From: an uncultured Pseudomonadota bacterium | Lineage (GTDB): Bacteria > Bdellovibrionota_B > Oligoflexia > Oligoflexales > CAIYRB01 | Length of the DNA: 55,481 nt | Direction: 5' to 3' | Assembly (NCBI GenBank): GCA_903915625.1 | Contig: CAIWTN010000111.1 | Span: 1 to 55,481, forward strand | Part shown: positions 1 through 55,481 of the stretch, piece after piece | Position numbering within the stretch: the stretch's first letter is position 1 | How the letters are laid out: each line of letters starts with the position of its first letter | Notes under the pieces: model-generated | Database searches by the model: none | What the model saw: only the letters and a program-made list of their open reading frames with translations | What the model was told of the DNA's origin: nothing | Translations under genes and position numbers: made by a program

Positions 1-765
1 AGGAACTTTCTGGCTCCGATTATATTCGAGCATTGCTTTAGGCAACTCGGCACTCAGTGCCGCGGCTCGACGAGCAGGATCCGGATGGGTGCTCAGGAAT
101 TCCGGCGAAGTTCCGCCCAGCTTCGCCATACGCTGCCAAAGTGCAATCGCCTCGCTTGGGTCATAACCGGCACGAGCCATATAAACAATTCCCATCGAGT
201 CTGCTTCGGCCTCTTGTGTTCGACTAAAAGGCAGGACGACCCCAAATTTCGCACCCAAGCCAAGGGCAGCCATTACTAAAGGGCGACGTTCTGAGTCGCC
301 CATTAAAGCGTTCACAGAGAGCAGAGCTCCTTCAATTAATAGCTGCTGGCTGAGCCGTTCACCAGAGTGACGAGCGACTGCGTGCCCTATCTCGTGCCCC
401 AACACGGCGGCCAACCCAGCATTCGTTTTGGCGACTGGCAATATACCCGTATAGACTCCGACTTTTCCGCCTGGGAGGCAGAATGCATTCACCTCTTTAC
501 TGGCGAATAGTGTGAACTCCCAGTCGAACTTTTTGTTTGTCGCACTGGCGATGCGCTTTGCCACGGCAAGCATGGCATCGTTATCCCTTGCACTTCGATC
601 AATCGCCTCTTTATTTCTCAAATCAGTATAGGCGGCAAGACCGACCTGATTCATGTAAGAATCAGGCAAAGGCGCAAGGCGCCGCCTCTGCGTCTCTTCG
701 ACTGTGACGCAAGCAACCAGGGCCAAAGCGGCGCCCGTGGTAATACTGATGAGCCAAGTCTTCAA
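1..765 (-). CDS. M48-family zinc metallopeptidase lipoprotein (C-terminus cut by window edge)
   Basis: Probable periplasmic, membrane-anchored zinc protease of the M48 (Ste24/HtpX/BepA-like) family, which in Gram-negatives acts in envelope protein quality control. The zinc motif HEIGH is at residues 124-128 and the third ligand fits Glu185 in an EAEAD motif; both are canonical for M48. A TTG start at 765 gives a short hydrophobic leader ending in the lipobox LVAC (Cys19), so the mature protein should be a lipoprotein. No good Shine-Dalgarno is visible; the start was chosen from the leader. The frame is open through base 1, so the C-terminus lies outside. It follows the 57-residue membrane protein by 34 bases and is probably cotranscribed with it. 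Confidence 0.85.
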   Translation of the reverse strand, partial: MKTWLISITTGAALALVACVTVEETQRRRLAPLPDSYMNQVGLAAYTDLRNKEAIDRSARDNDAMLAVAKRIASATNKKFDWEFTLFASKEVNAFCLPGGKVGVYTGILPVAKTNAGLAAVLGHEIGHAVARHSGERLSQQLLIEGALLSVNALMGDSERRPLVMAALGLGAKFGVVLPFSRTQEAEADSMGIVYMARAGYDPSEAIALWQRMAKLGGTSPEFLSTHPDPARRAAALSAELPKAMLEYNRSQKVP

Positions 766-799
766 TATTCAATCCACAAAGAGTGCCCGCTACAAAAAC

Positions 800-973
800 T
801 CACTGCATCATCTGCAAGGGATTGTCTGGGGTCGTAACCAAGCTGTAGTAAGCTAGGTAACAAAACAGTGCCGCGAAGACAGCTCCGATCAACAAGATGC
901 CGTACATCGCAGGCGACGCCCAAGGCTGGGGCTGGTCGCTGGTGTTATCTTTATGGTTGTGATGCTCACCCAT
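800..973 (-). CDS. 57-residue single-span membrane protein of unknown function
   Basis: Small ORF with a strong ribosome binding site (AAAGGA, about 7 bases before the ATG). The N-terminus is hydrophilic and His-rich (MGEHHNHKD...), followed by one hydrophobic helix at about residues 24-46 and a short polar tail ending LQMMQ. The orientation is probably cytoplasmic N-terminus with one membrane span. It resembles the small accessory subunits of respiratory complexes in layout only; I do not recognise the family. It sits immediately upstream of the M48 lipoprotein gene on the same strand, so the two may act together. It is real on the strength of the RBS, start and membrane helix; the function is unknown. 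Confidence 0.65.
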   Translation of the reverse strand: MGEHHNHKDNTSDQPQPWASPAMYGILLIGAVFAALFCYLAYYSLVTTPDNPLQMMQ

Positions 974-1263
974 GGTGAAGTCCTTTCCGAGACAAAACGT
1001 ACCCGTATTTATACTACGGTAGGCTGACCAGGCACCATGAATTTTTGCGGAAAATCACACAGGTTGACCAAGTGTTGCATTGTTGCCGTCAGGGCGCTAA
1101 GACGAACTTGAGTGACCCAAAGGGTTGGCAGCGCTGAAAGCGCACGGTCTAAGCCACTGTCAAAACCAATGAGGTATCTATCCCGTCATGCAACTCTCCA
1201 AATCATTTTTCACGACCAGCCTGCCCATTCCAGTCGATTCCCCCCGTTTCAACAGGAAGAACC
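974..1263. other. Divergent intergenic region with no gene seen
   Basis: About 290 bases between the divergently transcribed small membrane protein and the transglutaminase-like lipoprotein. It must hold promoters for both directions. The only clear signal is the AGGAAG ribosome binding site just before the ATG at 1264. No hairpin, repeat or RNA gene was recognised. Confidence 0.6.
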
Positions 1264-2391
1264 ATGAAATTTTTCAACTTAATTAGTATTTTTGTATTAT
1301 CCATCCTCCAGGCTTGTGGATCAGCCAAAACCAACAACAGCCAACTCAAAGAGGGTTGGAACGCATATAACGACCCCCTGCTACTAAGCGGACATTTCGA
1401 TCGCAACTTTTCGACACTGCCGCTGACAGGCGAACTACCGACGGTGCCATGGACTGACAGCTATTGGCCAAATTATTTGGGTGGTGTAGCGCAACGTTGG
1501 CGGAACCCTCCTGAGCCGGCTGACCAATTTGGCTACAAGTCGCCCACCAAGCACCAGCTATCTCGGATGACGCTTGCGCAACGATCAGAACTCTCTCCGG
1601 CAGAGAAATTTGATGCTCTTATGGGCCGCTATGACTATCCCTCGGTGGCACGCGAGCGCGCAAGGGTGAGCCCAGACAATGCAACTTGGGAAGGAATGTG
1701 CCATGGTTGGGCTGCAGCCTCTCTAAATTTTAAAGAACCGCGACCAACTGCATTGACCAATGCCGATGGAATCAACATCCCATTTGGGTCCTCTGACATC
1801 AAAGCTATGCTCAGCTATTACCAAGGGGATATTTCGTACACTCCTTCACGCATGCTTGGCACTAGGTGCGACATAGACCTAGTACGCTATCCAAATGCAG
1901 CAAAGGATCACCCTGAGTGCAAGGGAATCAATGCCGGAGCCTTCCACGTCGCATTAACTAATCTGGTAGGTAAAGAGCACGTTGGTGTGATTGCGGACGT
2001 ATCCCACGGGAACGAAATTTGGAATCAACCAATTTACGCATATTCATCTAAAATCACACAAAAACAAGAGCCCACGGAAGGTGCTGCCGCGGATGCTACA
2101 TCAGAGTTAGTGGTCCACACTGACTTGAGCTACACCCTCGAGGTCGACCCAAATTGGAATACTCTAAATGGAACTGAGGACTGGGCCGGAGTAACCGTGG
2201 CTTATGATTACCGCGTAGAACTCAATGCTGCTGGTGACGTTGTCGGAGGCTCCTGGATTAACCCCAATATTCCAGATTTCTTCTGGCTGCAAGGATCGCC
2301 GCGCTTTGAAGGATATTACGGCGCGATTAAGGCTGTTTACGAGCGCTCACTCGTTGGTAGAGAGCTCCCTGATCCAAGCTTACCTTTGTGA
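1264..2391 (+). CDS. Transglutaminase-elicitor-like lipoprotein
   Basis: Exported lipoprotein of 375 residues: leader with lipobox LQAC (Cys18), preceded by an AGGAAG ribosome binding site. The segment WEGMCHGWAAAS (Cys146-His147) and a later GAFHVALTN (His228) followed by IADVSHGNEIWNQP (Asp245) resemble the Cys-His-Asp layout of the transglutaminase-elicitor family (Phytophthora GP42-like, also found in bacteria). If right, it would carry out thiol-dependent acyl transfer or amide hydrolysis on proteins at the cell surface or in the periplasm. The family call is from motif memory, not a search. It stands alone, convergent with the TMTC-like gene. Confidence 0.55.
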   Translation: MKFFNLISIFVLSILQACGSAKTNNSQLKEGWNAYNDPLLLSGHFDRNFSTLPLTGELPTVPWTDSYWPNYLGGVAQRWRNPPEPADQFGYKSPTKHQLSRMTLAQRSELSPAEKFDALMGRYDYPSVARERARVSPDNATWEGMCHGWAAASLNFKEPRPTALTNADGINIPFGSSDIKAMLSYYQGDISYTPSRMLGTRCDIDLVRYPNAAKDHPECKGINAGAFHVALTNLVGKEHVGVIADVSHGNEIWNQPIYAYSSKITQKQEPTEGAAADATSELVVHTDLSYTLEVDPNWNTLNGTEDWAGVTVAYDYRVELNAAGDVVGGSWINPNIPDFFWLQGSPRFEGYYGAIKAVYERSLVGRELPDPSLPL

Positions 2392-2398
2392 AGTCATT

Positions 2399-2430
2399 GC
2401 CCGGCAGCCATCATGAAATTGTAGCCGGGC
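2399..2430. terminator. Possible bidirectional terminator hairpin
   Basis: Inverted repeat GCCCGGC (2399-2405) / GCCGGGC (2424-2430) with an 18-base loop, between two convergent genes. There is no strong T-run on either side, so function as an intrinsic terminator is uncertain. Confidence 0.4.
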
Positions 2431-2436
2431 TGCTTC

Positions 2437-4782
2437 TCACATCTCTGCTTTACCCTGCGACTGGGTTGCCTGCCGCAGAGCGTAATTCAACTTTGGATCA
2501 AGCGGAGCATTCTTTAAGCCCGCCTGAAACTGGGTGATTGCCTGCTGCAGCTGATCTTTTTTCAAATAAAGATTCCCCAAGCGATAGTGGGCGTCAGAAA
2601 AATTGGTGTCAATTTTAATTGCCATTTGATAGTTGCGAATGGCTTCTGCTTCCTTGCCCTGCCATCTTGCAAGATCTCCGAGGAAAAAATATGGCTCGGC
2701 TAAATCTGGATCCGCCGCGAGCGCCTTATTGAAGCAAGAAATTGCATCTTTGTACTGCCGCTGGTGAAAGTGCGCGACGCCTAGGTTCTTCAAAGTTTCA
2801 GCATCTGAACTTTTGATTGCAAGCGCGCTATTAAAATAGTGAGCTGCCTTTGAATATTCCTTTCGGCCCGAATGTATTCGCCCAAGATGTTCAAAGACTT
2901 CAAAGGTTCCTTGTCCATGCGCTAGCACACGCTCATAATTTGATTTGGCCTCTGCAAACAGACCCTGATCGAAGTAAATATCTCCGAGTTGACGATTTGC
3001 TTCCTCATTATTTGGAAACTGTTCCAACGCGATACGCAGATGCTCCTGCGCCAGTGCTTGCTGATTGGTCTTGAACAAGGCTGCGCCAAGCAGAGCCTGC
3101 ACCTCTGCCGTTACTTTTGATTTATCGCCAATTTGTAATACTTTGTTTAAATACGGTATGGCCCGGGCATATTGTTCTTTACGCACGTAAAGCATACCAA
3201 GTAACCGTAACGAATCTGAATCCGCAGGTTGCTCAGCGACTGCGGCTTCGAACTGCGCCAGAGCTTGGTCTGTGTCATCTATTGCCAAATACACCTCACC
3301 GAGATGCCGGTGAATACTGGCCAACTTAGGATTCAACTGCAAGGCCCTGTTATAATATGCCGCGGCCTCTTTCGGAGAGCCATGCTGCCGCTCAATCTCC
3401 GCTAAATTATAATAAACCGCAGAGTCCAAGACGTTAGCGGAAAGCACTGATTTATAGTGCTCACGCGCCTTTTCCCAGTCCCCCGCGCGATAAGAGTTAT
3501 TACCCAACATTTCGTGGGCAATTGGACTACCCGGGTTGACTATTAGCGCATGGGGCCAAAGGACATCATCGTTTTTCCAGAAGCTTAGCTCACGAGAACT
3601 TAACCATGCACAGCCAACCACCGCTAAAGACATCGCAAGTGGTAACGCTGCTCTTCTTGCGCGCGAGACTAGGTAACTTAGAGCTACTACCGGAGCAAAC
3701 AATGACAAATACGCATATCGACTTGCCACAGTTGAATTAGCCTGTGCGCTAAAATAAAAAATTCCTGAAACGGGCAACAAAAGCGTAACAAATAAAAGGA
3801 CCGCTTCTCTGTACCAAGCAGGACCCTTCGACCTATGTCGAGCCGCCGCAATATAAATTACCACGGGTACTATCCACATTAGGTAGCCCCACCAATGACT
3901 CATCACAAGGAAAGGTGAATGCCCATAATCCGGCCCAATGCCCCTCGGGACAATGAACTTATTCAGATAAAAACTGATGCTGTCCCCGGCAATAAGCGGG
4001 CGACTCCAAAATGGCAAACTCTGGCTCAATCCGCTGGTATTTTGTCCAATAAACTCCCAAATCATAAGGGGAAGCACTAAAAGCCACCAAAGACCCAATC
4101 GCCACAGGCCAGGCTTAGCCGAATAAAGTGCTGTTTGCTTTGGAAGGAGCTTGACTAAGAGCGCCGCGACAATCGGGATCACCACAAAGATCGGCTGAGA
4201 TAATATCGCTAAAATTAAGGCAGCAGTAGCGAGCCAATAGGGTCTTTGCAAATTGGCATGCTTGCGCCCAGCTCGCAGAGCTAAAACGTGATTCAAATAC
4301 TGCTGTATGGCGATGATGGCGAAAAAACTACCAACAAGAAATCTAAAGGCTGATAGATAGGCCACAGCTTCCACTTGCAGGGGATGCACCCCGAAAAGTG
4401 CTGCGCCTAGGAAAGCTGCCCACTCACTTTGTAGTAACAGACTAAGTAGCAAGAAAACCATGATGACGTTGGCCGCATGCACGGTCAAACTTAAAACATG
4501 CAAAGCTTGCGTCAGCTGTTCCGCGCTTAGATCCACGGACCTAACGTAAATCCGCCAAATTGTGGGTGCAACTGGCGAAAATCGCTCACCTCGGATAGGT
4601 TGCCACAACTTCCGGATTTGCTTCATAGGCGACTGTTCGTCAAGCGATTGCGAACTTAAACCCGCCTCTTTAAGTGAGAGGGGGTCCCGCCAAACCGCGC
4701 CTGCACCCCTAACAGATTGAAATACGCCACCTACTAGCACCAGCAAGATTGCGGCAAATATAAGCTTGCGCAAGAGCACCAC
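2437..4782 (-). CDS. TMTC-like polytopic membrane protein with C-terminal TPR array
   Basis: 781 residues: about ten hydrophobic helices over residues 1-400, then at least ten TPR units (about 415-775) with typical A..Y...L pattern. The motif HPLQVEAVAYLSAFRFLVG after the second or third helix is characteristic of TMTC/GT-C type membrane proteins, which in eukaryotes are O-mannosyltransferases using lipid-linked sugars. The first extracytoplasmic loop does not show the acidic pair normally near the start of GT-C enzymes, so activity is unclear. The TPRs may bind envelope proteins. The start is GTG with a weak ribosome binding site; a TTG twelve bases on is possible. It lies downstream of phoR but separated by about 120 bases. 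Confidence 0.7.
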   Translation of the reverse strand: MVLLRKLIFAAILLVLVGGVFQSVRGAGAVWRDPLSLKEAGLSSQSLDEQSPMKQIRKLWQPIRGERFSPVAPTIWRIYVRSVDLSAEQLTQALHVLSLTVHAANVIMVFLLLSLLLQSEWAAFLGAALFGVHPLQVEAVAYLSAFRFLVGSFFAIIAIQQYLNHVLALRAGRKHANLQRPYWLATAALILAILSQPIFVVIPIVAALLVKLLPKQTALYSAKPGLWRLGLWWLLVLPLMIWEFIGQNTSGLSQSLPFWSRPLIAGDSISFYLNKFIVPRGIGPDYGHSPFLVMSHWWGYLMWIVPVVIYIAAARHRSKGPAWYREAVLLFVTLLLPVSGIFYFSAQANSTVASRYAYLSLFAPVVALSYLVSRARRAALPLAMSLAVVGCAWLSSRELSFWKNDDVLWPHALIVNPGSPIAHEMLGNNSYRAGDWEKAREHYKSVLSANVLDSAVYYNLAEIERQHGSPKEAAAYYNRALQLNPKLASIHRHLGEVYLAIDDTDQALAQFEAAVAEQPADSDSLRLLGMLYVRKEQYARAIPYLNKVLQIGDKSKVTAEVQALLGAALFKTNQQALAQEHLRIALEQFPNNEEANRQLGDIYFDQGLFAEAKSNYERVLAHGQGTFEVFEHLGRIHSGRKEYSKAAHYFNSALAIKSSDAETLKNLGVAHFHQRQYKDAISCFNKALAADPDLAEPYFFLGDLARWQGKEAEAIRNYQMAIKIDTNFSDAHYRLGNLYLKKDQLQQAITQFQAGLKNAPLDPKLNYALRQATQSQGKAEM

Positions 4783-4878
4783 CCCCGTCGCTGTGTATCT
4801 GGACTATCTGTTGGGTTTACCACATTATTTAGGTGTCTGCCCAGACGCGGTTCGAAGCTAATCCCGAACCAAGCGTGC

Positions 4879-4893
4879 ATTATGGTACATAAT
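4879..4893. repeat. Short perfect inverted repeat upstream of the TMTC-like gene
   Basis: ATTATG-GTA-CATAAT, a 6-bp dyad with a 3-base centre, between the phoR stop and the TMTC-like start. It has the size of a repressor half-site pair. No regulator can be assigned. Confidence 0.3.
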
Positions 4894-4904
4894 ACATCAC
4901 TTTT

Positions 4905-6350
4905 CTAATAATCAGCCCGGAGTTTGACCGTGAAGCGACTACCGATTCCTACGGTACTTTCGACGTGGACCTCGCCTCCCATGGCTGAAACGAGGTGCTT
5001 AACTATCGAAAGACCGAGTCCCGTGCCGCCGAGCTCCCGTGAACGAGCCTTGTCAACCCTATAAAATCGCTCAAAAATTCTGTGAAGGTGCTCAGCCGGG
5101 ATGCCAATGCCCGTGTCCGCCACCTCAAGCTTGGTCCACATGCCTCGGCTAGCCACCGCAACGGTAATGAGGCCGCCATCTGCGGTATACTTAGCGGCGT
5201 TGGTTAATAGATTGTCCAGCACCTGAGTCATGGCCTCACGATCACCAAGCACCCTGGCAGCCATTGGGGGCACGTCCAATTTAACCCGTAAGTTCTTTTG
5301 ATGCAGCACATCCTCATTACGGGCAATCACAGATGTCACCACGTCGGTCCAGGCGATGGCCGTTAATTTCAGCGTATCCTCAGTCGCCTCAATCTTAGCC
5401 AAACTCAAAAGATCTTGAACCAGATTGGTCAGACGCTCGGAATTTCGCTCGATCTTCTCGAGAAAACGGAGACGATTATCTGGGTCGTTGATAGCGCCAC
5501 CTAAGAGAGTTTCGACGTAACCCTTGATCGATGTTAGAGGCGTCTTTATCTCGTGCGAGACATTAGCGACAAAATCACGACGAACGGTTTCGAGCCGCTG
5601 CAACTCAGAAATTTTACCAGTTAATTCGGATCCTAATCGGTTTAGAGTATCACCCAATCTACCCACTTCGTCATCCGTGATAGTGCGCACTCTCTGAGTG
5701 TACTTACCATCTCGCATTGCCTCTGCGACTTGAACCATCTCCCAAATCGGAATGGAAACCCGCTGCGCCAACGCCCATCCCAGGGCCAGAGCAATGAGCA
5801 CGCCCAAAAAGGTAATCGTCGCGAGAGCCGCAGCCAAACCAATGATATTACTGTGTAACTTTTCCACCGAGAGTGAGACTCGCACTACTCCAAGTCGCTG
5901 CCCCTTTGGGTCACTGACGGTACGAGCCAGATAAATTAGAGGCCTTTGCGAGGTCACGCTGAAGCGCTCGGAAAGACCGAACGTTTGCGATAATGCCTCC
6001 TGCACCTCTGGACGAGACCAATGATTTTCCATGCCGGCGATTGGAAAATCCGAATCCGCTATAACCTGCCCACCCTCCTTGATCAGAGTGATTCGAGTCT
6101 GAGTAGATTTACCAAGCTCAGCCAAAAGCCCTTGGGCCTCGCTACTACCATTTTGCAAAGTAGTACGAGCCATTGGGACTAGAAACTCTGCCTTTGACCG
6201 GAGATTTTCAAGAGTGAATCCATTGATAGTGGCATCCACCTTGATGAATACTATCCAACTAATCAGCACAGCCGTGATCAGAAATAGCAGCGCAAAAGCC
6301 GAATAGTTCTTCCAAAAAAACCGCGAACGGAACGCGTTCAATCGCGGCAT
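4905..6350 (-). CDS. phoR: Phosphate-regulon sensor histidine kinase PhoR
   Basis: 481-residue inner-membrane kinase. TM1 is at about 17-37, an extracytoplasmic sensor segment at 38-168, TM2 at 169-194, a HAMP at about 195-248, the dimerisation box FVANVSHEIKTPLTS with the phospho-acceptor His266, and a HATPase domain with N box (DNLLTNAAKYT) and DTGIGIP. E. coli PhoR has almost no periplasmic part and a PAS domain; this form resembles the Gram-positive PhoR type with an extracytoplasmic sensor. It phosphorylates PhoB in response to Pst transport state. Its start overlaps the phoB end by 13 bases, so the two are translationally coupled. Confidence 0.9.
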   Translation of the reverse strand: MPRLNAFRSRFFWKNYSAFALLFLITAVLISWIVFIKVDATINGFTLENLRSKAEFLVPMARTTLQNGSSEAQGLLAELGKSTQTRITLIKEGGQVIADSDFPIAGMENHWSRPEVQEALSQTFGLSERFSVTSQRPLIYLARTVSDPKGQRLGVVRVSLSVEKLHSNIIGLAAALATITFLGVLIALALGWALAQRVSIPIWEMVQVAEAMRDGKYTQRVRTITDDEVGRLGDTLNRLGSELTGKISELQRLETVRRDFVANVSHEIKTPLTSIKGYVETLLGGAINDPDNRLRFLEKIERNSERLTNLVQDLLSLAKIEATEDTLKLTAIAWTDVVTSVIARNEDVLHQKNLRVKLDVPPMAARVLGDREAMTQVLDNLLTNAAKYTADGGLITVAVASRGMWTKLEVADTGIGIPAEHLHRIFERFYRVDKARSRELGGTGLGLSIVKHLVSAMGGEVHVESTVGIGSRFTVKLRADY

Positions 6351-7087
6351 TTATAACCAACCCCCCGCACGGTGACGATAAACTCAGCATCGTCACCCAT
6401 CTTCTTGCGAATGGCTCTCACATGAACGTCAACATTACGATCTATCACGTAAGTCTCACCACCGGTGATCTTTTCCAGAAGTTGCTCTCTGGTAAACACC
6501 CGACCTGGACGCGAGATTAAAGTCGCGAGTAGCCTATATTCAGCCAAAGTTAATACTAACGGCTGTTCCTTGATAAAAACCTCATGCCGTTCTGAATCAA
6601 TGGTGATCGGTCCTACCGTAAGGCGACTATCACCAGCAGATGATGTAACGGACACGGCCCTTGGGCGGCGCAATACCGCACGAATTCGCGCAACTAACTC
6701 TCTTGGACTGAATGGTTTGGGGACATAATCGTCCGCACCCATTTCAAGACCAACAACAACATCACTCTCTTCCCCTTTGGCCGTCAACATGACGATTGGA
6801 ATCTCATTCGTGTCGGCATGGGCACGCAGCTTACGACACAGACTTAGACCGTCTAAACTAGGCAGCATTAAATCTAAAAGGATTAACTCAGGGCGAATTT
6901 GAAGAGCTAGATTGTAACCCTCTTCACCATCAGCACTGGTGAAAACTTTGAATCCCTCGCGCTCAAGATTATATTGCACCAATTCAGAGATATCAGAGTC
7001 GTCTTCAATGAGGAGGATTTTCTCGCTGTTCATCGCCTTACGGATCTCCGGTTTGTATTGTTGCCCTGTTGACATCGTCAAACTCAT
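6338..7087 (-). CDS. phoB: Phosphate-regulon response regulator PhoB
   Basis: OmpR/PhoB-type transcription factor: receiver domain with acidic pocket (IEDD), phospho-acceptor Asp72 in LILLDLMLP, conserved K in MGADDYVPKPFSP, then a winged-helix DNA-binding domain ending VRGVGYKCRD. The start at 7087 was chosen for its strong Shine-Dalgarno (GAGGAG, 7 bases away). A downstream ATG at 7033 would give a 231-residue protein whose acceptor becomes Asp54, as in E. coli, but its ribosome site is poor. The frame also extends to a TTG at 7141 overlapping pstB. It activates pst and other Pho genes under phosphate limitation. Confidence 0.92.
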   Translation of the reverse strand: MSLTMSTGQQYKPEIRKAMNSEKILLIEDDSDISELVQYNLEREGFKVFTSADGEEGYNLALQIRPELILLDLMLPSLDGLSLCRKLRAHADTNEIPIVMLTAKGEESDVVVGLEMGADDYVPKPFSPRELVARIRAVLRRPRAVSVTSSAGDSRLTVGPITIDSERHEVFIKEQPLVLTLAEYRLLATLISRPGRVFTREQLLEKITGGETYVIDRNVDVHVRAIRKKMGDDAEFIVTVRGVGYKCRD

Positions 7088-7137
7088 GACTCTCTCCTCT
7101 TCCAAGTGACTCACGTCTGACCTTAGATCAAAGAGCC

Positions 7138-7944
7138 TCAACCAAACCTTCCGGAGACATAGTCTCTAGTCAGTTCCTGCTGAGGCGTCTCAAACACCCC
7201 ATCGGTCGGACCGAACTCTACCAATTCACCTTGATACATGAACGCCGTATAGTCAGAAACACGACGCGCTTGCTGCATATTGTGCGTAACAATCACAATC
7301 GTGAACCGCTCTTTAAGTTCAAGCAGAAGGTTCTCAATCTTTAGAGTCGACGATGGATCGAGCGCCGAGCATGGTTCATCCATGAGAATCACATCCGGGT
7401 CCATAGCAATGGCCCGCGCGATACACAAACGTTGCTGCTGCCCCCCCGACAGTGCCAGTCCACTTTCATCCAACTTACCAGAGACTTCGTCCCAAAGAGC
7501 GGCGCGCCGCAGAGATGTTTCGACTAGAGCAGCATAATCGCCCTGATACCCATTGATCTTCGGACCCCAGGTGATGTTCTTTCGGATCGATGTTGGGAAT
7601 GGGTTGGGCTTCTGAAACACCATCCCAATTTGGCGTCGCAACAAAACGGGGTCGGCAGCTTTATCGTAAATATTTGAATCTCGAAAAAGAATCTCGCCGG
7701 TAACCTTCGCACCACGGACAAAATCGTTCATCCGGTTAAAACTTCTCAACAATGTACTCTTGCCACAGCCGGACGGGCCGATGAGCGCCACAATAGTATG
7801 CTCAGGAATCTTAAGATTAACATCTAAAACAGCGCGACTGGTTCCATAAGAAACATTCACGTCACGCGCCTCTAAAGCATAGGGCGGACTTGGGTCGAAA
7901 GATCTTTGACCATTGCCTGACATATTAGTGTTGCCTGTCACCAT
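7138..7944 (-). CDS. pstB: Phosphate ABC transporter ATP-binding protein PstB
   Basis: 268 residues. Walker [10 protein letters not shown], signature [16 protein letters not shown], Walker [14 protein letters not shown] and switch-region VTHNMQQA are all intact; length and the PstB-typical [11 protein letters not shown] segment identify it. It energises the PstCA channel at the inner face of the membrane. The start overlaps the pstA stop by 7 bases, as expected for a coupled operon. Confidence 0.96.
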
Positions 7945-8915
7945 TGCATTTTCCTTTGAAAACGCATGCGCGCAAAAATCGCACAGGCGTTGACTGTTAA
8001 CAACACGCCCAAAAGCACAATAATGCCCGCAGCGGCTGCCACTCGAAACTCGTCTTGGGGACGAGCTGACCAGTTAAAAATTTGAATCGGCAACACAGTA
8101 AAATCATCCATTGGCGATTCAGGCACGAAAGCCATGTAACTGAGCGCACCAATCATCAGCAAAGGCGCCGTTTCACCAACTGCACGTGACAACGAAAGGA
8201 TGACTCCCGTTAATATCCCTGGCATCGCCGTAGGCAATACGTGTGCTCGCACGGCTTGCCACCTAGTGGCACCAAGTCCAAGAGCTGCTAAGCGCACACC
8301 CATCGGCACTGTCTTTAAAGCCTCTCTAGCGGTCACAATGATCACCGGTAAAATTAGGAGACTCATCGTGCATGCACCTGCAAGTAAACTATGACCAAAG
8401 GCGCAAATACGTACAAACACCATGAGACCTAGCATCCCGTAAACTATCGACGGGACTCCAGCCAGGTTGGCAATATTAACGTCAATCATCCGACGAAGTC
8501 TTGTGTCAGCGGCAAACTCCTCGAGATAGACCGCAGCACCAACACCCAAAGGTATTGCAATCAAGGCTACTAAGCCTGTGAGATATAAGGAGCCAACTAA
8601 TGCCGCTTTGATACCTGCCCTACTCGCAATCCGAGAAGGGAAACTGGAAACAAATTCCCAACTAACTCGATCCCACCCTTGTCCAAGGATGGACTCTAAA
8701 AGAAAAATCAAAGAGATCAGGCCAATCAGGGTCGAGAGCAAAGTAAGTAGAAAAAAGATTCGCCCAGCCAGCCAACGGCGCTTAGGTCGCGGCCGCCAGA
8801 TAGCCCGGCTAATTGCTTTATGTTCTATGTGGCTGTCGCCCAAGTTAGCAGTTCCCGTCTTAAGCGTTACTGATTTACTCATTGATTTAGGCATGTCGTC
8901 CATGGAGGCCATCAC
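7938..8915 (-). CDS. pstA: Phosphate ABC transporter permease PstA
   Basis: 325 residues, one N-terminal helix followed by the six-helix binding-protein-dependent permease core. The EAA-type loop reads [25 protein letters not shown], and [15 protein letters not shown] is diagnostic for PstA. The N-terminus is about 40 residues longer than the helix requires and is polar and basic. The start overlaps the pstC stop by 4 bases. Confidence 0.95.
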
Positions 8916-9781
8916 TCAGTAACTGTTCGGAAACGTTTCACGAGATAGTACGCCAACATGTTGAAGAACAACGTGACCACTAGCAACAACATGCCGACAG
9001 CAAAAATTGACTTGTATTCCAAACTGCCCTGCGGCGTATCGCCCGTGCTCACCTGCGCAATATAGGCAGTCAAAGTTTGCACACTTTCAAATGGATTAAG
9101 AGTCAACTTAGGGGTGGATCCTGCGGCCAAAGTAACGGCCATCGTCTCACCAAAGGCTCTGGAAATAGCCAAAATGAACGATGCGACAATACCGGACAAA
9201 GCACTCGGCACAGTCACCTGCAGCGCTACTTCACACTTGGTGGCACCGAGAGCATAACCTGCTTCTTTGATCGAGCGCGGCACCGCTCGGATCGCGTCAT
9301 CACAAAGAGACGCCACCATTGGCAGCACCATTACTCCGACAACCATGGCAGCGCTGGCAGCATTGAACACTTCAACTGAAGGACTCATTCTTTGCAGCAG
9401 CGGAGTAACCACAGTTAAAGCGAAGTACCCGTAAACCACAGTTGGAATACCCGCCAATATTTCTAGCACAGGCTTGATGATGCTACGCAGCCAGTTGGGG
9501 GCGAAGTCATTGAGAAAAAGGCCAACACCGAGACCACTTGGCAATCCGATTATTGCCGCGCCGCAGGTAATCAAAAAAGTGCCGCACACTAAGGGCAGCA
9601 CGCCAAAGCTCTTGGGCTCAAACATGGGGGCCCAAATTGTACCCGTGATAAAATCCAATAGTGGTACCTCTTCAAAAAAGAGGACCGCTTCGCTTAGTAG
9701 GACCAGGACGATTCCAAGAGTTATCAAAATGCAAAATAACGCACAGGCGAAGAGCAGCTTCTTCACGAAGGCCTCTTCCAC
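8912..9781 (-). CDS. pstC: Phosphate ABC transporter permease PstC (N-terminus uncertain)
   Basis: 289 residues from a GTG at 9781; permease core with EAGYALGATKCEVALQV and SRAFGETMAVTLAAG, diagnostic for PstC. No ribosome binding site precedes that GTG. Ten codons upstream, in frame, a CTG at 9811 is preceded by AAAGGAG at ideal spacing, and the added residues (QSRVKIAHVEE) resemble the basic lead-in before TM1 of other PstC proteins. The true start may therefore be the non-canonical CTG. The gene lies 66 bases after pstS. Confidence 0.94.
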   Translation of the reverse strand: MEEAFVKKLLFACALFCILITLGIVLVLLSEAVLFFEEVPLLDFITGTIWAPMFEPKSFGVLPLVCGTFLITCGAAIIGLPSGLGVGLFLNDFAPNWLRSIIKPVLEILAGIPTVVYGYFALTVVTPLLQRMSPSVEVFNAASAAMVVGVMVLPMVASLCDDAIRAVPRSIKEAGYALGATKCEVALQVTVPSALSGIVASFILAISRAFGETMAVTLAAGSTPKLTLNPFESVQTLTAYIAQVSTGDTPQGSLEYKSIFAVGMLLLVVTLFFNMLAYYLVKRFRTVTE

Positions 9782-9847
9782 ATGCGCTATTTTTACTCGA
9801 CTCTGGCTCAGACTGGCTCCTTTAGTGCAAACTGAATCGGGCTTGGT

Positions 9848-10792
9848 TCAATGCGCCGATTCTTGCCAAGCACCGACTTTGCGCTTGCCATAATTTGTTA
9901 CAGATTGCTCTAATTTCGCCTTAGGGAGCGCACTGTAGCCGACACTTTTTGCAATGCCGCCAACACTTTGCAGATAAAACTTAACGAAGCTGTCTACTTC
10001 CGGACGTTCAGCAGATTTTTTATTGACGCTGATGAAAAGTAATCTGGAAAGCGGATATGCTCCGCTCTCAATAGTTTTACTATCAGGACTTATTGGCGCA
10101 GACTTGCCGTCTTTACTGATTCCAAGTGCACGCAATTTCGATTTACTTTGTTCGTAATAGCCGTAACCAAAGTATCCCAGACTGTTGACATCACCGGATA
10201 CACCGTTGACTAAAGTATTAGTATCAGAGGCAGCGCTGTAATCACTTCTGGAGGACTTAGCCTTACCAACAATGATTTCGGTGAAGTAGTCAAAGGTGCC
10301 ATGCTCAGAGCTAGGGCCGAATAACTTTATGGGTTGGTCTGGCCAGCTAGAATCTAGGTCCTTCCAAGTCTTAATCTTGGATCCTGGCTCCCAGATTTTC
10401 TTCAGCTGCTCGAATGATAATGATTTCACGAAGGTATTCTTCGGATTCACAACCACTGTCAATCCGTCAACTGCAACAGGAAGTTCAATGAGGTCAACGC
10501 CACTGGACTTGCACTTCTGAACTTCATCAGGCTTTACCGGACGCGACCCACCAGCAACATCGAGCTCATTGGAGCAAAACTTCTTATAGCCCGCCCCGGT
10601 CCCGGCTGCTCCGATGGTGACTTTCACATCCTTCTCAACATTACGATAATCTTCGGCCACAGCTTCAGAGATGGAATAAACAGTCGAAGAGCCGTCTATC
10701 TTAACCGCACCTTTGAGTCCCGCGCCGTAAGCTGAAAGACTCATCATGGACAGAGCGAATAAGCTTAGATTGGTCCAGCTGACACTTTTCAT
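9848..10792 (-). CDS. pstS: Phosphate-binding periplasmic protein PstS
   Basis: 314 residues with a signal peptide (cleavage likely after SAYGA, about residue 24). The segments IDGSSTVYSISEAVAEDY, GAAGTGAGYKKFC and SSEHGTFDYFTE carry the residues that coordinate phosphate in the PstS superfamily; the SSTV start and the overall length suggest the short PstS form found outside enterobacteria. It is first in the operon, with an AGGAG ribosome site 9 bases before the ATG. No canonical Pho box is seen upstream (see the separate entry). Confidence 0.94.
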   Translation of the reverse strand: MKSVSWTNLSLFALSMMSLSAYGAGLKGAVKIDGSSTVYSISEAVAEDYRNVEKDVKVTIGAAGTGAGYKKFCSNELDVAGGSRPVKPDEVQKCKSSGVDLIELPVAVDGLTVVVNPKNTFVKSLSFEQLKKIWEPGSKIKTWKDLDSSWPDQPIKLFGPSSEHGTFDYFTEIIVGKAKSSRSDYSAASDTNTLVNGVSGDVNSLGYFGYGYYEQSKSKLRALGISKDGKSAPISPDSKTIESGAYPLSRLLFISVNKKSAERPEVDSFVKFYLQSVGGIAKSVGYSALPKAKLEQSVTNYGKRKVGAWQESAH

Positions 10793-10854
10793 CTTGAGAA
10801 CTCCTGAGTGTTAGTTGATGCCGGGAAGCCTTTTGGCGCTCCATCAATATTCCA

Positions 10855-10888
10855 AGCTCGTACCGAGCTGTCGTACAGGCTAAGTCAT
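10855..10888. promoter_or_regulatory. Dyad and weak Pho-box-like half-sites in the pstS leader
   Basis: A perfect inverted repeat AGCTCG-TAC-CGAGCT (10855-10869) runs into CTGTCGT (10868-10874) and AAGTCAT (10882-10888). The last two match the E. coli Pho half-site CTGTCAT at 6/7 and 5/7, but their 7-base spacing differs from the usual 4. An AT-rich tract (10898-10920) lies further upstream of pstS. A PhoB site is plausible but not shown. Confidence 0.3.
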
Positions 10889-11048
10889 CAGTATTTATAA
10901 AAAAAATTTAAATATTACGTTAATTCTCAACCTGCGCGGATTCAGAGGCTTTGAGTGCGACATGACTAAGGATCCTAAGCACCGTATACTTAATACATCT
11001 AGACCTATGAAATCAAAGACAAAATAAAGTCCTGGGAGGATTACTAAA

Positions 11049-12692
11049 ATGGCCGGTTTAGCCAATCTTGGCCGGATGTTGCCGGTCGTCTTAGCTGCCC
11101 TATGTACCGCTTGCGGCGTCGGCAGCCATCGCCGCGGATCAGCAGGTCCCTCCGGGGGGAGCGTTGAAGCGGCATTCTACAAAGCCGCGGCAGACACTGG
11201 GATGTCCGCCAGAATGATGATGGCCGTCGGTTACCTGGAGTCCAGGCTAACACCGACCAATGCCACCGCTGATTATGCAACGCTGGCAGAGTCCCCAGAT
11301 ACCCGCGCAGCTCTCGGCACTATTATGACGCAGACTGCATTCGGCCTCCCACTTAACACCTTGGGGCTGGACCAAGCGCAAGAAGACTCGGCTACTCTTG
11401 AGTTTCAAGTCGCTGCTTATGCACAATGGCTGCAAAAACAATTTAAGGAGGCAGGCGTCAGTCTGAGCTCGACACCAAATTCGCCTGAAGAAAAGTTCTA
11501 TTGGATATCAAACTTAGCCAAAGTCCATCGCCGTGGCATGGATCAGCGCCGAAACGTACAGATTTTATTTGCCCGCGAGTTAGTTCAGATTCTCAATCGC
11601 GGATTCATTTGGCAGGACAGCCGCAACGGGGCGAAGCTGGAGTTTGGCAAAGAGAGCGAACCTCTAACGATTGAGAAATTTCCAATAAATGGTCAGCAGT
11701 GGCTAAGACTGATAACCCCGACTAATACCGCAGACCTCGGTGTAACGCTTTTACCACTTGCCACTGTCTCAGCGGGTAGCTCAATAAACAAACCCAAACG
11801 CGTTACGGTCATCCACTGCCCACTGTCACTTTCGGCCTGCCTGGAAATGCAGACGCGGAGTAAAGATAGCGAAGCCAAGTTAGCGGCACATTATGTGATC
11901 CCCGCTATCTATCCGAATGATGCGCTACCTGACCCAGTGCTAAATGGAATTTTTCAGGTTGCCGATCTGAGTCAATCACTAACCATCACTAACGCAAGTG
12001 GTCAAAACCAATTAATAACTGACGCCGTTGTGATCATGTTAGTCGGCAACTCAGGAAGAATGATCAGCGGATCGCGCCAGCCGGCAATACCGACCTGGTT
12101 CACTGACGGCCAACTTCGCGGCATGGCCCAAATCGTCAACAACGTCTGCACTTCTCTCGCTCAAAATGATGGCTCTGTAAAACGCGATGAATGCATTTCA
12201 AACAGCGCCGCGAATGGTGTTCAGTTTCGCCACCAAAACAGCAATCAGCAGTATTCATGGGGTGACATTGCCGATTACGATGAAACCATTTTTCACGCAT
12301 ATCTAACTAATCCAGGTGGACTTAGCACCGACGTTCAATTTGATCTCGCATCCTCCGGACGAGTGTTCTCCGCCGGCGACTCGATGGCATTGACTGTATT
12401 GTTCGATTCGTCGGCGCGCACCCTAGAACTTGAGCGCCTGAACCGCTGCCCAAATGGCGGCGTCGTTTGGGAGCCGGTGCGCATTTCGCAGGTGCGAAAC
12501 CAAACCAGAGCCTCGCTCAACGAGGCTCTCCACGATAGCGGCCCGAACCGCAACGGAGAGCAGTATTTCCGCCTGCGGTTGTATGGAGGTGATGGGCACC
12601 TAGTTGGATGGACAGTCGGCAATGTGCTCTTACGTAACTATGAAACCGAGCCTGCGTTCGCCTCCGATAAGTACTGCAAGGCTACTTATTAA
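11049..12692 (+). CDS. Lipoprotein with lytic-transglycosylase-like and amidase_2-like regions
   Basis: 547 residues, strong ribosome site (GGGAGGA), leader with lipobox CTAC (Cys22). Residues about 38-190 contain MMMAVGYLESRLTP with Glu64, the pattern around the catalytic Glu of goose-lysozyme-like lytic transglycosylases. Residues about 248-370 (VTVIHCPLSLSACLE, LAAHYVIPA, VVIMLVGNSG, QLRGMAQIVNNVC) follow the order of an N-acetylmuramoyl-alanine amidase type 2 fold, with His256 at the first zinc position; the other zinc ligands are not obvious. The remaining C-terminal ~170 residues look like beta-sandwich and are unrecognised. A role in peptidoglycan binding or cleavage is inferred; it may be catalytically degenerate. 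Confidence 0.5.
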   Translation: MAGLANLGRMLPVVLAALCTACGVGSHRRGSAGPSGGSVEAAFYKAAADTGMSARMMMAVGYLESRLTPTNATADYATLAESPDTRAALGTIMTQTAFGLPLNTLGLDQAQEDSATLEFQVAAYAQWLQKQFKEAGVSLSSTPNSPEEKFYWISNLAKVHRRGMDQRRNVQILFARELVQILNRGFIWQDSRNGAKLEFGKESEPLTIEKFPINGQQWLRLITPTNTADLGVTLLPLATVSAGSSINKPKRVTVIHCPLSLSACLEMQTRSKDSEAKLAAHYVIPAIYPNDALPDPVLNGIFQVADLSQSLTITNASGQNQLITDAVVIMLVGNSGRMISGSRQPAIPTWFTDGQLRGMAQIVNNVCTSLAQNDGSVKRDECISNSAANGVQFRHQNSNQQYSWGDIADYDETIFHAYLTNPGGLSTDVQFDLASSGRVFSAGDSMALTVLFDSSARTLELERLNRCPNGGVVWEPVRISQVRNQTRASLNEALHDSGPNRNGEQYFRLRLYGGDGHLVGWTVGNVLLRNYETEPAFASDKYCKATY

Positions 12693-12699
12693 TGTTGGC

Positions 12700-13068
12700 T
12701 TAGGGCCACATGAGATATCGGTTACTAATCTGCACACTCGGCTGATCCATGGGATCACGGCCCTCGCGGGGAGCTACCTCGTTAAGTAAATTAACGTCGT
12801 AATAATCCACAAAAGTGGTATCCCCGCGGCCATTTTTCAGCTGTAACGTATTGGCATATTTGGGATTGATATTTTCGACGACAGCAGACTCGCCGGTCTG
12901 AAAGTCGTCACTTTTCGTAGCCGTTAGCTCCACGACATCTTTTGGTAAAATGTCATGCAATTTGGGTGGGGGCGTTCGCCTAAGGGTTTGCTGCTTACCC
13001 TGTAGATCCTGGTAAGTGACAGTATACGGTGTCCTGCTGAAGCTTATAGGACTTGAGTCATCAGCCAT
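12700..13068 (-). CDS. Hypothetical protein, 122 residues
   Basis: Not recognised. Start at 13068 (MADDSSPIS) was chosen over the ATG five codons earlier because GAGGGTGA lies about 8 bases upstream. The protein is polar with no signal or membrane helix. An N-terminal segment with several Thr/Tyr/Gln reads like a beta strand-rich element (YTVTYQDLQGKQQTLRR), and the rest resembles a small beta barrel (AVVENINPKYANTLQLKNGRGDTTFVDYYDV). It converges with the lipoprotein gene, 7 bases between the stops. PilZ-like folds have similar size, but the signature residues are absent. Confidence 0.55.
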   Translation of the reverse strand: MADDSSPISFSRTPYTVTYQDLQGKQQTLRRTPPPKLHDILPKDVVELTATKSDDFQTGESAVVENINPKYANTLQLKNGRGDTTFVDYYDVNLLNEVAPREGRDPMDQPSVQISNRYLMWP

Positions 13069-13247
13069 CGGGGTCACCCTCATTAAGGGCCGGGATCGAT
13101 TTCGAAGCCAGGCGCTTAATCAGGTATCGGCGACATATCGAACAACTTGAGAAAAAAGCTGAATTGTCTTTGTTTTTAAAATGTTGGGACAGAGAAAGTG
13201 CGTCCCAAATCAACAAATCCGCGGAGGTACGGGCTACTTAAACCTGG

Positions 13248-13484
13248 TTAGATAATCTCACGACCTGCAATATATCCCGTGCTACGTGTATTGCATCCGC
13301 AGGTCCTGTTTCCGGCCGACTCAAAAAGAGTCCCACAGGAGATACAAGTCCTCACTTTGATTCGGATTGGTGATAGATTAGCGAGTCGACGAGCGTGATT
13401 CTTGAGCTCAATATCCTTCACAACCGACGGAGGTAGCCGCTTAACTTTGTTCGACTGGTAGTCCTTGGGAAGGTCAAGGTTCAT
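13248..13484 (-). CDS. Small zinc-ribbon-like protein, 78 residues
   Basis: C-terminal half carries CISCGTLFESAGNRTCGC: CxxC, then F-S-GNR, then CxC, the pattern of one-finger zinc ribbons in small bacterial and phage proteins. The N-terminal half is basic (KDYQSNKVKRLPP, KNHARRL) and could contact nucleic acid. A ribosome site AAGGG sits 8 bases before the ATG. Its neighbour downstream on the same strand is the 122-residue hypothetical. Function unknown. Confidence 0.6.
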   Translation of the reverse strand: MNLDLPKDYQSNKVKRLPPSVVKDIELKNHARRLANLSPIRIKVRTCISCGTLFESAGNRTCGCNTRSTGYIAGREII

Positions 13485-13507
13485 GGGTCAGCCCTTCAAT
13501 TTAATGC

Positions 13508-13537
13508 TTATCATACTCTATCAACGTCACGTATAAT
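13508..13537 (+). promoter_or_regulatory. Probable sigma70-type promoter for the exported protein/salvage operon
   Basis: TATAAT at 13532-13537 with a weak -35 (TTATCA, 13508-13513) 18 bases upstream. It sits just before the first gene of the deoA-type operon and would give a very short leader. The -10 is perfect; the -35 matches 4 of 6. Confidence 0.45.
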
Positions 13538-13553
13538 CGCAGGGACGTTAAAT

Positions 13554-16115
13554 TTGCATAAATTTCTTCAAATGTCAATAATAAAGTTATTAATAGCATT
13601 ATGCAGTTATGCATCCGCTTACGGTGCAACAAGCCAACCAGAGTTGGCTGCCGCGACAACTCAGGGGATTGCTGAGCCAATATCCCCGGCAACGCTCAAA
13701 CGCTTTCCTCACTTGGCTCCCTATGTGGGCCATGTGCTTCTGGGTACTCCGGAGGTCCAAGCTGTTCTCGCAGGCATAACAGCAGTGCCGGGCAAGTCAG
13801 ATTGGCAGCCTGCAGGCTTAGCCTTTTTCACGGCAAGCGGACCACCACAAGAGCCCGTGTGGCACCAGCAACAAGCCGTGACGGGCATCGATCTCAAAAG
13901 TAGCGGTCCAAAAAACGCCCCTCCTCCCCACCAGCTTGCTGTCGATTTAGGTGTCGATCAGGAAAGCGGCGCCCCATTCGCTCGCTTCATCTACGGCAAC
14001 AGTAGCTCGGCTGCCTCGAAGCTCACGGTGACCTGGAGCCTGGACAATAAATCAGCACGCCTCTCTCTCGCCTTTGAAGCCATTGGCGGAAATGGCGCCC
14101 CCTTGGCCAACTGGCTCTTACGCCTGAATGGTCACGCCGAAAATATCCTCGGGCCCGTGACGACACCAGAAAAGGGGACAAGGAACAACGGCGGCTCCCA
14201 ATATATGCTCCGGTATCAGGATACGGAGGTTGTAGGTATTTTAGGTTATCAGCGCTTTGCTTTCGACAACAATACACTGTCATGGCAACCCCCTTCGCAA
14301 GGGAGTAATCGCCCAGCCCCAGTCTACGGTATCGAGCTCGCGCTGAGTTCTGCAACAGCCGGTAGTATTTTGAGCCAAGCAGAAGCCCTCAAAATTTGCC
14401 TCAATTCGAATCATCGCATTTTCAAAAATCACCATGATCCAGCGATGAGCCGCTGGCGGACAACCTGCGAATCACCACCTAATTCGGGGTTACTCCGGTT
14501 GAAGCTGAATCCCAAAGACGCAGCAGTAAAAATTCCTCAACCCATTTTTATTTTTGATCGCGATGGTCACCTGCTTCAAGTCACCGTACTGACTGACGAG
14601 CAACATCAAACCATCGAACTCCCGCCCGGGACTGGTTATCAACTAGCCGACACTGCGGGAGGCCGAACTTTTAATGAACTTAGCCCCTTTTCTATCACGG
14701 CAGGTCAGGCACATGAAGTGACTCTGCCACCTAGAGAACTAGGGTCGCTGCAGATTGTAACCACACCTGATAGTCCAAATGCAGCGTTACTGTCGATTGA
14801 GCCAACAATAGCAGGCTATCCAAATGCCGCTCCACTCGTAGCAGATGGTTCGTTCGCATTGCTTCCTTTGCGCCTGAGTCATCGTACATGGCTGACATCT
14901 AACGACCACATCTCCATAAAGTTATTAGCTGGCAGCTACTTGGTTACATTAGCCAACGGACGTATCGGCAGTTTTTGCAGCAAGAAGGTCGTCATTTCTC
15001 CCGGCCAACTGAGCAGTTTGAGCTGCAGCAAAATTGAATCAAACCTAGATAACCAGCGAACGCAGGACTTTATTTACGGTAACCTGAGCCCGTCTCCTCA
15101 TATTCTTCAAGACGAAAGCAAACAAAACACTTCAGCCGACAACATCCCCAAGTTATCAACTGAGTTATCAGAGGCTTTAGGCCTTGATTTCATGTCATCG
15201 TCTCCAAATGTAAAAGCTGAAAACCAAAAGCACTTAGTACCGATCATCGAAATTCCAAGTGAATCATCTGACCTCGTGCTTCGCTATTGGCCGGCAAACA
15301 AAGATCTCACGGAGCGTTGGACGCAAGCTCTGAAGACCGGAGACTCAGAGGTATTCGGTCATTTCAAACGCTTCCTAAAAGACGAGGGTGCGACCGGCTG
15401 GCTAGAGGTCGGATGCCCGGCACCCACAATGAGCATCACGGATCTCGAACAGCTAATCCTCACCCTACAACCGAATGCGCTACAACTTTTCGGATGCAGT
15501 AGCCATCACCGTCAAGATGAGTTGATGGACCTTTGGGAACGAATTGCGCACAGCAATGAAGTGCCCGTTTTGCTTACAGCGGCTCCTATCGACTTCACCA
15601 GTGATCAAGAGTCTTTCATCCCTCGACTGGTTATAGACAAACAGTCAGCAACACAGCCCCTGCAGCTTGATGCATGGTCCCTCCTGCAAAGACGAAATTT
15701 CGGCTTAAGTGCCGGAGCCGTTACTTTCATCCGAGAACTTCGCGCGACTGCGCAAGCTCCTTCTAACCACAAGTTAAAAAACACGAACGTAGATAAGTAT
15801 GACTTGATCATTGACCTAAACCTACTCTCGGGCGCTAATCCCAAAGAAATCCTGGTCTTTACCGAGTCAGGACGCGCCAAGAAAATGTACCCCCCGACCA
15901 ATTTCGATCGCAAAGGACTGATCACACTCCATGATTTGACCCTCGGCAAGGCGCAATGGCTCCGCGTCGAAATCCGTGGTACACCGAAGGAACCAGTGCT
16001 TAACGCTAGCGATCCCGACGACTCGTCTCAGAGTTATCCAATACTCGCTACTACGAACTTTCTAAAGATTAGCGACCTCGTGTCAAAAGACACTAAAGCT
16101 AAGGAGCCCCCTTGA
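13554..16115 (+). CDS. Large exported protein, possibly a degenerate CehA/PHP relative
   Basis: 853 residues from a TTG start (an ATG at 13572 is an alternative); signal peptide to about residue 26 (SAYGA). Residues about 450-490 (LLAGSYLVTLANGRIG... VVISPGQLSSL) resemble the beta domain preceding the PHP barrel in CehA/McbA-type hydrolases, where the ring reads 'PpG.Y.V..srG'. The C-terminus (DLIIDLNLLSGANPKEILVF ... LATTNFLKI) resembles the family's closing domain, which ends near a TNPI motif. No HxH metal motif is visible in between, so any PHP domain is probably inactive. The match is weak and from memory. It overlaps the next gene by 4 bases, tying it to nucleoside salvage. Confidence 0.45.
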   Translation: MHKFLQMSIIKLLIALCSYASAYGATSQPELAAATTQGIAEPISPATLKRFPHLAPYVGHVLLGTPEVQAVLAGITAVPGKSDWQPAGLAFFTASGPPQEPVWHQQQAVTGIDLKSSGPKNAPPPHQLAVDLGVDQESGAPFARFIYGNSSSAASKLTVTWSLDNKSARLSLAFEAIGGNGAPLANWLLRLNGHAENILGPVTTPEKGTRNNGGSQYMLRYQDTEVVGILGYQRFAFDNNTLSWQPPSQGSNRPAPVYGIELALSSATAGSILSQAEALKICLNSNHRIFKNHHDPAMSRWRTTCESPPNSGLLRLKLNPKDAAVKIPQPIFIFDRDGHLLQVTVLTDEQHQTIELPPGTGYQLADTAGGRTFNELSPFSITAGQAHEVTLPPRELGSLQIVTTPDSPNAALLSIEPTIAGYPNAAPLVADGSFALLPLRLSHRTWLTSNDHISIKLLAGSYLVTLANGRIGSFCSKKVVISPGQLSSLSCSKIESNLDNQRTQDFIYGNLSPSPHILQDESKQNTSADNIPKLSTELSEALGLDFMSSSPNVKAENQKHLVPIIEIPSESSDLVLRYWPANKDLTERWTQALKTGDSEVFGHFKRFLKDEGATGWLEVGCPAPTMSITDLEQLILTLQPNALQLFGCSSHHRQDELMDLWERIAHSNEVPVLLTAAPIDFTSDQESFIPRLVIDKQSATQPLQLDAWSLLQRRNFGLSAGAVTFIRELRATAQAPSNHKLKNTNVDKYDLIIDLNLLSGANPKEILVFTESGRAKKMYPPTNFDRKGLITLHDLTLGKAQWLRVEIRGTPKEPVLNASDPDDSSQSYPILATTNFLKISDLVSKDTKAKEPP

Positions 16116-17413
16116 ACGCGCTACCTCAAGAAATTATCCGTCGAAAGCGAGACGGTTTAGCTCTCAGCGAGCCCGAGCTGGCTGAGTTTTTTCACGGATT
16201 TCTGTCTGGGAAGGTGGCCGATTACCAGGTGGGCGCCATGCTCATGGCAATCACGCTTAAGGGCATGTCAAGTGACGAAATTAGCATCTTGACTCGCATT
16301 ATGCGCGACTCTGGAACCAAACTAGAGTGGAAATTCCCCCGCCACTTAATCGTCGATAAGCACAGTACAGGGGGTATTGGCGACAAGACTTCACTTATTA
16401 TTCTTCCTTTGGTTCTCTGCGAAGGCATCAAGGTACCAATGATGGCCGGTCGCGGCCTAGGTCACACCGGTGGCACCTTAGATAAACTAGAGGCCGTTGG
16501 TTGGAAAGTTTACTTGAGCGCCGCGCAGATTGAATCCCAGATGGCTACCTTAGGCGGAGTCATTATGGGACAAACCGAGCAAATGGTGCCTTTAGATCGC
16601 CGCCTCTATGCCATGCGTGATGTAACGGCAACGGTAGAGTCCGTACCTCTTATTGTCGGCTCAATTTTGTCAAAAAAACTTGCTGAAGGTATTGGCGGTC
16701 TTGTCTTAGATATCAAACACGGTTCAGGCGCTTTCATGAAACATCGTCAGGATGCTCTGGAATTAGCGCGCCAGCTCAGCCGCGTGGGCAGAGATTGCGG
16801 GCTAGCTGTCAAGTGTGTCTTATCTGACATGAACTCTCCTCTGGGCACTCATGCAGGAAATGCTCTAGAAATCGCTGAATGCTGCGAGGTACTGCAAGGG
16901 AAAGGTCCCGACGATACTCGGGCACTATCCGTACATCTGGCTACAGAAATGGTTAAACTTGCATATCCAGAGATGGATCGTGAAAGCATTCAAAGTAGAC
17001 TTTTCGAACGCCTTAAAGATGGATCAGCGTGGCAGAAATTCCTACAAATCGCGGAAGCTCAGGGTGGTGATTTAGAATTGCTGACAAATCATAAGCGACT
17101 GTATCAGGCTCCGGTCCAGCGACCGGTCTTCCTTAGTGGCGGGCCAGTTGTTGCTGATATTGACACGAGGCAAATAGGCTTGGCTATTTTGGCCCTCGGC
17201 GGAGGACGCAAACTGTCGACAGATAAGATTAACCCATGGGTTGGACTTAGCGGACTTAAGCGCATCGGCTCAAGCATCAATAACGGTGAACCGATAGCCA
17301 TCGTACACGCAGCAGATGACGCAGCTGCTGATCTTGCGCAGACCCTTATCTCACAGGCCTACAAGTTGGGCGAATCAGCCAGGCCATCGGCATTATTTGA
17401 GGAGATTTCGTGA
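16112..17413 (+). CDS. deoA: Pyrimidine-nucleoside (thymidine) phosphorylase
   Basis: 433 residues, the length of Bacillus-type Pdp. The family signature GRGLGHTGGTLDKLEAV, the phosphate/nucleoside-binding KHSTGGIGDKTS and the KHGSGAFMK loop are intact. It splits thymidine or uridine with phosphate, releasing the base and (deoxy)ribose-1-phosphate, in the cytoplasm. The start is TTG, in a TTGA overlap with the previous stop, and is preceded by AAGGAG. Whether it is thymidine-specific (DeoA) or broad (Pdp) cannot be told by eye. Confidence 0.93.
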   Translation: MNALPQEIIRRKRDGLALSEPELAEFFHGFLSGKVADYQVGAMLMAITLKGMSSDEISILTRIMRDSGTKLEWKFPRHLIVDKHSTGGIGDKTSLIILPLVLCEGIKVPMMAGRGLGHTGGTLDKLEAVGWKVYLSAAQIESQMATLGGVIMGQTEQMVPLDRRLYAMRDVTATVESVPLIVGSILSKKLAEGIGGLVLDIKHGSGAFMKHRQDALELARQLSRVGRDCGLAVKCVLSDMNSPLGTHAGNALEIAECCEVLQGKGPDDTRALSVHLATEMVKLAYPEMDRESIQSRLFERLKDGSAWQKFLQIAEAQGGDLELLTNHKRLYQAPVQRPVFLSGGPVVADIDTRQIGLAILALGGGRKLSTDKINPWVGLSGLKRIGSSINNGEPIAIVHAADDAAADLAQTLISQAYKLGESARPSALFEEIS

Positions 17414-18228
17414 GTGTTACCAATGATATGTTAGAGAAGCTCAATGAAACTGGAACGGCCATTTGCCGCACTCTCGGTGTAAGTACGCTACCGAAGACGC
17501 TTGTCGTTCTTGGTTCGGGGTTCAAAGGATTCGAGCAAACTCTCGCAAATGCAAAAAGTATCAACCTATCGTCTTTGCCCCATGTCGCAGCACCAAGTGT
17601 CGAAGGCCATGGAAGTTCACTAGTCGTGGGTGAAAGCAAAGGTCAGCAAGTAGCGGTGATGACCGGTCGCTTGCACATGTACGAGGGCTTGAGTGCTCAT
17701 GACATCGTATACCCATTGCGCGCAATGGCGCGCATCGGTATCAAGCGGGTCCTATTAACTAATGCTTCGGGCTCCTTGCGATCTCATCTCCCTCCGGGAA
17801 AAATTGTAGCGGTGCGAGATCAAATCAATCTGACCGGAACAAGCTGCCTAATGGGGGCAGCAGGACGCTTATTAGGACCGCAGTTCGTTGACATGGGAGC
17901 CGCATTCGACACCACATGGACTGAGCAAATCCGTTCTTTTAGCCCTGACATTGCAGATGGGGTTTATGTCGGAGTATTAGGACCAGCTTACGAGACTCCG
18001 GCCGAAGCGCGCATGTTGGCTCAGCTTGGAGCCGACGTTGTGGGCATGAGCACAGTACAGGAAGTCATAGCGGCACGGCAGCTAGGCCTGGAAGTGGCTT
18101 GTCTTTCTTTTGTCACAAATATGTCAGGCGGGCTGGGAATCTCACTTAAACACGAAGATGTATTGCAGCTCGTTGCTGATCATCAGCAAAAATTACAAGC
18201 TTTGCTTAATCACGCGATTGGAAATTGA
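17410..18228 (+). CDS. punA: Purine-nucleoside phosphorylase (trimeric type)
   Basis: 272 residues. TGRLHMYEGLSAHDIVYPLRAM, LTNASGSLR, GPAYETPAEARML and GMSTVQEVIAARQLG match the class I trimeric PNPs; the His and Tyr of the GRxHxYEG motif and the Met-Ser-Thr stretch line the active site. It releases guanine or hypoxanthine from nucleosides with phosphate. The start GTG overlaps the previous stop (GTGA). The Glu and Asn used for 6-oxopurines are present in the expected segments. Confidence 0.9.
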   Translation: MSVTNDMLEKLNETGTAICRTLGVSTLPKTLVVLGSGFKGFEQTLANAKSINLSSLPHVAAPSVEGHGSSLVVGESKGQQVAVMTGRLHMYEGLSAHDIVYPLRAMARIGIKRVLLTNASGSLRSHLPPGKIVAVRDQINLTGTSCLMGAAGRLLGPQFVDMGAAFDTTWTEQIRSFSPDIADGVYVGVLGPAYETPAEARMLAQLGADVVGMSTVQEVIAARQLGLEVACLSFVTNMSGGLGISLKHEDVLQLVADHQQKLQALLNHAIGN

Positions 18229-18230
18229 GA

Positions 18231-18752
18231 ATGAAAAAAACAGTAAATTACAAACCACTTTTCGACTCAGACACAATTAAAACACGCATTGCAGAACTCG
18301 GCGCAACTATAACGAAGGACTATAAAGGTGAGCCCTTGGTCTGCATCGGTGTACTGAAAGGTGCCTTCATTTTTATGGCGGACCTAGTCCGCGCCATCGA
18401 TCTCCCATTATCCATGGAGTTCATTGGCGTTTCTAGTTACGCTGGCACAGAGTCGACAGGTCATGTCCGACTCACGCACGACCTTGCTCGCGACATCACC
18501 GACAAGCACGTACTGCTTATCGAAGATGTCATCGATAGTGGAGTCACAATTGACTACCTCTTGGGTCTTTTAAAGCTACGAGGCCCTAAAAGCCTTAAGG
18601 TGGCTACGTTTCTCTCAAAACCAGAAGCTCACAAGATGCATCATCACATCGATTATGTCGGATTTGAAATTAGTCGAGAATTTGTGATCGGCTACGGTCT
18701 AGACTTGGATCAATACTATCGCAACCTGCCTTATTTGGCTCAGGTCACCTAA
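18231..18752 (+). CDS. hpt: Hypoxanthine phosphoribosyltransferase
   Basis: 173 residues from the ATG at 18231; the frame opens two codons earlier at a TTG that overlaps the previous stop. The PRPP loop LLIEDVIDSGVTIDYLL and the flexible-loop SSYAGTESTG are canonical. It joins hypoxanthine or guanine to PRPP, giving IMP or GMP, and so uses the base released by the preceding PNP. Third enzyme of a compact salvage operon. Confidence 0.92.
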   Translation: MKKTVNYKPLFDSDTIKTRIAELGATITKDYKGEPLVCIGVLKGAFIFMADLVRAIDLPLSMEFIGVSSYAGTESTGHVRLTHDLARDITDKHVLLIEDVIDSGVTIDYLLGLLKLRGPKSLKVATFLSKPEAHKMHHHIDYVGFEISREFVIGYGLDLDQYYRNLPYLAQVT

Positions 18753-18778
18753 AGAGGCATTCCGGCGAGAAATAATTT

Positions 18779-19105
18779 TTAGATCTTATTGCGGCCCGAT
18801 GATGAGATCGGGGTGGATACAGCCTGCGGCTCGGAAGACATCTTCTTGAGCTCGGACATTAATCTATTGATCTTTTCCAAACTCGACCGAATCCGTTGCA
18901 AACGATCACCGAAATCAGCTTGTCCCTCAGCCTGGCCGGGGGAAGCTTGCTGACTTCCTGTCACCTTGCCGGTCAAGTGGCTAACATAGAGTGGCTTACG
19001 ACCGCCTCTAGTCAGCTCTTCACCGACTTCCTTCTTTTTACGAAAGGAAGCTAAATCAACTACCTGAGAGGATATCGCCTCTGGGCCTTTGGTGTCCACA
19101 CTCAT
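18779..19105 (-). CDS. Hypothetical small cytosolic protein with N-terminal VVDLASFRKKK motif
   Basis: 108 residues from the ATG at 19105, which has AAGGTG about 10 bases upstream; a longer TTG start at 19144 is less likely. Near the N-terminus it has VVDLASFRKKK, a short pattern found at the front of many otherwise unrelated small bacterial proteins. Residues about 75-95 (RLQRIRSSLEKINRLMSELKKM) look like an amphipathic, coiled-coil-prone helix. No membrane or signal segment. Function unknown; the next minus-strand gene has a similar front motif. Confidence 0.6.
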   Translation of the reverse strand: MSVDTKGPEAISSQVVDLASFRKKKEVGEELTRGGRKPLYVSHLTGKVTGSQQASPGQAEGQADFGDRLQRIRSSLEKINRLMSELKKMSSEPQAVSTPISSSGRNKI

Positions 19106-19199
19106 TACAATACCCACCTTCAACAGCTCAGCTACAGTTATCAACCAACAACCACTTCTGCTACAACATCAAAAAACAAAATCAGAAATATAAGAAAAA

Positions 19200-19427
19200 T
19201 CAGTGCTTAATACGGTAAGACTTAAGCACAGACTTGTTGGCGTTAGCGCGATCTTTAGCAAGGCGCTCTTTATTACGTGCATTCTTCGTCATGACATCTT
19301 CGAATTCAGCCTCTTTGGCTACAACCTCATCTACTTTCACAACAGCAGTCTCTTCGCTTGCTGATTTATCACGAGCATTGAAAAGAGAAACAACATTACT
19401 TTGTTTGTGTGTATCATGACCCTGCAT
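19200..19427 (-). CDS. Hypothetical small charged protein, 75 residues
   Basis: Starts at the ATG at 19427 with GGAGG 11 bases upstream; a GTG at 19487 would add 20 hydrophobic residues and also has a ribosome-like AGAGG. It begins with a polar segment containing NVVSLFNARDK, related in pattern to the neighbour's VVDLASFRKKK, and the rest is acidic-then-basic and probably helical (FEDVMTKNARNKERLAKDRA). Unrecognised. Confidence 0.6.
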   Translation of the reverse strand: MQGHDTHKQSNVVSLFNARDKSASEETAVVKVDEVVAKEAEFEDVMTKNARNKERLAKDRANANKSVLKSYRIKH

Positions 19428-19729
19428 AATTTCTACATCCTCCGAAACAACGTCAGCTACTGCGGGAACCACACCCAAGAGCACCACTGCCCTCTGACTT
19501 AACTATCAGCAAGACCCGTGCCACCCGAAAGGCTCGCCGACAAGTTGCTGGCATCTAATTTTTCCCTTGTCGTTATTGACCCATAAGCACGATAACGAGA
19601 CCCAAAGATAGCTGCACGGTAGCACCTATCTTCGAGAAGTTTTAGGACAACCGCCTATAACTTAGACAGTTCGTCACGCGAATTTTCACCCAGATTCCGA
19701 ATTTGAGCAAGAATGGAGTATCGAGACCG
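19428..19729. other. Intergenic region with only a doubtful 33-codon ORF
   Basis: About 300 bases between two minus-strand genes. A minus-strand ORF of 33 codons (19453-19554) has AAGGG upstream but no recognisable features, and overlaps the alternative GTG start of the next gene. No hairpin, repeat or RNA gene was found. Confidence 0.4.
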
Positions 19730-20170
19730 TTACTTGCCGTTCTGAGCGTCGATTAGCTTCTGCATCCCACTCATAAGAGCCGGAAGATTAGCTTTGGTTA
19801 CTTGGTCGACTATCTTTTGCGGAACTAGACCAGAAAAACCTACATCAAGGGTGTAAATTGCTTTGGTTGTACCGTCTCCTAAGTCTTCAAATTGCCAAGA
19901 ACCTTCACTTTTCTTCATAAGATTCGACTCAGAGAGATTCCACCAGATTTTCGCTGGGGGTTTTTCAAAAGTATTTAGTGTGTAGTAGAACGTCTTGATG
20001 AGCTTAATATCGTAACGCACCCGACAACTGGAGCCTGGCACCTGAGCCGGCTGAACCTCAATTGCGGAGACCCCTGGCAGGTATTTGGGATACTCACCAT
20101 ATTGGCGGCAGCCTGCGAATACTTGTTCTATGTTACCTCTGAAGATATGTTCAACGGTCAGGGCTGCCAA
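19730..20170 (-). CDS. SRPBCC (START/COQ10-like) protein
   Basis: 146 residues with the layout of the SRPBCC helix-grip fold: an N-terminal strand (ALTVEHIFRGNIEQVFAGCRQYGEYPKYLPGV), repeated antiparallel strands, and a long C-terminal helix (ALMSGMQKLIDAQNGK). The YPKYLPGV segment is typical of COQ10/polyketide-cyclase members, which bind hydrophobic ligands such as quinones or fatty acids. It is single-domain and cytosolic. Divergent from khpA. Ligand unknown. Confidence 0.8.
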   Translation of the reverse strand: MAALTVEHIFRGNIEQVFAGCRQYGEYPKYLPGVSAIEVQPAQVPGSSCRVRYDIKLIKTFYYTLNTFEKPPAKIWWNLSESNLMKKSEGSWQFEDLGDGTTKAIYTLDVGFSGLVPQKIVDQVTKANLPALMSGMQKLIDAQNGK

Positions 20171-20290
20171 TGATTGTCTCCTTTTCTTGTCAGCCGATAT
20201 CTTATAAACTAACTGAAGGTAAGTACAGGCCTGCTGAGACTAGCTGACAGCGGTTGCGAGTTGGATTCCTTTTGAACACGGAAGTGAGCT

Positions 20291-20545
20291 ATGGGTGATT
20301 CTGACGTTACCATGAAGGATCTGGTGGAATTCATTGCGAAGGCACTAGTTGATGAGGTTGGGCGGATTGAGATCAGCGAAATCGCAGGCAATCAGACCAA
20401 CATCATCGAACTGAAAGTGGCCAAAGAGGACATCGGCAAGGTGATTGGTCGACAAGGCCGCACTGCTGATGCCATCCGCACGATACTGAACTGCGCTGCA
20501 GCCAAGTTATCGAAGCGATACATCCTTCAAATCATTGACGAATAA
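20291..20545 (+). CDS. khpA: KH-domain RNA-binding protein KhpA
   Basis: 84 residues, one KH domain: the GxxG loop is GRQG in GKVIGRQGRTADAIRTIL. Length and pattern fit KhpA, which with KhpB binds small RNAs and affects cell division in several bacteria. A GGAAGTGA ribosome site precedes the ATG. It runs into nagZ. In many genomes khpA sits with rpsP/rimM; here it does not. Confidence 0.92.
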   Translation: MGDSDVTMKDLVEFIAKALVDEVGRIEISEIAGNQTNIIELKVAKEDIGKVIGRQGRTADAIRTILNCAAAKLSKRYILQIIDE

Positions 20546-20549
20546 GACC

Positions 20550-21551
20550 ATGGCAAGCACCGCTGCCGGAACTGTTTTGGTATGTGCCGTCGAGGGATCC
20601 TCGCTAACGAACGAAGAACTACGGTTTTTTCGTGAGATAGCGCCCTCCGGCGTTACTATATTTGGGCGAAATTGCGCCTCGCCGTCAGCCCTCAAAGAGC
20701 TGGTCAACACGCTGCAATCGACACGCGCCCCCGGGACCCCTCCCCTTGTGATCGCCATCGATCAAGAGGGTGGGCGAGTCGCCCGTCTGAAAGCCCCGTT
20801 TCCTAATGACGGCCCAGCCATGATGTTAGCCGGTGGGCGCATTGATCCAGAAGCTTGTGCCGAAATCACTACGACAGCTAGGAACATGGGCCTTGGTCTG
20901 CTTGAACTAGGGATCAACGTCAACTTCGCGCCCGTTTGTGATGTGCTCACCGAACCGACGAACACCTCAATTGGCGATAGGGCCTTCGCAGTCACTGCTG
21001 AAGGCGTAGTCGCTCGAGCCGGTAGCTTTTTGAATGGCCTGCAAGGAGCGGGAGTCTTAGGCTGCCTTAAACACTTCCCGGGACAAGGCGCAGCTACCGT
21101 GGATACGCATCTGGGCGGTGCCGTTGTTGCACTCAGCCGGGAAGAGCTTGAACTTCACTTGCGACCTTTCCGCGCAATACTGCCTCGTGCGCCGATGGTC
21201 ATGATCTCACATTGCATCTATCCAGTATTAGCCGAGGGCGAGGCTAGCTCATCGCACGAAGTTATTACTAACCTACTCAAACGAGACCTAGGTTACGGCG
21301 GTGTCGTCGTGAGTGACGACATGAACATGGGAGCCGTCCCCCAGGAGCAAGAGGCTTGGCAGGAGACCATCATTCGCGCCGTAAATGCTGGGGTAGACAT
21401 GCTTCTAGTATGCCGGCATTTGGATCGGTATCAGCTTGCTTACGAGGCTCTATGCCGAGAGGCCGGGCGAAACTCAAAGTTTCGTCAAAGACTCGAAGAT
21501 GCCGCAGCCAGGGTCACACAGCTACGCTATAAATTAGCGCTCAAAAATTAA
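20550..21551 (+). CDS. nagZ: Beta-N-acetylhexosaminidase NagZ (GH3)
   Basis: 333 residues from the ATG at 20550; a TTG at 20535 that overlaps the khpA stop is possible. Motifs IDQEGGRVARLK, KHFPGQGAATVDTHLG and the catalytic-nucleophile segment VVVSDDMNMGA are classic GH3 NagZ. It removes GlcNAc from muropeptides in the cytoplasm during peptidoglycan recycling. No signal peptide, as expected. It overlaps the convergent CorC-type gene by 4 bases. Confidence 0.93.
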   Translation: MASTAAGTVLVCAVEGSSLTNEELRFFREIAPSGVTIFGRNCASPSALKELVNTLQSTRAPGTPPLVIAIDQEGGRVARLKAPFPNDGPAMMLAGGRIDPEACAEITTTARNMGLGLLELGINVNFAPVCDVLTEPTNTSIGDRAFAVTAEGVVARAGSFLNGLQGAGVLGCLKHFPGQGAATVDTHLGGAVVALSREELELHLRPFRAILPRAPMVMISHCIYPVLAEGEASSSHEVITNLLKRDLGYGGVVVSDDMNMGAVPQEQEAWQETIIRAVNAGVDMLLVCRHLDRYQLAYEALCREAGRNSKFRQRLEDAAARVTQLRYKLALKN

Positions 21552-22864
21552 ACGATACTTAATTTCTCAACACTGGCGATAATGCGCGAAACACGGACCC
21601 TGCGGATCCGCTGGCGCTCCACGTCCGTGACTTCAACGTTGAGTGGACCAATTCTTAAGGTCTTACCGATCTCGGGCAGCTCGCCTAGCAATGCGACGAT
21701 CCAACCGGCTAATGTGTCAATTCCATCATCCGGCTTATCGGCAATTGTATTTTCATCGATTTCAAAGTACTCGAGAAATTCATCAATATTGCAAGAGCCC
21801 GCCACATCATGAATGCCCGGCTCTAACTCAAGAATTTCTGCCTCCTCGGTATCGTACTCGTCTTGAATTTCTCCGACGATCTCTTCGAGGATATCCTCCA
21901 TAGTAACCACACCGGCCGTACCGCCGTGTTCATCAATCACTACAGCAATGTGATTTTTACTACTCTTAAGCTCCTTGAATACATCCATTACAGGCTTGGA
22001 TTCCGGAACAAAAAACGGAGCTCGCATGATCTTCTTCAGATTAAAATCACCACCACCCTGAGGCTGATCACGCGCCACTTTTAATAGGTCCTTAACTAGT
22101 AGAATTCCCACCACGTTATCAATAGACGCATTTTCGCAAACTGGAATCCGCGACATCCCCGATTCAACGGCTAGGACGAGGGCCTCACTTAAGTTACTGC
22201 CTTCACTGAGCCACTTCACATCAGGACGCGGAGTCATAATCTCACGCACCTTGGTCTCGTCGAATTCAAACACACCAACAATCATTTCTTTCTTGGTTTC
22301 TTCTAAGACCCCGGCACGTTCCCCAACATTAACCAAGTACTCCAGTTCTTCCTCGGTAATTGGGGGATTCTCCTGGCGCACACCGCCTAATTTTCTTACC
22401 ACCCTTGCCGCGAATTCCGAAACTAACCAAACAATAGGGATCATCAAAACGTAAATAACGTAAATCACCCGAAGCGTTGGTACGGCGATCTGCTCCGCAT
22501 GAGTTCTAGCAAATGATTTGGGTATGATTTCTACGAAAAAAAGAATCAGCAGCGTCATGACTCCAGTAGCAATTCCAATGGCCTGGCTTTGCAAATGACG
22601 CGAAGCAAAATCAGTTGCAACTGCTGACGCGAGGATGTGAAACAAATTGTTAAATATCAAAATTGTGGTGAGAACGCGGCCAGGATGATTCAACCATAAG
22701 TTTAACTGCCGCTTTGCAGCACCATTCTGATCTACTAGATGTTTGGCTTTCAACGAGCCCAAACTTGTAATGGCCGTTTCGGTCCCTGAGAAAAAAGCTG
22801 AGACCAATAGCGATACCAAGATGATCGCCAATTGCGTGGTGTCGTAGCTTGTCAGCGAATCCAT
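21548..22864 (-). CDS. CNNM/CorC-type membrane protein with CBS pair
   Basis: 438 residues: four hydrophobic helices in a DUF21/CNNM domain (about 10-190; ETAITSLG near residue 29), a linker with VGVFEFDETKVREIMTPRPD starting a CBS pair (about 215-330), and a CorC_HlyC C-terminal domain (GTLAGWIVALLGELPEIG...). Family members are implicated in magnesium or cobalt resistance or efflux; some hemolysin annotations are historical. It follows ybeY on the same strand by 2 bases. Confidence 0.9.
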   Translation of the reverse strand: MDSLTSYDTTQLAIILVSLLVSAFFSGTETAITSLGSLKAKHLVDQNGAAKRQLNLWLNHPGRVLTTILIFNNLFHILASAVATDFASRHLQSQAIGIATGVMTLLILFFVEIIPKSFARTHAEQIAVPTLRVIYVIYVLMIPIVWLVSEFAARVVRKLGGVRQENPPITEEELEYLVNVGERAGVLEETKKEMIVGVFEFDETKVREIMTPRPDVKWLSEGSNLSEALVLAVESGMSRIPVCENASIDNVVGILLVKDLLKVARDQPQGGGDFNLKKIMRAPFFVPESKPVMDVFKELKSSKNHIAVVIDEHGGTAGVVTMEDILEEIVGEIQDEYDTEEAEILELEPGIHDVAGSCNIDEFLEYFEIDENTIADKPDDGIDTLAGWIVALLGELPEIGKTLRIGPLNVEVTDVERQRIRRVRVSRIIASVEKLSIV

Positions 22865-22866
22865 TC

Positions 22867-23454
22867 TTAACTTGCCCGCTTTCTCGATGAGTGCTTGGGC
22901 TTAATGCAATTGGCCCAAAGGGGGGTTTTTCTTCCTTCTCCGAGCGCCTGCATCAATACCCTTTGGGCATTCCTCATACGCTTTTCATCAGCTGGAATTT
23001 CATGATCGTAACCAGAAAGATGCAGCATTCCATGCACTAGGAGAAAACATATCTCACGCGGAAGCGATTGACCGATACGCCGCGCATTTGCGGCCGCTTC
23101 CGGAATAGAGATGACAACATCACCCAGGACTGATGGGGCTATCACTGGCTCTGACGCAGGCCTGGAGCGAGCGATATTCGGCAGCTTCCGCTTCACAGGT
23201 CGAGGTTTAGGCCATTCTATTTGCGGGAAAGAAAGCACGTCCGTCGGCTTATCCTTACCGCGAAAATTATAATTCAGTTGCCTGATCGCACGACTACCCA
23301 CAAAGCTAACGCTAAGCTGATAGTTCTCCACACCTAAATGCATACTGATCAATTCGACCAACTGCAAAACCCGCGGAACTTTTACATCGTAAGTACGCGA
23401 TTGACAGACTACGGTCGCGCTAGAGTTTAAAGCCATGGATCCGGTAGCCTTCAC
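22867..23454 (-). CDS. ybeY: YbeY endoribonuclease (16S rRNA maturation)
   Basis: 195 residues. The zinc motif HGMLHLSGYDH, with three His, and NYNFRGKDKPTDVLSFP are diagnostic. YbeY takes part in 16S rRNA 3'-end maturation and 70S quality control. It has an insertion relative to the usual ~155 residues (the KPRPVKRKLPNIARSRPASE stretch) and a basic C-terminal tail. GTG start overlapping the previous stop (GTGA). The usual neighbour ybeZ (PhoH-like) is absent. Confidence 0.93.
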   Translation of the reverse strand: MKATGSMALNSSATVVCQSRTYDVKVPRVLQLVELISMHLGVENYQLSVSFVGSRAIRQLNYNFRGKDKPTDVLSFPQIEWPKPRPVKRKLPNIARSRPASEPVIAPSVLGDVVISIPEAAANARRIGQSLPREICFLLVHGMLHLSGYDHEIPADEKRMRNAQRVLMQALGEGRKTPLWANCIKPKHSSRKRAS

Positions 23455-23798
23455 CTTTTCTGTTTCTTCTGCGCATCGGCAGATATCGCCTGCGACTGGT
23501 TAGGAGCCTGCGACAGATTGGAGACAATTGCCTCGACATCCGGTGCACTGGCTCGTCTCACGCTTAAAGGCGACTTTTTCGTTGCAAGCGCAAGCGTATT
23601 TATCGAGGAAATCTCGGCTGCCCTTGCCTGTGCCGCCATACTCCCAGCATCGAAGAGGGCCAATTCAACAGCCAGTCGCATCATATCTGCAGGCTCAGGA
23701 CAGACACTCAACTCAGAGTTCGACTGCCTGTCACGGCCGGTAAACTTGAGGAGCTTTGTCTTAGAAGTAGGCTGGTTGTCGGACTTCTGCTGCACCAT
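23451..23798 (-). CDS. Hypothetical 115-residue protein upstream of ybeY, probably leaderless
   Basis: Unrecognised. Polar, basic at both ends, with one helical stretch (MMRLAVELALFDAGSMAAQARA, about 39-60) and no signal or membrane segment. Its position directly before ybeY, with a GTGA overlap, is where ybeZ often sits, but it has no P-loop. The ATG lies 7 bases after a TATAAT with an extended -10, and no ribosome site fits, so it may be translated from a leaderless mRNA; an internal start cannot be excluded. Confidence 0.55.
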   Translation of the reverse strand: MVQQKSDNQPTSKTKLLKFTGRDRQSNSELSVCPEPADMMRLAVELALFDAGSMAAQARAAEISSINTLALATKKSPLSVRRASAPDVEAIVSNLSQAPNQSQAISADAQKKQKR

Positions 23799-23804
23799 CT
23801 TTTA

Positions 23805-23813
23805 ATTATATCA
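23805..23813 (-). promoter_or_regulatory. Extended -10 promoter of the ybeY operon
   Basis: Minus-strand TGATATAAT, a perfect TGnTATAAT extended -10, six bases before the ATG at 23798. No clear -35. Transcription from it would begin at or next to that ATG. Confidence 0.55.
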
Positions 23814-23848
23814 CAACAGATAAAATCGACGACGCCTGAAAAACATCG

Positions 23849-24586
23849 CTAGATCAGATGTCCTTGAGCGCCGGCCATTCGAAGCCACTGCCCAGCGTAA
23901 GTCTCCAGCCCCTTCTGATGAAAGCGCTGCTCAAACGTGCTCGTGAAGTTTGTGCCAAGCAAAGGGGGAGTTGGCGTATCTAAGCGCACCAATCCAACAC
24001 CATCTAATTGCTCCGCCGAATTCTCGAAATATCCCAACTGATCCGTCTTAAGCCAACAAAAGCCGTCTGTTACCAGAACCTCAGAGAGCTGGCGAGCGAA
24101 GGTTTCGTCGACTAGTCGGTTCTTTGCCTGGCGGGCCTTTTTAATCCAAGGATCTGGGAAAAAGATGAGACAACCATCGACTTCCCCAGCGGCAAACAGT
24201 TGGCCGAGAGCGACCGCATTGGCTAAGACCACAAAAACATTGTTCAATCCCTTCGCCTTCGCCCTTTGCGCAGTCGTCACCACTCGCTTAAAAGTGATGT
24301 CCATTCCGATGAACAAAATGTCTGGATGTGCCGCTGCCATCTCCAGCAGAGTACGCCCTTGATGACACCCAATCTCTAACACCAGCTTCGCATAGGGTTC
24401 CCGTCGCTGATGATACGCGGCAGCAAGCTCACGCCATTTACCCGGATAGGGCACCAACGCTTGACCAAAAACCAATGGCAACCCGCCATCCGTATTAGCC
24501 TCGCGAAGCGCCGCAAGGTATGGATTTACCTGGTCAGATAGACCGTCTGTACTATATGAAAACGGATCAGGGTATTTAATTGGCAT
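23849..24586 (-). CDS. trmB: tRNA (guanine-N7) methyltransferase TrmB
   Basis: 245 residues. LEIGCHQGRTLLEMA (SAM-binding motif I), FIGMDITFKRV, and the signature FFPDPWIKKARQAKNRLV are typical of TrmB, which methylates G46 in tRNA variable loops. The N-terminus is longer than the core. The ATG has no recognisable ribosome site. It lies 31 bases downstream of the RNase P RNA with no terminator between, so the two may share a transcript. Confidence 0.9.
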   Translation of the reverse strand: MPIKYPDPFSYSTDGLSDQVNPYLAALREANTDGGLPLVFGQALVPYPGKWRELAAAYHQRREPYAKLVLEIGCHQGRTLLEMAAAHPDILFIGMDITFKRVVTTAQRAKAKGLNNVFVVLANAVALGQLFAAGEVDGCLIFFPDPWIKKARQAKNRLVDETFARQLSEVLVTDGFCWLKTDQLGYFENSAEQLDGVGLVRLDTPTPPLLGTNFTSTFEQRFHQKGLETYAGQWLRMAGAQGHLI

Positions 24587-24616
24587 CTAACAAGTACTCA
24601 TTGACGAATGGTGGGG

Positions 24617-25086
24617 ATTCCCGAGGATGGACTTCTCACTGCAAGTTGGGTGCCGCTTTAAGCCGGATTCTGTAACCTCTGCCGCACTAGGCCAGCAGAC
24701 GCGACTGCCATTTATCTGGGACGGTTGTTACCAACCGCCTCTAGCGACCTACCCGGAAACACAACCGAGCCGGTGTTGCCGCAGCTGCTGTTGAGCAGCA
24801 TCGACTGTTTCCCTATTTGGTCTTGCTTCGGATGGGGTTTGCCATGCGCGCTTGTTGCCAAGACGCAGGTGAGCTCTTACCTCACCTTTTCACCCTTACC
24901 TTCGCGGACTTACGTTCGCTTGGGCGGTTTTTTTTCTGTTGCACTTTCCGTCGGGTTACCCCGCCTGGCCGTTAGCCAGCATCCTGCTCTATGAAGTCCG
25001 GACTTTCCTCCTTCTCTCGCCGAAACGAAAGTTAGCGACAGCCCACGGTACCCAGACACCTACAAATAAGTCGCCATCCTCGGGAT
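24617..25086 (-). ncRNA. rnpB: RNase P RNA, class A
   Basis: Minus-strand RNA of about 470 bases. Universal segment GAGGAAAGTCCGGAC lies at 24996-25010 (reverse) and ACAGAATCCGGCTTA at 24659-24673. The ends pair perfectly as P1 (24619-24630 with 25074-25085, 12 bp), which fixes the limits. Further expected elements are seen, such as the GGTTACCCGACGGAAAGTG region. It cleaves the 5' leader of pre-tRNA. It is longer than the E. coli RNA (377 bases). The 3' end is set by P1, not by a terminator. Confidence 0.95.
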
Positions 25087-25090
25087 GCGA

Positions 25091-25119
25091 AGGATAACTA
25101 CATCTGTGGCCCGGGTCAA
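25091..25119 (-). promoter_or_regulatory. Promoter of the RNase P RNA gene
   Basis: Minus-strand -35 TTGACC (25119-25114) and -10 TATCCT (25096-25091) separated by exactly 17 bases. The predicted start, 6-8 bases after the -10, coincides with the first bases of P1. Confidence 0.8.
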
Positions 25120-25150
25120 GAAATGATTTGGGCCGATGCGGAGATCGACT

Positions 25151-26107
25151 TCAACCAGCAAGAGGTGGCTTTTTATCGCCCGACGCAGCTACGTCAGCTG
25201 TGGTTTCAACAGCGCCGGAATGAGGCCGAGAAAACTTTAATAACTGAGTCATCAGCCGGCCAAGTATCTGACCCGCAGACGCCGGTAATAACCGCTGCAA
25301 AGCATCAAAAAAATAGGCCTCTACGCCTATTAGCACTCGGCGCTGACGACCACGAATCGCCTTCAAAATAACGGCTGCCGCTCGCTCCGGGGTAACCTGG
25401 ACCAGGTTCTCAAACTCACGTGCAAGCACCGCAGGATCAACCCTTACGCCCGTTGCATCGGAATAATGACGCCCGTTGCGAACAATGTTCGTCTTCACCC
25501 CACCAGGATGCACCACGGTCACCCCGATTTTGCTGCCCATAAGTTCAGCACGGAGTGATTCTGAGTATCCCCTTACAGCAAACTTACTGGCACAGTAGGC
25601 CGACTGCCCCGGAATCCCAATCAAGCCAAACACGCTTGATATGTTGACTATTTGAGCGCTAGGTCGCTGGCGCAATTGGGGCAAAAAGGCCTCACAACCA
25701 TGCACTACCCCCCAAAAGTTAATGCTAAACAACCATTCGAAGTCTTCAATCTTCATGGCACCAACAAGTTCGCTGAGACTAACTCCTGCATTATTGACAA
25801 CCACATCGGCGCCACCGAGATGACTCACGACATCGGCCGCAAATGCGCGCATTGCTGATGCGTCACTCACATTAACGTGTGCTGCGAAAACTCGAACCCC
25901 CAGCCGTTCCACGTCCGCCTTTGTAGCTGCGAGCCCGGGAACATCCACATCGCAAAGTGCCAGATTTGCTCCGTGTCGAGCACCCGCAATAGCCAGCGCG
26001 CGGCCTATTCCAGAACTCGCACCGGTAATTACCAAGGTTTTGTTCGCTAAGTTGCGCACGGAGTCCCCCAAAATTCTCGCGTATGAGAACTGTTCACTCT
26101 TAGGCAT
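25151..26107 (-). CDS. Short-chain dehydrogenase/reductase
   Basis: 318 residues, classical SDR: nucleotide-binding TGASSGIG, NNAG, and the catalytic Ser...Tyr-x-x-x-Lys (NISSVFG ... SAYCASK) are intact. CDVDV after strand 2 indicates preference by charge (NAD more likely than NADP). The C-terminal extension after the core is basic and hydrophobic (YFFDALQRLLPASAGQILG) and resembles membrane-associated members. Substrate unknown. The start at 26107 is uncertain; a GTG at residue 17 with GGGGGA upstream would begin just before the fold. Confidence 0.88.
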   Translation of the reverse strand: MPKSEQFSYARILGDSVRNLANKTLVITGASSGIGRALAIAGARHGANLALCDVDVPGLAATKADVERLGVRVFAAHVNVSDASAMRAFAADVVSHLGGADVVVNNAGVSLSELVGAMKIEDFEWLFSINFWGVVHGCEAFLPQLRQRPSAQIVNISSVFGLIGIPGQSAYCASKFAVRGYSESLRAELMGSKIGVTVVHPGGVKTNIVRNGRHYSDATGVRVDPAVLAREFENLVQVTPERAAAVILKAIRGRQRRVLIGVEAYFFDALQRLLPASAGQILGRLMTQLLKFSRPHSGAVETTADVAASGDKKPPLAG

Positions 26108-26307
26108 TAGGGCCTAAATAAAACTGTCCCAACCGAACCAATAGAGGCTCTCGGCAAAGACCGAAGCAAACTTAACGAAAATTGCATATGGAGCCAAAAA
26201 TACACAACAAAATCAGAGCCATAGGACCTCTGCATTTATCCCCCGAGTCTAGCTCAACAATTAGCGGCTGGAGGCATGGCATATGCTGCTTGGCATAACG
26301 ATCGGGC

Positions 26308-26643
26308 TCAACGATCTATTAGGGGTCGATTCAAAGTGAGAATCAAATCGTAATTGTCGGGTGTATTGGGGTCTTCATTCGCAGCCATATTGCGAGTCAC
26401 TTGCTGACAGCGGCGGCAGCGGAAGATCAGCACGACACCTTTCTTAGCACTCAGCTCGTAACCGATGGCATCCATCAAGCCCTCGCAGTTATTAGCACGG
26501 TCTCCGGGGTTGATATCGACATGTCGAGACGTCAAACAATAAGGACAATGATTTCGGCAACCGCTGGCGCGAGGCGGGACTTCGCGACCACAGTTGATGC
26601 AAGTGAAGGATTGGTTAATATGCGTAAATTTTGAAAAATCCAT
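26308..26643 (-). CDS. RNHCP-domain zinc protein
   Basis: 111 residues. FTCINCGREVPP, CRNHCPYCLTSRHVD, PGDRANNCEGLM and IFRCRRCQQVTRN place it in the RNHCP family, named for the RNHCP motif, with four CxxC-type pairs that could hold two zincs. Function unknown in the literature as far as I know. It stands alone between the SDR gene and a divergent lipoprotein gene. Confidence 0.85.
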   Translation of the reverse strand: MDFSKFTHINQSFTCINCGREVPPRASGCRNHCPYCLTSRHVDINPGDRANNCEGLMDAIGYELSAKKGVVLIFRCRRCQQVTRNMAANEDPNTPDNYDLILTLNRPLIDR

Positions 26644-26768
26644 GGTCGATCCAGAACTTGCTTATTGGCCATTTGCGACGACAAGAGACAAATCGAGGGT
26701 GTGATAGCGCGTCCGATTAAATTTGTCGCTACCTTTGCCGATAGCATTTATATCGCAGGAGGTTCTCT

Positions 26769-28175
26769 TTGAGGAAAGTGCAAACAAATTTGCATTTTTA
26801 TGCAACGGTCATCGCATTGGCCGGATGCGGCAATGTTGGCCAATCCCCGGCAACATCCTGCTCGCTTTGCGGAACATATAATGACCTTTCAGGTGTCGCT
26901 TCGACCTCTGAGGGTAGTTTGTCAGCACTTCAGGGTTGGGTAGTAGCTGCATTCGAGCGCGACACTGGTATTGCCCGCGTAGAGACGATTAACAACACCT
27001 CGGGAAAGTTCAAGTTTAAGCATCTGCGGACAGATCAAAACCAAACCTTAGCCCTGCTATCGCCAAATTATCGGATACAAGCAGTACTTTCGATACCCGC
27101 ACCGGAAAGTAAAGCCATCCGTCAGTGGGTTAGATTCAAGAACCCACAGATACCGAAATTGATTAATGCCGGCAACATTATCAAGTTAGAAAGTCTCGAT
27201 GGCATTGAGGTTCAAAATTTCAGCGTTCCAGCTCAACTACAGAATCTAGACCTACCCACCGGTGTTAGCAAACTTGGTCTGACCCGACAAAGTCAACTCA
27301 CTTCTCGGTATATGCAAAATATCCAGGGCCAAGTGAGTGGTGGCCTTGGACTACTGGCGACAACGACCAAAAGCTCCAGTTCAGATTATAACAATAATGG
27401 CCTGATTAAATGGCTGGATCCTTACGATGCAGAAAAAGATTCAACAAAATTGGATCTATTCTCCGCCGACGAAGCAAACGGCAAACAGTTCTTTACTCAA
27501 GGCGTCAAGTATTTCTCGGTGCAGGTCACAAAAACTGCCGATGAAACCACCAAGGAAAACCAAACACAACTTACGTTTACAACGCAGGTTTTGGAAGGCA
27601 CCGAAATAACACCCACTGTGCAAATGCGCGGGGCTGAGGCAGTACTAGGCAAGTCTCTGGTTTCTCTTTTAGATGACGGCTCTGGAACACGTACGTACCA
27701 GACTCAAATTAAACTCGCTTCTACTGCCACTATAAGTGCATTCGACGTCATTTTTTTGGAGCTTAAATTCGGCAGTGACTCCAAAGCCTGGTTGATGGAC
27801 TTCCCTTGGACATTTCCACTGGACTTGAGCGCTCTTCCTGCAAGTTCAGACGCTGCCGCCAAAAGTGCCTGGGATAGCGGCAACCTAGTAGTTACCAACC
27901 CCTTCAGCGCCAAGAGCTCGACTGATCCTTTAAATTCATTTTTCTGGAATGTCCGCGTTTACAGCGACACGTCTCTAATCTGGACATCGCAATACAAACT
28001 GTTTGATGCTAGCAAAACGACGACTAATGCGACAATAAGCGCACCAAAATCGATTTTCAACTTCAACAACGGCACGACCTATAAGTATGTCGTGACCCTG
28101 CAAAGCGACGATCAGATTCCAGGTCATCCAGCCTATGTCATTCAGAGTCAGCGCTTCACGATCACCGCGCCGTAG
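26769..28175 (+). CDS. Hypothetical lipoprotein, 468 residues
   Basis: TTG start fixed by a perfect AGGAGG seven bases upstream; lipobox LAGC (Cys20). Residues about 48-120 (ALQGWVVAAFERDTG, TSGKFKFKHL, LALLSP) resemble a carboxypeptidase-regulatory-like beta sandwich. About residues 203-230 (SDYNNNGLIKWLDPYDAEKD) resembles a calcium-binding Asp/Asn loop. The remainder is beta-rich and unrecognised. Probably surface or periplasmic. Convergent with the cytochrome maturation operon. Confidence 0.6.
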   Translation: MRKVQTNLHFYATVIALAGCGNVGQSPATSCSLCGTYNDLSGVASTSEGSLSALQGWVVAAFERDTGIARVETINNTSGKFKFKHLRTDQNQTLALLSPNYRIQAVLSIPAPESKAIRQWVRFKNPQIPKLINAGNIIKLESLDGIEVQNFSVPAQLQNLDLPTGVSKLGLTRQSQLTSRYMQNIQGQVSGGLGLLATTTKSSSSDYNNNGLIKWLDPYDAEKDSTKLDLFSADEANGKQFFTQGVKYFSVQVTKTADETTKENQTQLTFTTQVLEGTEITPTVQMRGAEAVLGKSLVSLLDDGSGTRTYQTQIKLASTATISAFDVIFLELKFGSDSKAWLMDFPWTFPLDLSALPASSDAAAKSAWDSGNLVVTNPFSAKSSTDPLNSFFWNVRVYSDTSLIWTSQYKLFDASKTTTNATISAPKSIFNFNNGTTYKYVVTLQSDDQIPGHPAYVIQSQRFTITAP

Positions 28176-28187
28176 CAAGTTTTGACC

Positions 28188-28787
28188 CTAGCTCTTGTTT
28201 GTGATCTTACCGATGAGTTGACCTAGCTGAGTCGCCTCGACTGGGCCAATCTCCTTATGCCGTATGACGCCCTGTGCATCTATGAGAAAGGTTTCCGGCA
28301 CACCAGAGACACCGTAATCTATGGCGGCCTTTCCATCTTCATCCAGACCAATGGCGTAGGTCTTACCGAAGTAAGCGGCAAATCTTTTTGAATCCTCGGC
28401 GCTATCTTGGATCGCTATGCCGACAACTAGCACTTGATCTTTATGAGCCTGCCAAAACTTCTCCAACTCGACAGCTTCCTGCCGGCAACTGACGCACCAG
28501 CTAGCCCAAAAATTCAAGACCACGGGACGACCCTTCAAATCTGCCAGCGTGAAGTGGTCGCCAGTAGCTGCAGAAACTAGGTCCTTACCTTGTACCCAGG
28601 CGACCCTAAATTCCTGAGCTTGCTTATCAATATTTGCGGGCGGCACTTTGCTGGTATCTATCCGCAGACCGTAGCCCAGGACAGCCACTAGAGCAGCAGC
28701 AGCGACCACTATTAGCCCTGTCATCACTACGTGCCGCCGACGCCGATTCGTCGGCGTCTCGAGTGCTGCTTGCTCTTGCTGATGCAT
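28188..28787 (-). CDS. TlpA/ResA/DsbE-type thioredoxin for cytochrome c maturation
   Basis: 199 residues; N-terminal membrane anchor (about 20-40) after a basic Arg run, then a thioredoxin domain with WASWCVSCRQEA (Cys98, Cys101) and the cis-Pro segment GVPETFLI. Position as the last gene of ccmABCDE suggests the CcmG/DsbE role: keeping apocytochrome CxxCH thiols reduced in the periplasm. ResA and CcmG cannot be told apart by eye. Confidence 0.85.
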   Translation of the reverse strand: MHQQEQAALETPTNRRRRHVVMTGLIVVAAAALVAVLGYGLRIDTSKVPPANIDKQAQEFRVAWVQGKDLVSAATGDHFTLADLKGRPVVLNFWASWCVSCRQEAVELEKFWQAHKDQVLVVGIAIQDSAEDSKRFAAYFGKTYAIGLDEDGKAAIDYGVSGVPETFLIDAQGVIRHKEIGPVEATQLGQLIGKITNKS

Positions 28788-28796
28788 AATATACCG

Positions 28797-29270
28797 TTAC
28801 TTTCCGTTAGTCTGTTGGCCTTTAAAGAGACTGCGTTCGAGCAATTCTTTATCCATCGAAGAATGGTTGCCGCCGGCCTTTTTATATTCTTCTGAGTGTT
28901 TCACCATCAAGCTTCGCGCCACGAGCGCCTTGCCGCCGTCTTCAATACGGCCCTCCGCAACCACACCTTGCCCCTCTTTAAACATATCTGGAGGCGTACC
29001 ATTATGATGGACTTTAATCTCGTGGCCCTTAAGATCCGTCATCACAAAATCAAGAGCAAGCTGCTCCGCCTGCCACTTGACGCTGCCCGGCATCACCATC
29101 CCACCGACCTTAATATTCTGACCGGTCAGTTCCGCAGCTTTTGCGTACGCTTCGGAAGGCGTATAAAAATAAATTAAATTGTCACCAAGATTGAGAAACG
29201 AAATTCCAACGATGGCGCCAGCGATCACGATTCCACCAACAATCCAGCGCACGTTTCCTTTTTTAGCCAT
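28797..29270 (-). CDS. ccmE: Cytochrome c maturation heme chaperone CcmE
   Basis: 157 residues: N-terminal membrane anchor, OB-fold beta barrel (YTPSEAYAKAAELTGQNIKVGGMVMPGSV) and the heme-binding motif HSEEY (His125, Tyr129), which matches HxxxY where heme is bound covalently at the His. It receives heme from CcmABCD and passes it to the CcmFH ligase. GGGAGT precedes the start, which overlaps the end of ccmD by 8 bases. Confidence 0.93.
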   Translation of the reverse strand: MAKKGNVRWIVGGIVIAGAIVGISFLNLGDNLIYFYTPSEAYAKAAELTGQNIKVGGMVMPGSVKWQAEQLALDFVMTDLKGHEIKVHHNGTPPDMFKEGQGVVAEGRIEDGGKALVARSLMVKHSEEYKKAGGNHSSMDKELLERSLFKGQQTNGK

Positions 29271-29436
29271 CGTTTGACTCCCTAATATTTGGGCGCACTA
29301 CTGCTAGCTGCGTTCTCAATCGCATACGCTGCCAAATTGCCCAGTGAGCAAATCCGAATAAACCCAGAGCGCCTGCGCAATATGCCATCAGAATAAAAGG
29401 GGCAGGATCCATAGCCACGCCACTCACTGGTTCCAC
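29263..29436 (-). CDS. ccmD: Cytochrome c maturation small protein CcmD
   Basis: 57 residues, GTG start with a perfect AGGAGG 8 bases before; short ATG alternative at 29412. One membrane helix (PFILMAYCAGALGLFGFAHW) then a basic tail (QRMRLRTQ). Position between ccmC and ccmE, size, and topology identify CcmD, which helps CcmABC release heme-loaded CcmE. Too short for routine gene callers. Confidence 0.85.
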   Translation of the reverse strand: MEPVSGVAMDPAPFILMAYCAGALGLFGFAHWAIWQRMRLRTQLAVVRPNIRESNDG

Positions 29437-29497
29437 TTAGCAATCCTCCTATGGCTTGATCTTTGCCATTTTATGATGGCACGAAATCTGTTTGATT

Positions 29498-30211
29498 CTA
29501 GCCATTCAACTGTTCAAATGATGCTGCCTCTAATTGTCCTGTGAGCAGGATGTTCCGCCCCCTCACCCGCACCATCCAAGAGGAATATAGACACATAATG
29601 ACGATACCCACCACTATAGTCCACAAGATCTCCGGATCCATCGTAGACCCTCCTTCACGAATGATGCTTGGAGGTTGATGAAGGGTGCGCCACCAAGTGA
29701 CGCTCTTATATATGACAGGGACATCAGCAAAAATGAGAATTCCTAATACAGCGCAAACGCGGATGCGCCCAGGTCCAGCCGGCATCGATGCATGGAGTAG
29801 TAAATAGCCCGCATATAGCAAAGCGAGCAGAAAAGTGGTGGTTAGCCGAGCATCCCATGTCCACCAAGTCCCCCAAGTAGGGCGTCCCCAAATCGAACCA
29901 GTAGCCAGCGTCAAAATCGTGAAGAGAAGTCCGACTTCCGCTGTCGCCTTAGCCCAAGCCATCACTGACTCAGAACGCCGCCGTAATCCAATGATACTAA
30001 ATATGCAAAGCCCCAAGGAGCTGGCAAAGGCGGTAATCGCGCAGGGGACGTGAAGAAACATGATTCTATATACCTGGCCTTGGTGGATATCAACTGGAGC
30101 ATAATAAAAAGCACCAAGCCAGTGTGCTAAGACCAAGAACTGTAATAACGCTCCAGCGTAAAATTCGCGCTTATCTTCTACAGAGAACATGCGTTCAACT
30201 CTCGTCAACAA
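29498..30211 (-). CDS. ccmC: Heme exporter/handling protein CcmC
   Basis: 237 residues, about six helices, with the Trp-rich WWD-type motif WGRPTWGTWWTWDARLTT that binds heme in the CcmC/CcmF family. It loads heme onto CcmE in the periplasm. It overlaps ccmB by 17 bases. Confidence 0.95.
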   Translation of the reverse strand: MLTRVERMFSVEDKREFYAGALLQFLVLAHWLGAFYYAPVDIHQGQVYRIMFLHVPCAITAFASSLGLCIFSIIGLRRRSESVMAWAKATAEVGLLFTILTLATGSIWGRPTWGTWWTWDARLTTTFLLALLYAGYLLLHASMPAGPGRIRVCAVLGILIFADVPVIYKSVTWWRTLHQPPSIIREGGSTMDPEILWTIVVGIVIMCLYSSWMVRVRGRNILLTGQLEAASFEQLNG

Positions 30212-30890
30212 GTTCGGTGAACAAAAGAATCCCTAATGTAACATAGATGCAATCAAACCCAAGAAGCAGGCCAAGCCACGCTTTAATGTCAGCCGCAGCA
30301 CGGCCGCCATCTAAACACAAACGCGACGATTGAACCGCCCCTAAAAGAACTGGAGCGGTAAGTGGAAAATAAAGCAGCGGGTAAAGAATCTGACGAGCAT
30401 TAGCCTTCAGAGTCATCGCGGACAGCAAGACGCCTAGAGCTCCAAGTCCAGCAAGCGCCAAAAGAGAGATGCCCACAACAGACCAGGAAAACAAGTGCTG
30501 GTTAGCCGTTTGATTTAGAAACGCACCGAATACTAATGTTGGGATCATCGTCGCCGTCCCAAGGATTAATATGAGGCTATACTTGGCTAAAAATAAAGCC
30601 GTGTGCGAAACGGGATAAGCGCGCAACAGGTCGAACACTCGATCTTGCCGGTCTGGCTCAAATAATCTAGCAAAGCTGACTTGAAGAGCAAATAACGCCG
30701 TCAACATCGTCTCCGCCAAATACACTCTGATACGCAAGGAATCGTCAACATCCCCCATTGCAAAGGCAAACAGCAGGAGAAGCGTGATCGCAAAAAGTAC
30801 GGGGGATACCAAGCGCTCAAGATCGGCAAGCTCTGCCCGCACACCCTGATTCACCAAAGCGCGGTACTGCCGCCAGGCGTTAGCCATCAT
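30195..30890 (-). CDS. ccmB: Heme exporter ABC membrane subunit CcmB
   Basis: 231 residues, six hydrophobic helices; LYPLLYFPLTAPVLLGA and ERLVSPVLFAITLLLLFAF follow the CcmB family. It forms the CcmAB ABC complex needed for release of holo-CcmE. It overlaps ccmA by 11 bases. Confidence 0.92.
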   Translation of the reverse strand: MMANAWRQYRALVNQGVRAELADLERLVSPVLFAITLLLLFAFAMGDVDDSLRIRVYLAETMLTALFALQVSFARLFEPDRQDRVFDLLRAYPVSHTALFLAKYSLILILGTATMIPTLVFGAFLNQTANQHLFSWSVVGISLLALAGLGALGVLLSAMTLKANARQILYPLLYFPLTAPVLLGAVQSSRLCLDGGRAAADIKAWLGLLLGFDCIYVTLGILLFTELVDES

Positions 30891-31521
30891 GCTTATTCCC
30901 TTTGGACAGATTGATGGTCCTGGTGATCAGACCATTCAGCGGCGCCAAATCGTGACTAATAAGAAGTGCAAAACCGCCCTTAAGTAAATGCGTCTCGAGA
31001 CGCTGACGAAACACTCTCATCGCATCTGCATCCAGCCCGTAAAGAGGTTCGTCTAAAAGCCAACCGGGTACAGGTGAAAGATCTAGCCTTGCAAGAGCCA
31101 ATCTTCGTTTCATACCAGTAGAAAATTTCTCAACGGGGAAACCGTCTCGCAGCAATGGATGATTTAAATTCCATGGATCTAGAGCAGCAAATGCAGCTTC
31201 CCGACTTAATGGAACACCGCGTAGGTGCGCCCAAAATAATAAATTTTGAGTGGCATCCATTTTGGTATATAGGCCGTTGGCTTCGGCAGGAAGATATTCC
31301 AAATAAGCTCTGCGATCAGGAACAGCTTGATGACCTATACGGTACTCAATGTCACCGCTTGCTGGTGCCAAGAGCCCCGCAACCACCGCCATGAATGTCG
31401 ACTTGCCGACCCCATTTGGTCCCGAAATATGGATAAGCTCGCCACTGTTCGCCGTCAAAGACAAGCGATCAAAGAGGCGTCGGTGCTGAAAACTAAAGCT
31501 GAGGTTAGTGATCGCCAACAT
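30880..31521 (-). CDS. ccmA: Heme exporter ABC ATPase CcmA
   Basis: 213 residues. Walker A GPNGVGKST, signature FSTGMKRRLALARL and Walker B WLLDEPLYGLD are intact, and the short length with a signature of FSxGxxRR fits CcmA. First gene of the operon. A GAATTC-containing AT-rich gap of about 12 bases separates it from the TraF/PorV-like gene, whose frame ends just upstream. Confidence 0.92.
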   Translation of the reverse strand: MLAITNLSFSFQHRRLFDRLSLTANSGELIHISGPNGVGKSTFMAVVAGLLAPASGDIEYRIGHQAVPDRRAYLEYLPAEANGLYTKMDATQNLLFWAHLRGVPLSREAAFAALDPWNLNHPLLRDGFPVEKFSTGMKRRLALARLDLSPVPGWLLDEPLYGLDADAMRVFRQRLETHLLKGGFALLISHDLAPLNGLITRTINLSKGNKHDG

Positions 31522-31533
31522 ATTACGATCATA

Positions 31534-32715
31534 TCAGAATTCAGCGACATTGATATAGACAGTAGCACTTAGTCTTTGCTCAGTTACACGCGCTGCGCTA
31601 GTGGCCGCGAGGTCAACCGCGTACGTGCTGGCTTCGCAAGAGATTAGCCCTAAGTTCAGGTTGATGCCTGCCGATGGACCAGCATAATTATATCCGGCGC
31701 GCGCCCCAAAAGTTGCGAAGCTGCCAATACCGCCAAGCAGCATCTCGGCCCCGAGTGAGTACTTTTGATTCAATGACAGACTCTTGTTTTCGAGCTGATC
31801 AATCTTCACCGCAACGTTGGCTGTGCCCGAACTCGCAAATCGCGGCGACATGGAAAACCCAACACTGCTTTGCTGTCTAATAATCAGGTCAGATGCTCCA
31901 CCCCTACCCTTAAAACGAGTACCTCCGATGTTCTTCGAAGTCACACCCAAAGTCGGTGCTCCTAAGTTACCTAGTCTCCAGATCAACCCTGCGTTGTCAC
32001 CGTGACCTAGGTAATCGGAAGAATAACCGGCTACGGCGGCGTTACGTTGGCCGCTATCGATAAGTTGATCGTAGGCTAACGGCCCGTGAACCTCCTTGCG
32101 CGCAGCGTTATAGCCAAAATATCCGAGCGACAGACGCCGACTCGGGTCTTGCACGCTAAAGCCGTAGCCAATTCCGGACATACTTCGGTAGTGAGTGTCG
32201 AGGATGTTGCTCTCCTCCCCACGCGGCACCGCTGCAATTTGGGTGTCGCTGAAAGGGATCACCATGACCCGCTTCATCACGATACCAGCAGCAATATTGA
32301 CCCGGCCGTATTGGCGCAAATTAGCCCGACTGTCGACGGCGGCCTTGCCAACGACGGCATCAGTGGAAGCTCCATTATTTCGCAAATCACTAACAAGGCT
32401 AGTAGCGTTACTATTTGCTGCGGCAGAGATCGCGGGAAAATAAAGCTTCCGGACCCAAGGAGCATCGTCTTTAACTGGACCGAGCCCACCGATTCCGGCT
32501 GGGTTTTGAAACGCAGCGTCCACGTTGTCGGCGAATGTGGTGAGCGCACCACCCATACCCTGTGCTCGGACAGATGGTAGGGGATCCTCGTCGATCACGC
32601 TGTTCACAGTCTGCTGCATCGAAGCATCAGCCAGAGCAGTTGCCGCGAATGTGCAAGCTCCTGATCCCAAGATCCAACCGAGCTTGATCGTGATAGTTTT
32701 CAGGCCGCTTCGCAT
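31534..32715 (-). CDS. TraF/PorV-like outer-membrane barrel protein
   Basis: 393 residues, signal peptide (cleavage near ATALADA). The segment RAQGMGGALTTFADNVDAAFQNPAGIG is the N-terminal signature of PorV/TraF/UPF0164-like beta-barrel proteins ('GMGGa...d...a...NPAgl'). The rest alternates hydrophobic and polar residues as expected for a barrel and ends with VTEQRLSATVYINVAEF, a terminal strand. Role unknown; some relatives act in fatty acid uptake or secretion. Confidence 0.75.
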   Translation of the reverse strand: MRSGLKTITIKLGWILGSGACTFAATALADASMQQTVNSVIDEDPLPSVRAQGMGGALTTFADNVDAAFQNPAGIGGLGPVKDDAPWVRKLYFPAISAAANSNATSLVSDLRNNGASTDAVVGKAAVDSRANLRQYGRVNIAAGIVMKRVMVIPFSDTQIAAVPRGEESNILDTHYRSMSGIGYGFSVQDPSRRLSLGYFGYNAARKEVHGPLAYDQLIDSGQRNAAVAGYSSDYLGHGDNAGLIWRLGNLGAPTLGVTSKNIGGTRFKGRGGASDLIIRQQSSVGFSMSPRFASSGTANVAVKIDQLENKSLSLNQKYSLGAEMLLGGIGSFATFGARAGYNYAGPSAGINLNLGLISCEASTYAVDLAATSAARVTEQRLSATVYINVAEF

Positions 32716-32807
32716 CGCCGGCTGCCCTCCCTGAGGTAGCGAATCGGCAGAACTGCGAAACTCCTTAATTTTTTAATAAAAAATTAATATTTAATTATTT
32801 ATTCTAG

Positions 32808-33659
32808 CTATTTAGGCTTTATCCTTCGGAGGCATGTCAGAGGCAAGTAAACCATAGAATAACCGTCCGTCTGATGGCATTCAATCCTGCCTGTGTCTGG
32901 ATCCTCAGCAGTCCCCTGGTAGGTGTAGCGACACTCTCCCTTAACGATACCCGGCGCAACTGACCCCTTTGGCTGGAAGGCAGATGAGTTCATTTTATGC
33001 GAGCCATGCCATGAAATGGCCCATACCTTTCGGTCTTCAAAACGATTGGGGGGTTCTTGGTTTTTCAAGGATTCACCGTTTTTCCCTACAACAGGGTCGG
33101 GAGCATCTATCGCCGATCCGGCCAGCTCATCTTTATCCGGAAAATCGATAGCCCAAGTCTCACCCGACAACAACGCCACTTCGATGCGGCGACCTGCTGC
33201 TGAATTAAAAGCGCGGCAATCCTTGATGAACTTATAATGAGTAGCAGCTTGATCGGCGCCAATCGGCGACAATACGGCAGCTCTGTAAGGCGTATTCCAA
33301 ACAAGTTCGGTACCAAAGTCTCCCTCTCCTGTAATGACTTCCCAGTGCAGGCGACCCAGTCGATCGAGATCCGTTAGCAGAAAGCTCACTTGAGTCGATT
33401 TACAAATTGTGAGGTCGGGAGTATCCGCATGACGACGCACCGTGAAACATCTGCCGCTCGGCGGATTCACGGTCAAAAATCCTCGCATTAATTGCGGATC
33501 GACTCGCCCCGCATAGTCCCTTACGTCCCGCTCTGATAAGGCTAGTTCAGTCCCTGGTGGCGGCAAAAAATAAGAGCTAAGCTTACGAATCCGCTCCGAG
33601 GCAGGTACCTCGCCGCTGAACATCGCAGTCGCGACTAACATACCGGCCACAAAACTCAT
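32808..33659 (-). CDS. Hypothetical exported protein, 283 residues
   Basis: A signal peptide covers about residues 1-20 (AMFSGEVPASE). The body is soluble and beta-rich with several Cys (five), no recognisable motif. It is translationally coupled to the upstream beta-propeller gene (4-base overlap), so the two probably work together in the periplasm. Stop lies in an AT-rich stretch. Function unknown. Confidence 0.6.
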   Translation of the reverse strand: MSFVAGMLVATAMFSGEVPASERIRKLSSYFLPPPGTELALSERDVRDYAGRVDPQLMRGFLTVNPPSGRCFTVRRHADTPDLTICKSTQVSFLLTDLDRLGRLHWEVITGEGDFGTELVWNTPYRAAVLSPIGADQAATHYKFIKDCRAFNSAAGRRIEVALLSGETWAIDFPDKDELAGSAIDAPDPVVGKNGESLKNQEPPNRFEDRKVWAISWHGSHKMNSSAFQPKGSVAPGIVKGECRYTYQGTAEDPDTGRIECHQTDGYSMVYLPLTCLRRIKPK

Positions 33660-34597
33660 GGCGTCACGTCCATAAGAAAGGCGTCAGTGGTCTTGTCTAT
33701 GGTGTAAATAATGCGGTCAGATTTTGGCTGCCACTGCGGCCACCTCTCATCAGAATACTGCGTAGCATTTAGAAAGGGACCGGCACCTTGCAAGTCGGCT
33801 AAGCGCAAATCGTAGCCGATAATTTTATTGCCAACCATACGCGCTCCGGCAAACACTATTTTCGGCTCATCTGGATGCCAACGGGGATCTCGGCCGTTCG
33901 CAATCAGAGTTGCCGGTTTACCATTCTGACTTAAATAAACACGCCCCTGATTTGTAGCCCACACCACACTATCGCCGGTTGGGGAAATATCAAAGGACTC
34001 GATACCAGAACTATCGTCTTCGATGCGGCGCATAGCAAAGCCTCCTTGAGTTAGCCAGAGCATGCCCTGCTGAGTTGCTAGCCACTTGCCAAGCTCAATA
34101 CGCTGCGCCACTTGCCAACGCGCAAGGCGCTCTCCCGGGAAATAAATTCTTTTTGTCCGAACACCCTTTGGGCTTAGTAATTGAAGTCTCAAATCCCGCG
34201 GGTCAAAGGTCAGAAAGCCGCTAGCCGTAGGCATTTCATCGAGCAACACACTTTGCACAAGGGCACAGTCAAAGGCTTTAACCATCGTTTTCAGATTACC
34301 AATGGCATCGAGGACCTGTTCTCGATAGAAAAGGCGAAAACCGTCCGGTGACCAAACAAAACTGGCACCAACCTGAGCGTCCGTAACTTGGAAAATATTT
34401 TTCGTCTTTAGATCCAGCACCGAAAGGCCAAGGCCATTGTCACCGATGTAGGCCAGAAACCGCCCTTTGGGGTCCATGCGCATTCTGTTTAGTGCATTAT
34501 CAGCGCGGAGCAGTACCGTTGATTTTGCCGCAATCACAGCAAAAGCATCACAGCTAAAAACCGTTAGTAGCCCAACCAGAGCCCAAGAGAAGGACAT
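33656..34597 (-). CDS. Exported beta-propeller-like (TolB-type) protein
   Basis: 313 residues from the ATG at 34597, chosen because a signal peptide follows it (WALVGLLTVFSCDAFA); the open frame extends upstream to 34699. Repeated strands with the TolB/WD40-like patterns 'SPDG.RL.Y', 'D.A..G..', 'WHPDEPKIVFAGARM' and 'DERWPQWQPKSDRIIYT' suggest a six- to seven-bladed propeller used for protein binding. Coupled to the downstream 283-residue protein. Confidence 0.6.
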   Translation of the reverse strand: MSFSWALVGLLTVFSCDAFAVIAAKSTVLLRADNALNRMRMDPKGRFLAYIGDNGLGLSVLDLKTKNIFQVTDAQVGASFVWSPDGFRLFYREQVLDAIGNLKTMVKAFDCALVQSVLLDEMPTASGFLTFDPRDLRLQLLSPKGVRTKRIYFPGERLARWQVAQRIELGKWLATQQGMLWLTQGGFAMRRIEDDSSGIESFDISPTGDSVVWATNQGRVYLSQNGKPATLIANGRDPRWHPDEPKIVFAGARMVGNKIIGYDLRLADLQGAGPFLNATQYSDERWPQWQPKSDRIIYTIDKTTDAFLMDVTP

Positions 34598-34805
34598 TTT
34601 GCTAAGTTCATTTAGGCGCACTTTGGTGCTCCAAGTAACAACGATGGTTTCAGTTTTCGTGATATATTTAAGCGTAGCGAGGCGGTGGCTATAACCCAAT
34701 TATACGCCGAAATTATCCAACAATCTCGGACGCCTCTAAATTATCTCTAAAGTTATTCCAATTTATGCCGAAATATCAAAAGGATCGATCACCGGAGGGT
34801 TCACC

Positions 34806-35147
34806 ATGAAACCAAAAGCTTTACGAATCGTAGGCATTGCAGCCGCTCTGATCGGTTTGCTCAGTGCGCATCCGGCCTTGGCTGGCGGCAAGAACACCAA
34901 GGGAGCGACTACGAGCGTCCCCAAAGGGACCAAAGCAAAGCATTTGACTGGTGAAGCCACAATAAAGAGCAAAGACCAAAGCAAAATCGATTTTGAAGCT
35001 GCAGACATCGGCGGTGAACGCAAGTCGCCACTGGGCACTATGATCAACCAAAATAAGGCCGACAAGAACTACGACTTCGTAAAAATCCGCCTACGGTGGC
35101 ACCCCGAAATGGTCCAATCAGCGTCAGCTTTAGACAGCGGTAAGTGA
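34806..35147 (+). CDS. Small exported basic protein, 113 residues
   Basis: Clear signal peptide (IAAALIGLLSAHPALA) and a CGGAGGG ribosome site. The mature part is Lys/Gly/Thr-rich (GGKNTKGATTSVPKGTKAKH) with no Cys, then SKIDFEAADIGGERKSPLGTMINQNK, which looks structured, and a C-terminal strand (YDFVKIRLRWHPEM). Unrecognised. Divergent from the beta-propeller pair and convergent with the TlpA-like gene. Confidence 0.6.
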   Translation: MKPKALRIVGIAAALIGLLSAHPALAGGKNTKGATTSVPKGTKAKHLTGEATIKSKDQSKIDFEAADIGGERKSPLGTMINQNKADKNYDFVKIRLRWHPEMVQSASALDSGK

Positions 35148-35160
35148 CCTCTAGCGACTT

Positions 35161-35727
35161 TCAGAAGGCTGTAAAAAGGCGGAGAATACCGTCTAACTCA
35201 TCGAGATCTTTTTTCGTGGGCTTAACGTAACGAGCCGCTAGCCACTTATGTCGGTCGCCGACATAAATAGTGGGCAACTCCGGATTGTGGAACACTTTGT
35301 GGATCTCCGTATTAGCTAGATAGCCACGCTCCAGATTGAATTCTTTCATAAACCCCTCCGCGTCGTCGCGGGTGTCGTGGGTAAAAACATAAACAAAATC
35401 TGCATTTAATCGACGGTATCGGTTCTCAAGACGAATTAATTCCGGCATGAGCTGTTGGCAGGGCTCACACCACGACGCCAGAAACACCACAACGAGCATG
35501 CGGCCTTCAATGGGGTCAACGCGTTCCTGATCGACTAAACCTGGGATTCTAGTGGCACTAAAACCGAGCATCGGCACCCATGATTGCCAAAATTTATGCT
35601 CTGTTTTGTTGGGAGTAGCTGCAGCCGGAGCAGCCTCGTGGTTACCACCACCGGAGTTAGCCAGAGCCAACGGGCAAACAGTAAGAGACAAAAATAAGAG
35701 GACTGAGAGCAGACGTAAAAGCGGCAT
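35161..35727 (-). CDS. Exported TlpA-like thioredoxin
   Basis: 188 residues, signal peptide (VLLFLSLTVCPLALA), Gly/Ala linker, then a thioredoxin-type domain with LASWCEPCQQLMPEL (Cys87, Cys90) and NPELPTIYVGD near the cis-Pro. A periplasmic thiol oxidoreductase; whether reductase or isomerase is unclear. It is a second such protein in the window, outside the ccm operon. Confidence 0.8.
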   Translation of the reverse strand: MPLLRLLSVLLFLSLTVCPLALANSGGGNHEAAPAAATPNKTEHKFWQSWVPMLGFSATRIPGLVDQERVDPIEGRMLVVVFLASWCEPCQQLMPELIRLENRYRRLNADFVYVFTHDTRDDAEGFMKEFNLERGYLANTEIHKVFHNPELPTIYVGDRHKWLAARYVKPTKKDLDELDGILRLFTAF

Positions 35728-35798
35728 CTAGGTCTCGTGTCGCGGGTTGATTGATAATGCTATGATAGCATGAGTGGGTGCACGCGCAGGAGACCGTC

Positions 35799-37043
35799 AT
35801 GACTAAAGAAGAGCTTGCCAAGTTATGGCAGTTTCCGTGGCCAGTCATGGACGTGCTTATCGGAGGCAAGTCCTCGATAGACTTGACTGAATTAAATATT
35901 CAGTCAAATGCCGAGGCCAGTAACTTTCTGCGCAACTATGGGTACGATCCTGAAACCCCCGGCGACCGTCGCCTCATTCACAGCGTCCAGGTGGAGGCGG
36001 TCACTTTCATCGAACAGCAGCTACTACTACCGCGGGAATGGCAACGGGGGATTAGGCCGCCTGATGAGCTTCTAAATTGCGACGATCCATGCAAATTGCT
36101 GCTCTGGGCATCTAGCAAGAGCTCTGAAGATAGATGGCTCCGTCATTGGGCTTGCGCGGTATTGCGTGTCATGCACACGATCGCACATCTAGAGGGGGTC
36201 CATCGGACTATTGATATGCAGGCGGCTCGCGCTCAAATCTTTTCAAGATTCGAACAGCATCTACAGCGCGAATCCGATGGAGATCTTTGGTTTGGTGGTA
36301 AAAATGGCCGCGTGGAATTAGCGCAAGTGGAGTGGAAAGAGGCCAAAAGCCGTAACTCCATCATTCTAAAACTCTTGCATAAACGCGATAACGTCGCTGA
36401 AACAATTTACGACTACGTGGGAATCAGACTAATCACGAAAAGTCTTTGCGACGTAATGCTCGTGGTAAAACTACTCCATAAATACAATATTATTGTCTAT
36501 CCGAACGCCTATCCGTCACGAGCTCGCAATAATCTAATCGACATCGAGCGCTTCCACGAACAAGTCGAGGTACTTCGGCAAGAACTTTTGGCAGGATCGC
36601 TAACTGTAGGCGATTTTAGTCGAAAAATGGCCAACCTAAATATTGAAGCCTCGCCAGTCACGCAGGCCACTGGCAACCCCCATTCGTTGTCATCTTACCG
36701 AGCCATCCAACTTACCGGCCGCCAACTAATTAAAATTCCACATCAGAAGTTAGAATGGTTAACTAAACTGGCCCAGGCGCAGGCGCCTGGGCAGGCCGAG
36801 CCAAAACTAACCACCGTGTTAGCACTCATGAAGGACCTCTTAAAGAACTGGCCGAGCGGAAAAGAAGGACGCTTTGATGCGGCTTTCTTTCCCTTCGAGG
36901 TGCAAATTCTTGATGTCACCTCCCATCAGCACGCTCAATCAGGTGAAGCGAACCATGACCGATATAAGTCTTCACAAATTCGAGCCGCTCGCAAGCGAGT
37001 GCTGTCCCAGGTGCTTGAGTTCTCCAAAGACGGACCTACGTAA
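35799..37043 (+). CDS. RelA/SpoT-like nucleotidyltransferase-domain protein
   Basis: 414 residues from the ATG at 35799 (AGGAG 7 bases upstream; a GTG at 35778 is possible). Residues from about 180 follow the alarmone-synthetase layout: KSRNSIILKLL (Lys183, Ser187), IYDYVGIRLIT (Asp205, Arg210; compare the 'DL.AVRIV' strand), NPHSLSSYRAIQL (Tyr300; compare 'NGYQSLHTTV'), FPFEVQILD (Glu367) and ANHDRYKSSQ (His386, Lys390). The N-terminal ~140 residues show no HD hydrolase or TGS domain. This may correspond to the deltaproteobacterial TIGR04552/TIGR04562-type proteins (from memory). (p)ppGpp synthesis is possible, not shown. Confidence 0.65.
   Translation: MTKEELAKLWQFPWPVMDVLIGGKSSIDLTELNIQSNAEASNFLRNYGYDPETPGDRRLIHSVQVEAVTFIEQQLLLPREWQRGIRPPDELLNCDDPCKLLLWASSKSSEDRWLRHWACAVLRVMHTIAHLEGVHRTIDMQAARAQIFSRFEQHLQRESDGDLWFGGKNGRVELAQVEWKEAKSRNSIILKLLHKRDNVAETIYDYVGIRLITKSLCDVMLVVKLLHKYNIIVYPNAYPSRARNNLIDIERFHEQVEVLRQELLAGSLTVGDFSRKMANLNIEASPVTQATGNPHSLSSYRAIQLTGRQLIKIPHQKLEWLTKLAQAQAPGQAEPKLTTVLALMKDLLKNWPSGKEGRFDAAFFPFEVQILDVTSHQHAQSGEANHDRYKSSQIRAARKRVLSQVLEFSKDGPT
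36772..36791. repeat. Strong GC hairpin inside the RelA/SpoT-like coding region
   Basis: CCCAGGCG-CAGG-CGCCTGGG, 8-bp perfect stem and 4-base loop, lying in the Ala/Gln/Pro linker between the domain's middle and last motifs. Probably incidental to codon choice in a low-complexity linker, but it may slow translation. Confidence 0.35.
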
Positions 37044-37178
37044 AGTCTGGCCGACGACATTGTTCAGAGCCCTCTAGCAAACAAATTGGCAAGGTGCTAA
37101 AGGACGGTCTGCCCTCGGCTGGCAAATTCAGTGTGCGGGTCTATAGCCTATCGACCATCGACAACCGAAGTGAATATT

Positions 37179-38327
37179 ATGATGAAACATATCTATGTCG
37201 ACGCAAATGGAACTTATCCAGTTGCTCCAAAGCATTACGATGACATTGCCGCTAGGCTTAAATTGGCTGATGGCAATCCTTCTTCTATTCATGCTCCGGG
37301 GCGGAATGCGAAAATTGCGCTGGAGGATGCTCGGACAGCCGTTGCAAAATTGATCGGCGCAAACGCTCAGGAGATCATTTTCACCTCGGGAGCTACCGAG
37401 GCCAATAACATGGTGCTGTCAGGCATCGCCTCAACGCACAAAAATGGTCCGCTCCCGAAAATCATAGTTACTGCGGCGGAGCACTCCGCTGTCATAGAAA
37501 CTGCAAAGGCGTTGGCTCAGCGCGGACTCTGTGATCTCGCCATCGCTCCGGTCTTACCTAACGGTGCTGTGGACACAGAAAAGCTGCTGAGCATGGTGAC
37601 TAGTGATACAGCTCTAGTCGCGCTCATCGCCGCTAATAACGAAACAGGGGTACTTAATCCTCTGATGGAACTGATCGGACAGATTAAAAAGCGCAACCCT
37701 TTAACTCACGTACATACAGATGCCGTACAACTTTTAGGGAAGACGGATCTAACTTGGCTTGGCCAGAGTGGCGTTAACAGCGCGGCGTTCTCTGGACACA
37801 AATTAGGCGCCTTCAAAGGCACCGGCGCACTCTTTTTAAAGCGCGGCACTAGGTTACATCCATTTGTCACAGGTGGAGGCCAGGAGCGCGGACGGAGAGC
37901 TGGCACTGAGAACATGCCAGGCATCGTCTCTTTTGGCTTGAGATGTGCGGAGACACTAGGTCAAGAGGTAGCCTTCGCTACGAGAATGCGCCAATTGCGC
38001 GACCTATGGCTCCAGGTCCTCAGCAAGATCCCCGGTGCAGTAGTGCATGGATCGGGTGCCGATAGTCTACCGAATACAGTAAATTTTCATATCGAGGGAA
38101 TTGCCGGAGACGATATTTTACTGAACTTCGATTTAGCAAATATTTATGCTTCCAGCGGCAGTGCCTGCTCTTCTAGTGTCGCCCGGCCAAGTCATGTCTT
38201 GTTGGCCATGGGATATTCCGAATGGATAGCACTTAACTCAGTCCGAATTAGTTTCACGGCTGAAAATGATGCCGACGACATCGCGTTGATGGCACATGTG
38301 CTGCAGCAAGTGATAGAACGGAAATAA
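37179..38327 (+). CDS. Cysteine desulfurase (NifS/IscS-type, class II aminotransferase fold)
   Basis: 382 residues from the ATG at 37179 (GAAGTGA upstream); the open frame reaches a GTG at 37131. The PLP lysine lies in SGHKLGAFKG (Lys208), ATEANNMVL and NNETG are conserved, and SSGSACSSS carries the catalytic Cys330. It removes sulfur from cysteine for iron-sulfur clusters or tRNA thiolation. iscU and iscA are not adjacent. Followed 14 bases later by the ComF-like gene. Confidence 0.92.
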   Translation: MMKHIYVDANGTYPVAPKHYDDIAARLKLADGNPSSIHAPGRNAKIALEDARTAVAKLIGANAQEIIFTSGATEANNMVLSGIASTHKNGPLPKIIVTAAEHSAVIETAKALAQRGLCDLAIAPVLPNGAVDTEKLLSMVTSDTALVALIAANNETGVLNPLMELIGQIKKRNPLTHVHTDAVQLLGKTDLTWLGQSGVNSAAFSGHKLGAFKGTGALFLKRGTRLHPFVTGGGQERGRRAGTENMPGIVSFGLRCAETLGQEVAFATRMRQLRDLWLQVLSKIPGAVVHGSGADSLPNTVNFHIEGIAGDDILLNFDLANIYASSGSACSSSVARPSHVLLAMGYSEWIALNSVRISFTAENDADDIALMAHVLQQVIERK

Positions 38328-38341
38328 AATTTGCGTGAGAT

Positions 38342-39043
38342 ATGCCCATGTGGCTGCGGCGATACTGCATTGCCTGTTATGGCTCGGTGGATTTTGAATC
38401 AGCGATCGCCAACAATCTGCAGCTTTGCGCAGTCTGCCTTGACGAGTTGAGTGAACTCCAACTATTAGGCTGGTCGCCAGCAAATTTTAGCCCTAAATCA
38501 GAAATTACCGATGTCGCCAGTTTGTTGCGCTATCGTGGGGTAGTTCGTGACCTCGTGCTTCGCGCCAAAGTGCGCGGCGACCATAGAGCGTTGGCGCTGC
38601 TTGTTGCGTTGGCAGCCGATCGCAACGAGGCGATGTCTTTAAGCACATGGTGTGATGCGGTCGTAGCCAACCCTTCGAGCCTCTGGGGCAGAATAAGGGG
38701 GCGCCTTGATATCGCCGGAAAAATCGCATCACAACTGGCCAGCATCGCGGGCAAGCCGCTCCTAAATGCCCCCTTGGATCTACATTGGCGCTGGCAAAAG
38801 CATGCGCTCACCGACCGAAAAAAACGCACAGAAATGGACCCTGTCGAGGCAATAGCTGTGAAGTGGTCAAAATATGTCAGCTCCTGCACTTTTCACCAAC
38901 CAATTAAAAAACACGATGGCCTGACGCGTATTCTGTTGGTGGACGATGTTTTGACCACCGGTGGCACCTTGCAACGGACGGCCATAGCACTCTCCAGAGA
39001 TCGACCTGTCATCGTCCGCGGCTTAACTGTGGCGCGGGCTTGA
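38342..39043 (+). CDS. comF: ComF-family phosphoribosyltransferase-like protein
   Basis: 233 residues: N-terminal CIACYG and later LCAVCLDEL form the zinc-finger of ComF; ILLVDDVLTTGGTL is the PRPP-binding loop. DVA..LRYRG follows the family. Members help DNA uptake in competent bacteria but are also found in non-competent species. It sits between a cysteine desulfurase and mutS. Comparatively divergent in the middle region. Confidence 0.82.
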   Translation: MPMWLRRYCIACYGSVDFESAIANNLQLCAVCLDELSELQLLGWSPANFSPKSEITDVASLLRYRGVVRDLVLRAKVRGDHRALALLVALAADRNEAMSLSTWCDAVVANPSSLWGRIRGRLDIAGKIASQLASIAGKPLLNAPLDLHWRWQKHALTDRKKRTEMDPVEAIAVKWSKYVSSCTFHQPIKKHDGLTRILLVDDVLTTGGTLQRTAIALSRDRPVIVRGLTVARA

Positions 39044-39205
39044 TCTCAAACTTGGTGACAGACCCAGTAAAGCCCTGTCCTCAAAGTATTTAGGCCCTGA
39101 TTTCACTATCAAAAGCTAACACTTCTGGGAGCAAGTCGGCAGCTTTGCTAGACTCCGGCGTTTGCTGATTTTGCTCTATCCAGCGTCTGTTTTGTGAGAG
39201 GAATT

Positions 39206-41959
39206 ATGGGCTTACCAACTCCGGCGGAAACCGCAGCCATGACCCCAATGATGCGTCAATACTGGGACCTGAAGCAACGCTGCGAAGATGCGATTTTATT
39301 CTTCCGGATGGGGGATTTCTTCGAAATATTTGGTGCTGATGCTGAACTAGTAGCACCGATCCTCGAGTTGGTTTTAACCAGCCGAGAGCGCGGCGACGAG
39401 AACAGAATTCCATTTTGCGGAGTTCCTCATCACAGTGCCCGCAATTACTGGCTACGGCTCCTTAAACGCGGCTTTAAGATCGCCATCGCAGATCAGGTCG
39501 AGGATCCGGCAGAGGCCAAGGGCCTTGTGAAACGAGATATTATCCGTGTGCTCACGCCCGGCTGCATTGACGACCCGGAGGCTTTAGATCGCGATGCCCC
39601 AAACTATATTGCCGCCGCCCACGAGGAGCCTGGTAGTGGTAAGTGGGCGGTTGCGATTGCCGATTTATCAACCGGTGAATTACGCCTCGGCAACGTCCCC
39701 GACCTTGATGGACTGCGCAGCGTAATCGAGCAATTCCGACCGAAGGAACTGCTCGCCAGAAGATTTTTTCATCCTGAATTGACCACGCTTCTGGCGTCTT
39801 ATCGCGAGGGCCAATCACTACTTTTAGAAGTACTGGCTGAAGGCCCGCTTCGCGACAAGGCGGAACAAAAAGCGTTGCTTACTGAGGTATTCGGTAAGCC
39901 CGACTTAGCTTCGCAACCCTGTGGAGCGATACTTAGCGGTGAAGCACTAATCACCGCGGTGCTAGTGCACTTCCGCAGCTTGCAAGCTAGTCTCAACCAA
40001 TTCCTAAATGTGCGGCCACTCTATGAACCGCACACTATGACTTTAGATGAGACCGCTGTCCGCGACCTTGAGCTCTTTGAGACAGCCAGAAGACGAGATA
40101 GCGAAGGCAGTTTGATGCGCGAGATCAACTGCACGCTATCACCGATGGGAGCGCGTCTACTTAGGTACTTTTTAGCGCATCCTTTGCTGGACCCCAAACA
40201 AATCCGCACTCGTCATTCTGCTGTGCGCGGGCTACTAACTCTTGGTGAGTCACGGTTAACTGAGGCACGTTCTCAGCTAAAATCGTTACCAGATTTGGAA
40301 AGATTGGCGACTAGGGTAATTGCCGGAACAGCAACTCCACCAGACTTAGCGCGCGTGTTACAAACCTTAAACAGTGCTAAGTGGCTACTAGATCAGCTTC
40401 TCGGCAATAAAGCGGAACATCTACCAGACGATCTCCACAAGTCTGTCTCTACTGGGCTGAGGTTTTATAAAGATCCGCTCAAAGTACTAACAGAAAGTAT
40501 CACGTCCGAGCCACGCGCTCTGGGTAGTGGCACAGGAATTTTTGTGACAGGCTACGACCAAGAGCTGGATCGCCTCAACGAACTGGCACGCAATGGTGAA
40601 GCCAAGGTAGAGTCCTATCAAGAGAAGCTGCGTGTAGCGACTGGCATTGGCAGCCTGAAGATTAAACAGCACAAATCTTACGGCCTACTCATTGAAGTCA
40701 CGCGCACTCACACTGCCAAAATTCCGTCGGATTTTATCCGCAGACAGACGATGGTCAACTGTGACCGTTTTGTGACAGTTGAACTGCAAGAACTTAGTGA
40801 AACTCTACTGTCTGCCAGTGACAAAGCCGTTGTCCGCGAAGCTGAGTTATTCCGCGACTTACTTGAGGGCCTGGCAAAGTTTAAGGTCGAAATGCGCTCC
40901 GTGGCTCAAGCACTTGGCACGTTTGACCTGCTCCAATCCTTTGCATGGCTAGCCCTTAAGCAAGGTTACTGTGAGCCGCAAGTTTCCGATGATCAAAGGC
41001 TCGAGCTCAAATCTTCAAGACACCCCGTGGTCGAGCGATATGTGGGCCGTCATCAATATACGGCTAACGACATCACAATCACCCCAGAAAAGAAGCATTT
41101 GCTTATCACCGGCCCCAACATGGCTGGAAAATCGACCATCATGCGGCAAGTAGCCCTGACAGCGATTCTTAACCAAATTGGCAGTTTTGTTCCCGCTCAA
41201 AGCGCCCGATTACCCGTATTTGACCGCATTTTCACTCGCGTCGGTGCAAGCGATGACCTAGCCCGTGGCCAGTCAACTTTCATGGTCGAAATGGCCGAAT
41301 CAGCAAACATACTGAGGCATGCGAGCCCAAATAGCCTCGTGATCTTGGACGAGGTAGGCCGTGGTACTTCAACTCGAGACGGTCTGGCTATCGCAGCGGC
41401 AATCTTGCAAGATCTTGCCTTGCGCGTACGCTGCTATTCTATGTTTGCCACGCACTTCCATGAATTAGTTAAAGTCGCGGCAGAGCTTCCATCCGTTATT
41501 CTGATGCAAACCGAGGTACTTGAGCAAAAGGATAGTATTTTATTCACGCATAGATTGAAGGAAGGATCTGTCGACAACTCTTACGGACTCGAAGTCGCAA
41601 GACTCGCCGGTATTCCCAGTAGAGTTCTAGAAAAAGCTGCGACTTATCTAGAATTGAGCCTCGACGAACAGAGCAACCAAAACGTCGCTGCTGTGACAAC
41701 CCCGAGAGCCATCCAGGGAGCTAGCGCCCAGCAGGCAGTCCTACCTCTAGAGCGGATGGGCCTGAACCAATCCGCTGCTCAATCTATCGTGTCCGAGACG
41801 GGGCCAGTTTCACCTCCAGAATCTCCTGTCTTGGAGCGACTGCAGCACCTCAACTTAAATCGCGTCACGCCATTGCAAGCCCTCAATATTCTTTCAGAAT
41901 TACAAGGGCTGCTAGGGCAGAGGCGAGCCCAAAGCTTGTTCTCAGAGGAGACCTACTAG
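39206..41959 (+). CDS. mutS: DNA mismatch repair protein MutS
   Basis: 917 residues from the ATG at 39206 (AGAGGA just upstream; a GTG four codons earlier is less likely). The mismatch-reading FxE motif appears as GDFFEIF, P-loop as GPNMAGKST and Walker B as VILDEVGRGTSTRDGLAIA, with ATHFHEL; all domains I-V are present. The C-terminal helix-turn-helix dimerisation region follows a Gln/Ala-rich linker. It finds mismatches and recruits MutL (not in the window). Confidence 0.97.
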   Translation: MGLPTPAETAAMTPMMRQYWDLKQRCEDAILFFRMGDFFEIFGADAELVAPILELVLTSRERGDENRIPFCGVPHHSARNYWLRLLKRGFKIAIADQVEDPAEAKGLVKRDIIRVLTPGCIDDPEALDRDAPNYIAAAHEEPGSGKWAVAIADLSTGELRLGNVPDLDGLRSVIEQFRPKELLARRFFHPELTTLLASYREGQSLLLEVLAEGPLRDKAEQKALLTEVFGKPDLASQPCGAILSGEALITAVLVHFRSLQASLNQFLNVRPLYEPHTMTLDETAVRDLELFETARRRDSEGSLMREINCTLSPMGARLLRYFLAHPLLDPKQIRTRHSAVRGLLTLGESRLTEARSQLKSLPDLERLATRVIAGTATPPDLARVLQTLNSAKWLLDQLLGNKAEHLPDDLHKSVSTGLRFYKDPLKVLTESITSEPRALGSGTGIFVTGYDQELDRLNELARNGEAKVESYQEKLRVATGIGSLKIKQHKSYGLLIEVTRTHTAKIPSDFIRRQTMVNCDRFVTVELQELSETLLSASDKAVVREAELFRDLLEGLAKFKVEMRSVAQALGTFDLLQSFAWLALKQGYCEPQVSDDQRLELKSSRHPVVERYVGRHQYTANDITITPEKKHLLITGPNMAGKSTIMRQVALTAILNQIGSFVPAQSARLPVFDRIFTRVGASDDLARGQSTFMVEMAESANILRHASPNSLVILDEVGRGTSTRDGLAIAAAILQDLALRVRCYSMFATHFHELVKVAAELPSVILMQTEVLEQKDSILFTHRLKEGSVDNSYGLEVARLAGIPSRVLEKAATYLELSLDEQSNQNVAAVTTPRAIQGASAQQAVLPLERMGLNQSAAQSIVSETGPVSPPESPVLERLQHLNLNRVTPLQALNILSELQGLLGQRRAQSLFSEETY

Positions 41960-41988
41960 GAAGTCCAGCTCGGAGGCATGGGAGTGAC

Positions 41989-42017
41989 TTGTATTTTCGG
42001 ATTCCTGTTAATATACT
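41989..42017 (+). promoter_or_regulatory. Sigma70-type promoter of the DksA-like gene
   Basis: TTGTAT (41989-41994) and TATACT (42012-42017) with a 17-base spacer. Transcription would start near 42024, leaving a leader of about 75 bases containing an imperfect GGGAACC/GGGTCCC hairpin. Confidence 0.6.
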
Positions 42018-42099
42018 TGCCGCTTATCATCGATCCAGCATGCGAGTGAATCATGGGAACCGGGAAAATCGGGTCCCCCCCGAGCAAGAGGATGAATCG

Positions 42100-43017
42100 A
42101 TGACGCAACGAACTTCCACAAGCTTGAGCGGATGCTCCGTCAAAGCTTTTGCCGTCAAAAAGGCTGCTATGAAAAAAAGCATCAAACCGCAAAAAAAAGC
42201 TGTAACTCCCAGCAAGGCACCAGCAAAAAAACCAGTGGCCGTTAAAAAGGTCGTCGAAACAAAAAGCAAGCCTTCGGCGACTAAAAGCTCGACCGAAAAG
42301 AAAGCAGCACCAGTGAGCACCAACAAGCCGACTCCTTCCGCAGCAAAAAAGGTCGCTCCAGCGCCGGCAAAGAAAGAAATAGCAAAAAAGTCGGTCTCGA
42401 CTCAGCCAGCGCCTAGCAAAACTGGTGCGAAAAAAGAAATCGAAGAAAAGGTCACACGCGGAACCTCTGTACCGAGCAAAAAAACCGATTCAGCACTAAG
42501 TCGGACAGGTGCTGTCTCCAAATCGGCGGAGCCTGTTAAAGCGTCATCTCTGCCGATCAAAGTCGAACCTAAGATTATCGAGGTACGCCAACCCGAGATC
42601 GTCCCACGCTCACCGGACGAAACGCTATTCTCGGCCGAGGAGCTCGAGACATTTCGGGTGCTGCTAATCAGCGAGCGCAGCAAGATCTTGCAAAAAGCTC
42701 GGCGTACGATGGAAGAAGGAAATATCCAGATCGATAAAAACGAGATGATGGATGAAGTTGACCAAGCTTCGGCAATGGTAGAACAAAATCTAACGTTCCG
42801 TTTGTTAGATCGTGATCGCAAGCTACTGAGCGAAATTGATCATGCTCTGGCAAAGATCGACAGCGGTGATTTCGGCTATTGCGAGGGAACGGGTGAGCCG
42901 ATTCCAAAAAGGCGTCTTGAATTGCGCCCTTGGTGTCGTCATAGCGTTAAGTACAAAGAAAAACTTGAGCGCATGAAAAAATCAGGCCGTGGTGTCGTCG
43001 ACGAAGACGAAGTCTAA
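42100..43017 (+). CDS. DksA-like protein with long Lys/Ala/Pro-rich N-terminus
   Basis: 305 residues from the ATG at 42100 (AGAGGA upstream; the frame is open from 41989, and an ATG at 42169 also has AAAAGG). Residues 20-180 are Lys/Ala/Pro/Ser repeats like histone H1 tails. The C-terminus (LISERSKILQKARRTME, DEVDQASAMVEQNL, DFGYCEGTGEPIPKRRLE) is the DksA/TraR coiled coil and zinc-finger fold, but of the four zinc cysteines only the first is in place. DksA works on RNA polymerase with ppGpp; the basic tail suggests nucleic-acid contact. The protein is much longer than classical DksA (~150). Confidence 0.8.
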   Translation: MTQRTSTSLSGCSVKAFAVKKAAMKKSIKPQKKAVTPSKAPAKKPVAVKKVVETKSKPSATKSSTEKKAAPVSTNKPTPSAAKKVAPAPAKKEIAKKSVSTQPAPSKTGAKKEIEEKVTRGTSVPSKKTDSALSRTGAVSKSAEPVKASSLPIKVEPKIIEVRQPEIVPRSPDETLFSAEELETFRVLLISERSKILQKARRTMEEGNIQIDKNEMMDEVDQASAMVEQNLTFRLLDRDRKLLSEIDHALAKIDSGDFGYCEGTGEPIPKRRLELRPWCRHSVKYKEKLERMKKSGRGVVDEDEV

Positions 43018-43037
43018 ACGGAATCGAATCGAAGAGG

Positions 43038-43062
43038 GCGCAGTTACGCTTGGTAACTGCGC
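43038..43062 (+). terminator. Intrinsic terminator of the DksA-like gene
   Basis: GCGCAGTTAC (43038-43047) pairs perfectly with GTAACTGCGC (43053-43062) over a 5-base loop, followed by TTCCTATTT. Lies 20 bases after the stop, between convergent genes. Confidence 0.75.
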
Positions 43063-43082
43063 TTCCTATTTGCCCCGTGATT

Positions 43083-44429
43083 TTATTGGCTGCAAGCCGT
43101 TGGCTTAGTCGGTGCCAAACTGCCGCTAGTCGGTGCATCAGCTACTAACTTATCAAATCCAGTACATAAATTAGCGATCTGACCAGTGGTAGCCGAGTTA
43201 CTTGTGGCTGCAGACTGAATCTTAGTACTTACGACCTTTGCAAGGCTGGTTGTGATTTGCGATTTCAGCGTTTTAGCGTTGTTTACAGATGTGGCTCCGC
43301 CAGATGCAGTCTTACTAAGCGTCGTCAAGTCACTAAACGCACCCGTTATACTCTTCTGAATGCTGGCGGGCATATTAGCAATTTTACCGAATCCAAGCGT
43401 AACACCCTCTAAATCGGCAATCGTCGCTAGTATCATCGACTTTTGATTTGTGACATCGAATACCTTTCCGACTGCAGTCGACACCTCCGCAACATTTGCC
43501 ACAAGGGTCTCGATATCAGAAGCCGAGCTTGCGCTGCTTTGAGCACTTAACTTACTGCTAGCAACGTCTATACTAGGCTGTGTATTTTCTCCGGACACAT
43601 ATAGCAATGCTCGTTGAAAGGTCACCGCCTCAGCTAAGTGACTAAATGCCCAAAGAAAATGTGCCTGCTCTGAATACTTACGTGTATTTGAAGTAGGAGT
43701 GCAAGTTGTGCTCGCTCCGCGCTGGGCTTGAGCAGTGATAATATCCGCATCAACAAATCGGCACACATCTGCCAGAGCCAAATCGAAATAATTTAACACT
43801 TCAATATTCGCGCGCAGAGTCGCATCCACCTCATTAGGGATATAAAGCTGATTAGTCGCACCAAAAAGATTCAATTGCGCTGGAGCCGGGCTAATATCAG
43901 ACGTACTAAAGAGCTTTGAGAAGAGCTTCTTCTCTTCGGTTTCAGATATCGCGACCAGACTCTGGAGCTTCACCAACACAGCCGAAACTCCGGAAGACGC
44001 CGACCCTGAGGTAGTTGTACTCGGTGTAGCAGTCGTGGGCAGCGCCAATTCAAGATCACCATCTAGGGTAGAAGCGTTGCCAGTAGACGAAGTCGAAGAT
44101 GTGGAGCTGGTCGTTTTGGATAATTTGATCAACTGTCGAGCTAAGATAAACGGATCCACTCCGCCCATCGACAAATGCGTGAAGCCCAAAAGAATACTAG
44201 CACGCTCGTTGTATGGATTTGCTGCCACAAGCTCTTTTGCAAATTTTTCGGCGGTCGCGAAATTACCTGCATCAAATGCGCTCTGAGCTGCAATTAACCG
44301 AGTGTCACCTGCCCCATCATCGCCGCCAAAGACCTTATTGAAGTTTGCGGTCCCCCCGCAACTTGCCAAATGAAAGCAAAGAGCAAGCGGAAGGACGCGA
44401 TAAAACTTAACGACCAACATTGAGTTCAT
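43083..44429 (-). CDS. Hypothetical lipoprotein, TPR-like, 448 residues
   Basis: Start with AGAGGTG ribosome site; lipobox LASC (Cys24). Residues about 45-85 (IAAQSAFDAGNFATAEKFAKELVAANPYNERASILLGFTHLSM) form one or two TPR-like helix pairs. The rest is Ser/Thr/Ala-rich (STTSGSASSG) and helical with no recognised motif. Probably surface-exposed or periplasmic. No functional link; it lies between a DksA-like gene and ftsB. Confidence 0.6.
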   Translation of the reverse strand: MNSMLVVKFYRVLPLALCFHLASCGGTANFNKVFGGDDGAGDTRLIAAQSAFDAGNFATAEKFAKELVAANPYNERASILLGFTHLSMGGVDPFILARQLIKLSKTTSSTSSTSSTGNASTLDGDLELALPTTATPSTTTSGSASSGVSAVLVKLQSLVAISETEEKKLFSKLFSTSDISPAPAQLNLFGATNQLYIPNEVDATLRANIEVLNYFDLALADVCRFVDADIITAQAQRGASTTCTPTSNTRKYSEQAHFLWAFSHLAEAVTFQRALLYVSGENTQPSIDVASSKLSAQSSASSASDIETLVANVAEVSTAVGKVFDVTNQKSMILATIADLEGVTLGFGKIANMPASIQKSITGAFSDLTTLSKTASGGATSVNNAKTLKSQITTSLAKVVSTKIQSAATSNSATTGQIANLCTGFDKLVADAPTSGSLAPTKPTACSQ

Positions 44430-44458
44430 AAAACACCTCTAAGCAGAAGAAGAGGACT

Positions 44459-44752
44459 TTAGTCAGCGAAAAACACGATGTCTTCGTTCGCCTCAGTCAG
44501 GTGATATTTATCCCTTAGCACTTTGCGAGCGTAGCTGGGCGATGTACGTATCCGCTCGATCTCGACACTTAGCTGGTCGCTTTCATTCTGCAGCCCGGCC
44601 ACTGTTTGGCGCAGAACTTCCTGACTTTTGCGTAGCTCATAGTAGCCACTAATCGTGGTCGTCCCACGCGCCAACCCTAGACACATGACAACGAACCCCA
44701 AGGCTAGTAGCAGGGTCACGGCACCACCGGGAATAAATCCACGCTGAGTCAT
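44459..44752 (-). CDS. ftsB: FtsB/DivIC septum-formation protein
   Basis: 97 residues from the ATG at 44752: short cytoplasmic tail, one helix (VTLLLALGFVVMCLGLA), then a coiled coil (YELRKSQEVLRQTVAGLQNESDQLSVEIERI) and RDKYHLTEANEDIVFF, as in FtsB, which links FtsL/FtsQ at the septum. The open frame extends to an ATG at 44800, but a promoter whose -10 overlaps that ATG (TATAAT) argues for the downstream start, which also fits the topology. Confidence 0.85.
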   Translation of the reverse strand: MTQRGFIPGGAVTLLLALGFVVMCLGLARGTTTISGYYELRKSQEVLRQTVAGLQNESDQLSVEIERIRTSPSYARKVLRDKYHLTEANEDIVFFAD

Positions 44753-44798
44753 TGCGAGGCTCTGATGAAATTGTGATGATAGTGGGTAGGGATGCTTC

Positions 44799-44829
44799 AT
44801 TATAACACGAGGAGCATATCAGGCGTCAA
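44799..44829 (-). promoter_or_regulatory. Candidate promoter of ftsB
   Basis: Minus strand -35 TTGACG (44829-44824) and -10 TATAAT (44804-44799) with a 19-base spacer, one or two longer than ideal. The -10 contains the first ATG of the frame. Confidence 0.5.
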
Positions 44830-44985
44830 AAACACCAAAAGGCTGACAATGGGCACCCAATCGCCTGAAGATATGAGGGAAAGTGTAAAATGTCGGACAA
44901 AGCATCAAATTAAGCTAAAGTTTTTCAGAATTTTTCCGATACCTAGCGCGATTGACCAGGATCGTCGTTCTCACAGAGGTGAAGT

Positions 44986-45618
44986 GTGTTGATAAAGTTC
45001 AGCAAAGTGTCCGCAATGACTCAAGCATTGACCCTTGTTCTCAGCTTTGCCGTCTCCTGTAAGGGGCGTTCTGGGCAGACTATTGAAGTCTCCCCAACAC
45101 CACCCACAGCGCCATCACCAGGTGCCCCCACTGCGAAACCCGATTCGAGCAACTTTCCCGGCTCCAAGGACACGTTCGGGAACTACAAAAAGGAAAATCC
45201 AGACTCGAGTGATCCTTTTGGCGGATCGCCATCTACTAGCACTCCAAGTGGTAGCGGGAACGTTAGCGCCAATCCAAATACTGGGAGCGGCACAGCGAAT
45301 CCTTCGTCGCCAACTCCAACTCCAACGCCAGCTCCAGCTCCTCTTCCTTCGAACCTGTCAAACTGCGACCGATACAATACGTCCCATTATGGAGGTGGCT
45401 ATGGCTCGCCATTCCTATCAAATGGAGTATGGCTGGGCTACCAAGACCTCCAGCGGACCGTCCCTTGTCTCCTAGCCATTCCTAAATGCAGCACAGCTGG
45501 CTACGGCACAAAGTTTTGCAAGGGGCCTTTAACGTTAGCCAAGGACAGTGCGGATTTCAGTGACAGCTCGATATGCGTTCTGGATTACACTCCATCGGCT
45601 ACATGCCCCGGCACCTAA
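44986..45618 (+). CDS. Pro/Ser/Thr-rich lipoprotein with Cys-rich C-terminal domain
   Basis: 210 residues; GTG start with AGAGGTGA; lipobox AVSC (Cys25). Residues 32-118 form a Pro/Ser/Thr/Gly/Asn linker, including a run of 'PTP' repeats, suited to tethering. The C-terminal 90 residues hold six Cys (NCDRYNTSHYGGGY ... PCLLAIPKCS ... FCKGP ... ICVLDY ... TCPGT), so they may be disulfide-linked. Unrecognised. Surface-display architecture is inference. Confidence 0.6.
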   Translation: MLIKFSKVSAMTQALTLVLSFAVSCKGRSGQTIEVSPTPPTAPSPGAPTAKPDSSNFPGSKDTFGNYKKENPDSSDPFGGSPSTSTPSGSGNVSANPNTGSGTANPSSPTPTPTPAPAPLPSNLSNCDRYNTSHYGGGYGSPFLSNGVWLGYQDLQRTVPCLLAIPKCSTAGYGTKFCKGPLTLAKDSADFSDSSICVLDYTPSATCPGT

Positions 45619-45654
45619 AGAACCGTTGGCGTCGTCAAAGGCGCCAGCTACTCA

Positions 45655-47892
45655 CTACGATAAGTGCTTCATCGCAACTTTACGAATGCCGAATTCTGCA
45701 AAGCGTACTACAGCCTTGATCAGGCCAAATTCCTCGGCGATCTGCTCGACTACGCCTTGACCGTACGTCGGATGGCGAACATTCTGCCCTATCGCCACAT
45801 GGGTGATGGGGCTTGCGTCATGATCCGAGTAATCATATCGCGGTCCGTCCGAATACCCCGAAGAACCCGCATGACCACCGATGAGTGCCGACTCTACTTC
45901 AGTAACCGGTGCGAAATATTCACGTGGAATCTCTGTCAAAAAACGCGATGGACGGTTTGCGGCCCATTGATTGTAGGTACGACGTCGATATGCACCACAT
46001 AAAGACAACTTCTGCTTAGCACGCGTCATCCCGACATAAAAGAGCCGACGCTCCTCCTCGATACTGTCCTCATCATCGCTACTGTTGCGGTGAGGCAGCA
46101 GCCCTTCTTCCAGTCCAACGATATAGACCCGAGGAAACTCGAGGCCTTTCGCCATATGCAAACTCATGAGTGAAACGCCGCCCTTAGCCTCGACCTCCGA
46201 GCTCACTAAGGTTACCGTCTGCAACCATTCGGCAATGTTCGCATCTGGATAGGCCGCAGCAAAATCAGCGATGGCAGAGCCAAGCTCGTGTATGTTTTCG
46301 ACCTTGTCTAGTGCTTGCTCGGGAAACTTCTTTTCCACATGCTCGATATAACGAGTAGCTGCGAGTAGCTTTTCCACTACCTCGTCGAGGGGGGCTACCA
46401 GTAGTTCTCGGCGCAATTTATTCATGAGAGTAGCAAACGCGCTAAACTTTGCCGCTAGCTTTTCGCCCTCGGCAATGAGCGCTTCGATCGTTGGCCACAG
46501 GGGAAGGCCGCGACGTGATGCTTCCGCTTCCAGCGTTGCTTCGGCTTTTTTTCCAATACCACGAGTCGGGGTATTTAGTATGCGCTTTACGCTGACGTCA
46601 TCGTTCGGGTTTATTAGTACGCGAAAGTAAGACATCAAATCCTTGATCTCAGCGCGGTCGTAAAAACGCACCGTGCCGTAGATCTGGTAAGGTAAATTCT
46701 CACGCCTTAGCGCATCTTCGAGCATGCGCGACTGGCTATTTGTCCGATAAAAAATCGCGATCTCAGACAAAGGATAACGGTCTAATTCGTCCTTAATCGA
46801 TCCAATGACCCACCATGCCTCGATTTCATTATCGGTCTCAAGGCGATAGTTAATCAATTCACCGGCCGGATTATCCGTAAATAACTTTTTAGAAACACGT
46901 CTTTTGTTGTTTTGAATCATCGAACTCGCGGCATCAACAATATTGCTGCTGCAACGGTAATTTTGCTCCATCGTGATTTTGACGGCGTTAGGGTGGACCT
47001 TATCAAAATCAATAATGTTTGATGGGACAGCGCCGCGCCAACTGTATATCGACTGATCATCGTCACCGACCACAAACAAATTCTTGTGCTTCTCAGATAG
47101 GTGCGAAATCAGCTCAAATTGCGTCCGATTAGTATCTTGATACTCATCAACCAAAAGATAACGATAGCGATGCTGCAACACATCACGAACCGTCGCATTG
47201 CGACGCAGGAGTAGCAGCATGTTCATGATGAGATCACCGAAGTCCATCGCGTTGCATGCCGCAAGGTATTCCTGATAGCGCTTGTAAACCTGCATGCCAA
47301 CCGGTGGCATCTGGTCCCCATATTCCCGCGCTAAACGGTCATCACTTGGCAACATAGCCATAGTTTTTGCGCGATTTATAGATGCACGATATTCCTGAGC
47401 CGTGTTTTCCTCATCTAACTTTACATTTAATTCGGTCAGTATCTTCTTCAAGGCAGTCAACTGATCGGCATCGTCATAGATCGTAAAATCCGACGTGAAT
47501 CCAAGCTCGGGCGCAAACTCCCGCAACCACCTTGCACAGGCAGAATGGAATGTAGCAATCAGACAACGACTACCCTGAGGGGTAAGGGCCTCGACGCGGG
47601 TCCGCATCTCCAAGGCGGCTTTATTAGTAAAAGTAACCGCCAAAATTTCCCAAGGCTTGACACCTTGTTCGATCAGCCAGGCAATCCGATGAGTAATGAT
47701 CCTGGTCTTCCCGCTACCAGCACCCGCAAACACCACCAAAGGCCCATCTAAATGAGAGGCAGCCTGACGCTGGACATCATTTAGTCCAGTAAGAAGCTTT
47801 TCCCCCCGCCGCTCGCCGTTTTTTTTCACCGTGCCACCACCGAGATCGTCCCGCGCCACTAGTCCGGATACCTGTGTCATCAACTGATCCAA
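45655..47892 (-). CDS. UvrD/PcrA-type DNA helicase
   Basis: 745 residues, SF1A helicase: AGAGSGKT (motif I), DEYQDTNRTQ (II), GDDDQSIYSWRGA (III), QNYRCS (IV), FYRTNSQSRMLEDAL, TPTRGIGKKA, and SLHMAKGLEFPRVYIVGLEEGLLPH (V-VI). The C-terminal GQNVRHPTYGQGVV...LIKAVVRF is the UvrD/PcrA Tudor-like RNAP-binding element. Works in nucleotide excision repair and removal of recombinase from DNA. Directly upstream of glmS on the same strand. Confidence 0.95.
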   Translation of the reverse strand: MDQLMTQVSGLVARDDLGGGTVKKNGERRGEKLLTGLNDVQRQAASHLDGPLVVFAGAGSGKTRIITHRIAWLIEQGVKPWEILAVTFTNKAALEMRTRVEALTPQGSRCLIATFHSACARWLREFAPELGFTSDFTIYDDADQLTALKKILTELNVKLDEENTAQEYRASINRAKTMAMLPSDDRLAREYGDQMPPVGMQVYKRYQEYLAACNAMDFGDLIMNMLLLLRRNATVRDVLQHRYRYLLVDEYQDTNRTQFELISHLSEKHKNLFVVGDDDQSIYSWRGAVPSNIIDFDKVHPNAVKITMEQNYRCSSNIVDAASSMIQNNKRRVSKKLFTDNPAGELINYRLETDNEIEAWWVIGSIKDELDRYPLSEIAIFYRTNSQSRMLEDALRRENLPYQIYGTVRFYDRAEIKDLMSYFRVLINPNDDVSVKRILNTPTRGIGKKAEATLEAEASRRGLPLWPTIEALIAEGEKLAAKFSAFATLMNKLRRELLVAPLDEVVEKLLAATRYIEHVEKKFPEQALDKVENIHELGSAIADFAAAYPDANIAEWLQTVTLVSSEVEAKGGVSLMSLHMAKGLEFPRVYIVGLEEGLLPHRNSSDDEDSIEEERRLFYVGMTRAKQKLSLCGAYRRRTYNQWAANRPSRFLTEIPREYFAPVTEVESALIGGHAGSSGYSDGPRYDYSDHDASPITHVAIGQNVRHPTYGQGVVEQIAEEFGLIKAVVRFAEFGIRKVAMKHLS

Positions 47893-47899
47893 TTCGTGC

Positions 47900-49732
47900 T
47901 CACTCCACAGTCACCGATTTAGCTAAATTGCGCGGCTGATCCACATCGGTGCCTCGCTTCACTGCTACGTAATAAGACAAAAGCTGCAAGCATACCACCG
48001 ACAACATCGCTTGCAGGCCAGCATCAGCTATATGCGGACATACTATAAAGTCATCAGCCAGACGACGCAGGTGTTGATCATCCTGATCGCCGACAGCGAT
48101 AATTCGACCCTGCCGCGCCTTTACCTCTTCGATATTGGACAGCATCTTTTCCCGGTAGACATCTTGCGGTGCGATAGCCACCACGGGCATATGACGATCG
48201 ATTAAAGCGATCGGGCCGTGTTTGAGTTCACCGCCTGCGTAGCCCTCGGCATGAATATAAGAAATTTCTTTGAGTTTGAGTGCGCCTTCTAGCGCGATAG
48301 GATAGCTAGTCCCTCGACCCATGAATATAAAGTTAGCAGCCTCGTCATATTTCGCGGCGAGCTGCTCGATCGCTACCTTGCCATCGATTGCCTGATCCAT
48401 ACGCGCTGGAAGCGTTTTCAGAAGAACGGCGGCCTTTTTTAAATCCGAGATGGTTAAGGTTTTACGTTTATAACCTAGTCCCAATGATAGCAAATAATGT
48501 GCAAGAAGCATGGCTGTGAATGCCTTTGTCGACGCCACGCCAATTTCGGGACCTGCATCCATATGCAAGGTCACATTCGCCTCGCGCGCGATCGATGACA
48601 TCTTAACATTACAAACGGCGAGAACTTGGCAACCGTGTTCCTTAGCCTGCTTAACTGTGGCAAGGGTATCGGCTGTTTCACCAGACTGTGACACAGCTAT
48701 GAATAACGTATTCTTGCTAAGCCAAGGCTGGCGATAGCGAAATTCGCTGGCGAGCTCGACATTGACCGGCAGCTGAACAGCTGGCTCAAGATAGTACTTT
48801 CCAAGTAGAGCCGAATAGTACGCCGTACCACAGGCGACCATACAAATATTGTCGATCCGGCTAAGGTCCAGCTTGGATAAGCCAAGCTCATCATCATTAG
48901 GAATCCCCGAGTCTAAATCAATCAGGCGCTTAAGCATGCCAGAGAACACGCGGGGCTGCTCATGAATTTCTTTAAGCATAAAGTGCTTGAAGCCAAGCTT
49001 TTCAGTACTAGCGCTGGAAATATCTAGCTCGACGAAATGCGGAGCAACGACGTTTCCGGAAAAATCCCAGATCTCCACCCCTTGCTCTGTGATACGTCCG
49101 ACCTCTCCGTCATTCAAGAAATGCGCCCTAGTTGTATGACGCACAATCGCCATAGCATCGCTGGCAAAAAAGTTTTCATTGCGACCTGCGCCAATCACCA
49201 GCGGCGATCCTTGCTTGACCACGTAAACTGCATCGGGCTCGTTGCCGACTAAAATCCCCAGGGAAAAAGCTCCCTTTAACTGCGGAATCATGGCCATAAT
49301 GGCTTTGAACGGCGTCTTATGCCGGCCTAATTCCCGGACGAATAAATGCAGTGCGACTTCGGTATCGGTTTCCGATTGAAACGTCACACCCTCGCCAGTC
49401 AATTGCTTTTTTAATTCAAGATAGTTCTCGATAATTCCATTGTGGACCAAAGCTACATTGGCATGCGCATGAGGATGGGCGTTAGTTGTATTTGGAGCGC
49501 CGTGCGTAGCCCAGCGGGTGTGTCCAATACCGCGTGTGGCGCCTGCAGGAAGCTCGCTGAGTAGCGGCTTAAGTTGGCTCAGCTTGCCCTCGGCCTTAAC
49601 AACACCGATTTCGGCACCATCAAGCACAGCGATACCAGCTGAATCATAGCCTCGGTACTCTAACCGAGACAGACCGTCAAAAAGGATGTCTATGCACTTT
49701 TGTTTACCAATGTAGCCGACAATGCCGCACAT
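47900..49732 (-). CDS. glmS: Glutamine--fructose-6-phosphate aminotransferase GlmS
   Basis: 610 residues. MCGIVGYIG with the catalytic Cys2 (glutaminase), TRWATHGAPN, two SIS sugar-isomerase domains, SQSGETADT and the C-terminal PRNLAKSVTVE are complete. Makes glucosamine-6-phosphate, the first step to UDP-GlcNAc. A glmS ribozyme is not expected here, since glmU starts just 14 bases upstream on the same strand. A ribosome site AAGGA precedes the ATG. Confidence 0.97.
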   Translation of the reverse strand: MCGIVGYIGKQKCIDILFDGLSRLEYRGYDSAGIAVLDGAEIGVVKAEGKLSQLKPLLSELPAGATRGIGHTRWATHGAPNTTNAHPHAHANVALVHNGIIENYLELKKQLTGEGVTFQSETDTEVALHLFVRELGRHKTPFKAIMAMIPQLKGAFSLGILVGNEPDAVYVVKQGSPLVIGAGRNENFFASDAMAIVRHTTRAHFLNDGEVGRITEQGVEIWDFSGNVVAPHFVELDISSASTEKLGFKHFMLKEIHEQPRVFSGMLKRLIDLDSGIPNDDELGLSKLDLSRIDNICMVACGTAYYSALLGKYYLEPAVQLPVNVELASEFRYRQPWLSKNTLFIAVSQSGETADTLATVKQAKEHGCQVLAVCNVKMSSIAREANVTLHMDAGPEIGVASTKAFTAMLLAHYLLSLGLGYKRKTLTISDLKKAAVLLKTLPARMDQAIDGKVAIEQLAAKYDEAANFIFMGRGTSYPIALEGALKLKEISYIHAEGYAGGELKHGPIALIDRHMPVVAIAPQDVYREKMLSNIEEVKARQGRIIAVGDQDDQHLRRLADDFIVCPHIADAGLQAMLSVVCLQLLSYYVAVKRGTDVDQPRNLAKSVTVE

Positions 49733-49746
49733 AGCCTAAATCCTTT

Positions 49747-50802
49747 TTAGCTAATAAGTACTGATAGCGGTGGGACCCGTTCGCCAGATGCCACCACAGT
49801 GTTTTTAAGAACAGAACCTGCACCAATCACACAGCCAGATCCAATCTGCGTCTTACCAGACAAATGACAACCTGACTCAATAATGGAATCGACACCGATG
49901 ACGACGTCTTCATCGATATATATAGATTCCGCGAGCCGCAGAGTAACACCGCTTAGCATAAGCTCTCGCCGCTTGCGCGCCATTAACCACGACTCAGCAT
50001 CAGCTAGCTGCATCCGATCGTTCACACCACCAAACTCCTGCCAGTCGGCAGCCTCATGAGCACACACGCGAAAGCCGAGTGTCCGCGCATGCTGAACGCA
50101 GTCGGTTAGATAGTACTCATTCTGCGCATTGTTTGGTGTCAGTAATTGCAGAGCTGCAAACAAAACATCGACACGAGCAAATATGATGCCTGTATTGCAC
50201 AAATCAATCGAGCGAGTTGCCGCATCGGCATCTTTCTCTTCAACAATTGCTAATAACTCGCTACCTCGCGTCACCATGCGTCCATAACCACGAGGCTTCG
50301 GCACTCGCATACCCAACACGGCCAGATCGGCAGAGTGTTCTCGCGCATCTCGAACGAATTCAAGTAACGACTCCGGCTGTACTGCCGGCACGTCACCCGC
50401 CATGATTAGAATATAATTGCACGTTATCGGAGAGCCCTGGACTTTGTGGCCAGCCGCATATGGTGGAGGCTTAATACCGGCGAATAAAGCTGCCGCTGCC
50501 GCAACGGCGTCCCCGGTACCCTGACGATTTTTCTGCACTGCAACGCAGAGTTCTTTACGCTGATTCAAAAAAGAAAGTAGGTTTGGTTGATCATCGCTAA
50601 CCACCACACCCACAGATTTCGCCCCGATACGAGCCAGAGTAGTCAGCGTCCAATCAAGCATGGGACGTCCCGCCACGGGATGCAGCACCTTAGGCAGCGA
50701 GCTTTTCATACGCGTGCCTTTACCTGCTGCTAACACTAAGCCAGCAACTCCCAATACGCTCAAGTCATCCACGGTAGGCTTCGTCATTTGGCTCGACGCC
50801 AC
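49747..50802 (-). CDS. glmU: GlmU uridylyltransferase, C-terminally shortened
   Basis: 351 residues against about 455 usual. The N-terminal pyrophosphorylase is intact: LAAGKGTRMKS, LPKVLHPVAGRPM, QNR-type KNRQGTGDAVAAA, MAGDVP and the NTGI motif. Only three or four left-handed beta-helix repeats follow (LAESIYIDEDV, VGVDSIIESGCHLSG, KTQIGSGCVIGAGSVL), so the acetyltransferase domain with its catalytic His and CoA site is missing. It would make UDP-GlcNAc from GlcNAc-1-phosphate but not acetylate GlcN-1-phosphate. No frameshift is evident. Confidence 0.88.
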   Translation of the reverse strand: MASSQMTKPTVDDLSVLGVAGLVLAAGKGTRMKSSLPKVLHPVAGRPMLDWTLTTLARIGAKSVGVVVSDDQPNLLSFLNQRKELCVAVQKNRQGTGDAVAAAAALFAGIKPPPYAAGHKVQGSPITCNYILIMAGDVPAVQPESLLEFVRDAREHSADLAVLGMRVPKPRGYGRMVTRGSELLAIVEEKDADAATRSIDLCNTGIIFARVDVLFAALQLLTPNNAQNEYYLTDCVQHARTLGFRVCAHEAADWQEFGGVNDRMQLADAESWLMARKRRELMLSGVTLRLAESIYIDEDVVIGVDSIIESGCHLSGKTQIGSGCVIGAGSVLKNTVVASGERVPPLSVLIS

Positions 50803-50980
50803 GGATGTGCTCCCTCTGTTCCTTATGTTGCTCGAATCCTAGACATAACATAATTGCAACGACCTCGTCATGCTGTTGCGCACTCCTGACATAGGTATGT
50901 CAACACGAGAAAAACCTATGCAGGACAGAAAGATGAGACTAAAGTAATCGGGTCTGAGTATGCCAAAAAAGGATGCCGTC

Positions 50981-51724
50981 GTGGGTTTATTCGATCGTTT
51001 CAAAGATTACCGCAAGCAGCGTGACGACCGCAAAATCAGCAAGTCCCTGAGCACTATTAAAAACTCAAAGGCGATCAAAGAAGATCGCCAATCAGCGATA
51101 GACTACTTCAAAGGCTTAGATGATCCCCATACAGCAGTGCCAGCCTTACTGCAACGCTTCGAATACAGCCTAGAACACGGCATCAACGATACCCGCGAGA
51201 AAGAATCTTGCATGGCAGGCATCATTGCCTTCGGCCAAGATGCCCTACCGCACGTGCGCGAACATCTCCTAGTGACTAATCGGATCGCCTGGCCCATCAA
51301 AGTACTGAAGGCCCTTGGCGAGGAGGTCCAAGTGATTGAGATTCTTAAAAGCGCCTTGGATTTTGACGATGTGCGCTTCGACCAAGCCAAAGTTGACAAG
51401 AATTACGACATCTTGTGCTACATGATCGATTATAAGCTCCCCAGCTTCAGCGACAAATTAGCGCACTTTTTAGTCGATCCAGATGAGCGCGTGCGCTTCG
51501 CCGCGACAGAAGTTCTCATCGAGCAAGATGATCCGGCAGTACCGAGCTATTTGGAGCATTTTATTGGCGACGAAAGCCCAGACAATACCCGCATTCGCCG
51601 CTCTGTGATCGAAGCCTTCCTGAAACATGGTTGGCAACTTAAACAGCCCGAACTTTTTCCCAACGGACAGGTTGTAGGCCCTCTCTTCGTTACCAAAGAT
51701 AAGAGGCTCGAAGTTCGGCAATGA
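50981..51724 (+). CDS. HEAT-repeat protein
   Basis: 247 residues from the GTG at 50981, chosen because AAAAGGA lies 7 bases before; an ATG at 50960 has a poor site. The N-terminus is basic (GLFDRFKDYRKQRDDRK), then helix pairs such as DPHTAVPALLQRFEYSL, GQDALPHVREHLL, DPDERVRFAATEVLIEQDDPAVPSYLEHF follow the HEAT pattern. A protein-binding scaffold. It overlaps the VOC gene by 4 bases. No specific partner indicated. Confidence 0.75.
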   Translation: MGLFDRFKDYRKQRDDRKISKSLSTIKNSKAIKEDRQSAIDYFKGLDDPHTAVPALLQRFEYSLEHGINDTREKESCMAGIIAFGQDALPHVREHLLVTNRIAWPIKVLKALGEEVQVIEILKSALDFDDVRFDQAKVDKNYDILCYMIDYKLPSFSDKLAHFLVDPDERVRFAATEVLIEQDDPAVPSYLEHFIGDESPDNTRIRRSVIEAFLKHGWQLKQPELFPNGQVVGPLFVTKDKRLEVRQ

Positions 51725-52098
51725 CAGCCGTGCTCGTTAATCCAACTCGCCTGTGCCAGATCGAAATCCAAGTGAGTGATCTTGCGCGTGCAGTGAACTT
51801 TTATTCAGAAGCACTGGGGTGGCGCCCGGTACCTGCTGAAATGCATGAACTGGTAGTCCTAGAAGTACCGCCAGACTGCGCCTTTGGAATCAGCCTTCGC
51901 CCAGGTCGCAAGTCGCGAAAATCCGAAAATAATTTGGTCCCTTACTTTGCGGTCGATGATGCCGAAGCTGTCTTGCGCCAGGTTGAGGCACACGGCGGCC
52001 GCCGGATCATCGGGCCGACCAAGCTCCCGGGCTACGGCACCATCTATCAGTGCGAAGACCCGGACGGTACGCGAATCGGCCTATATACGAAGATATAG
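51721..52098 (+). CDS. VOC-family (glyoxalase/bleomycin-resistance fold) protein
   Basis: 125 residues. CQIEIQVSDLARAVNFYSEALGWRPVP and GYGTIYQCEDPDGTRIGLY are the two halves of a VOC beta-alpha-beta module; metal ligands are less certain (the first His is replaced by Gln). Substrate unknown. ATGA overlap with the HEAT-repeat gene suggests a joint role. Confidence 0.82.
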   Translation: MTAVLVNPTRLCQIEIQVSDLARAVNFYSEALGWRPVPAEMHELVVLEVPPDCAFGISLRPGRKSRKSENNLVPYFAVDDAEAVLRQVEAHGGRRIIGPTKLPGYGTIYQCEDPDGTRIGLYTKI

Positions 52099-52108
52099 CC
52101 CTAGACTT

Positions 52109-52996
52109 TTAATGCTTGATCACCTCTGACAGCTTGAAGTCCTGCTCCTCAGCGCAGTATTGGCAACGCACCGCCAGCTTACCAGTCTCTTGCAAAATAT
52201 CTTTCAGCTGATCTTCGCCCAGGGCCGTCAAAGCCAACATCATTTTGTCCCTGGAGCACGTGCACTGAAACTTTAACGGACGGGTCATCAACAAGCCAAA
52301 GCCGCCGGATTGACCCTGCAGAAATGCGACGATCTCGTCGGCGGACTGACCTGCTGCAAGGCGATCAGAAAGCCCAAGGGATTTCTGCATCCGCTCTTCA
52401 ATGGCGGCCAACTCAGCCTCATCAAGCACGGCGCCGCCCAGTTTTTGTACGAGCACGCCACCGGCAGCCAGCACTGAACCATCCGGCGCTAGTTTGACAC
52501 CTGCCGCTACAGCCGATGGTATTTGTTCAGAATCCGTGAGGTAGCGAGCAATGTCAGCGGCGATCTCGCCATTTTGCAGAGCGCACATCGCGTTATACGG
52601 CCCACCGTGGTCCATAGACAACCCACGGGTGACTGTAAGTATGCCGGCACCACCAAGAGCCTCACCCACCGACTCCGGGACAATGTCTCCTTCATTAAGT
52701 ACTTCCACTAAGCGAGGCGGCACCGTGTAACCTCGGCAGTGACCGTCGCCGTTACACTCAGCAATGACCTTAGAGAGCGCCCCGTCCTCACCGGCGAAGA
52801 TAGTATGCACATACTCCCTACCAGCCTTAAGAGTGGATGCTAGCAATGCCGTACAGCTTACCGCACGCCCGACAGCAATAGTAGTCAGGGGGTCCAACTG
52901 ATGCCGACGCTGAATTTCCCGCACAATTTCTGTCGTCACTGCAACAGCGCAGCGGGCCCGATAATCGTACATATGATAATGAGACAAGATGTCCAC
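52109..52996 (-). CDS. hslO: Redox-regulated chaperone Hsp33
   Basis: 295 residues from a GTG at 52996 with AAAGGAG six bases upstream; an upstream start at 53029 is less likely. The zinc switch is CTC ... CQYC (spacing as in CxC...CxxC), and N-terminal YRARCAVAVTTEIVREIQRRH, GGPYNAM fit. It holds unfolding proteins when oxidised. Follows alr, same strand, overlapping reading regions closely. Confidence 0.94.
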   Translation of the reverse strand: MDILSHYHMYDYRARCAVAVTTEIVREIQRRHQLDPLTTIAVGRAVSCTALLASTLKAGREYVHTIFAGEDGALSKVIAECNGDGHCRGYTVPPRLVEVLNEGDIVPESVGEALGGAGILTVTRGLSMDHGGPYNAMCALQNGEIAADIARYLTDSEQIPSAVAAGVKLAPDGSVLAAGGVLVQKLGGAVLDEAELAAIEERMQKSLGLSDRLAAGQSADEIVAFLQGQSGGFGLLMTRPLKFQCTCSRDKMMLALTALGEDQLKDILQETGKLAVRCQYCAEEQDFKLSEVIKH

Positions 52997-53035
52997 AAGG
53001 ACTCCTTTCAAATAATTTCTCGTGACCAAATTTGG

Positions 53036-54151
53036 TTAAACCAACTGACGCGGAATATCCGAATGCAGCCTGGTGAGCAACTCGTAGTGAATCGTGCGCG
53101 CCCACCCGGCCAAATCCTGTGCCGAGACCTCGTCATTACCATCAGCGCCGATTAACGTCACCTGGTCACCGACCTCGACTGCCGGCAAATGTGTCGTATC
53201 CACCATCATCATGTTCATGCAGATACGGCCGACTATGGGACAGCGAGCGCCCCGAATCAGCACATAACTGGCAGCTTCCCCAGCTATACGCGGATATCCC
53301 TCGTAATAACCCACCGGAAGCACGGCCACGCGCATATCGCGAATAGCGCGAAACGTGCAGCCATAACCGATAAATTGCCCCGCGGCTACAGGCTTGACTG
53401 TGGTCACTTCGGTCCGCCAAGAAAGTACCGGCTTCAGGTCCAGCACCTGATTTTGCAGCTGCAAATAGGACACCCGCGTCAGAGGTGATGGCCAAGACCC
53501 ATAAAGCGAAATGCCTACGCGCACTAGGTCAAAATGACTTGTTGCCATTATCAACGCGGATGCACTCGACGCGGCATGAAGCATAAGTTGAAAGCCAGCA
53601 TCAGCAAAAACCTGAGCGGCCCGATTAAAGATTTCGAGCTGCTTGGTTGCGTAACCGTGATCGGTGACATCCTCGACGTTGGCAAAGTGAGTGCAAAGAC
53701 CAACAATTTTAGCACTATGTGGCCTCAAAAGCTGCGCCACCACTGCGGCCTCGCTCAGGGCAAATCCCTGCCGCGACATACCAGTATCGAATTTAATATG
53801 AATACGCCCTGGAGCGCCGGCCTGAAGCCAAGCAGCTAATACCGCCTGATTACCCAGGACCAAATCTAAGTCGAGAGCACTTGCCGCCGGAATCTCGCGC
53901 GCTACAGCCGGCCCCACCACCAGAATGTGCCCACTGTAGCCAAAACCGCGTAGTTTTGCCCCCTCCGCAACATAGTTTACACAAATCCAAGCCGGCGACT
54001 CGCTGGCTAAGACTTGGTAAACCTCGGCTAGGCCGTGGCCATAAGCATTAGATTTAAGCACAGGTGCTACAAGCTCTTTGCCGGCAAGGCGGCAAAATAG
54101 ATTGTAGTTGTGACGTATTGCGGCGCTACTTAATTCAATCGTGCTAAGCAT
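53036..54151 (-). CDS. alr: Alanine racemase
   Basis: 371 residues, ATG start. PLP lysine in VLKSNAYGHG (Lys33), GTGMSRQGF-type segment (FDTGMSRQGF), GYGCTFRA and MDMR-equivalent CMNMMMVD are present, so both domains are complete. Supplies D-alanine for peptidoglycan. The neighbouring cell-wall gene set (nagZ, glmS, glmU) is scattered in the same window. Confidence 0.96.
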   Translation of the reverse strand: MLSTIELSSAAIRHNYNLFCRLAGKELVAPVLKSNAYGHGLAEVYQVLASESPAWICVNYVAEGAKLRGFGYSGHILVVGPAVAREIPAASALDLDLVLGNQAVLAAWLQAGAPGRIHIKFDTGMSRQGFALSEAAVVAQLLRPHSAKIVGLCTHFANVEDVTDHGYATKQLEIFNRAAQVFADAGFQLMLHAASSASALIMATSHFDLVRVGISLYGSWPSPLTRVSYLQLQNQVLDLKPVLSWRTEVTTVKPVAAGQFIGYGCTFRAIRDMRVAVLPVGYYEGYPRIAGEAASYVLIRGARCPIVGRICMNMMMVDTTHLPAVEVGDQVTLIGADGNDEVSAQDLAGWARTIHYELLTRLHSDIPRQLV

Positions 54152-54208
54152 GTCGACTCCATACTCCGATTTTACACGGATCTGCGAAGTCTGACAGATT
54201 TTTGGCTC

Positions 54209-55393
54209 TCAAAGTCCCCTGACTCGCAGCGGATACACCTGATCTGCCCTCACGCCTACCGCTACGAATGGTTGAACGATAGACAAAATATCTGGTGACC
54301 GTGCGCAAGGTTTGCCGCCCAAGACAGTGCTCAGCTTCGCCTTATCTATGGACAGTACGCCAACGGAGAGCAAGCCTTGTGCGTCGTGCGCGTACACAGC
54401 ATAGGGCATGCTACAGCTATCTATATACTCGATCTGTAAGACTGCACGGTCAGCCCGATAAGCCAGGTTTAAGGAGCTAGGCGCGCTTAGCTGGAGAGCT
54501 TCGTTGGCGGCAGGCGTGATCGGTAGCAGAGCTGTTTGACTAGGCAAGTTAAGAGCTGCCTCAGCAGTCCTCACCCAGATGGGCTTAGCTAGTTCAGAAG
54601 GACAATGCACATTGGGAAAGCGCGCCACCAACATGCCGATATGCGCCTCGCCGCTAGCCGAAGAGCCCAAGACGACTCCAAGTGGAGCCTCGTTACATTG
54701 ACGTTGATACTCCAAGCTAAGCCCCGACGCATTCGCTGACAGCGAGCGCACCGGCGCCAATTGCAGGGAAAACACGCGTGCCAGCGACTTAGACCGATCT
54801 GGCAACGGCCGAACGCTAAAGTCTCCGCTGTGACCGAGAACCTTCAAATGATGAGGCTTCGGCGCCGCTAAACAAGAGATAGTCCGCTCGCGACTGGCGA
54901 CGTCCTCAATCATGGCAATTTCCAATTGGTGACGACCTACGCGGTGGACTAGCGTACCCAGATCACGACCACAACGACGGGTATAGACCGCAAACAAGTC
55001 ACGCTTTGAGCCACTTGCGGCTAAACGCACTTCCTCGACAGGAACTGCCGTCACTCGCATGCCTGCGTTCACAGCCATGGGAGCGATCTTCTTGAAAGAC
55101 CTAGTAGCTAAGAACTCAACGCCGACTTCTACAGTCTCAGGCATCGAAGTGCACAAGACGGAGGCCTCGGTGACTGCCGCCGCAACCTCCATGACTCCAG
55201 ACTTTTTATCTTCGAGGGCCACTAGGCCGTAATACTTGCTACCGCAGGGCAATGTAACCTGCAGCCGCAGGATCTCGCCTGCGTACCCTTGCGGAATCGC
55301 CGGACGGAGCTGCAACTTCGGCATTGCCGCGTTAGCACTGCTCGCCCAAAATCCCAACACCACCACAAATCCAGTCAATTTAGGCAGTCGCAT
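54209..55393 (-). CDS. Exported protein of four ~92-residue repeats, each with a cysteine pair
   Basis: 394 residues from the ATG at 55393 (AGGTGA upstream; signal peptide GFVVVLGFWASSANA). The frame is open to 55468. Cysteines occur only as 50/81, 141/174, 233/264 and 327/363: four pairs with internal spacings of 31-36 and repeat-to-repeat spacings of 91-94. Each unit begins with a hydrophobic strand before Cys (LQVTLPC, AVYTRRC, LEYQRQC, IEYIDSC) and is followed by a strand after the second. Unrecognised, probably disulfide-bonded beta-sandwich modules in the periplasm. Confidence 0.7.
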   Translation of the reverse strand: MRLPKLTGFVVVLGFWASSANAAMPKLQLRPAIPQGYAGEILRLQVTLPCGSKYYGLVALEDKKSGVMEVAAAVTEASVLCTSMPETVEVGVEFLATRSFKKIAPMAVNAGMRVTAVPVEEVRLAASGSKRDLFAVYTRRCGRDLGTLVHRVGRHQLEIAMIEDVASRERTISCLAAPKPHHLKVLGHSGDFSVRPLPDRSKSLARVFSLQLAPVRSLSANASGLSLEYQRQCNEAPLGVVLGSSASGEAHIGMLVARFPNVHCPSELAKPIWVRTAEAALNLPSQTALLPITPAANEALQLSAPSSLNLAYRADRAVLQIEYIDSCSMPYAVYAHDAQGLLSVGVLSIDKAKLSTVLGGKPCARSPDILSIVQPFVAVGVRADQVYPLRVRGL

Positions 55394-55481
55394 ACAGTCA
55401 CCTGCATGGCAAGAAAGGGGAGATATGACTCGAATTCCTGATTCTAATGATTTTATAATAAAAAGCAATTTTTATTAATAA

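Follow-up and report, generated by a model that had tools for sequence, protein, structure and literature searches.

Gene and family assignment

The window, by which the whole analysed stretch of 55,481 nucleotides is meant, contains an open reading frame of 414 amino acids with an ATG start at 35799-37043 of the plus strand; the reverse complement of the same segment is full of stops. A Shine-Dalgarno-like GCAGGAG favours ATG 35799 as the start over the upstream GTG at 35778. The features at the locus, apart from those within the coding sequence, are as follows:

35161-35727, minus strand: divergent gene for a TlpA/thioredoxin-like protein (Pfam Thioredoxin_8), which shares a 71-bp intergenic region with the 35799-37043 gene
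35786-35792, plus strand: Shine-Dalgarno-like GCAGGAG, 6 nt 5' of ATG 35799
35799-37043, plus strand: TIGR04552/TIGR04562 family coding sequence, 414 aa, predicted RSH synthetase fold (open reading frame, NCBIfam and Pfam matches over cut-off, AlphaFold2 and Foldseek)
37131-38327, plus strand: downstream class V aminotransferase/cysteine desulfurase-like gene (Pfam Aminotran_5)
38342-39043, downstream: ComF-like gene, with a phosphoribosyltransferase match under the Pfam cut-off

The 414-aa protein passes the curated cut-offs of both NCBIfam sister models, TIGR04562 (E 4e-101, 338.7 bits; cut-off, 140 bits) and TIGR04552 (E 2e-97, 326.4 bits; cut-off, 125 bits), and is a full-length member of the family, from which it differs in neither length nor architecture. 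Both models are named merely "TIGR04552 family protein" with no function attached to either, and no functional studies of the family were found in the open-access literature searched. Over the whole protein, the Pfam model RelA_SpoT (PF04607) reaches 34.3 bits, against a gathering cut-off of 27, while the single best stretch alone scored 23.8 bits in the genome scan; in some homologues the score falls slightly under the cut-off. SYNTH is the sole recognised domain, preceded by an extra, unrecognised N-domain; no HD, TGS or ACT domain was detected in the 414-aa protein, and the chain stops after SYNTH. The original prediction, made from the letters of the sequence, of a divergent RelA/SpoT-like synthetase lacking hydrolase and TGS domains is thereby borne out, and the product is an HD-less second member of the RelA/SpoT fold beside the ordinary Rel. 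The 2011 survey of RSH proteins distinguishes 30 subgroups, among them bdRel of beta/delta-proteobacteria and the unplaced divRel (PMC3153485).

Predicted fold and N-terminal domain

The AlphaFold2 model, built from a 61-sequence alignment, has a mean pLDDT of 89.7 and a pTM of 0.83. In a Foldseek search against PDB, the top ranks were occupied exclusively by RSH proteins, with RelP, RelQ and other small synthetases followed by Rel, and the best probability was 1.00. TM-scores do not exceed 0.28 by query and 0.53 by target; these modest values would be explained by the N-domain and the two insertions described below. Judging from the model, an RSH fold is almost certain. Thus, the motif order that had raised the suspicion of a true RSH fold is not a chance match, given that TIGR04562, TIGR04552 and Pfam all score over their cut-offs and that the proposed structural check returned RelP/RelQ.

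The protein shares with RelP/RelQ (SAS2/SAS1) a SYNTH fold without HD or TGS, the catalytic Asp, Glu and Lys, and the stacking Tyr. Unlike these synthetases of about 200 aa, it is 414 aa long, adds a helical N-domain and two insertions, one of them in the G-loop, and does not keep the guanine-contact residues. With long RSH proteins (Rel, RelA, SpoT), one of which is held by the same genomes, it has the SYNTH core motifs in common, but it lacks HD, TGS and ACT. The part that precedes SYNTH is as follows:

35799-36266, plus strand: all-helical N-domain, residues 1-156, not HD (pLDDT 81.9 when modelled alone in AlphaFold2)

That the N-terminal half is unlike SpoT, as had been noted earlier, holds both by profile and by fold. 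A degenerate HD domain was considered for this half and rejected, since hhalign against the HD domain of Rel gave probabilities of 0.1-0.2, no HD motif is present and no fold match was obtained. Foldseek against PDB revealed no fold below E 1 for the N-domain (best E 1.3, probability 0.09), which is regarded as new. Its near-invariant residues are G48, P88, D96, W117, C119, H126, H130, Q146 and R150. Among these, C119, H126 and H130 are placed on one helix with the spacing i, i+7, i+11, an arrangement that would be compatible with the sensing of a metal, redox state or ligand.

Catalytic motifs and conservation

The ordered motifs named in the original prediction (K183-SRN-S187, D205-YVGIR, N293-PHSLSSY300R, F366-E367-VQI and H386-DRYK) are all found at their places. 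Those outside the G-loop correspond to the following features:

36345-36383, plus strand: motif 1, K183-SRN-S187-IIL-K191-LLHK, putative ATP/pyrophosphate donor site (RelSeq K243..K251; alignment to RelSeq 1vj7 and YwaC 6fgk)
36411-36428, plus strand: motif 2, D205-YVGI-R210, with the putative Mg-binding Asp (RelSeq D264; 61/61) and adenine-sandwich Arg (RelSeq R269; 60/61), from profile alignment
36888-36905, plus strand: FPFE367VQ369, with the putative catalytic Glu (RelSeq E323; E367 and Q369, 61/61), from alignment to RelSeq residues 321-348
36942-36968, plus strand: G382-EANHDR-Y389-K390, counterpart of RSH G.AAHW.YK (Y389, 61/61; K390, 60/61)

A profile search of PDB sequences, with the numbering counted from the printed alignment, placed K191, D205, R210 and E367 on RelSeq K251, D264, R269 and E323, respectively. 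The substitutions D264G and E323Q abolish the synthetase activity of RelSeq (PMC13299517), and R269 is one of the two Arg residues that sandwich the adenine of ATP (PMC7983052). The other, RelSeq R241, is not kept in the product of 35799-37043, where K180 lies one residue off. Conservation was assessed among 61 divergent homologues with identity down to 31%, in all of which K183, S187, K191, H194, K195, D205, G208, R241, N244, N293, Q304, T306, E367, Q369 and Y389 are invariant. The fold match and the profile alignment to RelSeq, along with this invariance, support Asp205 and Glu367 as the catalytic pair, as had been proposed.

The dN/dS ratio of the window gene against a near relative is 0.088, compared with 0.086 for the neighbouring NifS-like gene and 0.089 for MutS; purifying selection on the TIGR04552 gene is as strong as on MutS. 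The earlier view that activity could equally be lost does not stand against this level of selection and the invariant catalytic positions. A pseudoenzyme that retains the fold in a binding or sensing role would fit the divergence from SpoT, the replacement of one ATP-site Arg and the insertions near the active site. Such a protein would have no need to keep K183, K191, D205, E367, Q369 and Y389 in 61/61 homologues, together with an aromatic residue at position 300 in 61/61, and we regard this reading as quite improbable. Loss of activity is unlikely because the catalytic residues are invariant (61/61), dN/dS is 0.09 and, as described below, distances track those of canonical Rel. An active product is, on these sequence grounds, very probable.

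G-loop, insertions and acceptor site

The anticipated insertions between the motifs proved to be two, at residues 248-290 and 315-358. The region is made up of the following features:

36513-36536, plus strand: PSRARNNL, counterpart of Rel PGRFKDYI at the base of the G-loop (insert-free profile alignment; R241 and N244 invariant, R243 60/61)
36540-36668, plus strand: insertion 1, residues 248-290, a helical hairpin of 34-48 aa within the G-loop (AlphaFold2 secondary structure)
36669-36722, plus strand: G-loop strand N293-PHSLSS-Y300-RAI-Q304-L-T306-G-R308, with Y300 as the stacking aromatic residue (RelSeq Y308; N293, Q304 and T306, 61/61)
36741-36872, plus strand: insertion 2, residues 315-358, 9-47 aa long, within the hairpin ahead of the catalytic Glu strand (AlphaFold2, alignment)

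Neither insertion is conserved in sequence: none of the 43 positions of insertion 1 reaches 95% identity, and no position of insertion 2, which shrinks to 9 residues in the shortest case, does so either. Uncut, the protein gave only weak and local hhalign matches, confined to the C-terminal motif against Rel and to the motif 1-2 region against SAS. With both inserts cut out, the core aligned end to end with the SYNTH domain of the genomes' own Rel at E 3.5e-5, a score that comes from the C-terminal motif, as a permuted control gave the same score. In this insert-free alignment, PSRARNNL falls near PGRFKDYI (a match based on the pattern P.R.[KR][DN]), YRAIQLT on YQSLHTT and FEVQI on EIQIR, and by this placement insertion 1 is part of the G-loop, in which the base of the acceptor is bound.

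Residue 300 is Tyr in 57 and Phe in four homologues. The guanine contacts of RelSeq, K305/N306, are without a conserved counterpart, with residues 297 and 298 varying (S/A/G and K/S/E/Q). The residues by which guanine-specific (p)ppGpp synthetases are recognised (K305/N306 plus R241 in RelSeq) are therefore not those of the 35799-37043 product. This raises the alternative of an active RSH-fold pyrophosphokinase that acts on an acceptor other than GDP/GTP, e.g., an adenosine nucleotide, yielding (p)ppApp, or another 3'-OH, and that makes a housekeeping signal apart from (p)ppGpp. The donor-site residues are kept while the guanine contacts are not, and a helical insertion sits in the G-loop, as such an enzyme might have it. 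Nevertheless, the stacking Tyr is kept, nothing points positively to another acceptor, such loops are hard to read from sequence, and the (p)ppApp synthetases described so far are mostly toxins. We consider this alternative unlikely, and GDP/GTP the more probable acceptor.

Distribution and inheritance

Of 58 genomes from the window's own phylum, 44 (46 at E 0.001) have the TIGR04552 gene over the cut-off, as do 125 (126 at E 0.001) of 144 from the Bdellovibrio-containing phylum; among the latter are genomes whose loci bear the titles Bdellovibrionales and Bacteriovoracaceae. Nearly all carriers have one copy, and the absences gather in small genomes. Among the sampled Acidobacteriota, 16 of 199 genomes were over the cut-off, and the fetched loci carrying the gene are largely titled Holophagaceae or Geothrix; in 14 well-known control genomes the gene was not found. 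Across 23 genomes, its pairwise distances parallel the distances between the canonical Rel proteins (Mantel r 0.91, with 0 of 2000 permutations as high). The TIGR04552 gene is a vertically inherited chromosomal core gene of Bdellovibrionota-type bacteria. On the "Eremiobacterota" contig of locus L065, third-codon-position G+C falls sharply at the TIGR04552 gene, and the contig may be a chimaera.

No match to the family was found on plasmids and no relatives among viral contigs, with nothing below E 0.001 in BFVD. Carriage as phage or plasmid cargo was accordingly rejected, the sole phage record, MW495066, seeming to be a mislabelled bacterial contig. The segment in question (MW495066.1, 113531-134622, "Microcystis phage MaAM05") carries secDF, glyS, mtgA, acpS and engB along with a TIGR04562 gene and looks Bdellovibrionota-like.

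These data also bear on whether the protein could be a toxSAS-type toxin or defence effector (a tRNA pyrophosphokinase or (pp)pApp synthetase) under antitoxin control. It has the SYNTH fold in common with toxSAS proteins (FaRel2, CapRel), and CapRel (7ztb) does appear in the Foldseek list, but far down. Against this stand the lack of a match in PADLOC and PHROG as well as on plasmids, a lone "phage" match that seems to be a bacterial contig, and a mostly single-copy, vertical rather than mobile or patchy inheritance. Unlike toxSAS genes, the TIGR04552 gene belongs to the chromosomal core and has neither an antitoxin nor a mobile setting; a conserved small antitoxin-like neighbour is absent from the fetched loci, except for a STAS gene in one lineage. 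A toxin role is thus very improbable.

A long RSH was also present in 16/16 genomes examined, and in the window genome's own Rel the HD motif LHD.VEDT is intact, so that a hydrolase for a ppGpp-type product would be at hand. The same canonical Rel, which is already expected to supply (p)ppGpp, can be taken as favouring a different acceptor for the second enzyme. In Geothrix oryzisoli (loci L168 and L169), two more RelA_SpoT-domain proteins were seen besides Rel and the TIGR04552 protein.

Gene neighbourhood

The original prediction had drawn attention to a cysteine desulfurase, ComF and a DksA-like protein nearby; their positions are right, but they are not partners conserved across relatives. 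The desulfurase is the only one of the three that recurs beyond the genus, and adjoins the TIGR04552 gene in a minority of relatives, whereas the linkage of ComF, DksA and also MutS to it is limited to the one or two closest loci. DksA and ComF were therefore rejected as functional partners, their linkage being confined to the genus. The DksA-like protein (41989-43017) has a long Lys/Ala/Pro-rich N-terminal extension, and its zinc-finger region reads CEGT...SVKY, with most of the four Cys apparently missing.

The search for co-conserved neighbours that had been suggested led elsewhere. No neighbour is more constant in Oligoflexales than the thioredoxin-like gene, which tblastn placed immediately 5' of the TIGR04552 gene, in the opposite orientation, in 26 of the 80 fetched loci. 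Further upstream (32808-34699) lie two conserved genes without annotation or Pfam match, one of them TolB/WD40-like by eye; in about 20 Oligoflexales-type loci they are again close to the TIGR04552 gene. A perfect palindrome, ATGCTATGATAGCAT, is present at 35757-35771 and is unique in the genome, but the nearest relative has it in disrupted form, for which reason it was not accepted as an operator.

Each of the 31 Holophagae-type loci has, next after the TIGR04552 gene, a gene for a STAS protein and then one whose product joins a response regulator to a SpoIIE phosphatase (the pair is exemplified by locus L086:9146-10680). The TIGR04552 and STAS genes share a 4-bp ATGA overlap in most of these loci, and the STAS proteins are 88-100% identical to the query copy. 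Since longest-ORF gene calls are unreliable in the high-GC Holophagae, tblastn with identified neighbours was used instead. This gene order represents a candidate partner-switching operon and the best functional lead, although in one lineage only, and suggests that a nucleotide signal is tied to a partner-switching module in Holophagae. Linked partner-switching genes of its own would also suit an enzyme with an acceptor other than GDP/GTP.

Phospholipid-synthesis neighbours differ by lineage: a PlsC-like acyltransferase gene lies 3' of the TIGR04552 gene in loci L152-L156, with a 4-bp overlap in L152, and in loci L150, L151, L160 and L161 the TIGR04552 gene is divergent to pgpA and near recA.

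Proposed function

On the combined evidence, the product of 35799-37043 is probably an active RSH-fold pyrophosphokinase with GDP/GTP as the most likely acceptor, encoded by a core gene beside a bifunctional Rel. It would transfer pyrophosphate from ATP to the 3'-OH of the acceptor nucleotide, giving a (p)ppGpp-type alarmone; catalysis, donor and guanosine acceptor are all deduced. (p)ppGpp itself is the product that we favour, with similar reserve. The product could be removed by the HD domain of the coexisting bifunctional Rel, while the helical N-domain (C119, H126, H130), for which a sensory role is conjectured, and the variable G-loop insertion would probably set timing and substrate.

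A bolder proposal is that the signal made by the TIGR04552 family is 3'-pyrophosphorylated but distinct from (p)ppGpp, that it is under the control of a new kind of N-terminal sensor and that in Holophagae it feeds the STAS/SpoIIE cascade directly. This would amount to a second, separate alarmone system throughout Bdellovibrionota; we hold it to be rather unlikely.

A core, strongly selected second RSH-fold enzyme would be an unaccounted source of a stress nucleotide in a phylum with predators. The TIGR04552 enzyme would offer a clean test of whether (p)ppGpp or another product arises from a SYNTH fold whose G-loop has been rebuilt, as well as of a link between such a nucleotide and partner switching. 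Where the open-access literature searched touches on alarmone control in predatory bacteria, only ppGpp and DksA are named.

Within the open-access literature, the only paper that names the TIGR04552 family does so in a mutation table (PMC9888234). In that study, Bdellovibrio sp. NC01 was subjected to experimental evolution, and all six evolved lines outlived the ancestor under starvation, five of them significantly; a one-base deletion in the TIGR04552 homologue was found at high frequency in one of the six (PMC9888234). Since all six lines improved, the deletion indicates no more than that the TIGR04552 gene is probably dispensable in NC01 under those conditions.

Follow-up and report, generated by a model that had tools for sequence, protein, structure and literature searches.

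The DNA analysed here (hereafter the window) is 55,481 nucleotides long and is a complete contig from a 4.4 Mb assembly of an uncultured bacterium of the order Oligoflexales. Close to the contig end, on the minus strand, lies a gene (54209..55393) whose frame runs from an ATG at 55393 to a stop at 54209 and encodes 394 amino acids followed by the stop codon. The assignment is based on homologues and on dN/dS, which is 0.17 against the closest relative and is the same in each of the two close pairs tested (silent sites are saturated in a third), so that, judged by substitution pattern, this is a conserved gene. The N-terminus, MRLPKLTGFVVVLGFWASSANA, looks by eye like a Sec-type signal peptide (putative; residues 1-22, 55328..55393, minus strand) with expected cleavage after ANA, and the structure model places a helix of low confidence at residues 4-17. 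No anchor, lipobox or beta-barrel was noted by eye in the protein. The next gene downstream, 57 bp away and on the same strand, is alr (53036..54151, minus strand), assigned as alanine racemase by Pfam.

The mature protein owes its most obvious feature to its cysteines, of which there are exactly eight, at residues 50/81, 141/174, 233/264 and 327/363, with successive gaps of 31, 60, 33, 59, 31, 63 and 36 residues. The original observation of four regular pairs with a period of ~92 residues stands, both on these positions and on random draws: when eight cysteines were placed at random within residues 23-394, only 21 of 200000 draws were equally periodic. Four units, each with one pair, can thus be delimited on the minus strand: unit 1 (55061..55315, residues 27-111, Cys50-Cys81), unit 2 (54773..55060, residues 112-207, Cys141-Cys174), unit 3 (54497..54772, residues 208-299, Cys233-Cys264), which has a YxRxCNEAPxG motif around its first cysteine, and unit 4 (54212..54496, residues 300-394, Cys327-Cys363), which ends at the C-terminus with YPLRVRGL. 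Pairwise BLOSUM alignment of the window protein's own units gives weak scores, mostly near background, but unit profiles built from an alignment of 27 homologues (A3) match in all six unit pairs (E 2e-9 to 4.9e-5, probability 68-96%), and none of 40 column shuffles in which the cysteines were held fixed reached the observed unit-unit scores. In a set of 16 members, taken from outside the taxonomic family of the window, five unit pairs reach E 1.6e-6 or better and the pair V3-V4 (units 3 and 4) is weak (0.0021), with reversed-profile controls at 0.036-0.35. The pattern common to the units runs from LxLxP through a strand that ends with YxxxC, a G five to six positions further along and a V/A/G-rich strand to the second C, and an IxPL-like motif closes it. 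As far as profiles can tell, the four units are therefore homologous, with a likeness that goes beyond cysteine spacing. This confirms the proposed tandem architecture and, because the profiles match in both homologue sets, a lack of self-similarity beyond the cysteines, which had been named as the outcome that would speak against it, is not what was found.

A profile search detected the family, always as a single copy per genome, in 28 of the 43 genomes of the order, and a further copy in G016, identified from where the gene lies and how its cysteines are arranged, brings the count to 29/43. One of the copies, in G015, is cut by a contig end; a second search of 16 order genomes (the unmatched ones and G015) returned only this copy (E 1.8e-10) and a row at chance level (E 0.41). 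With no copy found in 14/43 genomes, the gene is dispensable at the level of the order. The same profile search found the family in none of the remaining 15 genomes from the class and phylum, the restriction to the order resting on 58 genomes of the phylum. Nor was the unit found elsewhere in related genomes: the proposed search with a single-repeat profile gave 82 matches in 26 of 56 related genomes, all of them inside the four-unit gene (positions compared by eye). On a YidC tree with 36 rows, presence of the gene needs three changes, a number as low as this in none of 500 label shuffles, which fits an early gain followed by a few losses. No relative was found in plasmids, phages or viral contigs (the viral scan used a seven-member alignment, A2), and the sole match in a scan of genome contigs for close relatives was the record of the nearest relative. 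In the available portions of the literature on Oligoflexales genomes, on disulfides in Oligoflexia and on metagenome-assembled Bdellovibrionota from Lac Pavin, the four-unit family is not described.

How the four units evolved bears directly on what such a protein might be. In 35 of 36 units (from nine of the 27 proteins), the best match in another protein is the unit at its own position, and the number of units is constant at four across the order, which points to a fixed four-domain body over an expandable array. The suggestion of a surface or periplasmic binding array is thus retained in part: an exported protein of four tandem units is supported, but the word array is less so. By mean conservation, unit 1 ranks first (0.429), followed by unit 3 (0.401), unit 2 (0.364) and unit 4 (0.352), and among the cysteine-bounded cores it is unit 3 that is most conserved (0.473), its CNEAPxG loop being, we infer, the likeliest contact site. 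The strongest of the alternatives, that the protein is exposed on the surface or released and acts as an adhesin or recognition array serving contact with other cells, draws on its predicted export, on its tandem disulfide domains and on its pace of evolution, which is faster than that of its neighbours (mean pairwise difference 0.77 vs 0.47 for Alr). It nevertheless appears unlikely, considering that the units keep both their number and their identity, that nothing resembling an anchor was noted and that the gene is single-copy and vertically inherited. A periplasmic rather than a surface location would fit better.

The neighbourhood of the gene is well conserved. In 19 neighbourhoods, the four-unit gene is divergent from an rpmH-rnpA-yidD-yidC-jag-mnmE cluster and upstream of alr, with the qualification that three of these (the window, G002 and G004) stop before rnpA and yidC; in G002, the divergent strand does carry a motif resembling rpmH. 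Wherever the neighbourhood holds alr, it is on the same strand as the four-unit gene (18/18), and it lies within 73 bp or overlaps in 16/18 (the distance is 2165 bp in G006 and 703 bp in G041); in G008, alr is not near. Judging from strand and spacing, the two genes are probably on the same transcript. This closeness need not mean shared function, since gene order at the locus is conserved across many unrelated genes (glmS, glmU, uvrD and a HEAT gene), and the neighbourhood is modest evidence for a functional link. This weighs on a second alternative, in which alr is what links an envelope protein to peptidoglycan synthesis, the protein binding, for example, wall precursors that contain D-alanine. 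The probable operon and the presence of glmU and glmS nearby speak for it; it is nonetheless harder to credit than an adhesin, not only in view of the unrelated genes but also because alr persists in several genomes that lack the four-unit gene, often directly beside rnpA or yidD (G009, G023, G025, G040, G037, G028, G007 and G034). In the other order of the class, the three proteins scanned from the place of the four-unit gene, divergent from rnpA-yidC, are exported proteins with a FecR domain (PF04773, by Pfam; L082:3482-4594, L083:3279-4334 and L086:3425-4798), a domain that Pfam does not find in the four-unit protein of the window. Several other features of these loci deserve mention. The GlmU-like protein of the window (49747-50802, minus strand) has only 351 amino acids and appears to be shortened in its acetyltransferase half, since Pfam recognises the nucleotidyl transferase part and a single hexapeptide stretch. 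In the nearest relative, a protein of 291 residues is encoded between the four-unit gene and rpmH (L048:10798-11670); its start resembles a lipobox by eye, and Pfam finds no family in it. Short repeated peptides in open reading frames at L068:8466-8999 and L072:6625-6849 probably reflect repeat DNA rather than genes.

Sequence databases offer no name for this protein. The window protein has no Pfam family at E up to 10, no match in NCBIfam or PHROGs and none by sequence in the PDB up to E 10, in agreement with the original remark that the architecture matches no familiar family. When the 27 members were searched, Pfam returned nine families and NCBIfam five, each on one member only (best E 0.0054 and 0.019, respectively), and PHROGs returned none. 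The prediction of structure, which had been proposed as a check, yielded confident models: the full-length protein (mean pLDDT 84.7, pTM 0.77) is almost entirely strand, and unit 3 modelled alone with short flanks (residues 203-299) reaches pLDDT 87.7 and pTM 0.77. What did not come with them is a significant fold match. Foldseek against the PDB found nothing at E 0.001 or better (best 0.27 for the full protein, 0.79 for unit 3), the best full-length E against viral models was 0.016 and the top VIA-align Z-scores were 2.5 (full-length) and 3.5 (unit 3), all of which are at noise level. Such rows do not assign the fold and do not mark it as new either, and a fold missing from them is not thereby excluded. 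The viral row is baculovirus LEF-3, which is beta-rich like the four-unit model (BFVD E 0.016; VIA Z 2.1, rmsd 3.5, 47 aligned) and which is an OB-fold protein that binds single-strand DNA; for an OB-fold of this type there are these noise-level Foldseek and VIA rows alone, the PDB sequence search gives no match to LEF-3, and LEF-3 is a viral nuclear protein that is not known to carry the cysteine repeat. Likewise, the top row for unit 3, a DUF1344 protein from Bacteroides vulgatus (PDB 3k6o; Z 3.5, rmsd 3.7, 80 aligned), shares 5% identity with it at a Z well within the range of unrelated folds, and the Pfam search of the window protein (E up to 10) gives no DUF1344 family.

Several of the weak full-length rows (semaphorin, DDB1, GH62 and WD40) are propeller folds, which raises a third alternative, namely a four-bladed beta-propeller with one blade per unit forming a ligand-binding disc. 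We consider this improbable, and slightly more so than a link to peptidoglycan synthesis, given that (i) these rows do not rise above noise (best E 0.27, Z at most 2.5), (ii) unit 3 stays confident when modelled alone, (iii) its own weak rows are mostly folds other than propellers and (iv) ~92 residues is long for one blade.

The cysteines themselves can be followed through the family. When the part after residue 32 was counted in 28 homologues (leaving out the truncated copy of G015), 22 had eight cysteines, six had six and none had an odd number. The six-cysteine proteins have each lost the complete pair of a single unit, namely that of unit 2 in G010 and G016 and that of unit 4 in the four genomes of genus g15. 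The other member of the family of G016 (L019) keeps all eight, so the two losses in unit 2 look independent. An enzyme capable of forming disulfides, VKOR, is present in 27/28 genomes tested; DsbB was rejected as the oxidant, being found in only one of the 28. Loss solely as whole pairs, together with the distribution of VKOR, suggests four within-unit disulfides (50-81, 141-174, 233-264 and 327-363, one per unit). Not every disulfide would be needed, as the cysteines of unit 4 were lost in one clade and those of unit 2 in two genomes. The least probable of the alternatives, a redox or metal-handling protein in which conserved cysteine pairs of an exported protein serve as reactive or metal-holding thiols, is weakened by partner cysteines ~30 residues apart, by the lack of any CxxC or Pfam match to the thioredoxin/Dsb oxidoreductases and by the loss of pairs unit by unit, as expected for structural disulfides, unlike a site shared between units.

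Taken as a whole, these results make it about an even bet that the gene encodes a fixed four-domain, disulfide-locked periplasmic protein with a binding or scaffolding role, made together with alanine racemase. The protein would be exported to the envelope and its signal peptide removed, upon which the mature part would fold into four similar beta-rich domains of ~92 residues each, every one of them locked by a single disulfide, formed probably via the VKOR pathway of the organism. The domains would have been duplicated before the order diversified and would have specialised afterwards. Binding or scaffolding would take place in the periplasm, with the main contact site around unit 3, and production would be coupled to that of alanine racemase. 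The location, the disulfides, the co-transcription and the scaffold role are all things that we infer. Disulfide-stabilised tandem beta-domain proteins are a feature of the bacterial envelope. They are exported and composed of beta-rich tandem units with one disulfide each, just as proposed for the four-unit protein, although no family of this kind matched the window protein in Pfam, NCBIfam or PHROGs. A bolder version, which we put forward tentatively and hold with distinctly less confidence, is that the 92-residue unit represents a disulfide-locked beta domain not described before and without a counterpart among solved structures. It would have become fixed as an envelope protein of four domains close to the origin of the order, with each unit specialising separately from then on.

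Although the four-unit family by itself opens no long-standing question, it adds a well-bounded protein family, worthy of a name, to a bacterial lineage that has received little study. The model of the protein is confident yet has no clear relative by fold, and the natural paired losses of cysteines show which disulfides can be dispensed with.
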